Assembly: GCF_000423085.1 (NCBI RefSeq)
Contig: NZ_AUHH01000029.1
Coordinates: 1 to 56,215 of the forward strand
Length of the DNA stretch: 56,215 nucleotides
Direction: 5' to 3'
Source: Granulicoccus phenolivorans DSM 17626 = NBRC 107789 = JCM 15570
GTDB taxonomy: Bacteria > Actinomycetota > Actinomycetes > Propionibacteriales > Propionibacteriaceae
Part shown: positions 1-56,215 of the stretch, in pieces
Layout of the letters: the number at the start of each line of letters is the position of its first letter
Position numbering within the stretch: position 1 is the stretch's first letter
Made by a program: the position numbers and the translations under genes
The notes under the pieces: model-generated
Databases searched by the model: none
What the model was told of the DNA's origin: nothing
The model's input: only the letters and a program-made list of their open reading frames with translations

Positions 1-2
1 TG

Positions 3-68
3 GAGTACTACAACACTGAACGACGCCACACCGCACTCAGAGACCAGCCCCCGATCAGCCGCCTGTAA
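3..68 (+). CDS. C-terminal end of an IS481-type transposase (partial, cut by window edge)
   Basis: Only the last 21 codons are inside the window. They read as a tail beginning EYYNTERRHTAL and ending PPISRL before a TAA stop. That YNxxRxHxAL...PPISRL pattern is the usual C-terminal end of IS481-family integrase-core (DDE) transposases. Whether the element is intact cannot be judged because the rest lies to the left. Its right inverted repeat should lie shortly after the stop, but I could not define it without the left end. It is a sign of mobile DNA beside the Wadjet operon. Confidence 0.6.
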   Translation, partial: EYYNTERRHTALRDQPPISRL

Positions 69-140
69 CCAACCTCATGGCCGGGTACAGCTAGGGTGGG
101 AAGACATTCAGCAGCATGACGTTTCACAGCGGAGGCGGGT

Positions 141-491
141 ATGGGCGACAACATCGATCTGACGCAGACGGTGACGGATCAACTGGCCGGGGCACGCGAC
201 AGCGAACACGGGCGCAGCGCACAGCTGATCGCCCACGACGGGCCGCTGCGCCAGACGGTCATCGCACTGCGCGAGGGGGCGCAGTTGCAGGAGCACAATG
301 CGCCGCCGGCGGCGAGTGTGCAGGTGCTGCAGGGCCGGATCCGGCTGGAGGTGGGCAGCGGCAGCGCAGCCGAACTGGCCGCCGGCGAGATGGCCCTGAT
401 CCCGCATGAGCGGCACGCGGTGCTGGCCCTGGCCGACAGTGTCTTTCTGCTGACCACGGTGACCAGCGTCGAGCAGACCTCGCATTCCTGA
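141..491 (+). CDS. Small cupin-domain protein
   Basis: A 116-residue protein whose residues 30-108 form one cupin barrel: a first motif around ALREGAQLQEHNAPPAASVQVL, then LQGRIRLEVG, then LAAGEMALIPHERHAVLALAD. One histidine is present in the first motif and one or two in the second, so metal binding is possible but not complete by the classical cupin signature. The ATG is preceded by GGAGGCGGG, a good ribosome-binding site, which decides this start. It converges on jetD with an 11-bp gap. Such small cupins are often stress- or sensing-related; substrate unknown. Confidence 0.75.
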   Translation: MGDNIDLTQTVTDQLAGARDSEHGRSAQLIAHDGPLRQTVIALREGAQLQEHNAPPAASVQVLQGRIRLEVGSGSAAELAAGEMALIPHERHAVLALADSVFLLTTVTSVEQTSHS

Positions 492-501
492 CCGAGGCGG
501 G

Positions 502-1638
502 TCAGTCCGGCAGGCCCCGCAGCCGCAAGTGGGCGTACGCCAGCTCCAGCCGCTCCTGTTCCAGGCGCAGATCGTGCTCGGCCAGGAGCGCCAGCGCGGC
601 CGCCTCATCGACGGTCAGGCCGGGGACCGCCGCGCGGTAGGGGCTCGGCTCCGGCACCATCAGGGCAGCGTGTCGGCGCAGCGTGACCCGGTCCATCAGC
701 ACCGAGCGCGTGTGGGGGAGCCGGTCGCGACAGCGGCCGAGGATCGCGAAGCCATGGCTGTCGAGGTCGCCCCAGTAGTCGATCGGCGACCCGCCGACCC
801 AGGGGATACGCGCGAGTTCGGTGACCGCGTACCCGCGCCCGTGCAGGGCCACCGTGCCGTGCAGCGGCGGAAGCGAGGCCAGCGAGGTCAGGTTCTCCAC
901 GATCAGGACGCGGACCGGGCTGAGCGACCACAGTGCCAGTTCGGCCACGGTTGCGGTGAGATCGCGAACCTGTCCGGGGCCGAGCAGTTGGTTGTCCAGG
1001 ACCCGGACGCGGAAGCGTTGTGCCTCGGCCACCAGCTCGCTGCTGGCATTGCCGGAGATCGCCGCCACCAGCGATTCGACCGGTCGGCGGTGTCTTTCCA
1101 GCCACTTCGTGTCCACCCCGGGCACCGGCACTTCACGCGGACGCAGGTGGCCATGCGGATTCTGCAACAGCCATGCCACCACGTCGGACAACGGTTCCAA
1201 CTCTGTCGCCGGTAGTCGGGCCAGCGTCGTTGCGCAGGCTCGGAGGCCGTCGCCGAGGTATGCCGCGGCGGGCCACGCCGCGCGCAAGGTGGACGCAAAT
1301 CCGGTCAGCCGGTCCCATTCCTGGCTCCGGCCGGCCATGGTGGCGACCGGGGCAGCTCCGGTCAGCAGGACCCGCACCGGTACCGACTGGCTGCCCATCG
1401 CCGGCCAGCGCCGCGGCGCCCAGGCCACCGAAACGCCCGGTGTGCCGTCGAGCTCCCGCCAAGCGCTCAGCCAGCCAGCCACTCGGTCCCGGTCCGCGAG
1501 CACGGTGGCCTCAGTGGGCGGGTGGAGCGGCACCGACCAGACCTCGGTCGCACCGAGATCATCGGCGCCCAGCCACTCACGGACACGACGGCGATAGCGG
1601 TCTGCCGCGAGCCTCCGCACGTCGTCCGGCGTCCTCAA
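502..1638 (-). CDS. jetD: Wadjet subunit JetD, Toprim-type nuclease (DUF3322-DUF2220)
   Basis: Predicted nuclease subunit of the Wadjet plasmid-defence complex; in characterised systems JetD cuts circular DNA sensed by the JetABC SMC motor. The first ~170 residues match DUF3322 (RTPDDVRRLAADRYRRRVREWL). The C-terminal ~190 residues match DUF2220, a Toprim-like fold: the acidic motif VENLTSL, a GRGYAV segment, then YWGDLDSHGFAIL, which carries the DxD-like acidic pair, and LMDRVTL. I chose the TTG at 1638 (378 residues) because it overlaps the jetC stop as TTGA and leads straight into the conserved N-terminus. The open frame continues upstream, but that part lies inside jetC and is low-complexity. 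Last gene of a leftward five-gene operon. Confidence 0.9.
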   Translation of the reverse strand: MRTPDDVRRLAADRYRRRVREWLGADDLGATEVWSVPLHPPTEATVLADRDRVAGWLSAWRELDGTPGVSVAWAPRRWPAMGSQSVPVRVLLTGAAPVATMAGRSQEWDRLTGFASTLRAAWPAAAYLGDGLRACATTLARLPATELEPLSDVVAWLLQNPHGHLRPREVPVPGVDTKWLERHRRPVESLVAAISGNASSELVAEAQRFRVRVLDNQLLGPGQVRDLTATVAELALWSLSPVRVLIVENLTSLASLPPLHGTVALHGRGYAVTELARIPWVGGSPIDYWGDLDSHGFAILGRCRDRLPHTRSVLMDRVTLRRHAALMVPEPSPYRAAVPGLTVDEAAALALLAEHDLRLEQERLELAYAHLRLRGLPD

Positions 1639-4600
1639 AACAGCGTTTCCATCGTTGCGGGGTCCGCCACGACATTCGGTCGTTTCTCCGCCGCGGGAGT
1701 ATGGTCGGCCCCGTTCCGGTCGGAGGTGGTGGTCCCCCGCGGGGCGTCGTCGGCATCGAACCGGAGGACCGACAACCGGGAGCGATGATCGGCGTCCATG
1801 GACACCACCGCCGCCCCGCCGACGTGATCCTCCAGCGTCTGGAGCATCTTCATCGGGGTGGCCAGCAATAGCTGAAACCCGAACTCCCGGAACACTGCCA
1901 ACCCGGCCCGGGTGAAGGTCGGATCGGTCTTGTCGAAGGCCTCGTCGAGCACGACCAGCGCGTACTCGGGCCACAACGCCCCTTCCCGGGCCAGCTGGTA
2001 GCGCAGCGCCGCGACCAGACAGAAGGTCACCAGCTTCTGTCGCTCACCCCCGGAGAGACCGCCGGAATCGGTGAACACGTCGGTCTCCCGGCCGCCGGGG
2101 TCCACCACGCGGGCGACGAATTCGACATGCTGGCGCGTGTCAAGCACCTGCCGACGCCAGGCCAGATCCGCCGGGTCGTGCGACGCCAAGCGATCCAACA
2201 GGGTCTTCATGGCATCGAAACGCTCCTCCGCGGCCCGGCGCCCCTCAGCATCCTCGGGCGCGCCGGCGAGGTCGGCCAGTGAGTCCGACGTGATCCGGCT
2301 CAGTGCCGTGAGGAAGTCCGAGACCACCGGTAGGATCCGATCCCCCACCTTGATCTGGAGAAAGCGGCCCGGGGCGTACGGGCTGCGTGCCAGCGACTCG
2401 TTGATCGGATCGATCCGGGCGCGGATCTCCCGCCGGGCCGCCCGTAGTTGGTGGGCCAACTGGCCGACGTTGTTGCGTGATTGCGACTGGAGCATCGCGA
2501 AGAAGCGCTCCTCGAAGCGGGGCAGCCCGTCGGCCTCGAGCTCGTCCAGCCGGCGCAGAAACTCCTCCGCGTATGCCATCTCCGCAGCCAGATCTGCTGA
2601 GCGTTCCGGCCAGTCATTCTTGTACGCCTGCATCACCCGCTCCGAGCGCCCGGTGGCCCGGTCGCGGCGACCCTGTTCGACGAGCTGTCGCTCACTGATC
2701 CCCCGGGTGACCCGGGCGGCCGTGGTGTCTAGGGCGTCGATCGAGTCCTCCGAGATCTCCCAGTCCTGGTCGAGGGAGGCCGCGACCTGCTCGGGCACCA
2801 CCTCCGCTTCGGCGAGCCGTGCGGTGCAGCGTGCCAGTTCTCGCTTGCCGTCGGTCACCCGCTTCTGCGCGTCACTGTGGTCGGTGTGACAGCGCCGGGT
2901 GACGTCCTGGGCCTCGGTCAGCCGGGCATCGGCGAGTTCCAGCGCTGCGGTGGCCCGGACCAGTTCGCTGCTGGTGCTGAGCCGCTCGGCAACTGCCCGC
3001 TGCGCCTGCGCGAGAGCCTCTTCGGCCGAGTCGGTGTCGATCTGGGCCCAGGTGACCCGGCACAACTCATTGATGAGGCCTCTGCGGTCGCGCAACTCGT
3101 CCCGGGCAGCCTGGGCTCGGTCGAACTCTGCGTTCGCTTGTCGCAAGGCGGCCCGGACCTCGGTGAGGGCTGCCTCCAGCGCAGACTTCTTGGCCACGGT
3201 GGACGATCCCAGGATCCAGCGGGTGCGGTCGTCGATGCGGGAGCGGTCGTCCTTTTCATGCCGGCTGGAACCGTGCTTGACCTGGCCGGCGGCAGTGACG
3301 CCCCTGGTGCACATCGCCAGTTCGGCGACGGTGCCCACGCAGTCATAGTCGAATCCCTCGGACAGCCGTTGTTGCAGCCATTGCCGTTGTTCCCCGTCGG
3401 CGACCCGGATGCGATGCAGCAGGGACTCCTCCGACGGCTCCGGCCGGTCGACCGGGGGCAGGGACACCAGCCGCGCGTAGACCAGTCGCGTGCGCAGCCA
3501 TTTTGCGTCGACGTGCGCCGCGAGTGCGCGATACAGGTCGTCGGGGACCAGCAGAGTCTGGGCGAGGGGGCGCAGCACCCGTTCGATCGCACCCTGCCAG
3601 TCGGCGTACTCGTCAACCACATCGATCAGCTCGCCGGCGAACCGGAGCCGCTGCGGTGCCACATCCAGGGATTCGCAGAGCTGGGACCGCACCTCCAGCA
3701 GCTGGGCGCCGAGATTGGACCGTTGCTGCTCCAGTGACGCCAGTTCACGCACCAGATTGCGTTCACGGTCGTCAAGTCCGCTGCGACGGGTCACCGCGGC
3801 GCTCAAGTCCTGCCAGGCACCGGCCACATCGAGCTCCCCGGCGGTACGCCGCAACTCTTCCTGCCACTGGGCGAAGCCAGCAGCGGTATCGGGAAGTGTC
3901 AGCCGGGCGCGGTGGGCGTTGCCGGCGATCCGGTCCCGTTCGCGGCGTACCGAGTCCACCCGCTCGGCGCGGGCACCGGCCACCTGTTCCAGGGCGGGGA
4001 GGTCGCCGGCGATGCCCACCACTGCGGCGGCACAGGCGTCGCGTTCCACCTGAGCCAGCCGCGCCTTTTCCAGCGCCCGCATGGATTCCGCTGCGGTCGC
4101 CGAGGCCCGCGCGACCCAGGTCTCCAGGTCCCGGGTCAGCAACCGGGTCCGCACGCCGAGCAGATGCGCGTCCAGGTGGCGGGACTGTTGCTGGAGCTTC
4201 GCCAGCGCCGTGTTCGACTCGGTATGGGTGGCGACATGCTGCCGCAGCGGCTCCAGACACTCAACCTGGCGCCGGGCATCGACGACTGCGGCATGGGCCT
4301 GGGACAGTTCGACGAACTGATCGACCGCAGCCGCCGCGTAAGCAAAAGTGCTCGGTTCGTCCAGCATGAAGTCGCGCAGCAATTGATTCAGATTGTTCAG
4401 ATTCTTCGCCGACTGGGTCTTGTGCAGCAACCGCAGGGCCTGGTCGCTGCCCAGTCCGAGCCGCCGCTGCAGGCGGCTGCCGAAGCTGGAGTATTTGGAG
4501 CTGTGATACCAGTCGGAGTGGTCGGCCTTGATCCGCTGCGGTGCCAACCCGTTCTCGGCGTACGGGCGAACGTCGAGCAGGTCCACGTTCTCCGGGGCGA

Positions 4601-5090
4601 GCAGGTATAGCCGGCTCACCTCGGCGGGCAGATGCCTGTGCCGGGCGAGGTGGAACAACTGCGCGAGCGTGGTGACCCGCCCGTCGGTGTGCTCATAGGT
4701 GAGCGCCACGGCACTCCACACGGCATCTCGGCTGCGCAAATGGCTGATCGTGACCTGACCGGTGGCGTCATCGGTGGTTCGGCCGTACGCGCCGCGGACA
4801 TACGTCGCGATGCTGCGGGAGCGATCCCCCGAACCGCTCTGGTTGGCCGCCGCATTGAACGAGCTCCATTTCGGCGGCACCAGCAGCGTCGCCATCGCGT
4901 CCAGCAGCGTCGACTTGCCGGTGCCCGAGTCGCCGGTGAGCAGCAGCCCGCGGCGAGGGACGGGCAGGTCGTGGTAGCCGTCGAAAGTGCCCCAGTTCAC
5001 CAACTGGATCCGGATCAGTCGGTGCTGTTGCAGGACCGGAGTTGAGTCCTTCGGGGTCGTGTGGTCGGTGGTCGTGTCGTCGGGGATCAA
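1635..5090 (-). CDS. jetC: Wadjet subunit JetC, SMC/MukB-like ATPase
   Basis: A 1151-residue SMC-type ATPase, the motor of the Wadjet complex. The N-terminal head has VNWGTFDGYHDL followed by Walker A GDSGTGKST (about residues 53-61). Long coiled-coil arms rich in Arg, Ala and Glu flank a central hinge region around residues 470-620. The C-terminal head carries the ABC signature LSGGERQKL and Walker B LVVLDEAFDKTD. This matches the SbcC/MukB-like JetC family in size and order. The start is TTG at 5090, overlapping the jetB stop as TTGA; the stop overlaps the jetD start in the same way. Strict coupling suggests fixed subunit stoichiometry. Confidence 0.93.
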   Translation of the reverse strand: MIPDDTTTDHTTPKDSTPVLQQHRLIRIQLVNWGTFDGYHDLPVPRRGLLLTGDSGTGKSTLLDAMATLLVPPKWSSFNAAANQSGSGDRSRSIATYVRGAYGRTTDDATGQVTISHLRSRDAVWSAVALTYEHTDGRVTTLAQLFHLARHRHLPAEVSRLYLLAPENVDLLDVRPYAENGLAPQRIKADHSDWYHSSKYSSFGSRLQRRLGLGSDQALRLLHKTQSAKNLNNLNQLLRDFMLDEPSTFAYAAAAVDQFVELSQAHAAVVDARRQVECLEPLRQHVATHTESNTALAKLQQQSRHLDAHLLGVRTRLLTRDLETWVARASATAAESMRALEKARLAQVERDACAAAVVGIAGDLPALEQVAGARAERVDSVRRERDRIAGNAHRARLTLPDTAAGFAQWQEELRRTAGELDVAGAWQDLSAAVTRRSGLDDRERNLVRELASLEQQRSNLGAQLLEVRSQLCESLDVAPQRLRFAGELIDVVDEYADWQGAIERVLRPLAQTLLVPDDLYRALAAHVDAKWLRTRLVYARLVSLPPVDRPEPSEESLLHRIRVADGEQRQWLQQRLSEGFDYDCVGTVAELAMCTRGVTAAGQVKHGSSRHEKDDRSRIDDRTRWILGSSTVAKKSALEAALTEVRAALRQANAEFDRAQAARDELRDRRGLINELCRVTWAQIDTDSAEEALAQAQRAVAERLSTSSELVRATAALELADARLTEAQDVTRRCHTDHSDAQKRVTDGKRELARCTARLAEAEVVPEQVAASLDQDWEISEDSIDALDTTAARVTRGISERQLVEQGRRDRATGRSERVMQAYKNDWPERSADLAAEMAYAEEFLRRLDELEADGLPRFEERFFAMLQSQSRNNVGQLAHQLRAARREIRARIDPINESLARSPYAPGRFLQIKVGDRILPVVSDFLTALSRITSDSLADLAGAPEDAEGRRAAEERFDAMKTLLDRLASHDPADLAWRRQVLDTRQHVEFVARVVDPGGRETDVFTDSGGLSGGERQKLVTFCLVAALRYQLAREGALWPEYALVVLDEAFDKTDPTFTRAGLAVFREFGFQLLLATPMKMLQTLEDHVGGAAVVSMDADHRSRLSVLRFDADDAPRGTTTSDRNGADHTPAAEKRPNVVADPATMETLF

Positions 5091-5851
5091 GGTCGGTCAC
5101 CGCCGTCCTCGCTGGCGCTGCGACGGGGGATCGGGGCGGGTTCGTCGCGCGGGTCGAAGTCGTCCGGCTCGTCCTCGTCGGGGGCGGCCCGGCTGGCTGT
5201 GTTCGACGTGGCCACCAGGGCCTCGATCTCTGCGGTCACTGCGGCAACCTGTTCGACGTCGAAGACCAGGGTCAGGATCGGCGAGATCTCGAAGCGCGTG
5301 TCCTCAGCGGTACTGAGCAGGACCGATGCCTTCTTCATCTTCTCCACCGACGCGTTGATTCGCTTGGCGAAGGTGCTCGCATCGGTATTGGTGGCCGGAC
5401 GGTACGGGGCCAGTTCGTCGTCGATCTCGTCCCGGCCGATGAAGACCCTGCCGGTGGCCCCGGCGTCGCGGAGCAGCCGGAGGCGCAGCAGGAGCACTAC
5501 AGCGGTGTCGATCAGGGTTAGCGGAACCCGGCGGACCACCTTCGGGGCTTCCTCGAGCGGGGCATTCTCGATGAACGCCAGACCTCGTTCGGTGTCCAGA
5601 CTCAGCCGCAGGAACAGATTCCCCAGCAGTTCCCGGACGGCTGCCTCGTCCCGGATGATCGCCCGCCACGCAGCGGCATTGCGTTCCTGATGCAGGTAGG
5701 GGCCCCGCAGCAGGGCCACCACCGCGCGCCGGGTGTCGTCGGGCAGCCGGCCGTGATCCTCGCGACTCAACTGGTGCAGGTCCAGCGTGTGGCTGTCGGT
5801 CGGTGGATCTTCGGACGGATCGATTCGTGGATCTTCGATTTCCGCAGTCAT
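5087..5851 (-). CDS. jetB: Wadjet subunit JetB, kleisin-associated KITE-like protein (DUF4194)
   Basis: A protein of about 254 residues matching the DUF4194 family, the MukE-like partner that binds the JetA kleisin and the JetC heads. Visible family features are a helical N-terminal domain (RRAVVALLRGPYLHQERNAAAWRAI), the strand-rich FLRLSLDTERGLAFIENAP and a winged-helix part (LTLIDTAVVLLLRLRLL, then STFAKRINASVEKMKKASVL and FEISPILTLVFD). The ATG at 5851 overlaps the jetA stop as ATGA and is preferred; another in-frame ATG lies nine bases upstream at 5860. The C-terminal ~40 residues are acidic and probably disordered. Confidence 0.88.
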   Translation of the reverse strand: MTAEIEDPRIDPSEDPPTDSHTLDLHQLSREDHGRLPDDTRRAVVALLRGPYLHQERNAAAWRAIIRDEAAVRELLGNLFLRLSLDTERGLAFIENAPLEEAPKVVRRVPLTLIDTAVVLLLRLRLLRDAGATGRVFIGRDEIDDELAPYRPATNTDASTFAKRINASVEKMKKASVLLSTAEDTRFEISPILTLVFDVEQVAAVTAEIEALVATSNTASRAAPDEDEPDDFDPRDEPAPIPRRSASEDGGDRP

Positions 5852-7311
5852 CGGTCCCATTCTGCGGGTGGGGTGGTGAAGACGTACCTCGGGGCGTACG
5901 CGGCCCGGTCGACACCGCTGACACTGCGCCAGCGCAGCAGTTCGGTGTCGGTGGTCCTGGTGGCGTGCCGTTCGGCCAGCGACAGCAACCCGATGACCGA
6001 CGCCAGCCCCTGAGTGGCGGGATGCTCGGTCAGCACCTGGGCCACGGTCGCGCTGGGGTGTTGGGCCAGGGTCGCTGCGACGGCGGCGGTCAACTCCGCG
6101 AAATCGATCTCGCTCTCGCGTACGCGACGGCGCAACTCGGCCAGGTCGACGGTGCCGGCAGGCACCACGGCCAGCGGGGCGGTAGCGCGCACATCGCCGG
6201 GGTTGTGCAGGGCCCAGGTCCCGATCGAGGCCAGCGGGATCGACGTGATGGTGAGCTCGCTGCGGGCCCCGGCGGTCGGCGTCAGCGTCCGCAACGCGTC
6301 GAGGACCACCCGCTGGGCGGCGGTGATGGCGTCCTCGAGGCGCCGGTGCTCCTGCCAGGAGCGGGTCTGGACGAACTGGCGCAGGCTGCGGGACAGCCCG
6401 GTCATGGTGGAGCGAACGGTGCCTGAATCGTGTTGCAGGGTGGTGAGCAGTTCGCGCAGAACATGGCGCTGTTGCGCGGGGAGCGCTTGGGCGAAGCTGC
6501 GGTCGAGGATGCCGGCGACTGCCGCGTCGAAGGTTTCGGCTCTCTCCGGATCCAGTACCACGGCATGGAAGGCGCGGAATGTCCGCCCGGCCGGGGAATC
6601 CTCGATGAGGTCCACTCCGGCGAAGACCTCCTCCAGGACCTCCGCGCGGGCTGCTGATGATCGGATGATGCGGTCCTTGAGCTCTCGGTTGAGCGACTCG
6701 AGGTCGGCGTTGACCCGGGCGAAGTCGGTGGAGATTTCGCCGGAAAGCGCCAGGATGTCGGCCAGCCGCTCCCGGGCGGTGGCTGCATCCAGTGGGTCGA
6801 ACTCGCCTCGCTCGACCCGGGCGATCTCGGCGTCGAGTCGGTCCCGTTCGGCGGTCAGAGCTTCGAGTCGACTGCTTGACTCGGGGTCGGTGTCGCGAGC
6901 CAGCCGAGCCAACAGGTCGGCCACATTGGTGAAGCGGGAGGAGGTCATGCTGGTGCGGGGAGACTCGAGGGTCTCCAGAAAAGCCAGTGCCGCCGCAGCC
7001 CCCGCCGACAGCTCCACGGTCTCCTCCCGGCCCGCTCCGGGCCGCCGGATCAGATAGCCCCGACGAACCCAGTCGCTGACGTACTCCTGCGCGGTCTGCG
7101 GCAGGTCGAACCCGCCATCACGCAGCAAAGACAGATCGGCAGCTACCTCGGTGACAAACTCGGCCGCCGGCACCACCCGGCGCGACCCGCCCAGATGCAC
7201 AGTCAGGATCGCTGCGGTCACCGCGGCGTTGTCGGAGCGGAGGAGGGCGAGCGCAGGCTGCTCGCGCAGTCGGGTGTACGCATGCGCCGTGGCGGGGGTA
7301 CTCGCGGTCAT
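5848..7311 (-). CDS. jetA: Wadjet subunit JetA, MukF-like kleisin (DUF3375)
   Basis: A 487-residue DUF3375 protein, the kleisin of the Wadjet complex that bridges the JetC heads. It starts with a helical/winged-helix part (YTRLREQPALALLRSDNAAVTAAIL, then FVTEVAADLSLLRDGG and YVSDWVRRGYLIRR). A coiled-coil middle follows (residues ~150-230, LEALTAERDRLDAEIARVERGEFD), then FREFHAVVLDP-type motifs (here FRAFHAVVLDPER) and a C-terminal winged helix. Pairing with DUF4194 JetB, an SMC-like JetC and DUF3322/DUF2220 JetD is, from memory, the type I composition. The ATG overlaps the stop of the AlbA_2/HATPase gene (ATGA), tying that gene to the operon. Confidence 0.9.
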   Translation of the reverse strand: MTASTPATAHAYTRLREQPALALLRSDNAAVTAAILTVHLGGSRRVVPAAEFVTEVAADLSLLRDGGFDLPQTAQEYVSDWVRRGYLIRRPGAGREETVELSAGAAAALAFLETLESPRTSMTSSRFTNVADLLARLARDTDPESSSRLEALTAERDRLDAEIARVERGEFDPLDAATARERLADILALSGEISTDFARVNADLESLNRELKDRIIRSSAARAEVLEEVFAGVDLIEDSPAGRTFRAFHAVVLDPERAETFDAAVAGILDRSFAQALPAQQRHVLRELLTTLQHDSGTVRSTMTGLSRSLRQFVQTRSWQEHRRLEDAITAAQRVVLDALRTLTPTAGARSELTITSIPLASIGTWALHNPGDVRATAPLAVVPAGTVDLAELRRRVRESEIDFAELTAAVAATLAQHPSATVAQVLTEHPATQGLASVIGLLSLAERHATRTTDTELLRWRSVSGVDRAAYAPRYVFTTPPAEWDR

Positions 7312-9074
7312 CTCGTAGCCTCGGGTGAGGCAGGCACCCGTTGATAGGTGCCCCGGCGCCGGGGGACGGCGGCCGGGACAGCGTGGCCTTCTTCACGGAG
7401 CCGGTTGAGAGCGTATCGAACCTGGCGCTGGGACAGCCCCGTGCGTGAGGCAACCTCGGCAACCGTTCGCGGCTGCGCCAAGGCGGCCCACACGGTGGGC
7501 GTGTGCGGGCCGAGGTCAACCACCTCGGCCGGGGCTTCGATTGGCAGATATGTGGCCTCGGCACCCGTGGGGACTCTGAGCGCAGGACTGAGTTGATAAG
7601 TCGTTTGGCCACGTTCGCCCACCGCCTCGGCGAAGCCCCGTTCGACCAGTTGCTGGAGCCACCGTCGGGCCTCGACCGAGTCGACTGGGGGAAAGTCTGT
7701 TCTCACCGAAGAGTTCGTCCATTGGGCACCATGCCGCATGCCTGCCAGGATCGCTCGCTGTTCGCTGCTGAGGTCGCCTCCGCCTGGAAGTGTCGCCAAC
7801 CAGCTCAGGTCGTCCTGACTCAACAACGTGTGGCGTGACAGCAACGCGGTGAAACGAACCCCATAGTCGGTAAACCGCGGAGGACGCAGACCTGCCTCCC
7901 GAGTTGCCAGGATGGCCTCTCGGATCCCTCCTCCTTCGCCTTCGATCACTCTGGTGCCATCGGGTAACCGGACGTTCTTGCAGATCTCATAGAGAAAGCT
8001 GTTCACGGCGCTCTTGCCCTCCGGGTGCCCGAGCTGTCCTTCGGAGATTCCCCAGAGGCCACCGGGGCTGGTGATGACGAGCAGGTCGTCTTTGAGTCGA
8101 ATCTCGACTCGTTTGGAGTCTGTGGTGGCAGACAGGTCTCGGTGAACCAATGCATTGGCGATTAGTTCCCGGACCGCTCGCATTGGAACTTCGGGGGTAT
8201 CGATCCCGTGCCCGCCGTCGTTGTAGCTCATCCGATGCGACGTATTCCGGCGTACCCACTCCATGGCCCTATCGAGCAACTCCGGCAACGGACCATCGAG
8301 ATGGACCAAATCCCGGGTACGGCTCCCCGAGCCGCGGGGCAGTTGCACGGCGGCGGTGATCCCCAAGGTGGGGCGCCACTGTTGTGGATATTTGCCCAGC
8401 GTGTAGAGGCCACCGAGAGTAAGCGAATTGTCATGCGACAGGACCGAGGTGCGACGCAGAATCTCGGTGTCGCTCACCGATGCGTGCCGGGCCGAGTTCG
8501 CCCGGGCGGCGCTGAGATAGGCTCTTGTGAGGTCCTCGTCGAGGTCAGCGCTACTGGTGCCGAGTACGCTCTCATGGTCCGGGTGCTTGCGCTGAACCGC
8601 CTGCGCCTGCAGATAGCGGAGTTGAGCCAGCTCCTGCTCGCTCATGGCGTAGTCACCGTCACTTTGGCGCAGAAAGGCCCGGGACCCGTGCCGGGCCGGA
8701 CGGTCAAGAAGCGGGATCCCGGCAACTCGACAGACGAGGAGGTCGGAGCCCCCGAACGTGACCGTGTCGAAGTCACACCGGACCGGTGGAGTCACCGCAG
8801 TGCGCGCTTGGCTTGCGATCCCCTGCTCGATCGTGGCCAGTTCGGTCAGCCCGACCGGGGCAAACCCAGAGGCCTCATCAAGCCCGACTATTAGTGTCCC
8901 GCCATCCGGCATGTTGGCGAAGGCACACAGCGTGTCAGCGACGTCGGGGCAACCCCCGGCACCACTCTTCACCTCTATGGAGGCGGAGTCACCGCCTCGA
9001 CTCCGGAGCTCGTCCACCAACTCGACAATGTCGAAACTCGTCAAGGTCACAAATCCATCTTGACGCTGTCTCAA
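7308..9074 (-). CDS. AlbA_2 (Schlafen-type)-HATPase-HTH protein, candidate regulator or accessory of Wadjet
   Basis: A 588-residue COG2865-like protein. Residues ~30-150 match the AlbA_2 nucleic-acid-binding fold (IEVKSGAGG...LCAFANMPDGGTLIVGLDE). Residues ~285-400 match HATPase_c_4 (VPMRAVRELIANALVHRDLS, then VEIRLKDDLLVITSPGGLWG). The C-terminus has a helix-turn-helix, AEVASRTGLSQRQVRYALNRLREEG, around residues 540-570. Such proteins are usually annotated as transcriptional regulators or RecG-like ATP-binding proteins. It is the first gene of the Wadjet operon and overlaps jetA by four bases. The TTG at 9074 gives the full frame; a GTG at 9050 with an upstream GGA is an equally credible start. 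No catalytic role has been shown that I can cite. Regulation of the operon by its own product is inferred. Confidence 0.8.
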   Translation of the reverse strand: MRQRQDGFVTLTSFDIVELVDELRSRGGDSASIEVKSGAGGCPDVADTLCAFANMPDGGTLIVGLDEASGFAPVGLTELATIEQGIASQARTAVTPPVRCDFDTVTFGGSDLLVCRVAGIPLLDRPARHGSRAFLRQSDGDYAMSEQELAQLRYLQAQAVQRKHPDHESVLGTSSADLDEDLTRAYLSAARANSARHASVSDTEILRRTSVLSHDNSLTLGGLYTLGKYPQQWRPTLGITAAVQLPRGSGSRTRDLVHLDGPLPELLDRAMEWVRRNTSHRMSYNDGGHGIDTPEVPMRAVRELIANALVHRDLSATTDSKRVEIRLKDDLLVITSPGGLWGISEGQLGHPEGKSAVNSFLYEICKNVRLPDGTRVIEGEGGGIREAILATREAGLRPPRFTDYGVRFTALLSRHTLLSQDDLSWLATLPGGGDLSSEQRAILAGMRHGAQWTNSSVRTDFPPVDSVEARRWLQQLVERGFAEAVGERGQTTYQLSPALRVPTGAEATYLPIEAPAEVVDLGPHTPTVWAALAQPRTVAEVASRTGLSQRQVRYALNRLREEGHAVPAAVPRRRGTYQRVPASPEATR

Positions 9075-9077
9075 CCC

Positions 9078-9138
9078 TTTGTCATCACTGATGGTAGATT
9101 TGTTACTTTGTGTGTCACTTTGTCACTCCGAGTGTCAA
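9078..9138 (-). promoter_or_regulatory. Putative operator/promoter of the Wadjet operon
   Basis: On the plus strand TTGTCACTCCGAGTGTCAA (9120-9138) is a 19-bp palindrome, eight of nine arm positions matching. Related half-sites follow toward the operon: TTTGTGTGTCAC (9108-9119), TTTGTTAC (9099-9106) and TTTGTCATCAC (9078-9088). ACTTTGT recurs exactly 12 bp apart (9105 and 9117). On the minus strand the same segment offers GTGACA followed 16 bp later by TACCAT as a possible -35/-10. The layout suits autoregulation by the HTH protein just downstream, which is inference. Confidence 0.5.
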
Positions 9139-9237
9139 CCGGGCGTGGCATTGGCAGGTTGTTGTACTTGTCGAGAATTTGTTGCGTCGGCCATGAACGC
9201 CACCCGCGGGTCAGTCGAGCGTCGGAGCGTGATGTCC

Positions 9238-10611
9238 TCAGTGCTGCATGTCTACGAAGCGGGAGTAGTGGCCCTGGAAGGCGGTCACCACGGTCCGGGT
9301 GGGCCCGTTCCGGTTCTTGGCGACGATGAAGTCGGCTTCCCCCAGGCGGGCGGACTCCTTGTCGTAGACATCCTCGCGGTGCAGCAGGATGACGATGTCG
9401 GCGTCCTGCTCCAGCGAGCCGGACTCACGCAGGTCCGACACGGCCGGCTTCTTGTCGGTGCGCTGCTCGGGCCCACGGTTCAACTGGGACATCGCGACCA
9501 CCGGCACGCCGAGTTCCTTGGCCAGCAGCTTGATCTGCCGGGAGAACTCGGAGACCTCGAGTTGGCGGGACTCGACCTTGCGGCCCGACGACATCAGCTG
9601 CAGGTAGTCGATCACGATCAGCTTCAGGTTGTGCTTCTGCTTCAGCCGGCGCGCCTTGGCCCGGATCTCCATCATCGTCAGGTTCGGCGAGTCGTCGATG
9701 AACAGTGGGGCGGCGGAGATGTCGGCCATCTTGTTGGCCAGTCGCTGCCAGTCGTCCTCACTCATATTGCCCTTGCGGACATGGTCGAGCAGGATGCCGG
9801 CCTCGGCGGACAACAGGCGCATCACGATCTCGACCTTGCTCATCTCCAGGGAGAAGATCGCCGAGCACATCCCGTGCTTGATCGAGGCCGAGCGCGCGAA
9901 ATCCAGCCCCAGGGTGGACTTGCCCATCGCCGGACGCGCCGCGAGGATCACCATCTGGCCCGGATGCAGCCCGTTGGTGAGTTCGTCCAACTCGATGAAA
10001 CCGGTGGGGACCCCGCCCATCTCACCGGTCCGGGCGCCCAGGGCCTCGATCTCGTCGAGGGTCGCTTCCATGATCTCCGACAGCGGCGCGTAGTCCTCGG
10101 AAGTCTTCCCGTCGGTGACGGCGTACACCTCGGCCTGGGCGCGGTCGACCAGTTCGGAGGCATTGCCCTCCCCGGCGTACCCCATCTGGGCGATCCGCAC
10201 CGACGCCTCGACCAGGCGCCGCAGGATCGCCTTGTCGCGCACGATCTGCGCGTAGTGCCCGGCATTGGCCGCGATCGACACACTGGCCAGCAGGTCGTGC
10301 AGGTAGGGATGCCCGCCGACCTTGGCCAACTGGCCGGTGCGGCCCAGCTCATCGGCGACGGTGATCGCGTCGGCGGGATGGCCCCGCCCGTACAAGCTGA
10401 GAATGGCGTCGAAGATGAACTCGTGGGCCGGCTTGTAGAAGTCGGTCGGCCGCACCACCTCGACCACATCGGCGATGGCGTCCTGGCTCATCAGCATCGC
10501 GCCCAGCACCGACTGCTCGGCGGCCAGATCCTGAGGTGGCGTCCGATCGCCCACCCCCCGGAGCTCATCGAGATCCGCGTGATCGGTGTAGGACCTGGAA
10601 TCTGTGCTCAC
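9238..10611 (-). CDS. dnaB: Replicative DNA helicase DnaB
   Basis: A 457-residue hexameric helicase that unwinds DNA ahead of the replisome. The N-terminal domain (PQDLAAEQSVLGAML...FYKPAHEFIFDAI) is followed by a linker and the RecA-like ATPase core. The core has Walker A ARPAMGKST, Walker B KLIVIDYLQLM, the FSLEMSK motif and a C-terminal REDVYD...EADFIVAKNRNGPT segment. Length is normal and there is no intein in the P-loop. The GTG at 10611 is chosen because GGAAGGGG sits six bases upstream and conservation begins shortly after it. In actinobacteria dnaB usually lies near the origin with rpsR/rplI, but here its neighbours are the Wadjet operon and copZ. Confidence 0.97.
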   Translation of the reverse strand: MSTDSRSYTDHADLDELRGVGDRTPPQDLAAEQSVLGAMLMSQDAIADVVEVVRPTDFYKPAHEFIFDAILSLYGRGHPADAITVADELGRTGQLAKVGGHPYLHDLLASVSIAANAGHYAQIVRDKAILRRLVEASVRIAQMGYAGEGNASELVDRAQAEVYAVTDGKTSEDYAPLSEIMEATLDEIEALGARTGEMGGVPTGFIELDELTNGLHPGQMVILAARPAMGKSTLGLDFARSASIKHGMCSAIFSLEMSKVEIVMRLLSAEAGILLDHVRKGNMSEDDWQRLANKMADISAAPLFIDDSPNLTMMEIRAKARRLKQKHNLKLIVIDYLQLMSSGRKVESRQLEVSEFSRQIKLLAKELGVPVVAMSQLNRGPEQRTDKKPAVSDLRESGSLEQDADIVILLHREDVYDKESARLGEADFIVAKNRNGPTRTVVTAFQGHYSRFVDMQH

Positions 10612-10750
10612 GAACGCCCCTTCCCGACAGGCAACTGCCGGCTGCCGATGATCTGCCGGCGACTCTAGGTGCCAGGACTGACACATATTGCTCGTCGGCT
10701 CGGCAACCGTACGCCCAATCCACCCGGCTGTCACCACGCGCCGCGGGCAG

Positions 10751-10977
10751 TTATCCACAGGCCTTGTGGACATCCGCTGTGGCATCGTTCGTGCCCTGGG
10801 GACAGGTCGGGGGATAACCCGCCCCTCGATCCACAGTTTCTGCGCTGACTAGGCATATCAATATTTTTTCGACGTGGATAACACCGTGCGCCAGAGGCTG
10901 TGGAGCGCCCACTATCAGCCTCTCTCGGTGCGCCGCAAGGCCGATCGGCCCCCAAACCGGGGGGAATCTGTGGATAG
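10751..10977. promoter_or_regulatory. Cluster of DnaA-box-like 9-mers flanking an AT-rich stretch
   Basis: Between dnaB and copZ there is a 447-bp gene-free stretch. It holds an exact TTATCCACA (10751-10759, plus). Near matches on the minus strand are ATGTCCACA (10765-10773), TTATCCACG (10873-10881) and CTATCCACA (10969-10977); a weaker CGATCCACA is at 10827-10835. An AT-rich run, CATATCAATATTTTTTC, sits among them (about 10854-10870). These fit the DnaA consensus TTWTNCACA within one or two bases. The canonical actinobacterial origin lies between dnaA and dnaN, so this could be a secondary DnaA-binding or dnaB-control region rather than oriC. Confidence 0.5.
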
Positions 10978-11000
10978 TCCGCACAGGCACGGCGATCTGA

Positions 11001-11029
11001 TTGGGGTATACGGGGGAGGGGTATATAGT
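11001..11029 (+). promoter_or_regulatory. copZ promoter with overlapping metal-responsive operator-like repeat
   Basis: TTGGGG (11001-11006), a 17-bp spacer and TATAGT (11024-11029) form a plausible promoter. In the spacer GGGGTATA occurs twice with a 15-bp period (11003 and 11018). TATAC...GTATA also forms an outer inverted repeat around a G-run. G/C tracts flanked by TAT/ATA resemble CsoR-type copper operators, but symmetry is imperfect, so assignment to CsoR is inference. Confidence 0.45.
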
Positions 11030-11058
11030 GGATTCGTCCCCACGGTAAGGAGAGAGCC

Positions 11059-11271
11059 ATGGCAACCACCAACTACGTCGTTTCCGGGATGACCTGCGGT
11101 CACTGCACCAACGCGGTCACCGAAGAGGTCAGCGCGATTCCCGGTGTCACCAGCGTCAATGTCGTCCTGGACAACGGAGCGATGACCGTCGAATCCGACG
11201 ACGCCATCGACCTGGTCAAGATCACCGAGGCGGTCTCCGAAGCCGGCGACTACACCGTCGTGCCGGCCTGA
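11059..11271 (+). CDS. copZ: Heavy-metal-associated domain protein, copper chaperone CopZ-like
   Basis: A complete 70-residue HMA domain. The metal-binding loop GMTCGHC lies at residues 10-16 and supplies the two cysteines that hold Cu(I). The rest follows the ferredoxin-like pattern (V.EEVSAIPGVTSVNVVLDNGAMTVES...ITEAVSEAGDYTV). A strong AAGGAGAGAG site precedes the ATG. No CopA ATPase or CsoR lies alongside, so its partner is encoded elsewhere. A role in cytoplasmic copper delivery is inferred from the family. Confidence 0.88.
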   Translation: MATTNYVVSGMTCGHCTNAVTEEVSAIPGVTSVNVVLDNGAMTVESDDAIDLVKITEAVSEAGDYTVVPA

Positions 11272-11342
11272 CCGATGCCTTCGGCGGGTTCCGTCTGACG
11301 GACCGAAGCTGAGGTCTTCTCAGGGCCGATTTGGATACCGCT

Positions 11343-11376
11343 GGCCCCGACGTTACCATTTCGTGACGTCGGGGCC
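11343..11376 (+). terminator. Strong hairpin downstream of copZ, probable terminator
   Basis: GGCCCCGACGT and ACGTCGGGGCC form a perfect 11-bp stem around a 12-nt loop, followed by TTGCGTTTGCTT. It lies between copZ and the wall-protein gene, 64 bp before the latter's start. A smaller imperfect hairpin (GGTTCCGTC/TGACGGACC, 11288-11305) precedes it. Confidence 0.6.
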
Positions 11377-11439
11377 TTGCGTTTGCTTGGCCAAGGACGG
11401 CTGGCCCACCGGGCCGACCGAATCGGATTTTGGAGAAGT

Positions 11440-12759
11440 ATGCGCAAGAAGGTTATTCCGCTGGCGATCGCCGGTGGTGTCCTGATCGCCTCGGGTGGTG
11501 TCCTCGGTGCCAACGCCGCGCTGGCCAAGGACGTTCAGCTGTCGGTCGATGGCGTACCGGTCCAGGTGAAGACGAACTCGGGCACGGTCGGAGATGTGCT
11601 GAAGCAGCGCAAGATCACTGTCGGCGCGAAGGACCTGGTGGCTCCCAGCTTCGACCAGAAGATCTCCGACGGCCAGTCGATCTCGGTGCGCTACGGCCGC
11701 GAGCTGCGGCTGGACGTGGACGGTCACAAGTCGAGCACCTGGACCACGTCGGCCACGGTGGACGAAGCCCTCAACGAGTTGTCGGTTCGCGACGGGTCCG
11801 AAGTTTCGGCCTCTCGTAGCACCGCCATCCCGCGCGAAGGCATGGATCTGACGATCAAGACCGCCAAGCAGGTGGAGATCGTGCAGAACGGCGAGGCCAA
11901 GAGCTACACCGTGCTCGGCGAGAACGTCGGCGACGGCCTGAAGAACGCCGGCATCGAGATCACCGACAAGAACGTGGTCGATCCCGCGGTCACCGAGCCG
12001 CTGGTCGAGGGTGGCACGATCACCGTCAGCACCCAGGACGTCAAGCAGACGACCAACGAGACCGACATCGATTACAAGACGGTCCGCAAGGAAACCGACA
12101 GCCTGCCCAAGGGCACCGAGAAGGTGCAGACCGCCGGTGTCAAGGGCAAGCACATCGAGGTCTGGGAAGAGCGCTTCGTCGACGGCAAGTCGGTGGAGAA
12201 GAAGAAGGTCTCCGAGAAGACCGACCCGCAGCCGGTCGATGAGGTCGTCCTCGTCGGCACCGGTAAGGCCACCCCGACCCCGACGCCGTCGCAGAGCAAG
12301 TCGTCCTCGGCGTCCAGTGCCCCGAGCAGCTCCTCGGCCAGCAAGTCGGCCGACGCGTCCCAGAGCTCCGGCGGGTCCTCCTCCTCCAGCTCCTCCAGCT
12401 CCAGCAAGTCGAGCTCCTCCTCGAACTCCGGCTCCAGCAAGTCCAGCCAGAGCTCGGCCGCCCAGGACACCTCGCCCGCCCAGGGCGCTTCCTGCCAGGC
12501 CTCGTTCTACTACGAGCCCCAGATCACCGCTTCCGGTGAGCAGTTCGACCCCAGCGCGATGACCGCGGCCCACAAGACGCTGCCGCTGGGCTCGATGGTC
12601 AAGGTGACCAACCCGGCCACCGGCAAGACCGTCACCGTTCGGATCAACGACCGTGGCCCGTACATCGGTGGTCGCTGCCTCGACCTGTCCCAGGCCGCCT
12701 TCGCGGCGATCGGCAACACCGGCTCCGGCGTGATGACCGTCACCTACCAGGTGCTGTGA
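11440..12759 (+). CDS. Secreted DUF348-G5-RlpA-type cell-wall protein
   Basis: A 439-residue exported protein. A signal peptide (MRKKVIPLAIAGG...ALA) covers residues 1-29. Three DUF348 ubiquitin-like modules follow (about 31-72, 84-127 and 142-187), then a G5 domain (~195-268, with WEERFVDGKSVEKKKVSEK) and a serine-rich linker (~270-350). The end is an RlpA-type double-psi barrel (~355-439) with FYYEPQITASGEQF, TAAHKTLPLGSMVKVTN and RINDRGPYIGGRCLDLS. The His of TAAHKTLP and Asp of NDRGP match catalytic positions of RlpA transglycosylases. DUF348-G5 normally leads into an Rpf lysozyme-like domain, so this looks like a resuscitation factor with a swapped catalytic end. GGAGAAGT precedes the ATG; a terminator follows. 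Confidence 0.88.
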   Translation: MRKKVIPLAIAGGVLIASGGVLGANAALAKDVQLSVDGVPVQVKTNSGTVGDVLKQRKITVGAKDLVAPSFDQKISDGQSISVRYGRELRLDVDGHKSSTWTTSATVDEALNELSVRDGSEVSASRSTAIPREGMDLTIKTAKQVEIVQNGEAKSYTVLGENVGDGLKNAGIEITDKNVVDPAVTEPLVEGGTITVSTQDVKQTTNETDIDYKTVRKETDSLPKGTEKVQTAGVKGKHIEVWEERFVDGKSVEKKKVSEKTDPQPVDEVVLVGTGKATPTPTPSQSKSSSASSAPSSSSASKSADASQSSGGSSSSSSSSSSKSSSSSNSGSSKSSQSSAAQDTSPAQGASCQASFYYEPQITASGEQFDPSAMTAAHKTLPLGSMVKVTNPATGKTVTVRINDRGPYIGGRCLDLSQAAFAAIGNTGSGVMTVTYQVL

Positions 12760-12781
12760 TCACCCCGCACTGAACGCCGCC

Positions 12782-12825
12782 GACCGGCCGGACCCCACAC
12801 CCAGGGGTCCGGCCGGTCCTTTTTT
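12782..12825 (+). terminator. Rho-independent terminator of the RlpA-type gene
   Basis: GACCGGCCGGACCCC (12782-12796) and GGGGTCCGGCCGGTC (12804-12818) form a perfect 15-bp stem with a 7-nt loop, followed at once by CTTTTTT. Confidence 0.93.
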
Positions 12826-12868
12826 CGGGGGACTGTCTCCCGGCTCCGAACCGCCGGACACTGAACGT

Positions 12869-13594
12869 ATGGATACCGAAGTCTCGGAGATCGCCACGGG
12901 CATCTACCGACTTTCCACCCTGGTTCCGGACGTCGCCCCCGGTGGCTTCGCCTTCAACCAGTACTTGGTCACCGGCGAACAGCCGCTGCTGTTCCACACC
13001 GGGCAGCGCGCCATGTTCCCCCTCACCTCCGCCGCGGCGGCGACCGTGCTCCCGCTGGAGCAACTGCGCTGGATCAGCTTCGGCCACGTGGAGGCCGACG
13101 AATGCGGGGCGATGAACCGCTGGCTGGCGGCGGCACCGCAGGCTCAGGTGCTGTTCAACGGTCTCGGGATCAACGTTTCGCTCAACGACCTGGCCGACCG
13201 CCCACCGGTGGTCGCCGATCCCGATCAGCCGATCGACACCGGCGGGCACGTGTTCCGGACCATCCCCACCCCGCACGTGCCGCACGGCTGGGAGGCCCAG
13301 CTCCTCTACGACCGGACGACCCGAACCCTGTTCTGCGGTGACCTCTTCACCCGGATCGGGCACACCCCGCCACTGGTGGACGGTGCCGACCTCATCGAGC
13401 CGGCCCTGGCTGCCGAGGACATCTTCCACTCCACCGCCCCGACGGCGCTGGCCGGGAAGACGATGCGCCAGCTGGCCGAACTGGAGATCGACACGCTGGC
13501 CCTGATGCACGGCCCGGCCTATGTCGGCGACTGCCGCCGGGCCCTGCTCGACCTCGCCGACGCCTACGACCGCCGCCTCACCGAGGCCGGGTGA
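12869..13594 (+). CDS. MBL-fold protein with a flavodiiron-type metal site
   Basis: A 241-residue metallo-beta-lactamase-fold protein of the ODP/FprA-like branch. Putative diiron ligands are visible: HVEADE (residues ~72-77), the later HVPHGWE, FCGDLFTR and MHGPAY near the C-terminus. Flavodiiron proteins use the same order of ligands to reduce O2 or NO, but the flavodoxin domain is absent here, so an external electron donor or another chemistry must apply. The ATG at 12869 lacks a clear ribosome-binding site. It converges on the cytochrome bd genes, which may hint at oxygen-related physiology; that link is inference. Confidence 0.8.
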   Translation: MDTEVSEIATGIYRLSTLVPDVAPGGFAFNQYLVTGEQPLLFHTGQRAMFPLTSAAAATVLPLEQLRWISFGHVEADECGAMNRWLAAAPQAQVLFNGLGINVSLNDLADRPPVVADPDQPIDTGGHVFRTIPTPHVPHGWEAQLLYDRTTRTLFCGDLFTRIGHTPPLVDGADLIEPALAAEDIFHSTAPTALAGKTMRQLAELEIDTLALMHGPAYVGDCRRALLDLADAYDRRLTEAG

Positions 13595-13677
13595 CAGTTT
13601 GGGTGCAGCAGAATTCGACCAGGCCCTGCGACACGCCGGCTGACAGAGGTCGGGAAAGATCTACTGCACCGAAACTG
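13595..13677. terminator. Imperfect inverted repeat between convergent genes, probable bidirectional terminator
   Basis: CAGTTTGGGTGCAGCAGA (13595-13612) pairs with TCTACTGCACCGAAACTG (13660-13677), 16 of 18 positions matching. The right arm overlaps the last codons and stop of cydC. The position between the MBL gene and cydC fits a shared terminator. Confidence 0.4.
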
Positions 13678-15241
13678 ACGGTTGGAGGTCGATCCGGGCC
13701 TCGCAGCGGGCGATCAGGTCCGGATCGTGGGTGATCACCAGCATGGCGGCGCCCTCGGTCTGCGCCCACAGGTCGGCCACCAGCGCGTCGGCGGTCTCCC
13801 GATCCAGATGTTCGGTCGGTTCGTCGAGAATCCAGACCTGATGCTCGCCGACCAGCAGCCGGGCCAGCGCCAACCGGCGGGCCTCGCCGCCGGACAGGGC
13901 CGAACCGTCCTCGCCGACCATTCGCTCCGGTGCCAGGTCCAGGCCGGCCCGGGTCAGGGCGGTGCGGATCTCCTCGGGCGAGGCATCCCGCTTCCCGATC
14001 CGGATGTTCTCGGCCACGGTGGTGTTGAAGATGTGCGCGTCCTGAGCCAGATAGCCCACCGTGCCACGCCGCTCCACCGACCCGGCGAGGGGCTCGATCA
14101 GGCCGAGCAGGGTCGCGGCCACGGTGGTCTTTCCGACCCCGCTGGGCCCGGTCAGAGCGATCCGTTGCCCGGGCCGCACACTCAGGTTCACCCCCGTCAG
14201 GATCGCGGCCTCCCCGGGCCAGCCGATCGATGCCTCATGCAGGGCCAGCCCGGGGCGGTCGGACTCGCTGCCGGCGGCCAGATCTCCGGTGCCGACCGCC
14301 GGTTCGGCCAACACCGCGCGGACCCGGCCGAGCGAGGCGTACGCCCGGGTGAGGGTCTGCGCGGCCTGGGGCAGATCCGACAACACCTCGTGCAGCGCCA
14401 GCGGGGTCAGCACCAGCACCGCCAGATGGATCCGATTCAACTCACCCGATGCCACCGCCGGGATCCCCACCGCGAGCGCGACCACCACCGACAACCCGGC
14501 GGCCAGCACCATCAGCGCCCCGGCCGCGCCCCGGACCAGGGCAGCCCGGGCCTCGGCCCGTTCCAGCCGCCGATCCACCTCGAGCACCCCGGTCAGCTCC
14601 CGCTCGTCCCCGTACGCCGCCAGGTCGACCGCGGCATGATTCAACTGACCCACCCGGTCGGCCAGTGCCCCGCGCAGCGGCGCGATCTCCCGGTCGGCCC
14701 GCCGGGACACCAGGCGTGCCAGCAGCGGCACCACAGCCCCGGCCAGCGCCGCGGACACCAACAGGCCCACGCCCGCGCCGGGGGACAGCGCCATGATCGC
14801 CACGCTCACCCCGACCGAGAGCACCGTCAGCGAGGTGAACGGCAGTAGCACCCGGACCACCAGATCCTGGATCGCCTCCACATCGGTGACGATGCGGACC
14901 AGCAGGTCGCCCTTGCGGCGCCCGAGCAGAGTGGTCCCGGCCAGCGCCCGATACACCCGCAGCCGCAGCCCGCTCTGCAGGCGCAGCGCCAGGGAGTGCG
15001 AGACGAGCCGCTCGGCGTACCGGAAGGCGCCCTTGCCCAGGCCGGTCGCGCGCACCGCGACGATCGTGGTCTGCAACCACAGGATCGGCGGATGCTCAGC
15101 CGCCCACGAGATCAGCAGTCCGGACGCCGCCATCAGACCGACCGAGCACAGCGCGGTGAGCAGGCTGAGCAGCAGGGCCAGCGCGAAGCGGCGACGCGAG
15201 CCGGGTACATCGGCGAACAGGGTCCGTAGCAACCCGATCAT
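13661..15241 (-). CDS. cydC: Thiol-reductant ABC exporter subunit CydC
   Basis: A 526-residue half-transporter needed, with CydD, to export cysteine/glutathione-type thiols for cytochrome bd assembly. Six membrane helices occupy the first ~300 residues. The nucleotide-binding domain has Walker A GPSGVGKTT, signature LSGGEARRLALARLL, Walker B VWILDEPTEHLD and H-loop VITHD. The ATG overlaps the cydD stop as ATGA. Fourth gene of the cydABDC operon. Confidence 0.93.
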   Translation of the reverse strand: MIGLLRTLFADVPGSRRRFALALLLSLLTALCSVGLMAASGLLISWAAEHPPILWLQTTIVAVRATGLGKGAFRYAERLVSHSLALRLQSGLRLRVYRALAGTTLLGRRKGDLLVRIVTDVEAIQDLVVRVLLPFTSLTVLSVGVSVAIMALSPGAGVGLLVSAALAGAVVPLLARLVSRRADREIAPLRGALADRVGQLNHAAVDLAAYGDERELTGVLEVDRRLERAEARAALVRGAAGALMVLAAGLSVVVALAVGIPAVASGELNRIHLAVLVLTPLALHEVLSDLPQAAQTLTRAYASLGRVRAVLAEPAVGTGDLAAGSESDRPGLALHEASIGWPGEAAILTGVNLSVRPGQRIALTGPSGVGKTTVAATLLGLIEPLAGSVERRGTVGYLAQDAHIFNTTVAENIRIGKRDASPEEIRTALTRAGLDLAPERMVGEDGSALSGGEARRLALARLLVGEHQVWILDEPTEHLDRETADALVADLWAQTEGAAMLVITHDPDLIARCEARIDLQPSVSVQ

Positions 15242-16914
15242 GACGACACCTGCGCTCCCACGCTGACCACCCGGTCGGCGGCGGCGATCACCGCCGGCCG
15301 GTGGGTCACCACCAGCGCGGCAACCCCGGCGGCGCGCACCTCGGCGATGATCTCGGCCTCGGTATCGGTGTCCAGGCCGGCGGTCGGCTCGTCGAGGACC
15401 AACAGTCGACCTCCGGCCTCGATCCGCAGCAGGGCCCGGGCCAGCGCGACCCGGCGCCGCTCGCCGGCCGAAAGCCCCTCCCCGGAGTCCCCGATCTCCC
15501 GATTCGCCCCCAGTCCGGCCGCCCGGGCCCGGGACAGGGCCGTCTCGACCTGTGCGTCGGCTGCGCCCGGGTCGCCCAGGCGTACGTTGTCGGCGATGGT
15601 TCCGTTGATGATGCCGGGCTCCTGCGCCACCCAGGCCAGCTGGGACCGCCAGGTCGCGATGTCGCAGTCGGCGAGGTCCACCCCAGCCAGCAGGACCCGG
15701 CCGTCGGTCGGGGCGACGAAGCCGAGCAGCGCCGCCAGCGCCGTCGATTTCCCGCTGCCACTGGGGCCGACCAGGGCCACCACCTCACCGGGCCGCACCT
15801 CCAGGCTCAGTCCGGTCAGCGCCGGCTCGCTCGTGCCGGGATAGGTGACACTCACGTTCTCCAGCGCCACCGGACCCTGCGCGGGGGCAGGACGGGTGCC
15901 GCCGGGCAGGTCGGTCCCGTCGATCACCGCGAAGGCCTCATCGGCGGCGGCAATCCCGTCCACCGAGTCGTGGTAGTGCGCACCGACCTTGCGGACCGGC
16001 AGGTACGCCTCGGGCGCCAGCATCAGCACAAACAGCCCGGCCGCCAGATCGAGCTGGCCGTAGACCAGCCGGATCCCGATCGGCACCGCCACCAGCGCCA
16101 CCGAGTAGGTCGCCACCAACTCGAGCACGAACGCCGACAGGAACGACACCCGCAGCGTCGACATCGTCTCCTCGCGGTGCTTCTCCTCGGTGCGGATCAG
16201 GCCGGTCTCCTGCGCCCGCGCCCGACCGAAGACCTGCAGTGTGGGGAGCCCGGCGACCAGGTCCCCGAAATGATGGGCGAGCCGGGATTGCACCACCCAG
16301 CGCCGATCCATCCGGGCCTGGGTCACCTTCCCGATCAGAATCATGAACATCGGGATCAGCGGCAGGGTCAACGCGATGATCAGGGCGGACTCCCAATCGG
16401 TCAGCACGATCGCCACCAGCACGATCACCGGAACGGTCAGCGCCAGCCCGAGCTGCGGCAGATACTTCGCGTAGTAGCCGTCCAGGGCGTCCAGACCCTG
16501 GGTCATCAGCGTGATCAGCCGCCCGGTGGGCTGGGGCCGGGTCGGGGCCGCCAGCCGCGCGGCGACGATGTCGTGGCGCAACTGGGCCTTCACCCGCGCC
16601 GCGCTGCGATGGGCCAGGCAGGAGTTCACCCAGGCCAGGCCCGCCCGGCCGAGCAGGATCAGCGCGAACAGCCCGATCGCCCCGGCCGGCCCCCCGAACG
16701 GGACACCGGCCGGCGAGCGATCCGCGAAGACCCCGGCGACGGTCTGCGACAGCACCCACGACTGCGCCAGGACCAGCACCGCGGTGAGGATTCCGATCCC
16801 CACCGCGGCCACCAGGTACCTCCGGGTCGCCCGGGCCCGGCGCCACAGCCGCGGATCGACCGCCCCGCCGCGCCGCGATCGCTGCGTCCCGGTCGGCGAT
16901 CCCGGACTCACCAA
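15238..16914 (-). CDS. cydD: Thiol-reductant ABC exporter subunit CydD
   Basis: A 558-residue ABC half-transporter, partner of CydC. An N-terminal membrane domain (YLVAAVGIGILTAVLVLAQSWVLS onward) precedes an ATPase domain with Walker A GPSGSGKST, signature LSAGERRRVALARALL and Walker B LLVLDEPTAGLD. The first frame codon is TTG at 16914, directly followed by GTG at 16911; neither has a clear ribosome-binding site. The gap to cydB is one base, so translational coupling is likely. Confidence 0.93.
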   Translation of the reverse strand: MVSPGSPTGTQRSRRGGAVDPRLWRRARATRRYLVAAVGIGILTAVLVLAQSWVLSQTVAGVFADRSPAGVPFGGPAGAIGLFALILLGRAGLAWVNSCLAHRSAARVKAQLRHDIVAARLAAPTRPQPTGRLITLMTQGLDALDGYYAKYLPQLGLALTVPVIVLVAIVLTDWESALIIALTLPLIPMFMILIGKVTQARMDRRWVVQSRLAHHFGDLVAGLPTLQVFGRARAQETGLIRTEEKHREETMSTLRVSFLSAFVLELVATYSVALVAVPIGIRLVYGQLDLAAGLFVLMLAPEAYLPVRKVGAHYHDSVDGIAAADEAFAVIDGTDLPGGTRPAPAQGPVALENVSVTYPGTSEPALTGLSLEVRPGEVVALVGPSGSGKSTALAALLGFVAPTDGRVLLAGVDLADCDIATWRSQLAWVAQEPGIINGTIADNVRLGDPGAADAQVETALSRARAAGLGANREIGDSGEGLSAGERRRVALARALLRIEAGGRLLVLDEPTAGLDTDTEAEIIAEVRAAGVAALVVTHRPAVIAAADRVVSVGAQVSS

Positions 16915-16915
16915 C

Positions 16916-17974
16916 TCAATGCACGCCCTCGGCTTCCGGCTGCTCCACCGGCAGGTTCTTCACGCTCAACCGCTTGCGGAAGACCCAGAACGACCAGGCC
17001 TGGTACGCGATCACCACCGGCACCGCGACCAGCGCGGCCACCGACATGATCTGCAACACCTTGTCGCTGGAGGCCGCCTGAGCCGCGGTCATCGAGAACT
17101 GCTCGCCGAGGCTGGACTTCATCACATAGGGGTACAGCGCGACGAAGATTCCCACGAACAGGAAGACGATCGAGGCGGCGGTCGAGGCGAAGGCCAGCCC
17201 GTCGCGGCCCACCCGGTTCAGCAACCAGGCGCCGACCACCGCGAGGATCGCCAGCACCGCGAGCACCCAGTTGGCGGGCTTGCCGTACGCCCCGGCCATC
17301 CACAGCGTCCAGCCGGCCATCACGACGATGGTGACGATGCCGATCCGGTTGGCGAAGGCCTGCGCCCGCTCCCGCATCTCGTCCTTGGTCTTGAAGGTCA
17401 CGAAGACCGCGCCGTGGAACAGGAACAGCACCACGGTGAGGACGCCGCCGAGCAGGGCGAACGGCATGAACAGCCCGAAGAAGTTCTCCACGTTGCCCTG
17501 CATCACCCACCCCTTGAACAGGCCGGTCTCGGTGGTCTGGGTGGTGATCGGCAGCCCGCGGACGAAGTTCGCGAATCCGATGCCCCACACCAGGGCCGGT
17601 ACGAAGGAGCCGAAGATGATGCAGAAGTCCCAGCCGCGGCGCCAGGCCGCCGAGTCCCGCTTGGCCCGGTACTCGAACGCGACGCCGCGCAGGATCAGCG
17701 CGATCAGGATCAGCAGCAACGGCAGATACAACCCGGAGAACAACGTGGCGTACCACTCCGGGAAGGCGGCGAAGATCGCGCCGCCGGCGGTCAGCAGCCA
17801 GACCTCGTTACCGTCCCACAGCGGGCCGATGGTGTTGATGAGTACCCGGCGATCGTTGTTCTTGCGGCCCAGGATGCCGACCAGCATGCCGACGCCGAAG
17901 TCGTAGCCCTCCAGCACGAAGTAGCCCACCCACAGCACCGCGATGAGGACGAACCAGATTGTTGGCAGATCCAT
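16916..17974 (-). CDS. cydB: Cytochrome bd ubiquinol/menaquinol oxidase subunit II
   Basis: A 352-residue integral membrane subunit of the high-affinity terminal oxidase. The family start WFVLIAVLWVGYFVLEGYDFGVGM is followed by LINTIGPLWDGNEVWLL and RGVAFEYR. At least eight hydrophobic helices are visible. GAGGAG lies six bases before the ATG, and the gene starts 10 bp after cydA ends. Confidence 0.95.
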   Translation of the reverse strand: MDLPTIWFVLIAVLWVGYFVLEGYDFGVGMLVGILGRKNNDRRVLINTIGPLWDGNEVWLLTAGGAIFAAFPEWYATLFSGLYLPLLLILIALILRGVAFEYRAKRDSAAWRRGWDFCIIFGSFVPALVWGIGFANFVRGLPITTQTTETGLFKGWVMQGNVENFFGLFMPFALLGGVLTVVLFLFHGAVFVTFKTKDEMRERAQAFANRIGIVTIVVMAGWTLWMAGAYGKPANWVLAVLAILAVVGAWLLNRVGRDGLAFASTAASIVFLFVGIFVALYPYVMKSSLGEQFSMTAAQAASSDKVLQIMSVAALVAVPVVIAYQAWSFWVFRKRLSVKNLPVEQPEAEGVH

Positions 17975-17984
17975 CGTGAACTCC

Positions 17985-19472
17985 TCAGTACGCGAAGGTC
18001 AGGGGTTCGTCGTCGTGCTCGACGACCTTGGGTTCTTGGACATCCTCGGGCAGACCCTTGCGGATGTAGTGCAGCATGAGTTTGACCTCGACCACCGCCA
18101 GGCTGCCGTACAGCAGCGTGAACACGATCATGGAGGTGAGTACCTGCGCCGCCGGTACGCCGGGGGAGACGGCCGCGATCGTCGGCATCCAGCCGAACAC
18201 CACCCAGGGCTGGCGGCCCATCTCGGTGAAGATCCAGCCCATCGAGTTCCCGAACAGCGGCAGCAGCGGCAGCGCGATGAAGGCGGCCAGCCACCATCTG
18301 GTCCGGGGCAGGCGTTGGTGGCCCGACTTGCTCTTGCGCAGGAACAGCAGCATGAACACGCCGATCGCCACCGAAATCATGCCCAGGGTGATCATCATCC
18401 GGAAGGTCCAGTAGGACACCGGGATGTTCGGCGCGAAGTTCCGCGACACTCGTTGGGCCACTTCCGGGCCGTACAACTGCTCCAGCCGCGGGGTCATCGT
18501 CCGCTCGTACTCGGCCTGCGTGGTCACGATGCCGGGCACCGGCTCGGTGAAGTTGCCGTGCGCCAGGAACGACAGCAGACCCGGGATCTTGATCGCGCGG
18601 CAGTGCTCCTCGGACTGCTTGTCCACCGGGCAGATGGTCAACAGGGAGAACTCGGTGCCGTCGGTGAACGCGGCCTCGGCGGCGGCCATCTTCATCGGCT
18701 GGGCCTGGTACATCACCTTGCCCTGGAAGTCACCCGACAGGGACACGCCGATCCCGGCGAAGATCAGCACCCAGGCGCCGAACTTGGTCGCCCAGCGGAA
18801 CGCATTCACGTCCTCGGCCTGCTCGGTGAGGCGACCGGCCCGGTTGATCCGCCACAGGTGCCAGCCGGCGACGCCGGCGACGAAGCCGCCGCCGACCAGC
18901 CAGGCGGCGGTCATCGTGTGCGGGAAGGTGGCCATGAAGACCGGATTGGTCAGCACCGCCAGGAAGCTGTCCAATTCGGCGCGGTTCTGGGTCTGGTCGA
19001 TGTGGAAGCCCACCGGGTTCTGCATCCATGCATTGGCGGCCAGGATGAACGAGGCGCTCAGCGCGGTGCCGACCGCGACGATCCAGATCGTGGCCAGATG
19101 GACCTTCGGCTTGAGCCGGTCCCAGCCGAAGATCCACAGGCCCAGGAAGGTCGACTCCAGGAAGAATGCCAGCAGCGCCTCCAGCGCCAGCGGGGCCCCG
19201 AAAATGTCGCCGACGAACCGGGAGTAGTCCGACCAGTTCATCCCGAATTGGAATTCCTGCACGATGCCGGTGACCACGCCCATCGCGAAGTTGATCAGGA
19301 ACAGCTTGCCGTAGAACTTGGTCAACCGGAGATAGGCGAGATTGCGCGTCCGCAGCCACACGCTCTGGAAGATCGCGACGATGAACGACAGCGACAACGT
19401 AATCGGCACGAAGAAAAAGTGGTAGACGGTTGTGATCCCGAACTGCCACCGGGCGAGAGTCACCGGATCCAT
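17985..19472 (-). CDS. cydA: Cytochrome bd ubiquinol/menaquinol oxidase subunit I
   Basis: A 495-residue haem-bearing subunit of cytochrome bd oxidase, which reduces O2 at low oxygen without proton pumping. Family residues are visible: the N-terminal LARWQFGITTVYHFFFVP with its haem-ligand His, GNxxD-type NFAMGVVTGIVQEFQFGMNW, the ATFPHTMTAAW histidine, the quinol-loop motif KIPGLLSFLA and SYWTFRMM with the Met ligand. The Q-loop is short, as in actinobacterial enzymes. First gene of cydABDC, divergent from the BlaI-type gene. Confidence 0.96.
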   Translation of the reverse strand: MDPVTLARWQFGITTVYHFFFVPITLSLSFIVAIFQSVWLRTRNLAYLRLTKFYGKLFLINFAMGVVTGIVQEFQFGMNWSDYSRFVGDIFGAPLALEALLAFFLESTFLGLWIFGWDRLKPKVHLATIWIVAVGTALSASFILAANAWMQNPVGFHIDQTQNRAELDSFLAVLTNPVFMATFPHTMTAAWLVGGGFVAGVAGWHLWRINRAGRLTEQAEDVNAFRWATKFGAWVLIFAGIGVSLSGDFQGKVMYQAQPMKMAAAEAAFTDGTEFSLLTICPVDKQSEEHCRAIKIPGLLSFLAHGNFTEPVPGIVTTQAEYERTMTPRLEQLYGPEVAQRVSRNFAPNIPVSYWTFRMMITLGMISVAIGVFMLLFLRKSKSGHQRLPRTRWWLAAFIALPLLPLFGNSMGWIFTEMGRQPWVVFGWMPTIAAVSPGVPAAQVLTSMIVFTLLYGSLAVVEVKLMLHYIRKGLPEDVQEPKVVEHDDEPLTFAY

Positions 19473-19548
19473 GGCGGCAATGTACTACTGGGCGTCGTGG
19501 AAATTGAGGGGTCCGATGACCTTTCCTCTGTGCGAAACGTCACTACCG

Positions 19549-19575
19549 AAAGTAGTAGTCACTACGACCCGTAGT
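19549..19575. promoter_or_regulatory. BlaI/MecI-type operator in the cydA-repressor intergenic space
   Basis: ACTACGACCCGTAGT (19561-19575) has perfect 6-bp arms with a 3-bp spacer. Just before it, GTAGTAGTCACTAC (about 19551-19564) supplies a second inverted half-site pair. TACTAC/GTAGTA arms are the known recognition pattern of BlaI-family repressors. It lies 22 bp upstream of the repressor GTG and about 90 bp from the cydA start, so it could control both directions. Confidence 0.6.
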
Positions 19576-19596
19576 AGGAGGCGTAGACTGACCGTT

Positions 19597-20007
19597 GTGC
19601 CAGCTTTGGGAGAACTCGAGCAGCGGGTGATGGACCTGCTGTGGCGCACCCCCACCCCGGTGACCGTACGCCAGGTGCATGACGTGATCGGCGCCGAGCG
19701 GAAGCTGGCGTACACCACGGTGCTCACGGTGCTGGATCGGTTGGCGAAGAAGGCGATCGTACGCCGGACCCGGGCGGGCCGGCACTGGTTGTACCGACCC
19801 GCCTCCACCATGCCGGACCTGGTGGCGACCCAGCTGCTGCAGACGCTGCCCGACGTCCCGGCCGACCGGGTGGCCTGCCTGATCGAACTGGTCGGCCGGC
19901 TGCCCGCGGCCGAGCGTTCGGCCCTGGCCGCGGCGCTGCAGACCGTGCTGCCCGGCCCGCTCGGGCAGCCGACTCAGACCTCGGCGTCCACCGGCCCGCT
20001 GAACTGA
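19597..20007 (+). CDS. BlaI/MecI/CopY-family transcriptional repressor
   Basis: A 136-residue winged-helix protein starting with the family pattern LGELEQRVMDLLWRTPTPVTVRQVHDVI, then LAYTTVLTVLDRLAKKAIVRRTRAGRHWLYRPA. The C-terminal ~40 residues are the dimerisation part. The GTG at 19597 fits the family N-terminus; a longer frame upstream would run through the operator and is rejected. No BlaR-type protease sits nearby. Being divergent from cydABDC with its operator between them, it is a candidate regulator of the oxidase. Its 3' end overlaps the convergent ABC gene by 34 bp. Confidence 0.88.
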   Translation: MPALGELEQRVMDLLWRTPTPVTVRQVHDVIGAERKLAYTTVLTVLDRLAKKAIVRRTRAGRHWLYRPASTMPDLVATQLLQTLPDVPADRVACLIELVGRLPAAERSALAAALQTVLPGPLGQPTQTSASTGPLN

Positions 20008-21941
20008 GACAGGTACAGCCGGCGGTACGCCCCGTCGGCGGCCAGCAGTTCGTCGTGGTTGCCCTGCTCGACGATCCGCCCGGCCTCCATCACCAGGATC
20101 AGATCGGCATCCCGGATGGTCGACAGGCGGTGCGCGATCACGAAGCTGGTCCGATCCTTGCGCAGCGCGTTCATCGCCTGCTGCACCGCCACCTCGGTGC
20201 GGGTGTCCACCGAGCTGGTGGCCTCGTCCAGGATCAGCAGCGGGGCATTGGCCAGGAAGGCCCGGGCGATGGTGAGCAACTGCTTCTCCCCGGCGGAGAG
20301 ATTGCTGGCCTCCTCATCGATCACGGTGTCGTAACCGTCGGGCAGGGAATGCACGAAGCGATCCACATACGTCGCCTCGGCCGCGGCGCGGACCTCCTCG
20401 CCGGTGGCGTCCAACCGGCCGTACGCCAGGTTCTCCTCGATCGTGCCGTGGAACAACCAGGTGTCCTGCAGCACCATCCCGATCCGGCGCCGCAGATCGG
20501 CCCGGGGCACGGTGGCGATGTCGGTGCCGTCCAGGGTGATCCGGCCGGCGTCGAGCTCGTAGAAGCGCATCAGCAGATTGACCAGGGTCGTCTTGCCGGC
20601 ACCGGTCGGACCGACGATCGCGACCGTCTGCCCGGGGCGGACCACCAGGGACAGGTCCTCGATCAGCGGCTCGTCGGGGGAGTAGGAGAAGCTGACGTGC
20701 TCGAACCGGGTCTCCCCGCGTACCACCTGCAGCTGCCCGTCGGCCTCCGGACTCTGCTCGGGGGCGTCCATCACCGCGAACACCCGCTCGGCCGAGGCCA
20801 CCCCGGACTGGAGCAGGTTCGCCATCGAGGCGAGCTGGGTCAGCGGCTGGGTGAACTGGCGGGAGTACTGGATGAAGGCCTGGACATCACCCAGGCTCAT
20901 CGTCCCCGAGGCGACCCGCAGCCCGCCGAGTACCGCGATCACCACGTAGGAGACGTTCCCCAGGAACATGTTCGCCGGCATCATGATCCCGGAGATGAAC
21001 TGCGACATGAACGAGGCGTGGTACAGCTGTTCGTTGCGCTCGGCGAAGACCCGTTCGGCCTCCTTGGTGTGACCGAAGACCTTGACCAGACTGTGCCCGG
21101 TGTAGGCCTCCTCCACGTGGGCATTCAGTTCGCCGGTGGCCGCCCAGGTGCGTTTGAAGTGGATCTGCGCCTTGCGGCCGATCAGCACCGAGATCCCCAT
21201 TGCCGCGGGCACCACGATCAGCGCCACCAGCGCCAGCGTCGGGGAGATCCAGAACATCATGATCAGTACGCCGATCACCTGCAGCAGCGCATTCAGCATC
21301 TGCGACAGGGTCTGCTGCATCGTCTGGGAGACGTTGTCGATGTCATTGGTGGCGCGGCTGAGCAGTTCGCCGCGGGGCTGCTTGTCGAAGTAGGACAGCG
21401 GAAGCCGGCTCAACTTCGCCTGCAGATCGGCGCGCATTCGGTAGATGGTGCGCTGGATCGCCCCGTTCAGCACCCAGCCCTGGACGAAGGAGAAGATCCC
21501 GGAGACCAGGTAGAGCGCCAGGGCGAGCAGCAGGATCCGGCCGAGCTGGTCGAAGTCGATGCCCTGACCGGGGACGACGTCGAGGCGGGCGAGCATGTCG
21601 GCGAACCCGCCCTGCCCGTTGGCCCGGAACAGCTCGACGGCCTGGTCCTTGGACAGCCCGGGCGCGAGCTGCGGCAACAGCATGCCCATCACGCCGGTGA
21701 ACACCACATCGGTGGCCCAGCCCAGCACCTTCGGGCCCAGCACCATCAGCGCTACCCCGATCACCCCGAGGACAATCACCCCGGTCAGCACCGCCGCCTC
21801 CGGGCGCATCCGGCGTACCAGCCGCTTCAGGGAGGGGCCGAAGTTGATCGCCCGCTCGTTGACCCGCTGGGCCATCGGTCCGTGCTGCGGCCCGGTGGGC
21901 GCGTTCTTGGGCCGTTCGGGGGCCTGTTCGGTGCGGCTCAT
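19974..21941 (-). CDS. ABC exporter half-transporter (second subunit of a heterodimer)
   Basis: A 655-residue multidrug/lipid-type ABC half-transporter. After a polar ~45-residue N-terminus come six membrane helices (AVLTGVIVLGVIGVALMVLG first) with an unusually long first external loop (residues ~80-135). The ATPase domain has Walker A GPTGAGKTT, an atypical signature LSAGEKQLLTIARA and Walker B LLILDEATSSVD. The ATG at 21941 overlaps the previous stop as ATGA and has GGAGGTCGC before it. Pairing with the upstream half-transporter suggests a heterodimer; substrate unknown. Confidence 0.9.
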   Translation of the reverse strand: MSRTEQAPERPKNAPTGPQHGPMAQRVNERAINFGPSLKRLVRRMRPEAAVLTGVIVLGVIGVALMVLGPKVLGWATDVVFTGVMGMLLPQLAPGLSKDQAVELFRANGQGGFADMLARLDVVPGQGIDFDQLGRILLLALALYLVSGIFSFVQGWVLNGAIQRTIYRMRADLQAKLSRLPLSYFDKQPRGELLSRATNDIDNVSQTMQQTLSQMLNALLQVIGVLIMMFWISPTLALVALIVVPAAMGISVLIGRKAQIHFKRTWAATGELNAHVEEAYTGHSLVKVFGHTKEAERVFAERNEQLYHASFMSQFISGIMMPANMFLGNVSYVVIAVLGGLRVASGTMSLGDVQAFIQYSRQFTQPLTQLASMANLLQSGVASAERVFAVMDAPEQSPEADGQLQVVRGETRFEHVSFSYSPDEPLIEDLSLVVRPGQTVAIVGPTGAGKTTLVNLLMRFYELDAGRITLDGTDIATVPRADLRRRIGMVLQDTWLFHGTIEENLAYGRLDATGEEVRAAAEATYVDRFVHSLPDGYDTVIDEEASNLSAGEKQLLTIARAFLANAPLLILDEATSSVDTRTEVAVQQAMNALRKDRTSFVIAHRLSTIRDADLILVMEAGRIVEQGNHDELLAADGAYRRLYLSQFSGPVDAEV

Positions 21942-23668
21942 GCGACCTCCTCCACGCTCAGCTGCGAGGCAACGATCTCGGCGTACGTCTCGCAGGTGCG
22001 CAGCAGTTCCTCGTGCCGGCCGCGGCCGACCATCCGACCGTCCTCGAGCACGATGATCTGGTCGGCGCCCCGGATCGTGGAGATCCGCTGCGCCACGGTG
22101 ATCACCGCCGCGTCGGCGGTGACCGGGCCCAGGGCCTGCCGCAACCGGGCGTCGGTGGCCACGTCCAGGGCGGAGAAGGCATCGTCGAACAGGTAGATCT
22201 CCGGCCGCTTCACCAGGGCGCGGGCAATCGCCAGGCGCTGCCGCTGACCGCCGGACAGGTTGGTGCCGCCCTGGGCGACGGGGGTGTCCAGGCCCTCGGG
22301 TTTCTCCCGGACGAAGTCGCCCTGGGCGACGTCCAGCGCGGCCCACAACTGGTCGTCGGTGGCCTCGGCGGCGCCGTAGCGCAGGTTCTCCGCAACGGTG
22401 CCGGAGAACAGGAAGGCCTTCTGCGGGACCAGCCCCAGTCGCCCCCACAGCGTTTCCGGTTCGATCTCGCGGACATCGACCCCGTCCACCCGCACCGATC
22501 CGGAAGTCGCATCGAACAGCCGCGGGATCAGGCTGATCAGGGTGGTCTTGCCCGATCCGGTGGAGCCGATCACCGCGGTGGTGGTGCCGGGCTCGGCGGT
22601 GAAGGAGATGTTCGACAGCACCGGGGAGTCGGCTCCCGGGTAGCAGAAGGACACGTTGTCGAACTCGACGGTGGCCCGCCCGGGCAGGGTGCGTACGCCA
22701 TCGACCGGCGGCACGACCGAGCTCTCGGTGTTCAGGACCTCCATGATCCGCTCGGCACACACCGCGGCCCGCGGGGCGATCATGAACATCATCGAGGCCA
22801 TCATCACCGACATCAGGATCTGGATCAGGTAGGTCAGGAAGGCACTCAACTGGCCGATCTGCAGGTCCCCGGACGCGATCCGGTGCGGGCCGAACCACAG
22901 CACCGCCACCTGGGACAGGTTCATCACCAGCATCACCACCGGGAACAGCGCCGCCATGATCCGGCCGACCTTGGTGGTGGTGTCGGTGAGTTCGGCGTTG
23001 GCGACCTCGAAGCGCTGCTCCTCGTACGGCTCGCGAACGAAGGCGCGCACCACCCGGACGCCGGTGATCTGCTCGCGCAGGATCCGGTTCACCGCATCGA
23101 TCCGGGTCTGCATCACCCGGAACAGCGGGCCGGCACGACCGATCAGCAGGCCGATCGCCAGCGCCAGCACGGGCACCGCCACCGCCACCAGAATCGACAG
23201 TCCGGGGTCCTCGCGCAGCGCCATGATCACCCCGCCGATCATCGTGATCGGTGCGGCGACCACCATCGTGCATGTCATCACCACCAGCATCTGCACCTGC
23301 TGCACGTCATTGGTGTTGCGGGTCAGCAGCGACGGAGCACCGAAGTGATTCATCTCCCGGGCGCTGAACGACAGCGTCCGGTGGAACTGGGCCGCCCGGA
23401 CGTCGCGACCGAAGCTCATCGCGGCCCGGGCGCCACAGCCGACGGCGGCGATGGTGCAGACCACCTGGACCAGGGAGATCGCCAACATGATGCCGCCGGT
23501 GCGCCAGATGAAATCGGTGTCGCCCTTGGCAACACCTTCATCGATGATCCGCGCGTTGAGCGTGGGGAGCAGCAGGGATGCCATCGTCCCCACGATCTGG
23601 AGCAGAACTACCGCGATCAGCAGACCCCGGTAGGGGCCCAGGAATCGCTTGAGCAGGGTGAGAAGCAC
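21938..23668 (-). CDS. ABC exporter half-transporter (first subunit of a heterodimer)
   Basis: A 576-residue half-transporter. It begins LLTLLKRFLGPYRGLL, followed by LLPTLNARIIDEGVAKGDTDFI, SFGRDVRAAQFH and LLTRNTNDVQQVQML, all typical of this exporter subfamily. The ATPase domain has Walker A GSTGSGKTT, signature LSGGQRQRLAIARAL and IYLFDDAFSALD, where the usual Glu after the Walker B Asp is replaced by Asp. That is common in the degenerate-site subunit of heterodimers. I chose the GTG at 23668 because GAGGCGG sits five bases upstream and homology begins there; the frame itself is open to 23752. Confidence 0.9.
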   Translation of the reverse strand: MLLTLLKRFLGPYRGLLIAVVLLQIVGTMASLLLPTLNARIIDEGVAKGDTDFIWRTGGIMLAISLVQVVCTIAAVGCGARAAMSFGRDVRAAQFHRTLSFSAREMNHFGAPSLLTRNTNDVQQVQMLVVMTCTMVVAAPITMIGGVIMALREDPGLSILVAVAVPVLALAIGLLIGRAGPLFRVMQTRIDAVNRILREQITGVRVVRAFVREPYEEQRFEVANAELTDTTTKVGRIMAALFPVVMLVMNLSQVAVLWFGPHRIASGDLQIGQLSAFLTYLIQILMSVMMASMMFMIAPRAAVCAERIMEVLNTESSVVPPVDGVRTLPGRATVEFDNVSFCYPGADSPVLSNISFTAEPGTTTAVIGSTGSGKTTLISLIPRLFDATSGSVRVDGVDVREIEPETLWGRLGLVPQKAFLFSGTVAENLRYGAAEATDDQLWAALDVAQGDFVREKPEGLDTPVAQGGTNLSGGQRQRLAIARALVKRPEIYLFDDAFSALDVATDARLRQALGPVTADAAVITVAQRISTIRGADQIIVLEDGRMVGRGRHEELLRTCETYAEIVASQLSVEEVA

Positions 23669-23719
23669 GATCCGCCTCGAGCCGGCCGCCGGTTCGGCCA
23701 GGTTCGGTCTCCGGGTGCG

Positions 23720-23741
23720 TTGTGCGCACCGCACAATCATA
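23720..23741 (-). promoter_or_regulatory. Promoter of the ABC exporter with adjacent palindrome
   Basis: On the minus strand TATGAT (23736-23741) is a good -10. It is followed at once by a palindrome, TTGTGCGCACCGCACAA on the plus strand (23720-23736), with perfect 7-bp arms. A repressor bound there would block the transcription start. No regulator gene adjoins, so its owner is unknown. Confidence 0.45.
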
Positions 23742-23855
23742 GGCGTCGGCACCCAATGGTTCGCTCAGGATTTTCCCTGGGTTTTCCACGGCGGTAACGG
23801 CGGACGGCCCGGTCCTTCTAGGCTGAGTTGCACCTATCTCGACCCGGGGGCACAG

Positions 23856-25325
23856 ATGAGCTCGCAGCCAGGCACCACCGTCGTTTCGAAGTTCCGATTC
23901 ACCGATCGTCATCTCGCCGGCATCGTCCTCGCGGTGACAACGTATTTCCTGTTCGCGCAGACCGTCCTCAATGTGATCGGGATGATGCGCGAGGACCTGG
24001 GCCTCGACGCCTCCCAGGGCAATGTCGCGGTATCGCTGACCAGCCTGTGTGCGGGCATCACCGTCGTCATCTTCGGCGGACTCGCCGACCGCGTCGGGCG
24101 GAAGCGGATCACCCAGTGGGGGCTGGTCCTCAGCTTCGTCGGGTCGCTGCTGATCGCCCTCACCCCGTCCCAGGCGGGGCTGGCGACCACGCTGGTGCTG
24201 TACTCCGGGCGGGTGCTGCAGGGCCTGTCGGCGGCCTGCATCATGCCGGCCACCCTGGCTCTGGTGAAAGCCTTCGTCGACGGTCCGGCCCGGCAGCGCG
24301 CGCTGTCGTTCTGGTCCATCGGCTCGTGGGGCGGCGCGGGCCTCACCTCCCTGCTCGGCGGTCTGGTCGCCTCCGCGGTCGGCTGGCGCTGGATCTTCGT
24401 GGTGGCCATGGCGGTCGCCGTGGTGTCATTCCTGCTGATCCGGGACCTGCCGGAGTCCAAGGCCGACACCGAGGCAGTGGGCAGCTTCGACTATGTCGGG
24501 CTGATCACGTTCGTGGTGGCCCTGATCGCGATCAATGTCTGGATCAATCAGGGGGCAACCCTGGGCTGGCTGTCCCCGACGTCGTTGGTGCTGCTGGCGG
24601 TGTTCGTCATCGGGCTGGTGCTCTTCCTGCGGACCGAACGTCGGGTCGCCTCGCCGTTCATGGAGCTGGAATTGTTCAAGGATCGGCTGTTCACCGGCGC
24701 GACCGCGTCCAACTTCATGGTGAACATGGCGATCGGGACCCTGCTGGTGGCGCTGGGGGTGGTGCAGGCCGGGGCCGGGTTCAGTGCGCTGCAGGCGGGC
24801 CTGCTGACCATCGGCTACCTGATCGGCGTGCTGGTCGCCATCCGGCTCGGCGAGCGGCTGCTGAAGAAGCACGGACCGCGGTTCCCGATGCTGTTGGGCA
24901 CCTTCCTCGCCGCCCTGGGCATCCTGCCGCTGGCGTTCACGTTCCTGCTGATCGGGCAGTACGTGGTCGTGGCGGTGCTGGGCTTCACCCTGTTCGGTGT
25001 CGGGTTGGGTCTGTACGCCACCCCCTCGCTGGATGCCGCGCTGACCAATATTCCGGCGGACCGGGCGGGTTCGGCCTCCGGCATCTACAAGATGGCCTCG
25101 CTGCTGGGCGGGGCGTTCGGGACGGCCATCTCCGGTGCGATCTATTCCGGGCTCGCCGGGATTCCCGCGGAGGCGGTCGCCTTCACCACCGATCACTTCC
25201 TCGGCCGGGTGGACAACGCCGCGGTCCGCTACGCTGCCATGGTCGCGCTCCTGGTGAACGTGGCGATCGCGGTGATCGCGCACCTGATCGTCCGCGCCAC
25301 GATTCCGCGTACGCCGAAGCAGTAG
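23856..25325 (+). CDS. MFS exporter, DHA2-like
   Basis: A 489-residue polytopic transporter with 12-14 hydrophobic helices. The A-like motif GGLADRVGRKRITQWG lies between helices 2 and 3, and the antiporter motif region is GRVLQGLSAACIMPATLALV. The family exports drugs or metabolites by proton antiport; substrate not predictable. The ATG at 23856 has GGGGG five bases upstream. It is divergent from the ABC exporter and converges on the arsenate-reductase fusion. Confidence 0.9.
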   Translation: MSSQPGTTVVSKFRFTDRHLAGIVLAVTTYFLFAQTVLNVIGMMREDLGLDASQGNVAVSLTSLCAGITVVIFGGLADRVGRKRITQWGLVLSFVGSLLIALTPSQAGLATTLVLYSGRVLQGLSAACIMPATLALVKAFVDGPARQRALSFWSIGSWGGAGLTSLLGGLVASAVGWRWIFVVAMAVAVVSFLLIRDLPESKADTEAVGSFDYVGLITFVVALIAINVWINQGATLGWLSPTSLVLLAVFVIGLVLFLRTERRVASPFMELELFKDRLFTGATASNFMVNMAIGTLLVALGVVQAGAGFSALQAGLLTIGYLIGVLVAIRLGERLLKKHGPRFPMLLGTFLAALGILPLAFTFLLIGQYVVVAVLGFTLFGVGLGLYATPSLDAALTNIPADRAGSASGIYKMASLLGGAFGTAISGAIYSGLAGIPAEAVAFTTDHFLGRVDNAAVRYAAMVALLVNVAIAVIAHLIVRATIPRTPKQ

Positions 25326-25345
25326 CCGCCGGGGTCGACGTCGGC

Positions 25346-25605
25346 GTTCCCGCGTCGGGAGATTGGGCGGTCGGCGTTCCCGCGACAGCAAGTTCGGGGT
25401 GGGTGCCTCCCGCGATGGCTCGGGCGGGGAAGCGATGGCAGAGGGTTCCCGCGGGGTGTTGCAACAGGCGCGGGAAACTTTTCTGGGTGCGTGATTGCCG
25501 GAGCCGTCGCGGGAATGACGGCCGGCGCTTTACCTGTCGCGGGAGGCCTGGCCCCGGCCGGATCCGTCGCGGGAAGGACGGCTGGCGCGTTACCTGTCGC
25601 GGGAA
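25346..25605. repeat. Mirrored array of nine TTCCCGCG / CGCGGGAA motifs (REP/BIME-like)
   Basis: Fills the 287-bp gap between two convergent genes. Plus-oriented YTCCCGCG copies start near 25346, 25376, 25407 and 25445. Reverse copies (CGCGGGAA/G) start near 25467, 25505, 25536, 25565 and 25596. Spacings are about 30, 31, 38 / 22 / 38, 31, 29, 31 bp, a near mirror. The centre holds TTCCCGCG, the perfect palindrome TGTTGCAACA (25457-25466) and CGCGGGAA. The right half is a two-copy 60-bp tandem repeat (from about 25498). Confidence 0.75.
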
Positions 25606-25612
25606 GGGCGGC

Positions 25613-27424
25613 TCAGCCGAGTTCGTCGGCCAGGGCGGTGACCCGGCGCCGGATGTCCTCGCGGATCAGCCGCATCCGCTCGGCCCCCTCGATGCCCCGG
25701 GTCGAGGGCTCATCGGTCTCCCAGCGTTCGATCGGTGCCCGACCCGGGTTCTCGATCTGCGCATCCGACCCGATGATGACGACCCGATCGACGCTGTCGA
25801 GCAGCGCCGGGTCGATGGGCTTGGGAAACTCCCCGGCCATACTGGCCCCGATCTCGGCCACCGCTGCGGCGGACTCGGTGTTGAGCGCCTTCCCGGGCCT
25901 GGTGCCGGCCGAATGCACGGTGATCCGGTCCCCGGCGATCTGCCGCATCAGCGCGGCGGCCATCTGGGATTTGCCGCCGTTCTTCACGCAGACGAACAGG
26001 ACTGACGGACTCATGAGGGGGCTCCTGGGCTGGGTCGGGTGTGGTGACTGGGCCGGGCGTGTTGGCTGGTCCAGGCCTGGGTCGCCACCTGAACGGCGTC
26101 CCAGGGTGAGCCCAGCGGGGGGCGTGTAGGACAGATCGAGTTCGCTGACCGCCGCGACGCTCATGTCATGGAAGAGCGCCGTGGCACAGGTATCGACCCG
26201 TTTGGCGGTTTCGGTACCCCGGGCGCCGATCAGTTGGGCGCCCAACAGCCGACCGGACTCGCGATCCCCGGTGACCCGGATCGTGATCGGGCTGGCCCCG
26301 GGGTAGTAGGCCTTGTGGTCATCGGGGGTCGCGGTGGTGGACACCGGGTGGTAGCCGGCCGCGGTCGCCTCCCGCTCCCGCAGCCCGGTCCGTGCGGCGA
26401 CCAGATCGAAGACCTTCACCACCTGGGTGCCGAGGCTGCCGGCGTACCGCGCGGCGCCACCGATCGCGTTCTCTCCGGCGATCCGACCCTGCTTGTGTGC
26501 CGTGGTCCCCAACGGCAGATAGGTCGTGCCCAGCAGACGATGGTGGGTGACCACACAGTCGCCGGCCGCCCAGATGTGCGGCAGCCCGGTCGCCATCGTG
26601 TCGTCGACCAGGACCGCACCCCGGGGTCCGGTGCCGGCTCCGGCCCGAACGAGCAGGTCGGAGGCCGGGGTGACCCCCACGACCACCAGCACCAGATCCA
26701 CCGTCCACGACAGCGGGTCCCCGTCCGGGCCGGCTGCGGTCACCACGATGCCGGTGGCGGACTTCGCGAATCGGGTGACCCGGCACCCGGTGCGTACCTC
26801 GACCCCGTGCCGCTCGAGTTCGGCGTGCACCAGGGCACCCAACTCCGGATCGACCGTCGGCAGCACCTCGGGCGCCATCTCTACCTGCGTCACCCGGATT
26901 CCGCGCGCGGTGAGGCCCTCGGCCATCTCGAGGCCGATGTAACCCGCGCCGACGATCAGGGCGGTCGTCGGCTCGATCCGCTCCAGCGAGTCGGTCAGGG
27001 CGAAGGTGTCCCCCATCGAGTGCAGCAGGTGCACTCCGTCGGCCGGGCCGAGTTCGGCGAGCCCGGCGATGGGCGGGCGGACCGGCTCGGCGCCGGTGCC
27101 CACGACCAGGGCGTCGTAGTCCAGGGTCGAGGTCGTGCCGGTCCGATCGCGCAGGCGTACGCGCTGCCCCGTCGCCTCGATCGCGGTGGCCACGGTGTCC
27201 AGCCGCAACTTCATCCCGGTGGCTGTGAGGTCGGCGTACGTGCGGTGGGCCAGGTTGCTCCAGTGCGTGACCTCACCGGAGATGTAGTAGGGGATGCCGC
27301 AGATCGAGAAGTTCGGGTAGGAGTCGGCGACGACGACGGTGACGTCGGTGGCGGGGTCGAGTTCGCGGGCGCGCAGCGCGGCGGAGATGCCGGCGTCGCT
27401 GCCGCCGATGGCAACCAGGTGCAT
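25613..27424 (-). CDS. FAD/NAD(P)-linked oxidoreductase fused to LMW-type arsenate reductase
   Basis: One uninterrupted 603-residue frame. Residues 1-~440 form a CoA-disulfide-reductase/NADH-oxidase-like flavoprotein: FAD motif [10 protein letters not shown], redox Cys in FSICGIPYY (~residue 44), NAD motif [15 protein letters not shown] and the second FAD motif IWAAGDCV. After a ~30-residue Pro/Gly-rich linker, residues ~471-603 form a low-molecular-weight-phosphatase-fold ArsC with active site CVKNGGKSQ, as in mycothiol-dependent actinobacterial arsenate reductases. At 26014 the ArsC part has its own ATG with AGGAG seven bases upstream, so a separate ArsC could also be made. The fusion could feed electrons to arsenate reduction. 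Divergent from arsR. No arsenite exporter is in the window. Confidence 0.85.
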
Positions 27425-27502
27425 CAGATCGGTCCCTTCGGATCACTCGGTCGTCGGGTCGGTCGCGGAGGACGCAGTCGAGCAGCAGATGACGTACGAA
27501 CC

Positions 27503-27566
27503 TATTGATTCGACCAACATCGATATGGACAGCGTTGCCCACAGAATCCGGGGTTGTCAATATTGA
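27503..27566. promoter_or_regulatory. ArsR-type operators between the fusion gene and arsR
   Basis: TATTGAT and ATCGATA (27503-27509 and 27519-27525) form an inverted repeat with a 9-bp spacer, six of seven positions pairing. TCAATATTGA (27557-27566) is a perfect palindrome just before the arsR ATG. Both match the AT-rich ATCAA/TTGAT style of ArsR/SmtB sites, and the intergenic space is shared by the two divergent genes. Confidence 0.5.
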
Positions 27567-27568
27567 GT

Positions 27569-27937
27569 ATGAGCACCATCGAGAATGCCCCGCTCGCCGT
27601 CGAGGATGGCCCGGTCGCGGGTTGTGGACCGGTCCGAGCGCCCGGCCGCGGGCTCGACGTGTCGGCCGCGGAACGGGCCGCGACAGTGTTCAAGGCGCTG
27701 TCGGATCCGGTGCGGCTGCGGCTGTACTCCCGGATCGCGGGTGCGGCCGGCGAGGTCTGCGTGTGCGACATTCAGGATGTGGGGGTCTCCCAGCCCACGG
27801 TGAGCCATCACCTGCGCAAGCTCCGCGAGGCCGGCTTGATCGACAGCGAGCGCCGGGGCACCTGGGTCTACTACTGGCCGGTTCCGGGCGGCCTCGCAGC
27901 GGTCGAGAGTGTACTGGACTCGGTCACCGGCCGATGA
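27569..27937 (+). CDS. arsR: ArsR-family metalloregulator
   Basis: A winged-helix repressor of 122 residues from ATG 27569; an in-frame ATG at 27554 would add five residues but lies in the operator palindrome region. The fold reads AATVFKALSDPVRLRLYSRIA, then EVCVCDI, VSQPTVSHHLRKLREAGLIDSERRGTWVYYW. The CVC in the recognition-helix region is the classic arsenite-binding site, and a further Cys lies in the N-terminal tail (AGCGPV). It probably represses itself and the divergent oxidoreductase-ArsC gene until arsenite or antimonite binds. Confidence 0.9.
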   Translation: MSTIENAPLAVEDGPVAGCGPVRAPGRGLDVSAAERAATVFKALSDPVRLRLYSRIAGAAGEVCVCDIQDVGVSQPTVSHHLRKLREAGLIDSERRGTWVYYWPVPGGLAAVESVLDSVTGR

Positions 27938-27976
27938 GCCGAAGTCGCCGACCGGGTCAAGCCCTCCCCGCTCGGG

Positions 27977-29509
27977 TCACTCCTTGTTGGCCACCTGAAT
28001 GAGCCGGCGGGAGACCTCCGCGGCCAGCCGCAGCGCCGCCCGCTGGGTGGCGGGCTTCAGCGACGCGTACTTGATCACGCCACCGTCGGCGATATGCGGA
28101 TCCACCGGGATCTCCACGATCGGGTGGGACGAGCCGAACCAGCCGGCGCCACTGCTCTTCACATCGGCGCGGGAGTCGGCCGGACCGTTGGTGGCCGCGA
28201 TCACCGTACGCTCCAACAGCCCCGGGTTGACCGTCTGGAGGGTTTCCAACATCCGGGCAGCCGGAATCAGCGAATCCTTGCGCCACTTGGTCGGCACCAC
28301 CAGGCAGTCGGCGACCCGCGCGGCGGCGAGCCAGTTGGGCGCGGCCTCGTTGTTGCCGGTGTCGACCACGATCACCTGGAAGTACCGGGAGAAGATGTCG
28401 TGGATCAGCTCGAAGTCGGTCTTGGAGACCACCTCCACCGAGTTCGAGGCCGACCCCAGGGTGTAGAAGGTGCCCTGGCTCTGATGGTTCAGAAACTGGG
28501 CCAGATCGGTGAACTGGGAGTACGGCTGGCGCAACTCGTCGATGTTGGCCAGCAGATCCCGGACGTTGCGCCGGTGGATCGACTCCGACCGGTCGGGCAT
28601 CGTGCCCCGCAGCTCATTGTTGTCCCAGGCCACCACGCCGCCGCCGCGTGCCATCCCGAAGGCCGCGGCCAGCAGCAGGCTGGTCGGGGTCTTGCCCGCA
28701 CCGCCCTTGGGGTTGGCGATCATGATGGTGACCGGCCGGCTGAAGATGGTCTTGGCGTCGGCCATATCGCGCTGTTGGTCGCGCTCCTTGGCCGAGGGGC
28801 CCAGGCCGAAGGCCTTGCGCCAGCCACTGGTCGCCTTCGCGCCGTGCTCGTCGGTCTCCAGGCGCTGAATCAGATCCCCGGCCGACACCTCGGCGGTCTG
28901 CTCCGGGGTCATCGGCGCGCTCTGCTCGGCCGGGCGCGGGGCAACGCTGGGCGTCTGCTCCGGATTGACCCGGGGCTGCGGCCGGGTGCCCTGTTGCGGG
29001 CGCGGCTCGGGGCCGGTTCGGGGTTGCGGCGTACCGCTGGGGCTCCGGGCGCCGGGCGGGGCACCCGCGGTCCGGATCGGCCGCCGGCCCGAGTCCTGGC
29101 TGTCCGCCTCCCGCGGCGCGTCCGAGGTCTCCTCGCTGTCGGCCGGTTCGCGACGTGGTTGCCCGTACGCGGCGTTCAGCTCGGCCGCCCGCGACCGCCC
29201 GGCACGGTTGTCCGCGGTGGGCGCCTTCGCGGCGGCACTGCCGCGTTCGGCGTTGGCGTGGCGTTCGGCGTTGGCGTCGCGTTCGGCGTTGGCGTCGCGT
29301 TCGGGCCGGGCGTCGCGCTCGGCGGCGGAATCGGTCGATTCGGTCGACTCCGGGCTGTCCTCGACTTCGGGATCGTCGACGTAGCCGTCCGCGGCGCGGC
29401 CCGGCTGGGAATCGCGGGTCAGATCGACGTCGGAGAGTCCGTCGTCGATGTCCCAGGTGCGCTTTCCGATGCGGCCTGCTTGGTCAGGATCCCGCGGAAG
29501 TTCGCTCAA
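27977..29509 (-). CDS. MinD/ParA-like P-loop ATPase with long disordered N-terminus
   Basis: A 510-residue protein. The first ~240 residues are acidic/proline-rich and probably disordered, with hexapeptide repeats. Residues ~260-505 form a deviant-Walker ATPase: NPKGGAGKTPTSLLLAAAFG, WDNNELRGTMP (the switch region) and QVIVVDTGNNEAAPNW (Walker B). It resembles MinD-like ATPases such as EspI of type VII secretion loci, but no secretion genes lie here. The start is TTG at 29509 because GGAGG lies six to seven bases upstream; the frame is open further left without coding character. Membrane- or partner-dependent positioning is the family theme; specific role unknown. Confidence 0.8.
   Translation of the reverse strand: MSELPRDPDQAGRIGKRTWDIDDGLSDVDLTRDSQPGRAADGYVDDPEVEDSPESTESTDSAAERDARPERDANAERDANAERHANAERGSAAAKAPTADNRAGRSRAAELNAAYGQPRREPADSEETSDAPREADSQDSGRRPIRTAGAPPGARSPSGTPQPRTGPEPRPQQGTRPQPRVNPEQTPSVAPRPAEQSAPMTPEQTAEVSAGDLIQRLETDEHGAKATSGWRKAFGLGPSAKERDQQRDMADAKTIFSRPVTIMIANPKGGAGKTPTSLLLAAAFGMARGGGVVAWDNNELRGTMPDRSESIHRRNVRDLLANIDELRQPYSQFTDLAQFLNHQSQGTFYTLGSASNSVEVVSKTDFELIHDIFSRYFQVIVVDTGNNEAAPNWLAAARVADCLVVPTKWRKDSLIPAARMLETLQTVNPGLLERTVIAATNGPADSRADVKSSGAGWFGSSHPIVEIPVDPHIADGGVIKYASLKPATQRAALRLAAEVSRRLIQVANKE
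29243..29314 (-). repeat. 18-bp tandem repeat encoding a hexapeptide
   Basis: Four 18-bp units, starting at 29243, 29261, 29279 and 29297, encode (D/H)A(N/R)(A/P)ER inside the disordered N-terminus of the MinD-like ATPase. The middle units differ by one base and the last is more diverged. Slippage at such repeats can vary linker length between strains. Confidence 0.8.
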
Positions 29510-29798
29510 TTTAGTCCTCCGGCTAGGGCTGGCGCTTGTCAACCTAACACCAAGAATCTGCTGAACGGGGGACGCAGGCCGTTTCGGCGCCTCAGGCGGC
29601 ACAAGAGTCTCATCCTTTACTTGAGGGCTTGCGGGCTGTGCGGACGTGTGGGTTGTCGGTCCGGGCAGGGCGACCGGGGCTCGGATTTCGGTCGGCACCT
29701 AGACTGCGCGCGGGAAGTCCGTCGGGCGTCCCGGGGCCGCACAGGCCCACTGGTGGGAAGCCGGCCGCCACAGCGACGCCGGCGGGAGGAGTGACGTG

Positions 29799-30449
29799 AT
29801 GTCCGGCGCACTGGATCGTGATTTCGCCGCGGTGATCTTCGACATGGACGGAACCCTGATCGATTCGACCCCGGCGGTGATCCGGTCCTGGACCACCTGG
29901 GCCCTTGAATACGGCATCACTGCTGAGCAGCTCGCTGATTCCCACGGGTTGCCGGCGGCGGCCCTGGTACGCCGGCTGATCCCGGCCGATCGGGCCGAGG
30001 AGGCCACCCGGCGGATCGTCGACCTCGAACTGACCGATCTTGACGGCGTGGTCGCCCTGCCCGGAGCCGCCCGGGCATTGCAGGTGCTTGGTGACCGGGC
30101 CGCGATCGCGACCAGTTCCACCCGCGTGCTCGCCGATGCCCGGCTGCGGGCCTCCGGGATCCCGGTACCGACGGTGGTGATCACCGTGGACGACGTCACC
30201 CACGGCAAACCGGATCCCGAACCCTTCCGGACCGCGGCGCACCGGCTCGGCCAACGCCCCGAGGACTGCCTGGTGGTCGAGGATGCCCCGGCCGGTCTGG
30301 CCGGGGCCGCTGATGCCGGCTGCGCCACCCTGGCGGTGGTCACCACCAACACCCCGGACCGACTGACCCGGGCCGACCTCATCGTGCCCAACCTGGGTCA
30401 GGTGGACTGGTCGCTCAGCGACCGGGGGATCCGCCTGACCCGGCGCTGA
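29799..30449 (+). CDS. HAD-superfamily sugar-phosphatase-like hydrolase (subfamily IA)
   Basis: A 216-residue HAD phosphatase. Motif I is FDMDGTLIDSTP, motif II IATSSTRVL, motif III lies in HGKPDPEPF with its Lys, and motif IV is VVEDAPAGLAGAADAG. The alpha-helical cap (residues ~25-90) and overall pattern fit the DOG/GPP group that removes phosphate from sugar or glycerol phosphates. GGGAGGAG lies seven bases before the ATG at 29799; a GTG three bases earlier is the alternative. Divergent from the MinD-like gene. Of the 289 bp between them, I see only these signals and a possible -10 (TAGGTT, minus strand) in the first 50 bp. Confidence 0.9.
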   Translation: MSGALDRDFAAVIFDMDGTLIDSTPAVIRSWTTWALEYGITAEQLADSHGLPAAALVRRLIPADRAEEATRRIVDLELTDLDGVVALPGAARALQVLGDRAAIATSSTRVLADARLRASGIPVPTVVITVDDVTHGKPDPEPFRTAAHRLGQRPEDCLVVEDAPAGLAGAADAGCATLAVVTTNTPDRLTRADLIVPNLGQVDWSLSDRGIRLTRR

Positions 30450-30453
30450 GCCC

Positions 30454-31959
30454 TCAGCGCTTCCCGGACCCCCACGGCCAGCCCTGGCCGCCGTACGGAT
30501 TCTGCTCGTCGGTGCTGCCTTCGGCCGGGCGTACGCCGTCGGCGGGCTGTCCCGACTGGGCCTGATCCGTGGCGGGCCGGTTGTGCTCGGTGGACGCCTG
30601 CTCCCCGCTCCGGCCGGGTTCGGCGTACGGATTCGAGGCGGGTTCGGCGTACGGGTTGGCGGCGGGTTCGCCGTACGGGTGGGCGCCCTGGCCGTACGGG
30701 TTGGGCTGGCCGCTGCTGTACGGACCGGTGCCGGCCGGTGCGTACGGGCTGGACCCGCCGGCGAACGGCGAGTCCTGCGGGCCGGCCGGCCCCTGGGTCT
30801 GCCGCGGGCCGTGCAGGGTGGTGGCCTCCGGATCGAAGCCCTCCCCGGTCGGCTCGGCGGCCTGCCGCACCTGTCGGGGGACCAGGGTGGTCACATCGGG
30901 ATCCGGCTCCTTGTCGGTGTCGGGCGCGGCCGGGTCGGCCGCCGCGGTGGGGCCGGTGGCGGTACCGGTCGATTGCGCCGCGGTCGGGGCGCTGTGTTCG
31001 GCACCTGCCTGGGTCGCCGCACCGGCACCGGTGGGCTGTGCGGGCGTACCGGTGGTCGGCGCCGGCGTACCGGTGGTCGGGGCGGAGGTGGCAGTCGCGC
31101 CCACGACGTGCCCGGTGCTGCCGGCGGTCGGGGCGGCGGGGTCACCGAGGTCCCGGTAGGGCTCATCGTCCGCGGCGCTGAGATCCTGATCGCTCAGGTC
31201 CTGGTTGTCCGCGTTCGGATCGTCCTCGTCCTCGTCGGAGAAGACATAGGTGTCACCCTCGAGCTCCTCGAAGAACATCTCCTCATCCAGCCAGGTGACC
31301 GCGGTCCCATAGGCCACGACCTCCTCGGCGGTGGAGTCGAAGCGCAGCCCGATCACGGCGTCGGCCCCGGCCCGATCGGCCATCTCCGCCATCTGGGCGA
31401 CCGCCTGCTGACGGGCCCGGACCAGGTCGGCGAGCGACCCCTGCCGCGGGCGCAGCGCGATCCCGATCACCTCGCCGAGGGTGGCGAGCACGAACTCCTC
31501 GGGGTCCTCCTCCAGGGTGTGCACCGGGATCGCATGCTGGGCGATCTCGACGAGCTCGCCGGTGTCGGCGTGCGATTCGGCCGACGGGGCCGCGGCGGGC
31601 GGCTGCTCCGGCGGTCGCGGCGGTTCGGCGGCCGAAGCGGGCTTCTGGTAGGGGTTCTGCGGCTGACCGTAGGGGGCCTGCTGGCCATAGCCCGGCGGCT
31701 GCTGCGGCGGCTGTCCGTACGGCTGCGGCGGTTGGGGGGCGCCGGGCGGCGGCTGCTGCGGGTAGGGACGCTGCTGCGGCGGCGCTCCGTACGGATTCGG
31801 CTGTCCGTAGCCGGGCTGCGGCTGGCCCTGCGGCGGCTGGCCCTGCGGCGGCTGACCGTAGGGGTTCTGCTGGGGCTGTCCGCCCGGGCGCTGCCCGTAC
31901 GGGTTCTGCTGCTGCCCTCCGTAAGGATTCTGGCCGTATGGATTCTGCCCGTAGCTCAT
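30454..31959 (-). CDS. YbjQ/DUF74-domain protein with NPYG-rich low-complexity arms
   Basis: A 501-residue protein. Residues 1-~120 are repeats built on NPYGQ and QPPQG; residues ~145-235 form the only folded part, a YbjQ/heavy-metal-binding-like domain (VLATLGEVIGIALRPRQG...QMAEMADRAGADAVIGLRFDST...AVTWL). An acidic stretch and a long Ala/Thr/Pro region follow, ending in further NPYAEP/NPYG repeats. No signal peptide or membrane helix is seen. ACCCTA at 31967-31972 (TAGGGT on the minus strand) stands just before the ATG, suggesting leaderless transcription. Function unknown; YbjQ domains form pentamers. It abuts the HAD gene convergently. Confidence 0.75.
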   Translation of the reverse strand: MSYGQNPYGQNPYGGQQQNPYGQRPGGQPQQNPYGQPPQGQPPQGQPQPGYGQPNPYGAPPQQRPYPQQPPPGAPQPPQPYGQPPQQPPGYGQQAPYGQPQNPYQKPASAAEPPRPPEQPPAAAPSAESHADTGELVEIAQHAIPVHTLEEDPEEFVLATLGEVIGIALRPRQGSLADLVRARQQAVAQMAEMADRAGADAVIGLRFDSTAEEVVAYGTAVTWLDEEMFFEELEGDTYVFSDEDEDDPNADNQDLSDQDLSAADDEPYRDLGDPAAPTAGSTGHVVGATATSAPTTGTPAPTTGTPAQPTGAGAATQAGAEHSAPTAAQSTGTATGPTAAADPAAPDTDKEPDPDVTTLVPRQVRQAAEPTGEGFDPEATTLHGPRQTQGPAGPQDSPFAGGSSPYAPAGTGPYSSGQPNPYGQGAHPYGEPAANPYAEPASNPYAEPGRSGEQASTEHNRPATDQAQSGQPADGVRPAEGSTDEQNPYGGQGWPWGSGKR

Positions 31960-31966
31960 GGCGAAC

Positions 31967-32029
31967 ACCCTACCCACCGCAGCCCACCGGCGGCGGGGGG
32001 AGGCCCGCGGGGGCGCGGCATCGGTAGGG
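31967..32029. promoter_or_regulatory. Two divergent TAGGGT -10 boxes driving apparently leaderless genes
   Basis: TAGGGT occurs on the minus strand at 31967-31972, seven bases before the YbjQ-domain ATG. It occurs on the plus strand at 32024-32029, eight bases before the lysS GTG. With start sites about seven bases after a -10, both messages would begin at or next to the start codon. Neither gene has a convincing ribosome-binding site. Confidence 0.5.
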
Positions 32030-32037
32030 TGTCCCGG

Positions 32038-33567
32038 GTGAGCCGAACCGATGATTCCCCGACCCCCGCGACCGCACCCGACGCCGATCTGCCCGAGCAG
32101 ATGCAGGTACGCCGGGACAAGCGCGACCGGCTGATCACCGAGGGCCGCTACCCCTATCCGGTGCAGGTGCCGCGGACCCACACGCTGCGCGCGGTGCGGG
32201 CCCAGTGGGGTGAGCTGGCCGCGGGCGAGGAGACCGACCAGGTGGTCAGCGTCGCCGGGCGGGTGGTGTTCATCCGCAACACCGGCAAGCTGTGCTTCGC
32301 CACCCTCCAGGAGGGCTTCACAGAGGACAACAACGGCGAGCGGCTGCAGATCATGCTCTCGCTGGCCGAGGTCGGCGAGCAGCGGCTGGCCGACTGGAAG
32401 GCCGACGTCGACCTGGGCGACTGGGTCTCGGCCACCGGGCGGGTCATCGCCTCCAAGCGCGGCGAGCTGTCGATCATGGCCACCGAGTGGACGCTGGCCT
32501 CGAAGGCCCTGCGCCCGCTGCCGAACCTGCACTCCGAACTGGGCGAGGAGACCCGGGTCCGGCAACGGCACAGCGACCTGATCGTCCGCGACGCCGCCCG
32601 GGACATGGTCCGGACCCGGGCCGCGATCACCCGCTCACTGCGGGAGACCCTGCACGCCGACGGGTACCTGGAGATCGAGACTCCGGTGCTGCAGATGATG
32701 CACGGCGGCGCCGCGGCCCGCCCGTTCCGCTCCCACCTGAACGCCTTCGACATCGACATGACGCTGCGGATCGCGCTGGAGCTCTACCTCAAGCGGGCGA
32801 TGGTCGGCGGGGTCGACCGGGTCTACGAGATCGGTCGGGTCTTCCGCAACGAGGGCATCGACTCCTCCCACGCCCCGGAGTTCACCATGCTCGAGGCCTA
32901 CCAGGCCTGGGGCGACCAGTACACGATCGCCGAGCTGACCAAGCAACTGATTCTGGATGCCGCGGACGCCGTCGGGACGCGGACGGTCCGGCACGGGGAG
33001 CAGGAGATCGATCTGGGCGGGGACTGGGCGTGGGTCTCGGTCTACCCGGGCCTGTCGGCGAAGCTGGGGGAGGAGATCACGCTGGACACCCCGGCCGCGC
33101 GGCTGCGGGAGATCGCCGATCGCCATGAGGTCGCCCACGATGCGTCGTGGGGGGCGCAGAAGCTCGTGCTGGAACTGTTCGGCGAACTCGTCGAACCGGA
33201 CCTGATTCAGCCCACCTTCGTGCACAGCTATCCCGCGATCGCGCAGCCGCTGGCCCGGTTGAACAGCGCCGAGCCGCGCCTGGTCGAGGCGTGGGACCTG
33301 ATCATCGGCGGGATGGAACGCGGAACCGGCTTCTCCGAGTTGATCGATCCGGTGGTCCAGCGCGAGGTGCTCACCCAGCAGTCGCTGGCCGCCGCGGCGG
33401 GTGATCCGGAGGCGATGCAGCTGGATGAGGACTTCCTCGCCGCGCTGGAGGCCGGCGCGCCCCCGATGGGCGGGATGGGGCTGGGGCTCGACCGGTTGGT
33501 GATGCTGTTCACCGGTGCCGGGATCCGCGAGACCATCCTCTTCCCGCTGCTGAAACCGCACGGCTGA
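32038..33567 (+). CDS. lysS: Lysyl-tRNA synthetase, class II
   Basis: A 509-residue enzyme that charges tRNA-Lys. The anticodon-binding OB domain (residues ~50-165, VVSVAGRVVFIRNTGKLCFATLQ) precedes the class II core. Motif 1 lies around YLEIETPVLQMMHGGAAARPF, motif 2 is YEIGRVFRNEGIDSSHAPEFTMLE and motif 3 is GMGLGLDRLVMLF. Length is normal for the family. The GTG at 32038 is the first start after a -10 at 32024; the open frame extends left through the antiparallel YbjQ gene but is not coding there. Confidence 0.96.
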   Translation: MSRTDDSPTPATAPDADLPEQMQVRRDKRDRLITEGRYPYPVQVPRTHTLRAVRAQWGELAAGEETDQVVSVAGRVVFIRNTGKLCFATLQEGFTEDNNGERLQIMLSLAEVGEQRLADWKADVDLGDWVSATGRVIASKRGELSIMATEWTLASKALRPLPNLHSELGEETRVRQRHSDLIVRDAARDMVRTRAAITRSLRETLHADGYLEIETPVLQMMHGGAAARPFRSHLNAFDIDMTLRIALELYLKRAMVGGVDRVYEIGRVFRNEGIDSSHAPEFTMLEAYQAWGDQYTIAELTKQLILDAADAVGTRTVRHGEQEIDLGGDWAWVSVYPGLSAKLGEEITLDTPAARLREIADRHEVAHDASWGAQKLVLELFGELVEPDLIQPTFVHSYPAIAQPLARLNSAEPRLVEAWDLIIGGMERGTGFSELIDPVVQREVLTQQSLAAAAGDPEAMQLDEDFLAALEAGAPPMGGMGLGLDRLVMLFTGAGIRETILFPLLKPHG

Positions 33568-33575
33568 ACCGTCGG

Positions 33576-33655
33576 GTGTGCGGATCGCGTGGCTACTTTG
33601 CAGTAGACCCGGGTTTCCGGTCGATTCGGACCATCGACCAGCACGATCCGCACAC
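33576..33655. terminator. Nested palindromes between convergent genes
   Basis: An outer pair, GTGTGCGGATCG (33576-33587) and CGATCCGCACAC (33644-33655), encloses an inner pair GGTCGAT/ATCGACC (33619-33625 and 33633-33639). Between them lies CTACTTTGCAGTAG. Located between lysS and the lipoprotein hydrolase, it could act as a bidirectional terminator, though there is no T-run. Confidence 0.4.
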
Positions 33656-33681
33656 TGATCCCCGATGACCGGGCCCGGCGC

Positions 33682-34686
33682 TCAGCCGTGCAGCGCCGCG
33701 CGGCCCTCGGGGGAGTCGAACAGCTGCTGCAGGCTGTGTGTGGCCCCGGGAACCCGGTGCTGGGTGTGCCGTTGATAGACGTCCTTGCCGTAGACGGTCT
33801 CCAGATAGCCGTAGTAGCGCATCGCCCGCTCCACCCGGTTGCTGCCCTGCACCATGGCCGCGCAGGACTGGTCCATCGACGGTGATCGCGGGTCGTTGTC
33901 CTTCAGCCCGATCAGGTACCACACGGTCCGTTCCCCGTAGCGCTCCCGCATCGTGTTGGCCCCGACCTTCGCGGCGAACCCGGTCAGCTTGTCGGTGCCG
34001 TAGCGCCACTGGTGGTAGCTCGGGCAGGCCGCGAGCTCGGCGGCGGAGACGTCCGGGCGGTAGGCGTCGAAGTACAGGTAGCTCGAGGGGTCGCCGACCA
34101 CGAAGCGTTCGGCATCGTGGGCCGACGCGGCGGCATACCGGGTGGTGAACTGCGCCCCGCCGGAGAACCCGGCGACCACGCGGGGCAGCGCGATCCGCTC
34201 GGTCAACTGCTCCAGCACCGCGAAGGAGGAGACCTGGGTGTCGTTGGCCGGGTCGCCCTGGGCCCAGTTCACCGCGCCCCAGCGCAGTTCGCCCCGTTTG
34301 GGCTGCTGCAGCCAGATGAAGCCGGGGGCCACCACCAGGGTGGTCGCCTGTTGCTGGGCGGGCATCGTGCGCAGCGCGAGTTCGGCGAACTCGCAGGCCC
34401 CGCCGCCGTAGCCGTGCACCACGAACAGCACCCGGGTGGCCTGCTGGGCGACCAGATCGGCCGAGCCGTTGGCGCAGTAGTTGAAGGTGTTCCCGGCGAT
34501 GTTGGTGGTCCGGGGCTTGACCCGGTTCTCCAGCGGCGCCGCGTCGCGGATCGGTGCGGCCGGCGATTCCGCCGGCGGTGGGACCGGTTGCGGCTCCTGC
34601 TTGGCGCAGCCGGTGACCAGCAGCAGGCACAGCACACACAGCAGGATCGTCAGCCGCGATCCCGCCGCCGGTGCCTTCCCTCTCAT
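33682..34686 (-). CDS. Lipoprotein alpha/beta-hydrolase
   Basis: A 334-residue exported lipoprotein; signal MRGKAPAAGSR plus hydrophobic LTILLCVLCLLLV and lipobox VTGC. The hydrolase core has VLFVVHGYGGGACEF (oxyanion-hole region), nucleophile elbow AGFSGGAQF, and a C-terminal His in GATHSLQQLF. It resembles secreted esterase/PHB-depolymerase-like folds; substrate unknown. The ATG at 34686 overlaps the acyltransferase stop as ATGA, so the two may act on the same surface glycan. That link is inferred from context. Confidence 0.82.
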   Translation of the reverse strand: MRGKAPAAGSRLTILLCVLCLLLVTGCAKQEPQPVPPPAESPAAPIRDAAPLENRVKPRTTNIAGNTFNYCANGSADLVAQQATRVLFVVHGYGGGACEFAELALRTMPAQQQATTLVVAPGFIWLQQPKRGELRWGAVNWAQGDPANDTQVSSFAVLEQLTERIALPRVVAGFSGGAQFTTRYAAASAHDAERFVVGDPSSYLYFDAYRPDVSAAELAACPSYHQWRYGTDKLTGFAAKVGANTMRERYGERTVWYLIGLKDNDPRSPSMDQSCAAMVQGSNRVERAMRYYGYLETVYGKDVYQRHTQHRVPGATHSLQQLFDSPEGRAALHG

Positions 34687-36695
34687 TGGGCCAGCGCCGT
34701 GTGCCATTGCCCGGCGAATTCGTCGATCAGCGTTCGGGCGTAGGTCTTGCTCAGATGGTTGTCGTCCATGTAGACGTACACCCCACCGATCACCCCGGTG
34801 CAGAGCCGGCCGGGGCAGATGTACTCGGTCAGGTCGATCGAGGGGTAGCGGGCGTCGTCATTGACCGGTTTCTGATCCAGGAGCTTCTCCGAGACGTTCG
34901 CGGTGCACCGCAGGGCGTCGGCGCCGTAACGCTGGACGCACTCGGGCATGTCGAAGCTCCAGCGGGGGTTGTCCCGGATCCCGATCGGCCGGATCCCTAC
35001 GTCGATCAGCGGTTGCATCGCCTCCGCCATGCCGATCAGCGGTTCCTCCTCGTTCCAGCCGGGGTTGGACCAGGTGTCGACGGTCACCAGGATGTCGGGC
35101 CGTTCCTGGAGCAGGAAGCGGGTCACCTCCCGATTGTGCGCCGCGCAGGCCGGCGCGATCAGCTCGGGAATCTCGACGGTGTAGCGACAACCGCCGTGGG
35201 TCAGCAGGATCACCCGGTAATTCTCCGCCCGGGCAATCTCGGCCAGCACCGTGATCCATTGCTCGGTGTGTGAGTCGCCGACCATCGCGATGGTGAGGTC
35301 CGGGTGGCCCTGCGCGGCGACCTCGGTGCAGCCCGATGCCGGCGGCGGGTTGTCCGGATTCGGGGCACAATGCGGCAACGGATCGTGCCAGTCCCGGCCG
35401 ATCACGGCGTCGCCGGGCGCGATCCGGGCCCGGGTCGCCTCCGGGGTGTACGGGGCGCCGGGAGTGATCGCCTGTGCGCCCGGGCGGTTCTCGGCCTGCA
35501 GCCGGGCGTTGTCGACCTGCACCCAGCGAACCGCGCCGCCGATCGTGCCGACACTGACCAACAGCACCGCCGCGGTCACCAGCACCCCGCGCCAACGCCG
35601 TTGGGCACGCTGGTTGAACCGTCGCTCGATCAGCCGGGTACTGATGTCGGCGAACAGCACCGACAGGCCGATCACGATGACCCCGTCGAGCGCGTCCAAC
35701 TCGGTCTTGCCGGCCGTGTCGAGGTAGTAGACGTAGATCGGCCAGTGCCACAGATACAGCCCGTACGCCCGGTCGGCCAGGAATTTCACCGGGCGGGTGG
35801 ACAGCCACCAGGCGGCGTACGCCGGGCGGAGCACCGAACCGGCCCAGATCACCGCGATGGTCGAGAGCACCGGGTAGAGCGCGGCCATGCCGGGGAAATT
35901 CTCCCGGCCGACAACCACACCGGTCGCGAGCACGCCGGCCAGACCCATCCACCCCAGCAGGATCTGCAGCGGCTTGCGCAGCGTCGGCGCGGGGAGCACC
36001 GCGACCAGGGAGGCCAGCGCGAACTCCCAGGCCCGCGCGAAGGTGTCGAAGTACGCCGCGGCGGGATCCTCCGCGATCGCCACATGGGCGTACCAGAAGG
36101 AGGCGACGGTGATCAGGGCGAACAGCACCGCCAGCAGGTAGGAGACCCGGGTCCGCAGCAACTTGGCCAGCCCGATCGCCAGCAGCAGCACCAGCGGCCA
36201 GATCACGAAGATCTGACCCTGCACCGACAGCGACCAGTAGTGCTGCAGCGGGCTGGCCAGGGCGTGGGAGTCGGCGGTGTAGTCGGTCGAGGCCTGGATC
36301 AGCGCCCAGTTCTGCCAGTAGAACAGGGAGGAGAACGCCTGGTCGACCAGGGTGGGCCAGCGTACCGGCGGCAGCAGCAGGTAGCCGGCGAGCAGGGTCA
36401 CCAGAATCACCACGGCCGCCTGGGGCACCAACCGGCGGAAGCGCCGGACGAGGTAATCGGCGAAGTCGAACTGATCCCCGCGGCGGGCCATACTCCCGGC
36501 CAACAGGTACGCCGAGATGATCAGGAAGACGTCGACCCCGCCGGAGATCCGCCCCTCGCCCCACAGGTGGAACACGATCACCAACGCGATCGCAACGCCG
36601 CGCAGGCCGTGGATCTCGGGTCGATGCCCGGTTGCCGCCGCCCCGGCGCGACTGCGGGCGGGGACGGCGGCAGCGGCGGGAACGGTCCGCGTCAT
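34683..36695 (-). CDS. OafA/YrhL-type acyltransferase 3 with SGNH domain
   Basis: A 670-residue membrane protein that moves acyl (usually acetyl) groups from the cytoplasm to surface glycans. Residues ~20-360 form the acyltransferase-3 domain with about ten helices, starting EIHGLRGVAIALVIVFHLW with its catalytic His in the R...H pattern. The C-terminal ~260 residues form an extracytoplasmic SGNH domain with IAMVGDSHTEQW (Ser) and DDNHLSKTYA (Asp-x-x-His). Located 13 bp after crgA and overlapping the lipoprotein hydrolase, so a crgA-acyltransferase-hydrolase unit is likely. Confidence 0.92.
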   Translation of the reverse strand: MTRTVPAAAAVPARSRAGAAATGHRPEIHGLRGVAIALVIVFHLWGEGRISGGVDVFLIISAYLLAGSMARRGDQFDFADYLVRRFRRLVPQAAVVILVTLLAGYLLLPPVRWPTLVDQAFSSLFYWQNWALIQASTDYTADSHALASPLQHYWSLSVQGQIFVIWPLVLLLAIGLAKLLRTRVSYLLAVLFALITVASFWYAHVAIAEDPAAAYFDTFARAWEFALASLVAVLPAPTLRKPLQILLGWMGLAGVLATGVVVGRENFPGMAALYPVLSTIAVIWAGSVLRPAYAAWWLSTRPVKFLADRAYGLYLWHWPIYVYYLDTAGKTELDALDGVIVIGLSVLFADISTRLIERRFNQRAQRRWRGVLVTAAVLLVSVGTIGGAVRWVQVDNARLQAENRPGAQAITPGAPYTPEATRARIAPGDAVIGRDWHDPLPHCAPNPDNPPPASGCTEVAAQGHPDLTIAMVGDSHTEQWITVLAEIARAENYRVILLTHGGCRYTVEIPELIAPACAAHNREVTRFLLQERPDILVTVDTWSNPGWNEEEPLIGMAEAMQPLIDVGIRPIGIRDNPRWSFDMPECVQRYGADALRCTANVSEKLLDQKPVNDDARYPSIDLTEYICPGRLCTGVIGGVYVYMDDNHLSKTYARTLIDEFAGQWHTALAQ

Positions 36696-36708
36696 GGGCG
36701 CCCCGGCG

Positions 36709-37311
36709 CTACTTCCACAGGGTCATGGTGAAGAAGGAGGCGCCCATCAGGCCCATCCCGATCAGGATGTTCCAGTTACCCAGCTTGCCCATGACGGGCA
36801 CGTCGAAAATGAACCCGGTGACCGAACCGATGTAGAACACCACCAGCCAGACCACACCGAGCAGCAGCAGCACCAGGAACAGCGGCACCACCCAGCGGCG
36901 CGAACCGGGACCGGCGACCTTCTTCTTGCGCTTCTTCTTGCCCTTGGTGTTGCGGGCCTTGGGGCCGCGCCGGTCGACCGACGAGGCGGCCTTGCCGGTC
37001 GACTTCGCCCTGCTCTTCGGGGTCGCGTCGGCGTCCTCGGCCGCATCCTCGCTCGCCGCGTCGGAATCCTCGGCGACAGTGGTCCGGGCCTTCTTCGGGG
37101 CGGTGTTGCGGGACCGCTTGGCCGGCCCGGCTTCGGCCTCGGTCGGCTCGTCGGTCTCGGTCGGCTCGTCGGACCCGGTCTCGCTCGGGTCGGCGGCGGA
37201 CACGTCGGCCAGGTCGTCGGCGGTCTCCACGCGCGCCCCCTCGGCCACGACGGCCTCTTCGGTCAGGGTGCTCTCGGCGTCGGTAACGGCCGGCTTCTTC
37301 TTTTTGGCCAA
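36709..37311 (-). CDS. crgA: Cell-division protein CrgA with long charged N-terminus
   Basis: A 200-residue protein whose last ~75 residues are the CrgA family: RRWVVPLFLVLLLLGVVWLVVFYI (first helix), FDVPVMGKLGNWNILIGMGLMGASFF (second helix) and TMTLWK. CrgA joins the divisome and helps recruit septal peptidoglycan synthesis proteins in actinobacteria. Typical homologues are near 80-95 residues; here ~120 extra residues are acidic and then lysine-rich (KGKKKRKKK). The TTG at 37311 is chosen because GGAGGAG lies four bases upstream. Confidence 0.9.
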   Translation of the reverse strand: MAKKKKPAVTDAESTLTEEAVVAEGARVETADDLADVSAADPSETGSDEPTETDEPTEAEAGPAKRSRNTAPKKARTTVAEDSDAASEDAAEDADATPKSRAKSTGKAASSVDRRGPKARNTKGKKKRKKKVAGPGSRRWVVPLFLVLLLLGVVWLVVFYIGSVTGFIFDVPVMGKLGNWNILIGMGLMGASFFTMTLWK

Positions 37312-37436
37312 CGCTCCTCCTTTGGTTTCGCCGAGTAGCGTAGCCGACAAGACTGGCCCACCCAATGTCGAGAAGCTCGCAACCACCGGGCATCGCGCGC
37401 CTCGGGCCGGACGCATCCGCGGTGGAGGGAGCCGGT

Positions 37437-38204
37437 GTGACCTGGTGGGAGAGGGGACGCGGAGTCTTGCGCGAAGCGCGCGACTTCCAGCGGCGCCGCT
37501 CCAGCGGTCGGGCCCGGATCGCCACGATCCTCACCATGGTGGTGATCGGGGTGATGTTGAGTGCCAGCGCCCTGCATGCCCGGGGGACCGATCTGCGGCC
37601 GACCCGGAACACCAGCCTGGCCGGTCTGGTCGAGGACAAGTCGGCCAGCAACCGGGAACTGGCCCGCCGGGTGAGCGCCCTGCGGGCCGAAGTCGATGCC
37701 CTCGGCGTACCGTCGCAGACCGACGGCGGGCAGGCCCGGACCGAACTGGCCCGGGTGGCGGCCGCCGCGGGGACCGAACCGGTGCACGGGCCGGCGGTCA
37801 CCGTGGTGCTCTCCGATGCGCCCACCTCGGTGCGGGCGCCCGACATCGACCAGGATCTGCTCGTGGTGCACCAGCAGGATATTCAGGCCGTCGCGAATGC
37901 AATGTGGCAGGCCGGTGCGGAGGCCATGACGATTCAGGGGCAACGGGTGTTGGCCACCACCGGGATCAAGTGCGTCGGGAACTCGGTCGTCCTGCACGGC
38001 ATCCCGTACGCCCCGCCGTACGAGATCACCGCCATCGGCGACACCGGCCGGATCCGTCAATCTTTGCAGGACTCGGCCCACCTGCGGGCGTACCGGCAAT
38101 TTGCCGATGCATACCACCTGGGTTATGAGGTCAATACCCAGGCGGACGCGGAATTGCCCGGATATCAGGGGGCATTGACGCTCAAGTACGCAAACCCCGG
38201 CTGA
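37437..38204 (+). CDS. DUF881-family membrane-anchored protein
   Basis: A 255-residue protein with one N-terminal helix (IATILTMVVIGVMLSASALHA), a short coiled coil (SASNRELARRVSALRAEVDAL) and an external DUF881 domain (GPAVTVVLSDAP...DLLVVHQQDIQAVANAMWQAGAEAMTIQGQRV, then NSVVLHGIPYAPPYEITAIGD). The family is always near crgA and pknB in actinobacteria and is presumed to serve division or envelope growth. The GTG at 37437 has GGAGGGA six bases upstream; an ATG at 37365 would add 24 residues but has no such site. Confidence 0.88.
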   Translation: MTWWERGRGVLREARDFQRRRSSGRARIATILTMVVIGVMLSASALHARGTDLRPTRNTSLAGLVEDKSASNRELARRVSALRAEVDALGVPSQTDGGQARTELARVAAAAGTEPVHGPAVTVVLSDAPTSVRAPDIDQDLLVVHQQDIQAVANAMWQAGAEAMTIQGQRVLATTGIKCVGNSVVLHGIPYAPPYEITAIGDTGRIRQSLQDSAHLRAYRQFADAYHLGYEVNTQADAELPGYQGALTLKYANPG

Positions 38205-38270
38205 CTGCCCTTATTTACGAGGGCAATACTGCTTCGGAAACACGGTTTCGCGATAGTACGGATCGGTCCA

Positions 38271-38276
38271 TATTAT
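38271..38276 (+). promoter_or_regulatory. -10 box candidate for the exopolysaccharide operon
   Basis: TATTAT stands in an AT-rich patch 110 bp before the first gene of the operon; no good -35 is visible at 17 bp. The 181-bp gap after DUF881 also holds a weak hairpin, GCCCT/AGGGC (38207-38224). A long leader of about 100 nt would result. Confidence 0.4.
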
Positions 38277-38385
38277 CGAGGCAGCAGGCGCGGGTGTCCG
38301 AAAAACGCACCGAGCTCCGGGGGGACTCGGGCGGGGGCTTCGCCTGTGTCGCCCAGTGATCAGCCTATTCGGGGGAAATGCACTC

Positions 38386-40503
38386 ATGCCGAAAACTCGA
38401 GGTCGCCGTCTGCGGTCGGTGCTCCCTGCCGTGGCGTTGGGGCTGGCCCTGATCGTGACGGGGTGCACCGCGCCGGCCCCGCCCGAGCAGCACCAGGACT
38501 CCAGCCAGACCCCCACCGGCCCGGCGGCCGAGCCCGCCAAGGTGGCCGTGGAGTTGCGCACCCTGGTGCTCGATGACGGGAGCAACATGATCCGCTCCCT
38601 GGCCGACCGGCTGGTCCGCGAAGGCGTCCCGGTGGAGCGGGTGCTGCTGGGAGATCGCTCCCGCAAGGCGGTGACCCGGGACATGCTGGCCGGCACCGAC
38701 GCCTCGGGCGCGGTCACCGCACATTTCTCCGGAATCGTGGCGCCGTCGCTGACCTCCGGCGCACTGACCGCGGCCGAACAGGCGACCCTGTCGGAATATG
38801 TGAGCACCTTCGGCGTGCGGAGCGTACGGACCGACATGACGGCCCTGTTCCCCGAGAACTTCGCGGAGGTGTCGACCGATGGCGCGAAGGTGAACTTCAG
38901 CGAGGCAGCCGCTGCCGGTCCGTTCTCCTACCTGCAGCGCAGCATCACCTTCGATGAGTCGGAGGCGGGCGGGTATCGGGCGCCGAAGGCCGGACGCCCG
39001 CCCAAATTGGCCGCCGCGGCGCAATATCAGCCGCTGGCCACCATGGATGTCCCGGGCGGGGGCACCGCCGATCTCCTCGCGGTGACCCGGGAGGGCAATC
39101 GCGAGGAGATGCTGGTCACCCTGGAGGGCGACCCCGAGCAGGCCCACATCCAGGCGCTGACCCACGGCATCATTCGCTGGCTGAACCGGGACGTGACCAC
39201 GTCCTACAGCCGCAACTACTTCTCGGTGGACAGCGATGACGTGCTGTTGCCCAACGCGCAATGGAGCGTGGCCGGACACTGTGAGGTCGGGCGCAACTGC
39301 CCGCCGACGGTGGAGCAGCTGCCCCCGATCCGGATGACCGCCGCCGACATCGATTATCTGGTCGCCTGGCAGCAGGGTTCCGGCATCAAGGTCAGCCTCG
39401 CCCTGAACGGTGCCGGGGCGGGCGAGCATGCCCTGTCCAACTCGGGGCGGGACGCGCTGATGGAGCAGATGGTCGCCCAGCGTTCCGAACTCCGCATCCT
39501 GAACCACACCTGGAACCACAACTTCCTCGGGTGTGACCGGGTCCTGCTGCCCGATGACTGGCGGTGCCTCGGGGACGACAAGGGCAACACCCGCTGGATG
39601 AGCAAGAAGGACATCTACGCCCAGGTGGCCAAGAACCAGCTGTTCGTGGAGAAGAACGGCTTGGAGAACTACAACCAGACCGAACTGGTCACCGGCGAGC
39701 ATTCCGGACTGGCAAAGCCGCCGCAGCAGCCCACCGACAACCCGAATCTGGCACCGGCCCTCGACGAGGCGGGGATCAAATGGGTCGCCTCGGACACCTC
39801 CACCGAGGCTGAGCCGCGGCAGATCGGCGGGGCCACGACGGTGCCGCGCTATCCGATCGACCTGGACTACAACACCCCGACCGGGCGTCAGGTGGCCGAT
39901 GCGTACAACTGGAAGAACACCTCGAAGGCCGACGGCGGCTCCGGCGAGTGCGAGACCGCCACGGACAATCCGTGCGTGGCCCCGATCAACATCGACACCG
40001 GGTTCAACCAGGTGATCGCGCCGATGGAGGGGGAGAAAGCGTACGCCCACGTGGTCGCCAACGACGCGCGGCCCCACTTCGTCCATCAGGCCAACTTCAC
40101 CGGCGATCGGGTGATCTATCCGATGCTCGACAACATGCTCGGGCGCTACCACGCCACCTTCGCCGACTCCAGCCCGCTGCTGAACCCGACCATGTCCGAG
40201 GCCGGCACCGACCTGATGAACCACCGCCACTGGAGCGAGGCGACCGGCCATGTGGTGGCCTCGGTCGCCGGGCAGACCGTCCGGCTCAGCAACACCGGGA
40301 CCACGCCGGCGCTGGTTCCGGTCACCGTGCCCGAGGGGGCCCGCACCGTCCGGGACGGACAGCTTACCGGCGGGTTCGGGACGAGCTACCAGGGGGCGAC
40401 CTCGGACTGGGTCAGCGTGGCCCCGGGGGCCACGGTCACCATTCAAACGTCCGCGACGTCCGGCTTCGCCACCGACGCCACCTGGTCAGCGAAAGGCAAC
40501 TGA
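38386..40503 (+). CDS. Secreted lipoprotein with Agd3-like (CE18) polysaccharide-deacetylase domain
   Basis: A 705-residue lipoprotein; signal MPKTRGRRLRSVLPAVALGLALIVTGC ends in a lipobox. Residues ~50-270 resemble a Rossmann-like carbohydrate-binding part (LRTLVLDDGSNMIRSLADRL). Residues ~285-560 carry deacetylase-type metal motifs: YFSVDSDDVLLPN (Asp pair), ILNHTWNHNFLGC (two His) and HFVHQANFTGD. Order and size match Agd3, the fungal galactosaminogalactan deacetylase with an N-terminal CBM87. A beta-sandwich-like C-terminus follows (~610-705). De-N-acetylation of a GalNAc polymer at the cell surface is inferred. The ATG at 38386 is preferred over GTG at 38356. The stop overlaps the next ATG (TGATG). 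Confidence 0.72.
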   Translation: MPKTRGRRLRSVLPAVALGLALIVTGCTAPAPPEQHQDSSQTPTGPAAEPAKVAVELRTLVLDDGSNMIRSLADRLVREGVPVERVLLGDRSRKAVTRDMLAGTDASGAVTAHFSGIVAPSLTSGALTAAEQATLSEYVSTFGVRSVRTDMTALFPENFAEVSTDGAKVNFSEAAAAGPFSYLQRSITFDESEAGGYRAPKAGRPPKLAAAAQYQPLATMDVPGGGTADLLAVTREGNREEMLVTLEGDPEQAHIQALTHGIIRWLNRDVTTSYSRNYFSVDSDDVLLPNAQWSVAGHCEVGRNCPPTVEQLPPIRMTAADIDYLVAWQQGSGIKVSLALNGAGAGEHALSNSGRDALMEQMVAQRSELRILNHTWNHNFLGCDRVLLPDDWRCLGDDKGNTRWMSKKDIYAQVAKNQLFVEKNGLENYNQTELVTGEHSGLAKPPQQPTDNPNLAPALDEAGIKWVASDTSTEAEPRQIGGATTVPRYPIDLDYNTPTGRQVADAYNWKNTSKADGGSGECETATDNPCVAPINIDTGFNQVIAPMEGEKAYAHVVANDARPHFVHQANFTGDRVIYPMLDNMLGRYHATFADSSPLLNPTMSEAGTDLMNHRHWSEATGHVVASVAGQTVRLSNTGTTPALVPVTVPEGARTVRDGQLTGGFGTSYQGATSDWVSVAPGATVTIQTSATSGFATDATWSAKGN

Positions 40504-41954
40504 TGCGCGTAGGCCTGTTCACCGAGGGCACCTACCCGGTCACTTCCGGTGGTGTCAGCACCTGGTGTGAGCATCTGATCACCGGGCTGCCGGAACACAC
40601 CTTCGTCCCGATCACGCTGATCGGGGGGACCGAGACCGCCCGCAGCGGGCTCCCGGACAATGTGGCCGAGGTGACCCTGGTGCCGATGTGGGGGCACGAA
40701 CGCGCCCCGGTGCCGATCGTGGACTCCGGGGATGCCGCCGCACTCGGCCGGATCCTGCGCCGGCTGTGGACCGCGGTGCTGCCCGCCGAGGGCGACGGTG
40801 ACCTGGCGGGGTTCACCGCCTGCCTGAAGGAGCTGACCGGCTGGCGCGGCCACCGGTTGGGCTCTCTGCTGAGCCGCCACGGCAGCACCCGGCACATCAT
40901 TGACGCCTGGACCCGGCACCGCACCGGGCGGGCCGATCTGCCGGTGATGACCCTCGCCGATGCCGCCGCGGCGGCGGCCATGGTCGATCGGATCCTGGCC
41001 CTGGCCGACCGTCGATTCCCCGAGGTGGACATCAGCCATGTCGCCTCCAACGGGTCGCCCTCGATCCTGGCGCTGGGCCGCTGGTGGCAGCACGGCACCC
41101 CGATCGTGGTGACCGAGCACGGGATCTACCTGCGCGAGCGCCTGCTGGCCCTGGCTGCCGGCGACCTGAACTGGTCCACCCGGTCGGTGATCGGCACCTT
41201 CCTGCGCCTGCTCACCCAGGCCACCTATGCCGAGGCCGTCGCGATCGCCCCGGTGAGCGACTTCAACCGGGACTGGGAGCTGTATCTGGGGGCGGATCCG
41301 TCCCGGACTCGGACGATCTACAACGGGGTCGACACCACCGGCTACCGCCCGATCGGCAGCGAGCCGGCCGAGCCGACCGTGGTCTTCGTCGGCCGCATCG
41401 ATCCGCTGAAGGCACTGGAGGTGCTGGTGGATGCCTTCGCCCTGGTCCGCGACCGGGTGCCCGGGGCCCGACTGCGCATCTTCGGTCCGACGCCCTCGGG
41501 CAACGAGGCGTACCTGGCGAGTCTGCAGGAGCAGGTCCGGCTGGCCGGGCTGACCGAGAGCGTCAGCTTCGAGGGCGCGGTCGAGTCGTCGATGACGGCG
41601 TTCGAGGCGGCCACCGTGGTCGCGCTGTCGAGCATCTCCGAGGGCCTGCCGTACGGGGTGATCGAGGCGATGATGGCCGGGCGGCCCAGCGTCAACACCG
41701 ACGTCGGCGGGGTTGCCGAGATCGTCGGCCGCGACGGTACCTGCGGGATCGTGGTGCCACCGCGCGATCCGGAGGCCTTCGCTGCCGCCCTGACCGACCT
41801 GCTCACCGATCCGGCCCGGCGGCACGCGCTCGGTCGGGCCGCCCGGGAGCGGGCCACCCGCCTGTTCAACATGGCCGACTTCCTCGATGCCTACCGGGAC
41901 CTGTACCGCCGGGCGTACGACAGCGCCGATCACCCGCTGGTGGGTGCCCGATGA
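40503..41954 (+). CDS. pelF: PelF-like GT4 glycosyltransferase (DUF3492 + GT4)
   Basis: A 483-residue cytosolic glycosyltransferase. The first ~270 residues match DUF3492 of PelF: MRVGLFTEGTYPVTSGGVSTW, GLPEHTFVPITLIGG and PIVVTEHGIYLRERLL. The GT4 half follows with IYNGVDTTGYRP, VVFVGRIDPLKALEVLVDAF, SISEGLPYGVIEAMMAG (the EGxP...E nucleotide-sugar motif) and NTDVGGVAEIV. PelF polymerises N-acetylgalactosamine-type Pel polysaccharide from UDP-GalNAc in other bacteria, so the product here is probably a GalNAc- or hexosamine-rich glycan. It overlaps the next gene as ATGA. Confidence 0.88.
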   Translation: MRVGLFTEGTYPVTSGGVSTWCEHLITGLPEHTFVPITLIGGTETARSGLPDNVAEVTLVPMWGHERAPVPIVDSGDAAALGRILRRLWTAVLPAEGDGDLAGFTACLKELTGWRGHRLGSLLSRHGSTRHIIDAWTRHRTGRADLPVMTLADAAAAAAMVDRILALADRRFPEVDISHVASNGSPSILALGRWWQHGTPIVVTEHGIYLRERLLALAAGDLNWSTRSVIGTFLRLLTQATYAEAVAIAPVSDFNRDWELYLGADPSRTRTIYNGVDTTGYRPIGSEPAEPTVVFVGRIDPLKALEVLVDAFALVRDRVPGARLRIFGPTPSGNEAYLASLQEQVRLAGLTESVSFEGAVESSMTAFEAATVVALSSISEGLPYGVIEAMMAGRPSVNTDVGGVAEIVGRDGTCGIVVPPRDPEAFAAALTDLLTDPARRHALGRAARERATRLFNMADFLDAYRDLYRRAYDSADHPLVGAR

Positions 41955-43282
41955 GCGCCGGGACCGTGGCGCCGACCCCGGGCGGTCGGGCAGCGCTGCA
42001 GCAGGTGGCGGCCTCGGGGACCGACATCTACGAGGTCACCGCGCGGCTGGAGTCCTCCGGCGTCTCCCGCGGGGTGGCTGCCGCGCACGGCTACGAGTCG
42101 GTGTTCGACTTTGCCCACACCATCACCGAACAGGTGCCCGCCGAGGAAATGCAGGCGTCCCGGCAGCGTCATTCCGGGCGCAACCGGGTCTCCCTGCGGG
42201 CCTCGCTGATCCGCATGGTGGTGATGCTGTGCGGGGTCATCCTGTGTGCCACCAGCCTGCCGCAGGCCTCGGAGATGGCCGTGTTCCTGATGGCGGCCAG
42301 CGGCTGGATCGTGGGCCAGGCGGTCAGCGCGTCCGCCTGGTACGCCTGGGGTGCCGGCCGCCGCCGTGACGGGATGGCCGCCGCCGGGGTCGTGGGTCTG
42401 GTCCTGCTGGTCGTCTCCGCCATCGCCGCGGCCGTGTCCGGACTGCCCGGACTCCTGGTCTGGGTCGGGGTCGGCGCCGCAACGCCGATCCTGCTGCTGC
42501 TGGCCAACGGGGCTGTCCTGGTGGTCGCCGGAGTCGCCACCGCGGCGATCTGCGGGATCTCCTGGTTCGCCCGCAACCACTACGCCTGGGCGCCGTCCGC
42601 GCTGGCGCCGGTGGGGATTCCACTGGCCTACGCGATCACTGCGGTCGCGGTCCTGGTCGCGGCCGTGCTGCTGGTCCGCGAGGTGCGGGGCGCCCGGCCG
42701 CGGTATGTCCGCGGCGGCGCCCGCGCCCTGATCGTGGCCCTGCTGCAGGTGCTGTTCCAACTGGTCGTGCTGCTGCAGATCTTCCTCGGCGTCGGGGCCA
42801 GCGAGTTCGGCGCGGTCGCCCTGGCGGTGATGGCTGCCGGTGCCCTGACCGACCCCCTGCTCACCGTGCAGGCGATGTGGACCCATCGGGTCTCCCAGCG
42901 GTCGGACTCCTGGCGCCGCGGACGGTTCCAGATCGGGCTGTTGGGGGTGGTGATCGTGGTGATCGTGCTCGTGATCACCGCCGCCGCGGTCCTGATCGTC
43001 CTGTCCGACCCCTACCGGATCACGCTGAACGAACCGGCGATCGTCGCGGCCGCGGTGTTGTGCAGCGCGGTGATCTGCGGCACGAACATCCTGTTGCGGA
43101 CCGGCTCCCGACTGAGTGCCATGCTGTTCGCGGCGCTGGCCGAGCTGCTGGTGGCCATCACCTTGTTCTTCCCGGCCGACGAGCCGAGCGGGTTCTACGC
43201 GATGGCGGCGATGGCGGCGCTGATCAGCCTCCTGGCCCTGCTGGTGGCCGCGGCGCGCTTCGGACATCCCACGGCGTGGTGA
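41951..43282 (+). CDS. Polytopic membrane protein, probable PelG-like polysaccharide exporter
   Basis: A 443-residue protein with a ~85-residue polar N-terminus and about 12 hydrophobic segments (MVVMLCGVILCATSLPQ, AVFLMAASGWIVGQAVSASAWY, VGLVLLVVSAIAAAV and on to ALISLLALLVAAARF). I see no motif that fixes the family. Its place directly after a PelF-type transferase suggests PelG or another MOP-type flippase; the size is close to PelG. It overlaps its neighbours by 4 bp on each side (ATGA, GTGA). Function is inferred from context. Confidence 0.6.
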   Translation: MSAGTVAPTPGGRAALQQVAASGTDIYEVTARLESSGVSRGVAAAHGYESVFDFAHTITEQVPAEEMQASRQRHSGRNRVSLRASLIRMVVMLCGVILCATSLPQASEMAVFLMAASGWIVGQAVSASAWYAWGAGRRRDGMAAAGVVGLVLLVVSAIAAAVSGLPGLLVWVGVGAATPILLLLANGAVLVVAGVATAAICGISWFARNHYAWAPSALAPVGIPLAYAITAVAVLVAAVLLVREVRGARPRYVRGGARALIVALLQVLFQLVVLLQIFLGVGASEFGAVALAVMAAGALTDPLLTVQAMWTHRVSQRSDSWRRGRFQIGLLGVVIVVIVLVITAAAVLIVLSDPYRITLNEPAIVAAAVLCSAVICGTNILLRTGSRLSAMLFAALAELLVAITLFFPADEPSGFYAMAAMAALISLLALLVAAARFGHPTAW

Positions 43283-43920
43283 GCGCCCGTCCGGCGGCGC
43301 CCTGGTACGTCCATCCGAGCCAGGATGCGGCGGCCTGGCGCCGGCTGGTGGAGGGCTGCGGGCTGGCCTTCGCGGTGATCAACGTGCACAACGGCCCGGG
43401 GACCGAGCCGGATCCGGCGTACCGGGCCGCCCTGGCCGACGGGAGTGCGACCCGGCTGCTCGGCTATGTCGATGTGGCGTACGGGGCGCGGCCGGTCCGG
43501 GCGGTGCTGGCCGAGGCGGCCGAATGGCGGGCCCGCTACGACGTCCGAGCGGTCTTCCTCGACCAGGTACCCAGCACCCTGCGGGCGGGCGCGTGGTCGC
43601 TGGAAGTCGTCGATGCCCTCCGCGCCGCCGACTGCGAACTGGTCGCGCTGAACCCCGGGACGGTGCCCCATCCCGACGTGGTCCGCGTGGCCGATGTCAC
43701 CTGCGTCTTCGAGGGCACTGTCGGCCAGCATGCGCGGGCGCAGTACCCGGCGTGGTTGAATGCCTCTCGTGAATCCGGCGTGTGGCACCTCATCCATTCG
43801 TGCCCACCGTGGCGCCAGCAGGCGGCCCTGCGGCGCGCCGCCCGGCACGGGGCACAGTTCGCCTGGGCCACAGCGGGCAAACCCCCGAATCCCTGGCAGC
43901 AGCTACAGAAGCGGTGGTGA
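43279..43920 (+). CDS. Spherulin-4/GH135-like protein (Sph3-type galactosaminidase family)
   Basis: A 213-residue TIM-barrel protein without signal peptide. It follows the Spherulin-4 pattern: PWYVHPS...W at the start, VINVHNGPGTEPDPAY (family iNPnsGPG...dp.Y), LGYVDVAYGARPVRAVLAEAAEW, AVFLDQVPS, ALNPGTVPHPDVVRVADVTCVFEGTVG. GH135 members such as fungal Sph3 cleave GalNAc chains and are required for galactosaminogalactan synthesis. The usual FxDE pair reads FLDQ here; the later FE glutamate is kept. GTG overlaps the previous stop as GTGA. A cytosolic place is unusual for this family. Confidence 0.78.
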   Translation: MSARPAAPWYVHPSQDAAAWRRLVEGCGLAFAVINVHNGPGTEPDPAYRAALADGSATRLLGYVDVAYGARPVRAVLAEAAEWRARYDVRAVFLDQVPSTLRAGAWSLEVVDALRAADCELVALNPGTVPHPDVVRVADVTCVFEGTVGQHARAQYPAWLNASRESGVWHLIHSCPPWRQQAALRRAARHGAQFAWATAGKPPNPWQQLQKRW

Positions 43921-43923
43921 CCA

Positions 43924-44772
43924 ATGAACGAACGTGGCGCTGACCGGGCCCGTCCCGGAGCCCTGGCGGCCGGCCTGCTGGCCGGTCTGCTGCTGCTCAC
44001 GGGCTGCTCGACCTCGGCCGACACCAGCACCGAGGAGACCCCGACCACGTCGGTCCGGCCGGCGACCCCGGGCTCGTGGTGGGTGCCCGAACGCGGCGCC
44101 TCCTTCCAGATCCAGTACGCCGGGCAACCCGACCTGACCCTGCCGGTGGCGGTGTACAACCTCGACTGGGAGTCGACCACCACGGAACAGACGGCACAGT
44201 TGAAGGCGCGGGGCGTCAAACTGGTCTGCTACATCAACGCGGGTGCATCGGAGAATTGGCGATCGGACAAGCAGAAATTCCCGCGTGAGGTGATCGGAAA
44301 GTCGATGAAGGGCTGGGAGGGGGAGAACTGGCTCGACGTGAACCGGACCGATGTTCTGGTCCCGATCATGGCCGCCCGCATGCAGGTATGCGCGGACAAG
44401 GGCTTCGACGCGGTCGATCCGGACAACACCGACGGCTGGAATCAGAAGACGGGGTTCACCATTACCCCGCAGGCCCAGATCGCCTACCAGACCGCCCTGG
44501 CCCAGGAGGCGCACAATCGGGGAATGGCGATCGGGCTCAAGAACGACGCCAAGCAACTGGCCGATCTTTCCCACGTCGTCGACTTCGCGGTCAACGAGCA
44601 GTGCATCGAGTACCAGGAATGCGACCCCTACGTGCCGTTCCTGGCGTCGGGCCGGGCGGTGTTCAACATCGAATACACCGGGGATCCGGCGACGGTCTGT
44701 GCGCGTCGCCCCGCAGGTATGTCGACGGTGATCAAGGATCTCAGCCTGGACGGACCCTTGCAGAGCTGCTGA
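43924..44772 (+). CDS. GH114 endo-alpha-1,4-polygalactosaminidase-like lipoprotein
   Basis: A 282-residue lipoprotein; a hydrophobic signal (ALAAGLLAGLLLLTGC) ends in a lipobox. The barrel matches GH114 (Ega3, TM1410-like): VAVYNLDWEST, LVCYINAGASENWRSD, FPREVIGKSMKGWEGENWLDV, GFDAVDPDNTDGWNQKTGF, MAIGLKNDAKQLADL and FAVNEQCIEYQEC. The Asp in DAVDPDN and Glu in VNEQC occupy the catalytic positions of Ega3, which cuts de-N-acetylated galactosamine. It starts three bases after the GH135-like gene ends and closes the operon. Likely trims or releases the deacetylated polymer outside the membrane. Confidence 0.9.
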   Translation: MNERGADRARPGALAAGLLAGLLLLTGCSTSADTSTEETPTTSVRPATPGSWWVPERGASFQIQYAGQPDLTLPVAVYNLDWESTTTEQTAQLKARGVKLVCYINAGASENWRSDKQKFPREVIGKSMKGWEGENWLDVNRTDVLVPIMAARMQVCADKGFDAVDPDNTDGWNQKTGFTITPQAQIAYQTALAQEAHNRGMAIGLKNDAKQLADLSHVVDFAVNEQCIEYQECDPYVPFLASGRAVFNIEYTGDPATVCARRPAGMSTVIKDLSLDGPLQSC

Positions 44773-44792
44773 GCCGATCTGGCCGGCGCGGA

Positions 44793-44831
44793 ACCGGAAC
44801 GACCCGCCCGAATCGGGCGGGTCGTTCCGGT
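44793..44831. terminator. Perfect 18-bp hairpin ending the exopolysaccharide operon
   Basis: ACCGGAACGACCCGCCCG (44793-44810) and its exact complement (44814-44831) enclose the loop AAT. No T-run follows on either strand. It stands between the GH114 gene and the convergent proline/alanine-rich gene, so it may end transcription from both sides. Confidence 0.7.
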
Positions 44832-44854
44832 ATGCGTGGCTCGCGCGCGGTGGA

Positions 44855-45574
44855 TCAGGGGGCCGCGGTCGCGCTGGGGTGCGCAGCCGTGGGCTGGGTG
44901 GAAACCGAGGGCTGCGCCGGAGGGTTCGTGGTGGCCGGCGCCTTGGTCGGCGCGGCCTGAGTGGTTGCCGGGGCCTTGGTGGGAACGGGGGCGTGCGTCA
45001 CCGCGGGGGCCTTGGGCGCCACGGACGCCTTGGTCGCCGCCGGGACGGTGGCCTTCGCCGACGCGTTCACCTGCGCGGGGGCCTGGCTGGCCCGGGCCGG
45101 CGGGACCGACTTCTTGAGGACCGGCTGCTTGCTGGGCTTGGCGGCCGGCGCGCGGCGGACCGGCCCGGCATCGTTGGCCGCGGCATCATCGGTGGGTTCG
45201 GGGCTGGGCGGGGCTTCCCAGACCGGGGCCGGCGAGACCAGGTCCTGGTTCACCTGGGGGTCTTTGCCCAGCGGCATCGATACATTGGGGGCGTCGTCGG
45301 CAGGCTTGCCGATCCAGCCGGCGGTGGCCGTGGACATGGCCATCCAGGCGACGGCCAGGCCGGCGACGATCAGGGCGATGACGGCCGCGGCGACCGAGGC
45401 AAGGCGGGTACGCCGCTGGACGCGGGGGCGCTGCCAGGTGGAAGCCTTGCTGAACCGGTGCGCGCCGGCCGACGTCGCGGCTACGGGATCACCGGCCGAC
45501 TGTGTGGTCGACGCAGTGGCGACGTCGTCGGATGGGACGTCTTCGGGGCTCTTTTGTTTGACGGACGTTTCCAC
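44855..45574 (-). CDS. Single-pass membrane protein with Pro/Ala/Thr-rich external tail
   Basis: About 239 residues from GTG 45574; ATG 45628 and TTG 45646 are alternative in-frame starts, none with a strong ribosome-binding site. A polar N-terminus and basic RPRVQRRTR precede one helix (LASVAAAVIALIVAGLAVAWMAM). The outside part is low-complexity, with repeats such as PTKAPATT. I recognise no domain. Its place, where relatives often have a sortase between DUF881 and trpG, and its wall-spanning composition suggest an envelope role, which is inference. Confidence 0.6.
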   Translation of the reverse strand: METSVKQKSPEDVPSDDVATASTTQSAGDPVAATSAGAHRFSKASTWQRPRVQRRTRLASVAAAVIALIVAGLAVAWMAMSTATAGWIGKPADDAPNVSMPLGKDPQVNQDLVSPAPVWEAPPSPEPTDDAAANDAGPVRRAPAAKPSKQPVLKKSVPPARASQAPAQVNASAKATVPAATKASVAPKAPAVTHAPVPTKAPATTQAAPTKAPATTNPPAQPSVSTQPTAAHPSATAAP

Positions 45575-45680
45575 GGCGTTTGCCTGCCAATCTTGACTGA
45601 TGCCTGTTCCGGCGCAAGCGTAAATCATCGAAGTGGCGCCAACCAATTCAAGAGGTGCCCCATTATTCTGGGACAGAAGC

Positions 45681-45725
45681 CCTGAGAAATAAGGTCATTA
45701 GTTGAGAGATTTCTCAGGGTTTTTG
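45681..45725 (+). terminator. Hairpin plus T-run between trpG and the Pro-rich gene
   Basis: CCTGAGAAAT (45681-45690) and ATTTCTCAGG (45709-45718) form a perfect 10-bp stem, followed on the plus strand by GTTTTTGG. It has terminator form for rightward transcription, yet both flanking genes run leftward. It may serve trpG as a hairpin without a tail, or end an antisense transcript. An AATAAT (minus strand, 45662-45667) beside it could be a -10 for the Pro-rich gene. Confidence 0.45.
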
Positions 45726-45731
45726 GCTTGT

Positions 45732-46355
45732 TCAGGGACGCGTCATCAGTGGCGCCAGCCCGGCGCCGATCCGGGCTGCGTCGGGATCGCCACAGGCGGT
45801 GAGCCAGTTGCCCAGGATCAGGTAGCCGCTTTCGGTGAGCACCGACTCCGGGTGGAACTGCACCGCCTCCACGGCCAGGTCCCGATGCCGCACCCCCATG
45901 ATGATCCCGTTGTCGGTACGGGCACTGACCTCCAGGACCGGGGGAACGTCGATGATCGCCAGCGAGTGGTAGCGGGTGGCGGTGAACGGATTCGCCACGC
46001 CGGCGAAGACGCCCCGGTTGTCGTGGGTGACCGGGGACACCTTCCCGTGGCGCAGTTCCGGGGCGCGGCCGACCACGCCGCCGTAGGCGATCGCGATCAC
46101 CTGCAGGCCCAGGCAGACCCCGAAGATCGGCAGTCGCCCGGCGTACGCCCGGACCAGCTCGACGCAGCGCCCGGCCCGCTCCGGGGTGCCCGGTCCGGGG
46201 GAGAGCAGCAACCCGTCGAAGTCGGCGGTCAGGTCCCGGTCCAGCCGGGCATCGTCATTGCGCCACACCGTGACCTCGGCACCGAGTTGGCCGAGGTATT
46301 GGGCGATGTTGTAGACGAAGGAGTCGTAGTTGTCGACCAGCAGGATGCGCATCAT
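45732..46355 (-). CDS. trpG: Glutamine amidotransferase, anthranilate/aminodeoxychorismate synthase component II
   Basis: A 207-residue class I glutamine amidotransferase that supplies ammonia for anthranilate or 4-amino-4-deoxychorismate. It has [30 protein letters not shown], nucleophile Cys in IFGVCLGLQVIAIAYGG, RYHSLAI and AVEAVQFHPES. The name trpG or pabA cannot be settled because no component I lies nearby; actinobacteria keep this gene beside pknB. The ATG overlaps the pknB stop as ATGA. Last gene of the fhaA-to-trpG operon. Confidence 0.92.
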   Translation of the reverse strand: MMRILLVDNYDSFVYNIAQYLGQLGAEVTVWRNDDARLDRDLTADFDGLLLSPGPGTPERAGRCVELVRAYAGRLPIFGVCLGLQVIAIAYGGVVGRAPELRHGKVSPVTHDNRGVFAGVANPFTATRYHSLAIIDVPPVLEVSARTDNGIIMGVRHRDLAVEAVQFHPESVLTESGYLILGNWLTACGDPDAARIGAGLAPLMTRP

Positions 46356-48256
46356 GAGGGTGTCGGTTCCGGGGTGGGTTCATGGGACTGGGTGCTCGGC
46401 GCCGGGGTCGGCTCGGTCCGCGGTGCCGTGGTGTTCTGGGTGGTGGCCGGCGGGGCGGGCGGCTGCGGCTGCGGCGGCTGCTGCTGCTGGGTCGGCGTGG
46501 GGGTCGGGGTCGGCTGCTCGTAGCGACCGAGGGTGACCTTGATCTCCGCGGTCCGCAGCACCGTCGTGCCCGCCTGCGGGTCGGTCGCCAGGACGGTGCC
46601 GTCCTGGGTCTGATCGGTGACCCGGCGGAAACCGAAGGTGATGTTGCTGAAGCCGCGGTCGGCGGCGTCACTGGTCACCGAGCTGCGGTTCCAGCCCCGC
46701 CAGTCCGGCACCTGGGAACGCCCGCTGGCGTAGTTGACGTGGATCGCGGTGTCGGCGGTGGCCTGGGTGCCCGAGCCGGGATCGATGGACAGCACCTGGT
46801 CGGGCTGGGCGTCCCGGGGCTCGGAGTTGGCCGCGACCGCGGTCACGTTGGTGAAGCCGGCGTCGCGCAGCTTGCGCATGACGTCGTCCTTCTTCTGACC
46901 GACCAGATCGCTGGGAATGGCGATCTTCTGCGGCCCGATGTTGACCTCCAGCAGGACCTCCGAGCCCTGGGCGGCGGGTTGGCCGCCGGCCGGAGTCTGC
47001 TTGGTCACCGTTCCCACGGTGTTGTCATCGGTCCCGTTCACCTCGCTGGTCCGGGGCCGGAAGCCGTCGTTGCGCACCGAGTTCTCCGCCGAGACCCGCT
47101 GCTCGCCGACCACCACCGGGACGGTCAGCATGACCGGACCCTTCGGGCGGCTGTTCCACCACACCGCCCCACCGATCAGGCCGGCCACCAGGAGGACCGC
47201 CAGGGCGACCAGGACGATCGGCAGCGCCTTCTTCTTCTTGGGGGTCTCCGGCTCGGCGTCGTCCTCCCCGGCCGCCACCAGGCTGGCGTCGCGGTCGGCG
47301 TACTCGCTCGGGGTGCTCCCCGCGACCGCGGCCGTGGCCGGCGTGAGCTGGGCGGTGACCTCCAGTCCGGCCAGCAGCCGGCCGATGTCATCGCGCATCT
47401 CCCGGGCCGACTGGTACCGGTCGGCCGGGTTCTTGGCCAGCGACTTCATCGTGATCGCATCGATCTCGGGGGTGATCATCGGGTCGATCGAGCTGGGCGG
47501 GGCCGGCATTTCCCGGACGTGCTGGTACGCCACCGACACCGGCGAATCACCCACGAACGGGGGACGTCCGGTCAGGAGCTCGTACATCAGGCAGCCCGCG
47601 GAGTACAGGTCGGAGCGGGCGTCGACGGTCTCGCCGCGGGCCTGCTCGGGAGAGAGGTACTGGGCGGTCCCGATCACCGCCGCGGTCTGGGTCATCGTCG
47701 CCGAGGTGTCGGCCACCGCGCGGGCGATGCCGAAGTCCATCACCTTGACCTGGCCCTGCGGGGTGAGCATGACGTTCGCCGGCTTGATGTCGCGGTGGAT
47801 GATGCCGGCCTTGTGGGAGTAGCTGAGCGCGTCCAGCACGCCCTGGGTGAACTCCAGCGCCCGCTCCGGCAGGATCTTGCGGCCGTCGCGGAGGATCTCG
47901 CGCAGGGTGTGGCCCTCGACCAGCTCCATCACGATGTAGGGCACCGACAGCCCGACGACCGGGTCGAACTCCTCGCCGGTGTCGTAGATCGAGACGATGT
48001 TCGGATGGTTCAGCGACGCGGCCGACTGGGCCTCGCGCCGGAACCGGCCCTGGAAGGTGGCGTCATTGGCCAGATCCTTGCGCAGGATCTTCACCGCCAC
48101 CGGGCGGCCGAGCCGGGAGTCCGTGGCGGCGAACACCTCGGCCATCCCACCGCGCCCGATCACTTCACCCAGCTGGTAGCGACCGCCGAGCAGGCGCGGG
48201 CCGACCGGCTCCTCCGGCGGCAGGGCCCGTCGCGCCACTGTCGGTTCTTCGGTCAT
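46352..48256 (-). CDS. pknB: PASTA-domain Ser/Thr protein kinase PknB
   Basis: A 634-residue membrane kinase controlling cell growth and division. The kinase domain (residues ~27-290) has [13 protein letters not shown], the AVKIL lysine, [11 protein letters not shown] (catalytic loop), VMDFGIARA and an activation loop with [21 protein letters not shown] that carries the usual autophosphorylated threonines. A transmembrane helix follows KKKKAL ([22 protein letters not shown]). Outside are three PASTA units (~375-440, 441-512, 513-580), one fewer than in mycobacterial PknB, and a Pro/Gln/Thr tail. GGAGGTGA precedes the ATG. Confidence 0.95.
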
Positions 48257-48299
48257 CGGTGGTCACCTCCGGGCGTGGACTGGGGGTTCGGGTTCGGGA

Positions 48300-49763
48300 T
48301 CATTTGACGGCTGCCTCCATTACCGCTTTGGCCACGGGTGCGGCGAGTCGTCCGCCCGAGATGTCGTCCCGGGCCACATCGGCATCCTCCACGAAGACCG
48401 TCACCGCGATCGCGGGGTCCCCCTTGTCGTTGAGTGCGTAGGAGGTGAACCAGGCGTACGGGGGGCGCTCGGGCGAGGTCTGCGCGGTGCCGGTCTTGCC
48501 GCCCACGGTGCGGCCACTGATCCGGGCCGGGGTGGCGGTGCCACCCTCGGCGGTGGCGACCATCATCTTCTGCAGGGCCTGAGCGGTGCTCGGGGACACC
48601 GCCCGACCCCGGGACTGCGGACGCGCGGTGGAGATCGTGGACAGGTCGGCCGCGCGCACCTTGGAGACCACGTACGGCTCGTACACGTCGCCGCCGTTCG
48701 CGATCGCCGCGGTCACCATCGCCATCTGCAGCGGGGAGGCGGCCACCTCGTACTGACCGATCGCGCTCAGCGCGGTCTGCGCCTCGTTCGGACTGGCCGG
48801 GAAGCGGCTGGCCACCCCGGACAGTTCCGGCAGCGGCCGCGAGCCGAAGCCGAACTTCTCCGCCTGGGCGCGCAGCTTGTCACTGCCGACCTCCAGGCCG
48901 AGGTTGGCGAAGGCGGTGTTGCAGGAGACCTTCATCGCCTGCTCGATGGTGATCTTGGTGCCGCCGCAGTCGAGCTGGTTGCCCAGATAGGTCTGGCTGC
49001 CCGGCAGCCGCAGCGTCTCGGGGGCGTCCACCGGCTGATCGACGGGGTGGCCGTTCTCCAGGGCCGCGGCGGCGGTGACCAGTTTGAACACCGACCCCGG
49101 CGGGTAGACCTCCCGGACCGCGCGATTGGACAGCGGGCTGCCGCTGTCGGCGTTGAGTTCGCTCCAGGCCTGGGTCGCCTTCTGTCGGTCGTGGGAGGCC
49201 AGGTCGTTGGGGTCGTAGCTGGGCGTACTCACCATCGCCAGCACCGCGCCGGTCTTCGGGTCGAGCGCGACCACCGCACCCTTGCGGTTGCCCATCGCCT
49301 GGTACGCCGCCTGCTGCAGGTCCGGGTTGATGGTGGTCTCCACGGTGGCGCCGGCGGGCTTCTCCCCGGTCACGATGTCGAGCATCCGGCGGACGAACTG
49401 GGAATCGTCGGTGCCCGACAGCTGGGAGTTCTGGCTGTATTCCAGGCCCGAGCGGCCGAAGTCGTAGGAGTAGTAGCCGGTGATCGGGGCGTACATCTTG
49501 GCGTCGGGGTAGACCCGCTGATAGCGGTACTGGTCCTGCGACGGTTCGGTGGTGGCCACCTGCTCCTGGCCCACCAGGATCGGACCCCGGTCGCGGGAGA
49601 ACTCGTCGTCGCGGGCGCGCCGGTTCTGCGGGTGGGCATTGAGGTCGTTCTGGCGCACGACGATGGTGTAGGAGGAGTTGATCAGCAGCAGCGCGAACAG
49701 CACCATCACGAACACCGCCAACCGACGCAGCGGCCCGTTCATCGAGGTCGAGGAATCGCTCAT
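48300..49763 (-). CDS. pbpA: Penicillin-binding protein PbpA (class B transpeptidase)
   Basis: A 487-residue bitopic transpeptidase that cross-links peptidoglycan with RodA. An N-terminal helix (LAVFVMVLFALLLINSSYTIVV) is followed by a dimerisation part (GPILVGQEQVATTEP) and the catalytic domain. Active-site motifs are PPGSVFKLV (SxxK), VSCNTAF (SxN) and GGKTGTAQ (KTG). The ATG at 49763 overlaps the rodA stop as ATGA and has GGAGGTCGGC before it, so the longer frame seen leftward from rodA is not used. Confidence 0.95.
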   Translation of the reverse strand: MSDSSTSMNGPLRRLAVFVMVLFALLLINSSYTIVVRQNDLNAHPQNRRARDDEFSRDRGPILVGQEQVATTEPSQDQYRYQRVYPDAKMYAPITGYYSYDFGRSGLEYSQNSQLSGTDDSQFVRRMLDIVTGEKPAGATVETTINPDLQQAAYQAMGNRKGAVVALDPKTGAVLAMVSTPSYDPNDLASHDRQKATQAWSELNADSGSPLSNRAVREVYPPGSVFKLVTAAAALENGHPVDQPVDAPETLRLPGSQTYLGNQLDCGGTKITIEQAMKVSCNTAFANLGLEVGSDKLRAQAEKFGFGSRPLPELSGVASRFPASPNEAQTALSAIGQYEVAASPLQMAMVTAAIANGGDVYEPYVVSKVRAADLSTISTARPQSRGRAVSPSTAQALQKMMVATAEGGTATPARISGRTVGGKTGTAQTSPERPPYAWFTSYALNDKGDPAIAVTVFVEDADVARDDISGGRLAAPVAKAVMEAAVK

Positions 49764-51151
49764 GCCGACCTCCGGATCAGCTGGGTGGTCATCGCCGACA
49801 TGGCTGCCTCCGGCTCCGTGGTGCTGCTGGCGACCGGCTTGCGGACCTGATGGGAGATGACCAGCAACAGGCCGATGATGATCCAGTTCGCGATCAGCGA
49901 CGAGCCGCCCTTGGACATGAACGGCGTGGTCAGGCCGGTCAGCGGGAGCAGGCGGGTGACGCCGCCGATGATCGCGAAGACCTGCAGCGCGAACACGAAG
50001 GACAGACCGCCGGCCAGCAGTTTGCCGAACGGCTCCTTGGCGCCGAGCGCGATCCGCAGACCGCGGGCCACCAGGATGCCGTAGAGCATGATGACCGCCA
50101 TCAGCCCGGCGGTGCCGAGTTCCTCGCCGATCGCGGCGGCGATCATGTCCGAGGAGGCGAAGGTGGTCAGGCCCGGGCGGCCCAGGCCCCAGCCGGTGCC
50201 GAGAATCCCGCCCCAGGCGAAGCCGAACTGGGCGTTGATGATCTGCCGGTTCTGATCGAAGTTGGAGAACGGGTCGAGCCAGGCATTGACCCGGATCTGG
50301 ACGTGACCGAATGCCATCCAGGCGCCGACCGCGCCGACACCCAGGGCGATCAGGCCGAGGATCGGCCAGCCCGGTCGGGCGGTGGCGATGTAGAGCATCG
50401 CGACGAAGATCCCGAAGAACAACATCGCGGTGCCGAGGTCCTTCTCGAAGATGATGATGACCATGGCGATCGCCCACATGATCGCGATCGGGCCCAGGTC
50501 CCGGCCGCGGGGCAGGTCGATGCCCAGGATGCGTCGACCGGCCAGGGCGAGGACTTCCTTCTTCTCCACCAGGTAGGAGGCGAAGGCGATCACCAGGACG
50601 ATCTTGGCGACCTCGGCGGGCTGGAAGGACACCGGCCCGACCCGGATCCAGATCCGTGCGCCGTACTCGGACACGCCGATGATCGGCATCAGCGGCATCA
50701 GCAGGAGCACCACACCGGCCAGGAACAGCACGTAGGTGTAGCCCTGCAACGGCCGGTAATCGCGCAGCAGCGTCACCACCAGGACGAACAGGATCACCGC
50801 GATCAGGGTCAGGATCAACTGCGTGTTGGCACCCGTGGTGGCCGGACGCTCCGGCAGCGGCACCTTGTCGATGCGATGGATCATCGCCAGCCCGATGCCG
50901 TTGAGCAGGATCACGATCGGCAGCAGCAGGGGGTCGGCGTACGGCAGCCGGATCCGGACCGCGATATGCGCGCCGATGCCGATCCCGAACCAGATCAGGG
51001 TGACCAGCCACCAGTTCGACGGGATCTGGCCGAACATGTTGAGCTCGCTGAGCAGGTATCCGCCCACCCCGATGACCATGGCGAAGATCAGCATTACCAG
51101 TTCGATGTTGCGTCGCTTCGGGTAGACCACCACCATGCCGGAGTCGCTCAT
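49760..51151 (-). CDS. rodA: FtsW/RodA-family peptidoglycan glycosyltransferase
   Basis: A 463-residue SEDS protein with about 12 helices that polymerises lipid II. The signatures ARIWIRVGPVSFQPAEVAKI and IIFEKDLGTAMLFFGIF (with the essential Asp in EKDLG) are clear, as are GTGWGLGRPG, DMIAAAIGEELG and PFMSKGGSSLIANW. The ATG at 51151 shares a base with the pstP stop (TGATG) and GGAGGTG lies upstream. Paired with PbpA, as in other actinobacteria. Confidence 0.95.
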   Translation of the reverse strand: MSDSGMVVVYPKRRNIELVMLIFAMVIGVGGYLLSELNMFGQIPSNWWLVTLIWFGIGIGAHIAVRIRLPYADPLLLPIVILLNGIGLAMIHRIDKVPLPERPATTGANTQLILTLIAVILFVLVVTLLRDYRPLQGYTYVLFLAGVVLLLMPLMPIIGVSEYGARIWIRVGPVSFQPAEVAKIVLVIAFASYLVEKKEVLALAGRRILGIDLPRGRDLGPIAIMWAIAMVIIIFEKDLGTAMLFFGIFVAMLYIATARPGWPILGLIALGVGAVGAWMAFGHVQIRVNAWLDPFSNFDQNRQIINAQFGFAWGGILGTGWGLGRPGLTTFASSDMIAAAIGEELGTAGLMAVIMLYGILVARGLRIALGAKEPFGKLLAGGLSFVFALQVFAIIGGVTRLLPLTGLTTPFMSKGGSSLIANWIIIGLLLVISHQVRKPVASSTTEPEAAMSAMTTQLIRRSA

Positions 51152-52755
51152 CAGCACACCTCCGGCGTGGGGGTGGGTGCCCCGGTCGGGGCCGCGGTGG
51201 CCGGGGTGGCGGTGATCGGCGGAGCGGCGGTGATCGGCGGGGTCGCGGTGGCGTTGGGCTCGACCGGTGTCGGGGTGGCGTTCGGATCCACCGGAGTCGG
51301 GGTGGCGTTCGGGTCGACCGGCGGCTGCGGGGCGGGGGCCGCACTGGGCGTGGGGTCCAGGGAGCGCTGCTGCTGCGCCGCCCGGCGCTGGCGGCAATCG
51401 TCGGCCAGCAGGCGAAGCTCGTTGACCGTACGCTCGGCGCCGTCCAGCGTGGCGGTGTCGATCGAGTTCCGGACCCGTTCGCGGGAGTACGCCGGCAGGT
51501 CGTTCACCTGGATCTGCTCGATCCGGTACACCTCCGACAACGAGACGCCGGCGACCTGCTGATGCAGTCCCCGGAAGATCGTGACCTGACCCTGATGGGC
51601 GCCGACGAAGTACTGCGTGCGCGACCAGGACCAGCCGCCGGCCAGGACGCCGACCACGACCGCGATCACCACGATCCCCACCACCACCCAGCGCAGCAAC
51701 CGCCGGAACTGCAGGCGCGGCGCCAACTGCGGGGCATAGCGCAGTTCCTCCTCATCGCCCTTCTCCAGCGGAATGGTCGGCTCGGCCTCATCCTCGTCTG
51801 CGTCCTCGGCGGGGGACTGCCGCTCGGGAAGGTCGTGCCGCGGTGGGATGTCGGGGATCTCGCGGGTCTGCGCGGCGCCGATCACCACCGGGGCGATCGC
51901 GGTCCGGCGTACGGTCTTCTCCGCGTCGTCATCCTCGGCCGCGGTGGCCGCGGTCGCGTCGGCCTCCGCGCCGGTCTCCGGTTCGGCGGCCGCATCGGTC
52001 GGCGCCGCGGCGGCCGGGGTCTCATCGGTGTAGACGTCGGCGAGCAGGATGGTGATGTTGTCGATGCCGCCGGCCTCGTGGGCCGCGGCGATCAGGTCGG
52101 CCAGGACCGTGTCCGGGTCCGCCTCGGTGAGCATGTCCCGCAGGTCGTCGTCCTCGACCAGACCGCACAGACCGTCCGAACACAGCAGCAGCCGGTCGCC
52201 GGCCTGCAGGTCGACCAGATCGGTGTCCGGATCGCTGGCCGGTTGCCCGTTCAGCACCCGCAGCAGCAGCGAGCGGTGCGGATGGTACGCGGCCTCCTCG
52301 GGGGTCAGCTTGCCCTCGTCGACCAGGGACTGCACCCAGGAGTGGTCGTGGGTCAGCCGGGTCAGCTCGCCGTCGCGCAGCAGGTAGATCCGGGAGTCAC
52401 CGATGTGCACGATGCCCAGCTGGGACCCGTCGAACATGGCGCCGGAGAACGTCGTGCCCATGCCGTCCAGGGTGGGGTCGTCGGCGACCAGATCGGCGAT
52501 CTTCTCATTGGCCCGGTCGACCGCGCCGGCCAACAGGGCCAGCATGTCCTCACCGGTGATCCGGCGGGCATCCTGATCGGCCTTCTGCGCCTGCGCAATC
52601 GCCACCGCCGAGGCCAGGTCACCGGCGGCCGCGCCGCCCATGCCGTCGGCGACGACCAGCATCCGCGGGGAGGCGTACCCGGAATCCTGGTTGTTCTTGC
52701 GGACCAATCCGATCTCGGAATGGGTCAGATAGCGCAGGTGCAGCCGATCGGTCAT
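51151..52755 (-). CDS. pstP: Membrane PP2C Ser/Thr phosphatase PstP
   Basis: A 534-residue phosphatase that reverses PknB signalling. The PP2C domain (residues 1-~240) has SEIGLVRKNNQDSG, VVADGMGGAAAGD, HIGDSRIYLLR, LTHDHSWVQ, LLLCSDGLCGLV and GIDNITILLA, giving the metal-binding aspartates. An acidic linker precedes one helix (LRWVVVGIVVIAVVVGVLAGGW, ~350). The external part ends in Pro/Thr-rich repeats (VDPNATPTP twice, then VEPNATATP). The ATG overlaps the fhaB stop as ATGA. Confidence 0.95.
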   Translation of the reverse strand: MTDRLHLRYLTHSEIGLVRKNNQDSGYASPRMLVVADGMGGAAAGDLASAVAIAQAQKADQDARRITGEDMLALLAGAVDRANEKIADLVADDPTLDGMGTTFSGAMFDGSQLGIVHIGDSRIYLLRDGELTRLTHDHSWVQSLVDEGKLTPEEAAYHPHRSLLLRVLNGQPASDPDTDLVDLQAGDRLLLCSDGLCGLVEDDDLRDMLTEADPDTVLADLIAAAHEAGGIDNITILLADVYTDETPAAAAPTDAAAEPETGAEADATAATAAEDDDAEKTVRRTAIAPVVIGAAQTREIPDIPPRHDLPERQSPAEDADEDEAEPTIPLEKGDEEELRYAPQLAPRLQFRRLLRWVVVGIVVIAVVVGVLAGGWSWSRTQYFVGAHQGQVTIFRGLHQQVAGVSLSEVYRIEQIQVNDLPAYSRERVRNSIDTATLDGAERTVNELRLLADDCRQRRAAQQQRSLDPTPSAAPAPQPPVDPNATPTPVDPNATPTPVEPNATATPPITAAPPITATPATAAPTGAPTPTPEVC

Positions 52756-53228
52756 GCGCTGACCAGCTTCATGATGGTCCGCCCGACCCGGACCGTGTCA
52801 GCCATGCTGATCGTGGTCGGTTGGGTGACCATCTGGCCGTTCACATAGGTCCCGTTCGTCGATCCGCGGTCCTCGATGAACCAGCCGCCGGCGTTGTCGG
52901 CCCGGATCTGGGCGTGCAGGGTGGACACATAGTCGTCGTCGAGCCGGATCGCGCAGTCCCCGGTCCGGCCGATCTTCACCGGGGGGTCGCTGACATCGGG
53001 GAGTGGGGCCCAGGCCCCGGTCTGGGGGCCTTCGACCACCTCGACCCGGGTCGGCGTACCGCGCTTGCGCCGCTTGCGCCGTGGCTTCTCCAACTCCTGG
53101 GGCAGATCGGAACTCGGCACCGCACGGCCGAACAGGTCGGTACGGATGACGCCCGCGCAGGAGATCACGAAGATCCACAGCAGGGCCAGGAAGAGAACTT
53201 TGAGCAGCGTGACGGCGATCGCAGGCAT
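52752..53228 (-). CDS. fhaB: FHA-domain membrane protein FhaB (FipA)
   Basis: A 158-residue protein. An N-terminal helix (VTLLKVLFLALLWIFVISCAGVI) anchors it, then a basic stretch RRKRRKR and an FHA domain (~85-155: VKIGRTGDCAIRLDDDYVSTLHAQI, IEDRGSTNGTYVNG). The GR, S..H and N-G residues that read phosphothreonine are present. In mycobacteria FhaB/FipA is a PknB substrate linking to the divisome. Its start shares a base with the fhaA stop (TGATG). Confidence 0.94.
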   Translation of the reverse strand: MPAIAVTLLKVLFLALLWIFVISCAGVIRTDLFGRAVPSSDLPQELEKPRRKRRKRGTPTRVEVVEGPQTGAWAPLPDVSDPPVKIGRTGDCAIRLDDDYVSTLHAQIRADNAGGWFIEDRGSTNGTYVNGQMVTQPTTISMADTVRVGRTIMKLVSA

Positions 53229-53959
53229 CAGCGTCCCGAGGGGGAGTGCACCAGCAGGCGGGTGCTGCCGATTTCCAGGCGCGTTCCGGCGTGCAGCTCG
53301 GCCTGGGTGACCCGCTGCCCGTCGACCTTGATCCCGTTGCGCGAGCCCAGATCCTGGATCCGGTACTGGCGGCCGTACTGGGTATCGGTGACCTGGATCT
53401 CGGCGTGCTGGCGGGAGATGCCCGGGTCGTTGATCCGCAGGTCGGCGCGTTCGCCGCGGCCGATCACGATTCCCGGCGGGACCAGCGGATGGCGCATCCC
53501 GTTCACCTCGAGCACCAGCTCCGCGGTCCGGATCGCCGTCGAACTCTCCCGCTGCGGCGAGCGGCTGTCGGCCACCGCCTCCGAGCGGACCCGGAAATGT
53601 CCGGTGTGCAAGCTGTTGTCGAGTTCGAACTGCAGTCGGATCGGGCCGTTGAAGACATAGCCCATGTCCTTGGCGTGCTGCTGCAGGTGCGGGATGATCT
53701 CGCGGGAGACGCTGCGCCCGTAGGGGGTCAGTCGGTTGTAATCGTGCTCGGACAACTCGATGCTGAACTCGTTGGGGACCAGCTTGCGCTCGCGCGACAG
53801 CAGGACCGAGCGATGATCGATCTCCTTCTGCAGGCGGGCAGCGATCTCGACCGGCTGCACCTCACCCTTGAAGGCACGGGCGAAGACGCCGTTGACAGCA
53901 CCCTCGATGCCGCGCTCGGCCGCGTCGACGGCTTTTCTCATTCCGCTGGCGAAACCCAC
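53228..53959 (-). CDS. fhaA: FHA-domain protein FhaA (DUF3662-FHA), short form
   Basis: A 243-residue protein. The DUF3662 domain (RKAVDAAERGIEGAVNGVFARAFKGEVQPVEIAARLQKEID, then VPNEFSIELSEHDYNRL) is followed by a ~45-residue linker and an FHA domain (IVIGRGERADLRINDPGISRQHAEI, IQDLGSRNGIKVDG). FhaA binds phosphorylated partners of PknB such as the MviN pseudokinase. Mycobacterial FhaA is far longer because of a Tyr/Gly-rich linker missing here. GTG 53959 is chosen since GGGGAGGGA lies just upstream; the open frame left of it lacks family residues. First gene of the seven-gene operon. Confidence 0.92.
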   Translation of the reverse strand: MGFASGMRKAVDAAERGIEGAVNGVFARAFKGEVQPVEIAARLQKEIDHRSVLLSRERKLVPNEFSIELSEHDYNRLTPYGRSVSREIIPHLQQHAKDMGYVFNGPIRLQFELDNSLHTGHFRVRSEAVADSRSPQRESSTAIRTAELVLEVNGMRHPLVPPGIVIGRGERADLRINDPGISRQHAEIQVTDTQYGRQYRIQDLGSRNGIKVDGQRVTQAELHAGTRLEIGSTRLLVHSPSGR

Positions 53960-54018
53960 GTCCCTCCCCTGCTCCTGCTGGTCCTGTGACCGCCCATGGT
54001 TGCAGACAGCCACCGTCG

Positions 54019-54024
54019 ATCTTA
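54019..54024 (-). promoter_or_regulatory. -10 box candidate for the fhaA-trpG operon
   Basis: TAAGAT on the minus strand, 60 bp before the fhaA start; no good -35 is apparent. The 226-bp gap between fhaA and the acyl-CoA synthetase shows nothing else I can support. Confidence 0.35.
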
Positions 54025-54185
54025 GGTGTGGATGGCAAGTGGAGCTATTCGCGGCGCAGGTGTGGCGGGATTGCATTACCGCATCGGCACCGCAATGGGG
54101 CGATCGGCCCACGCGGCAGGCCCGGAAACATTACCGTGAGGGACGGTGGGCAACTGCCTGCCGCGGCACCGGTGGCACAGGAGCG

Positions 54186-55721
54186 ATGATGGCCCAGATT
54201 GCATTTCGTGAACTCAACCCAGTGAACTTTCTCGAACGCGCGGCGGTGGTCTACGCCGGCCGCACCGCCCTCGTGGACGACGACGGTTTCACCTGTACCT
54301 ACGCCGAGTTCTGGGCCCGGGCGAAACGGATGGCCGGCCTGCTCGCCGGCCTCGGGGTCAGGCCCGGGGGCCGGGTGGCGGTGCTCAGCCCGAATACCCG
54401 ACTGCTGCTGGATGCCCACTACGGGGTGCCGCTGGCCCGCGGGGTCCTGGTCGCCCTCAACACCCGGTTGGCCCCGGCGGAGATCGCGTACATCCTCGGG
54501 CACGCGCAGGTGGGTGTGGTCCTGGTCGATCGGGAGTACGCCGAGGTGCTCGCCGAGGCGCTGACCCAGGTGGCGCACCCGGTGCAGGTGCTGACCGACG
54601 CCGACTACGAGGATCAGGCGGCGACCGCACCGGAGCTGGTGCTGGAGTGCCCCGACGAGCGGGGCATGGTGTCGATCAACTACACCTCGGGAACCACCGG
54701 ACAGCCCAAGGGCGTGATGTACCACTACCGCGGCGCCTACCTGCAGGCGGTGGCGATGGCCCACCACATGAAGCTGGACATGTCCTCGAAGTACCTGTGG
54801 ACGCTGCCGATGTTCCACTGCAACGGCTGGACCTTCCCGTGGGCGGTGACCGCGGCCGGGGCGGTGCACTACGGACTGCGCAAGGTCAGCGGGGCGAACA
54901 TGTGGAACAAGATCGCCGCCGGCGTGACCCACTTCTGCGGCGCGCCGACCGTGCTCACCATGTTGGCCAACCACACCGACATCCCCGAGATCGACCACCC
55001 GATCAACGTGGTCACCGGTGGGGCGCCGCCGTGGCCGGCGCTGCTGCAGCGGTTGGGCGAGCTGGGCATCTCGATGCAGCACGTCTACGGGCTGACCGAG
55101 ACCTACGGGCCGGCGACGATCTGTGAGGTACCGCCGGAATGGGCCGATCTCCCGCTGGTGGAACGCTCCATGCTGATGGCCCGGCAGGGCGTCACCAACG
55201 TGGTCGGGGAACCGGTGCGGGTGTTGGACGGCGACTTCCGCGACGTCCCCGCCGATGGGCACACCCAGGGGGAGATCTGCCTGCGCGGCAACAATGTGAT
55301 GCTCGGCTACTACCTCGATGAGGAAGCGACCGCACGGGCGACCACCCCCGACGGCTACTTCCGCAGCGGCGACATCGGGGTGATGCATCCCGACGGGTAT
55401 GTGCAGCTGCAGGACCGCCTCAAGGACCTGATCATCTCCGGCGGGGAGAACATCTCCTCGGTCCAGGTGGAGGCGGCGATCACCGAACTGCCCGGAGTGA
55501 TCGAGGCGGCCGTGATCGGCAAGCCCGACGACAAGTGGGGCGAGGTGCCGATCGCCTATGTGGTGACCCGGGACGGGGTCGAACTGACCGAACAGGAAGT
55601 GATCGAGCATGTCCGATCGCGGCTGGCGAAGTTCAAGGCGCCCCGGGAAGTGCACTTCGGTCAGTTGCCCAAGACTTCGACCGGTAAGGTGCGCAAGAAC
55701 GTGCTGAGGCAGGGCCGCTGA
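54186..55721 (+). CDS. Acyl-CoA synthetase (AMP-forming), DmdB/AAE-like
   Basis: A 511-residue acyl-adenylate ligase that activates a carboxylic acid to its CoA thioester. Core motifs: YTSGTTGQPKGVMY (P-loop), MFHCNGWTFPW, VVTGGAPPWP, YGLTETYGP, YFRSGDIGVMHPDGY, DRLKDLIISGGENIS and the catalytic Lys in PKTSTGKVRK. The HCNGW motif places it with the short/medium-chain acyl-activating group that includes DmdB; exact substrate unknown. AGGAGCG precedes tandem ATGs at 54186 and 54189; either may be used. Confidence 0.92.
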   Translation: MMAQIAFRELNPVNFLERAAVVYAGRTALVDDDGFTCTYAEFWARAKRMAGLLAGLGVRPGGRVAVLSPNTRLLLDAHYGVPLARGVLVALNTRLAPAEIAYILGHAQVGVVLVDREYAEVLAEALTQVAHPVQVLTDADYEDQAATAPELVLECPDERGMVSINYTSGTTGQPKGVMYHYRGAYLQAVAMAHHMKLDMSSKYLWTLPMFHCNGWTFPWAVTAAGAVHYGLRKVSGANMWNKIAAGVTHFCGAPTVLTMLANHTDIPEIDHPINVVTGGAPPWPALLQRLGELGISMQHVYGLTETYGPATICEVPPEWADLPLVERSMLMARQGVTNVVGEPVRVLDGDFRDVPADGHTQGEICLRGNNVMLGYYLDEEATARATTPDGYFRSGDIGVMHPDGYVQLQDRLKDLIISGGENISSVQVEAAITELPGVIEAAVIGKPDDKWGEVPIAYVVTRDGVELTEQEVIEHVRSRLAKFKAPREVHFGQLPKTSTGKVRKNVLRQGR

Positions 55722-55784
55722 CCCCGATTTGCATCGGAGCCGGTATGTCGTGCTAAGGTACTCCGGTTGCCTCGTTGAGGCGGC

Positions 55785-55867
55785 GCGCGAGTGGCGGAAC
55801 GGCAGACGCGCTGGCTTCAGGTGCCAGTGTCCCTTGGGACGTGGAGGTTCAAATCCTCTCTCGCGCA
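55785..55867 (+). tRNA. tRNA-Leu (anticodon CAG)
   Basis: An 83-nt cloverleaf. Acceptor arms GCGCGAG and CTCGCGC pair fully, with discriminator A at 55867. The anticodon stem CTGGC/GCCAG holds the loop TTCAGGT, giving CAG for CUG codons. A variable arm (TGTCCCTTGGGACG) is of leucine type, and the T-arm has GGAGGTTCAAATCCTCT. The 3' CCA is not encoded. A possible promoter is TTGCAT (55729-55734) and TAAGGT (55754-55759) with a 19-bp spacer. Confidence 0.97.
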
Positions 55868-55876
55868 CAACCTGCA

Positions 55877-55903
55877 GGGCCCCGACCGATGGTCGGGGCC
55901 CCT
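55877..55903 (+). terminator. Terminator after tRNA-Leu
   Basis: GGGCCCCGACC (55877-55887) and GGTCGGGGCCC (55891-55901) form a perfect 11-bp stem with loop GAT, followed by CTTG. Its right arm merges into the 19-bp repeats. Confidence 0.75.
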
Positions 55904-56008
55904 TGTGCGTTCCGGGGCCCCTTGTGCGTTCCGGGGCCCCTTGTGCGTTCCGGGGCCCCTTGTGCGTTCCGGGGCCCCTTGTGCGTTCCGGGGCCCATTG
56001 TGCGTTCC
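55895..56008 (+). repeat. Six tandem copies of a 19-bp repeat
   Basis: The unit GGGGCCCCTTGTGCGTTCC occurs at 55895, 55914, 55933, 55952 and 55971 without change, and at 55990 with one substitution (CCCA for CCCC). A degenerate start, AGGGCCC, follows. Each unit contains the 8-bp palindrome GGGGCCCC, and the first copies the right arm of the tRNA terminator. Confidence 0.95.
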
Positions 56009-56088
56009 AGGGCCCGGGCAGGCGTACTACCGTGCAGGGACAGGCAGGGCCTCCCCGACCCGGCCGAGAATCGGCAGAAGGGCCGTCA

Positions 56089-56215
56089 GTGAAGATTCAG
56101 TACGCCGCAGTGACGCGGACCGGGCTCGTGCGCGACCACAACGAGGATGCGATCCTGGCCGACGGGTGGGTCTCCCATCGCGATACCGCGCTCGCCGGGG
56201 AACGCGACCTCACCG
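56089..56215 (+). CDS. PP2C-type protein phosphatase, N-terminal fragment (cut by window edge)
   Basis: The visible 42 codons start at GTG 56089 and read KIQYAAVTRTGLVRDHNEDAILA, then DGWVSHRDT. AAxTxxGxVRxxNEDA is the opening of PP2C phosphatases, including the first metal-coordinating acidic residue. AGAAGGGC stands just upstream. It is a second phosphatase distinct from PstP; the catalytic remainder lies outside the window, so completeness is unknown. Confidence 0.75.
   Translation, partial: MKIQYAAVTRTGLVRDHNEDAILADGWVSHRDTALAGERDLT

Follow-up and report, generated by a model that had tools for sequence, protein, structure and literature searches.

A recurring five-gene actinobacterial operon, probably for a cationic galactosamine polymer, with a GH135 protein that lacks a secretion signal

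Cationic galactosamine polymers are the class to which the biofilm sugars of Aspergillus fumigatus (galactosaminogalactan, GAG) and Pseudomonas aeruginosa (Pel) belong. The GAG cluster of A. fumigatus consists of five genes, one of which is named uge3. Actinobacterial agd3 operons of the kind examined here were reported by Bamford et al. 2020 (PMC7229062), the available text of which describes an Agd3 homologue, a cytoplasmic glycosyltransferase, a multi-spanning membrane protein, GH114 and Spherulin-4 in some Actinobacteria. The Gram-positive pelDEA(DA)FG operon, as given in the accessible part of PMC7112168, contains PelF, a polytopic membrane protein and a three-domain deacetylase, and an excerpt of PMC13254593 places PelADA of B. 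cereus outside the existing CE families. Both sets of features are shared by the locus described below.

Operon layout, recurrence and genomic setting

The window, a stretch of 56,215 nucleotides from Granulicoccus phenolivorans, carries five co-directed open reading frames at positions 38386-44772:

Gene A, 38386..40503, + strand: Agd3-like (CE18) polysaccharide deacetylase with three domains, lipoprotein; 705 aa
Gene B, 40503..41954, + strand: PelF-type GT4 glycosyltransferase without signal; 483 aa, 1-bp overlap with A
Gene C, 41951..43282, + strand: membrane protein of predicted MOP-type fold, probable exporter; 443 aa, 4-bp overlap with B
Gene D, 43279..43920, + strand: GH135 (Spherulin-4) barrel protein without secretion signal; 213 aa, GTG start, 4-bp overlap with C
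Gene E, 43924..44772, + strand: GH114 endo-galactosaminidase (Ega3-like), lipoprotein; 282 aa, 3-bp gap after D

The original prediction of five genes in one direction, joined by overlaps of 1-4 bp or a 3-bp gap, was exact in every coordinate and junction. Lipoprotein-type N-termini are seen in A (LIVTGC) and E (LLLTGC). A search for a compositional island found no clear GC step (0.675 to 0.729 in the operon and 0.683 to 0.713 outside, in 1.5-kb steps). The cassette and one hypothetical ORF sit between DUF881 and TrpG, the matches to which end 41-145 bp apart in 7/11 of the relatives' loci. When a conserved site was sought through CrgA, DUF881, TrpG and PknB, the relatives' operon loci gave only two PknB-like matches (L042, L031).

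We surveyed 98 loci, including the window and four second copies of the same contigs, and 97 of them bear A; the 80 named loci rank highest among 570, so the sample leans to close relatives. The order A-B-C-D-E in one direction was found in 56 of the 97 A-bearing loci and A-B-C-D in 15 more, and the five-gene grouping is therefore more than chance. This is the co-occurrence in other genomes that the original prediction had set as a test. The remaining 26 loci comprise 14 on contigs shorter than 16 kb and others among which A stands alone on longer contigs in three (L043, L071, L074). On the Kocuria rosea plasmid NZ_CP126484.1, the five genes are the only annotated genes between two inverted copies of a transposase gene, which are 944 bp long and 100% identical, with no obvious target-site duplication at their outer ends. 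With this self-contained, transposon-like copy, the set is apparently mobile.

The original prediction described the enzymes as the fungal set minus the epimerase and proposed a genome search for a 4-epimerase. There is indeed no epimerase within the cassette, but the enzyme is not lost from the pathway: the genome encodes a GalE (354.6 bits) elsewhere, and GalE matches above 260 bits adjoin the operon in 8/93 loci, in six of which (Micromonosporaceae) the gene is directly upstream of A on the same strand. Any GalE-like match was found in 25/93 loci, a strong one (>150 bits) in 8.

Deacetylase, transferase, membrane protein and GH114

As a single sequence, A gave no match to the PDB with phmmer and no relative in the first genome-contig scan; a profile of 13 A sequences recovered both the genomic relatives and a match to Agd3 (6nwz_A, E 6.6e-5) that the single sequence had missed. 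The AF2 model of A (pLDDT 82.4) aligned with 6nwz at a Z of 29.4 and an rmsd of 2.8 over 549 residues (model 52-694 against 142-806; Foldseek E 1.8e-30), and by structure comparison the Agd3 fold covers the N-terminal, CE and C-terminal domains of A. The motifs CM1 (DD, D284 D285), CM2 (HxxxH, H374 H378), CM3 (Arg, R488) and CM4 (His, H567) are all present, and these residues are kept in 92 or 93 of the 93 A loci, the sole exception being a gap in a broken gene (L041). R488 and H567 were paired with R613 and H668 of Agd3 by motif, H668 additionally by a weak stretch of profile alignment. The CBM87 domain lies inside the fold match; in the numbering of A, W265 (92/93) and W293 (91/93) are conserved. 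The 45 aa before the domain contain a hydrophobic stretch in 89/93 loci, and a 95-aa window does so in 90/93. Lipobox-like motifs are rare there (6/93), although the A of the window is a lipoprotein. In a tree of 46 A rows, from which L041, L042, L043 and L044 were excluded, the window groups with G207 (100/100), and by path Dermacoccus and Propioniciclava are nearest thereafter; G054/G064, which belong to the same taxonomic order as the organism of the window, fall inside another group, and some end branches are long. Two matches to A probably arose by chance and were discounted: G091, with only a 124-residue tblastn match (L032) and absent among the A loci, and G581, whose L045 had no tblastn match and lies outside the 98 loci.

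The second presumably surface-exposed protein, E, matches PF03537 (261.7 bits) and Ega3 (6ojb, E 1.1e-43). The catalytic Asp is conserved as D167 in 59/60 loci and the catalytic Glu, 58 residues further on, as E225 in 58/60. A hydrophobic stretch precedes the domain within 45 aa in 41/60 loci (56/60 with a 95-aa window), and a lipobox-like motif occurs in 53/60.

B scored 171.1 bits against the PelF model NF038011, above its equivalog cut-off of 100, and 141.3 bits against DUF3492; the 45 aa ahead of its domain contain a hydrophobic stretch in 0/82 loci. C had no Pfam or NCBIfam match up to E 1. Its AF2 model (pLDDT 85.1) consists of an N-terminal helical piece of ~75 residues followed by 12 long helices. 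In VIA-align it resembled MATE proteins (Z up to 21.3), WzxE (17.9) and MurJ (15.7); among the 50 rows listed, MATE/WzxE/MurJ entries extend from 21.3 to 12.5 and the first other fold, another pump, follows at 9.5, with Foldseek TM-scores of only ~0.3-0.5. The model thus suggests a 12-helix MATE/Wzx/MurJ fold of the MOP superfamily and a probable exporter role, although the fold gives no direction of transport. Despite this fold, the sequence of C could not be recognised as PelG: in the proposed profile check PF16933 had no match up to E 1 in C and none genome-wide, and hhalign with a thin template of two PelG sequences gave a probability of 0.1%.

These results bear out the earlier reading of A as an Agd3-like (CE18) deacetylase lipoprotein, matched by profile and fold and not a member of an unrelated family, of B as a PelF-like GT4 of the bacterial Pel type, of C as a polytopic membrane protein and of E as a GH114 lipoprotein. 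PelD and PelE, described as missing from the operon, had no Pfam or NCBIfam match among the five proteins.

The GH135 protein

D, predicted to be a GH135-like Sph3 homologue, proved to be one, with 96.5 bits against the Spherulin4 profile PF12138 (cut-off 30.2) and E 3.3e-8 against Sph3 (5c5g). D95 and E145, the catalytic Asp and Glu by alignment to 5c5g, are present in 72/72 loci. We take the catalytic pair of Sph3 to be Asp166/Glu222, which the spacing of the alignment fits. The pair is printed as Asp196/Glu222 in the available part of PMC12054363, from which the roles of the Sph3 residues were partly drawn. Position 96 of D, aligned to Glu167 of Sph3, is Q, R or C in 71/72 loci, and the activity of D may therefore be changed.

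Among the 64 measurable D loci, only one (L044, which has another gene arrangement) has a hydrophobic stretch in the 45 aa before the domain, and two have one when the window is widened to 95 aa; eight more of the 72 have fewer than 15 aa upstream and so no room for a signal. Since 63/64 lack a secretion signal, D is probably cytosolic, unexpectedly kept inside the cell. The membrane-bound or secreted location known for fungal Sph3 was unsupported for D by this sequence test across the 64 measurable loci. D might also be exported in a way that escapes recognition, which would speak against a model with D inside. We found no prior report of a cytosolic GH135, or of a degenerate GH135 copy next to a second PelF in Streptomyces, in the open-licence papers searched.

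Proposed pathway, alternatives and relation to known systems

The observed families, folds, catalytic residues, gene order, transposon-like copy and lack of a signal on D are the basis for suggesting that genes A-E probably form one module, by which a surface poly-(alpha-1,4)-GalNAc is made and partly deacetylated to a cationic GalN/GalNAc polymer. From these we infer the chemistry, the direction of transport, the compartment of D and all functions. UDP-GalNAc would be supplied by the host GalE and polymerised by the cytosolic PelF (B), and the chain would be moved across the membrane by the MOP-type C. Surface-anchored A would deacetylate the exported chain, and E, likewise anchored at the surface, would cut it where it is deacetylated, so as to control its length, release it or remodel it. 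D would work in the cytosol, where the chain awaiting export still carries its acetyl groups, either to remove chains that have stalled or to fix their length. On this view the membrane would separate the two hydrolases, each lying on the side that suits the acetylation state preferred by its founding member.

The product might instead be a related, different amino-sugar polymer, made of another N-acetylated hexosamine or as a copolymer that also contains galactose or a deoxy-sugar, with A and E acting on the hexosamine part only. C and D are more than 1.5 kb apart in 11/54 complete operons, and sugar-nucleotide genes were seen in nine C-D inserts viewed by eye; in the one for which families were determined, on an S. 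californicus plasmid, they encode a LegB-like dehydratase (453.6 bits, slightly short of the cut-off of 475), an NTP transferase and a reductase/epimerase. Another sugar could be the substrate of the PelF-type enzymes in this clade, and GAG itself contains galactose. However, we consider a different polymer unlikely. The compact operon of the window has no such inserted genes, the Micromonosporaceae operons have galE immediately before A, and the founding Agd3, Sph3 and Ega3 are active on chains of alpha-1,4-GalNAc/GalN, though not every tested GH114 cuts Pel (FsGH114 did not, in the accessible text of PMC12054363). Far less probable still is an operon that exploits foreign polymer (fungal GAG or the Pel of other bacteria) instead of making one, in which A and E attack outside, C imports and D finishes inside. 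The apparent locations of A and E (extracellular) and D (internal), and a C fold silent on direction, would suit it, but B is a PelF-type synthase above the equivalog cut-off, the Pfam and NCBIfam matches of the five proteins include no sugar-catabolic enzyme or ABC importer, and endo-cutting alone would not give monomers.

Alternatively, D may have inherited the GH135 barrel without serving as an enzyme, and act in the cytosol as a structural or regulatory partner of the PelF-C synthase. A second Streptomyces cluster, PelF2-C2-D2 (L155, L156), retains D2 with no Agd3 or GH114 nearby, and among the 19 loci close to D2 (61-100% identity) the acid/base Glu is lost in 19/19 and the Asp in 6/19; the altered Glu167 position of D points the same way. 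This is rather doubtful for the A-type D, in which the invariance of Asp95 and Glu145, together with nine other loci in the D2 alignment that retain the Glu, argues for catalysis. With a little less than an even chance, in our estimate, the actinobacterial GH135 is an intracellular part of the PelF-MOP synthase that acts before export on the acetylated nascent chain, mirroring the GH114 outside, and the Streptomyces paralogue, its catalytic residue gone, is a non-enzymatic subunit.

The proposed module would reduce the making of a cationic galactosamine polymer to a minimal set of five genes, apparently mobile and open to dissection in actinobacteria. It makes testable why hydrolases stay with synthases in such systems. 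In this operon the hydrolase whose fungal relative prefers acetylated chains appears to lie inside, and the one whose relative prefers deacetylated chains outside.

The original prediction placed this actinobacterial GalNAc/GalN system between Pel and galactosaminogalactan. A joint, recurring pathway is upheld, but it is not a newly found intermediate, since such operons were already described in the available text of PMC7229062, which does not give the fold of the membrane protein, the location of the spherulin-4 or the transposon copy. Compared with pelDEA(DA)FG (PMC7112168, accessible part), the cassette lacks PelD and PelE, its C is not recognisable as PelG and its deacetylase is Agd3-like. 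The phrase "intermediate between Pel and GAG" better fits a cluster in two genomes of another class (G306 and G336), which shares PelF, Agd3 and GH135 with the cassette but has a genuine PelG (PF16933, 459 and 471 bits) and a secreted GH135 with a signal sequence and the DE pair. With the A. fumigatus cluster, the cassette shares the CE18 deacetylase, GH135 and GH114, and its sister operons also share the epimerase. The GAG synthase is the integral membrane transferase Gtb3, whereas synthase and exporter are separate here, and fungal Sph3 works outside the cell, bound to the membrane (both from the available part of PMC12054363), whereas the GH135 here has no signal. If the proposal for D is true, one barrel is put to two different uses, secreted in fungal Sph3 and cytosolic in bacteria.

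Occurrence of the five-gene cassette

Re-reading of the open reading frames placed the five co-directed genes, A to E, at 38386-44772 with 1-4-bp overlaps or a 3-bp gap at their junctions, as originally predicted. The window comprises a complete contig, from a genome of 4.12 Mb. With the own genome counted, 6 of the 293 genomes from the order matched A, one of them (G091) probably by chance, as did 12 of the 396 from the phylum, several of them weakly and one (G581) probably by chance. The named collection contains 570 stretches that encode relatives of A, of which the best 80 were retained. Profiles of the five families detected A in 97 of the 98 loci examined, which include these best 80. 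The order A-B-C-D-E was present in 56 of the 97 and A-B-C-D in 15; the other 26 were partial or rearranged, 14 of them on contigs shorter than 16 kb. Four duplicate loci were removed from later counts, leaving 93. The Agd3 gene is broken in L041, and the GH114 gene is disrupted in L108. Agd3 homologues have been described in 45 bacterial species (Bamford et al. 2020, PMC7229062), and the operon in the window is a new example of the bacterial agd3 operons of that study.

Protein families and predicted compartments

For protein A, the only Pfam match, to a deacetylase, fell below threshold (13.8 bits), and no solved relative was found by phmmer. The sole PDB match at E <0.1 of a profile made from A and 12 homologues was the fungal deacetylase Agd3 (6nwz, E 6.6e-5). 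The predicted model of A (pLDDT 82.4) aligned with Agd3 at Z 29.4 (549 residues, rmsd 2.8), followed by human N-deacetylase/N-sulfotransferase (Z 23.7), with peptidoglycan and other polysaccharide deacetylases at Z of about 15. The catalytic residues are invariant across the 93 loci, the sole exception being a gap in one broken gene. The joint pathway had been held to fall if this 705-residue protein belonged to an unrelated family; since profile, model and residues all match Agd3, it is not refuted on this point. Protein B scored 171.1 bits against the curated PelF equivalog model (cut-off 100) and is assigned as PelF on that basis.

The membrane protein C has no family match in Pfam or NCBIfam. 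Its model, made with 44 homologues (pLDDT 85.1), consists of an N-terminal helical piece of about 75 residues and then 12 long helices. By VIA-align, it matched MATE transporters (Z up to 21.3), the lipid III flippase WzxE (17.9), and MurJ (15.7), the next fold among the matches listed having a Z of 9.5; by Foldseek, the best E was 3.1e-4, with TM-scores <0.5. On this model, C is most likely an exporter, a divergent MOP-type protein. PelG would belong to the same superfamily.

D is a GH135 protein (nearest solved relative, fungal Sph3; E 3.3e-8), and E is a GH114 protein (nearest solved relative, fungal Ega3; E 1.1e-43). The catalytic residues of Ega3 are Asp189 and Glu247 (PMC12054363); E has an Asp and a Glu with the same spacing of 58 residues, kept in 59/60 and 58/60 loci, respectively. 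D starts within a few residues of its first barrel strand. A hydrophobic stretch, defined as 15 residues with a mean Kyte-Doolittle value of at least 1.6 no more than 45 residues upstream of the domain, was present in 1 of 64 measurable D proteins, 89/93 A, 41/60 E, and 0/82 B; outside these 64, eight further D proteins have fewer than 15 residues upstream of the domain. With a 95-residue window, the counts were 2/64, 90/93, 56/60, and 0/82. The single D positive in both windows is that of L044, which belongs to another arrangement, seen in two genomes from a different class of the same phylum:

L044:6471-13013, PelF, genuine PelG, Agd3, and secreted GH135 together
L158:5348-11898, the same set

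In L044, Glu follows the catalytic Asp of D; the other 71 of the 72 D proteins have Q (62), R (7), or C (2) there. From the near-absence of a hydrophobic stretch upstream of its domain, D is probably inside the cell. In Streptomyces triculaminicus, both hydrolases share a single open frame:

L103:17917-19494, GH135 D and GH114 E with a lipobox-type stretch between them

If truly fused, this protein would place D inside and E outside, with a separate start of E being possible.

Sph3 prefers the fully acetylated chain (PMC12054363), and Ega3 prefers deacetylated regions (PMC7229062). With A outside, acetylated chain would occur mainly inside and at the exit, and deacetylated chain outside only; the compartments predicted from sequence, with D inside and E outside, would fit the acetylation preferences of the enzymes. 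Fungal Sph3 has been proposed to act against clogging at the synthase exit (PMC12054363), and a cytosolic D could counter clogging from the other side of that exit.

Apparent mobility and genomic site

A copy of the cassette is found on plasmid NZ_CP126484.1 of Kocuria rosea RP1, which is typed as mobilizable:

L153:6574-15910, five-gene cassette between identical inverted transposase copies

The transposase copies are identical over 944 bp, and the annotated genes between them are A-B-C-D-E, with E annotated short and an in-frame membrane anchor upstream of it. The arrangement has the form of a composite transposon, suggesting that these five genes are enough in a new host. At the outer ends, no obvious target-site duplication was seen. 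A plasmid search gave 13 records with Agd3 homologues (Streptomyces, Deinococcus, Burkholderia, Thermus, and Kocuria), and the ten listed are all annotated as hypothetical proteins.

The cassette of the window lies in a neighborhood that is compact in family members:

38204-45732, cassette between DUF881 and TrpG, near CrgA and PknB

DUF881 and TrpG are 7.5 kb apart here, separated by the cassette and a single hypothetical ORF. TrpG is present in 16 of 17 family genomes, own included; among the 11 family loci examined for spacing, the match ends are 41-145 bp apart in seven and about 0.9 kb apart in two, and DUF881 was not found in two. In the tree of A, the window pairs with G207, and by path it is near Dermacoccus and Propioniciclava, not near G054 and G064 of its own order. 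Horizontal acquisition of the cassette is the simplest reading.

Related clusters and comparison with known systems

Two genomes of one genus (g42, Streptomyces) carry a second cluster with paralogues of B, C, and D:

L155:4377-10830, PelF2, C2, and pseudo-GH135 D2
L156:3862-9439, the same set

No match to A or E was found in the 18 kb read. In L155, an SDR gene separates C2 from D2, and D2 is followed by a moeZ homologue (757 bits, over cut-off). D2 had matches in 27 of the 246 genomes of the class searched. The acid/base Glu is absent in all 19 D2 loci of 61-100% identity and the Asp in 6 of them; the nine aligned loci that are more distant retain the Glu. We take this cluster to be SCO5174-SCO5178 of S. 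coelicolor. SCO5174 is described as a putative glycosyltransferase whose mutants had less actinorhodin (PMC6585502), and a transcriptome table lists SCO5174, 5175, and 5177 (PMC3610822). In the literature searched, we found no report of a GH135 in the cytosol, a MOP fold for the membrane protein C, a transposon-like cassette copy, a galE-containing operon form, or a degenerate Streptomyces GH135 paralogue.

Among 54 complete loci, 11 have C and D more than 1.5 kb apart. Inspection by eye of nine loci with gaps of this size, six of which belong to those 11, showed SDR-type and nucleotidyltransferase-type ORFs, as on the S. californicus plasmid NZ_CP070247.1 (annotation and family classification):

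L154:14170-16850, three sugar-nucleotide genes between C and D, for a LegB-like dehydratase, an NTP transferase, and a reductase/epimerase

In the own genome, a single GalE (354.6 bits) exceeds the cut-off, alongside five weaker matches. Strong GalE matches adjoin the operon in 8 of the 93 loci: directly upstream of A on the same strand in six Micromonosporaceae (L051, L060, L062, L068, L076, and L080), and on the opposite strand in G064 and G054. The window operon had been proposed to stand between Pel and fungal galactosaminogalactan systems; the L044/L158 cluster is a better candidate for such a mixture. Compared with the fungal galactosaminogalactan cluster, the six-gene galE operons contain every kind of enzyme that the original prediction listed for it.
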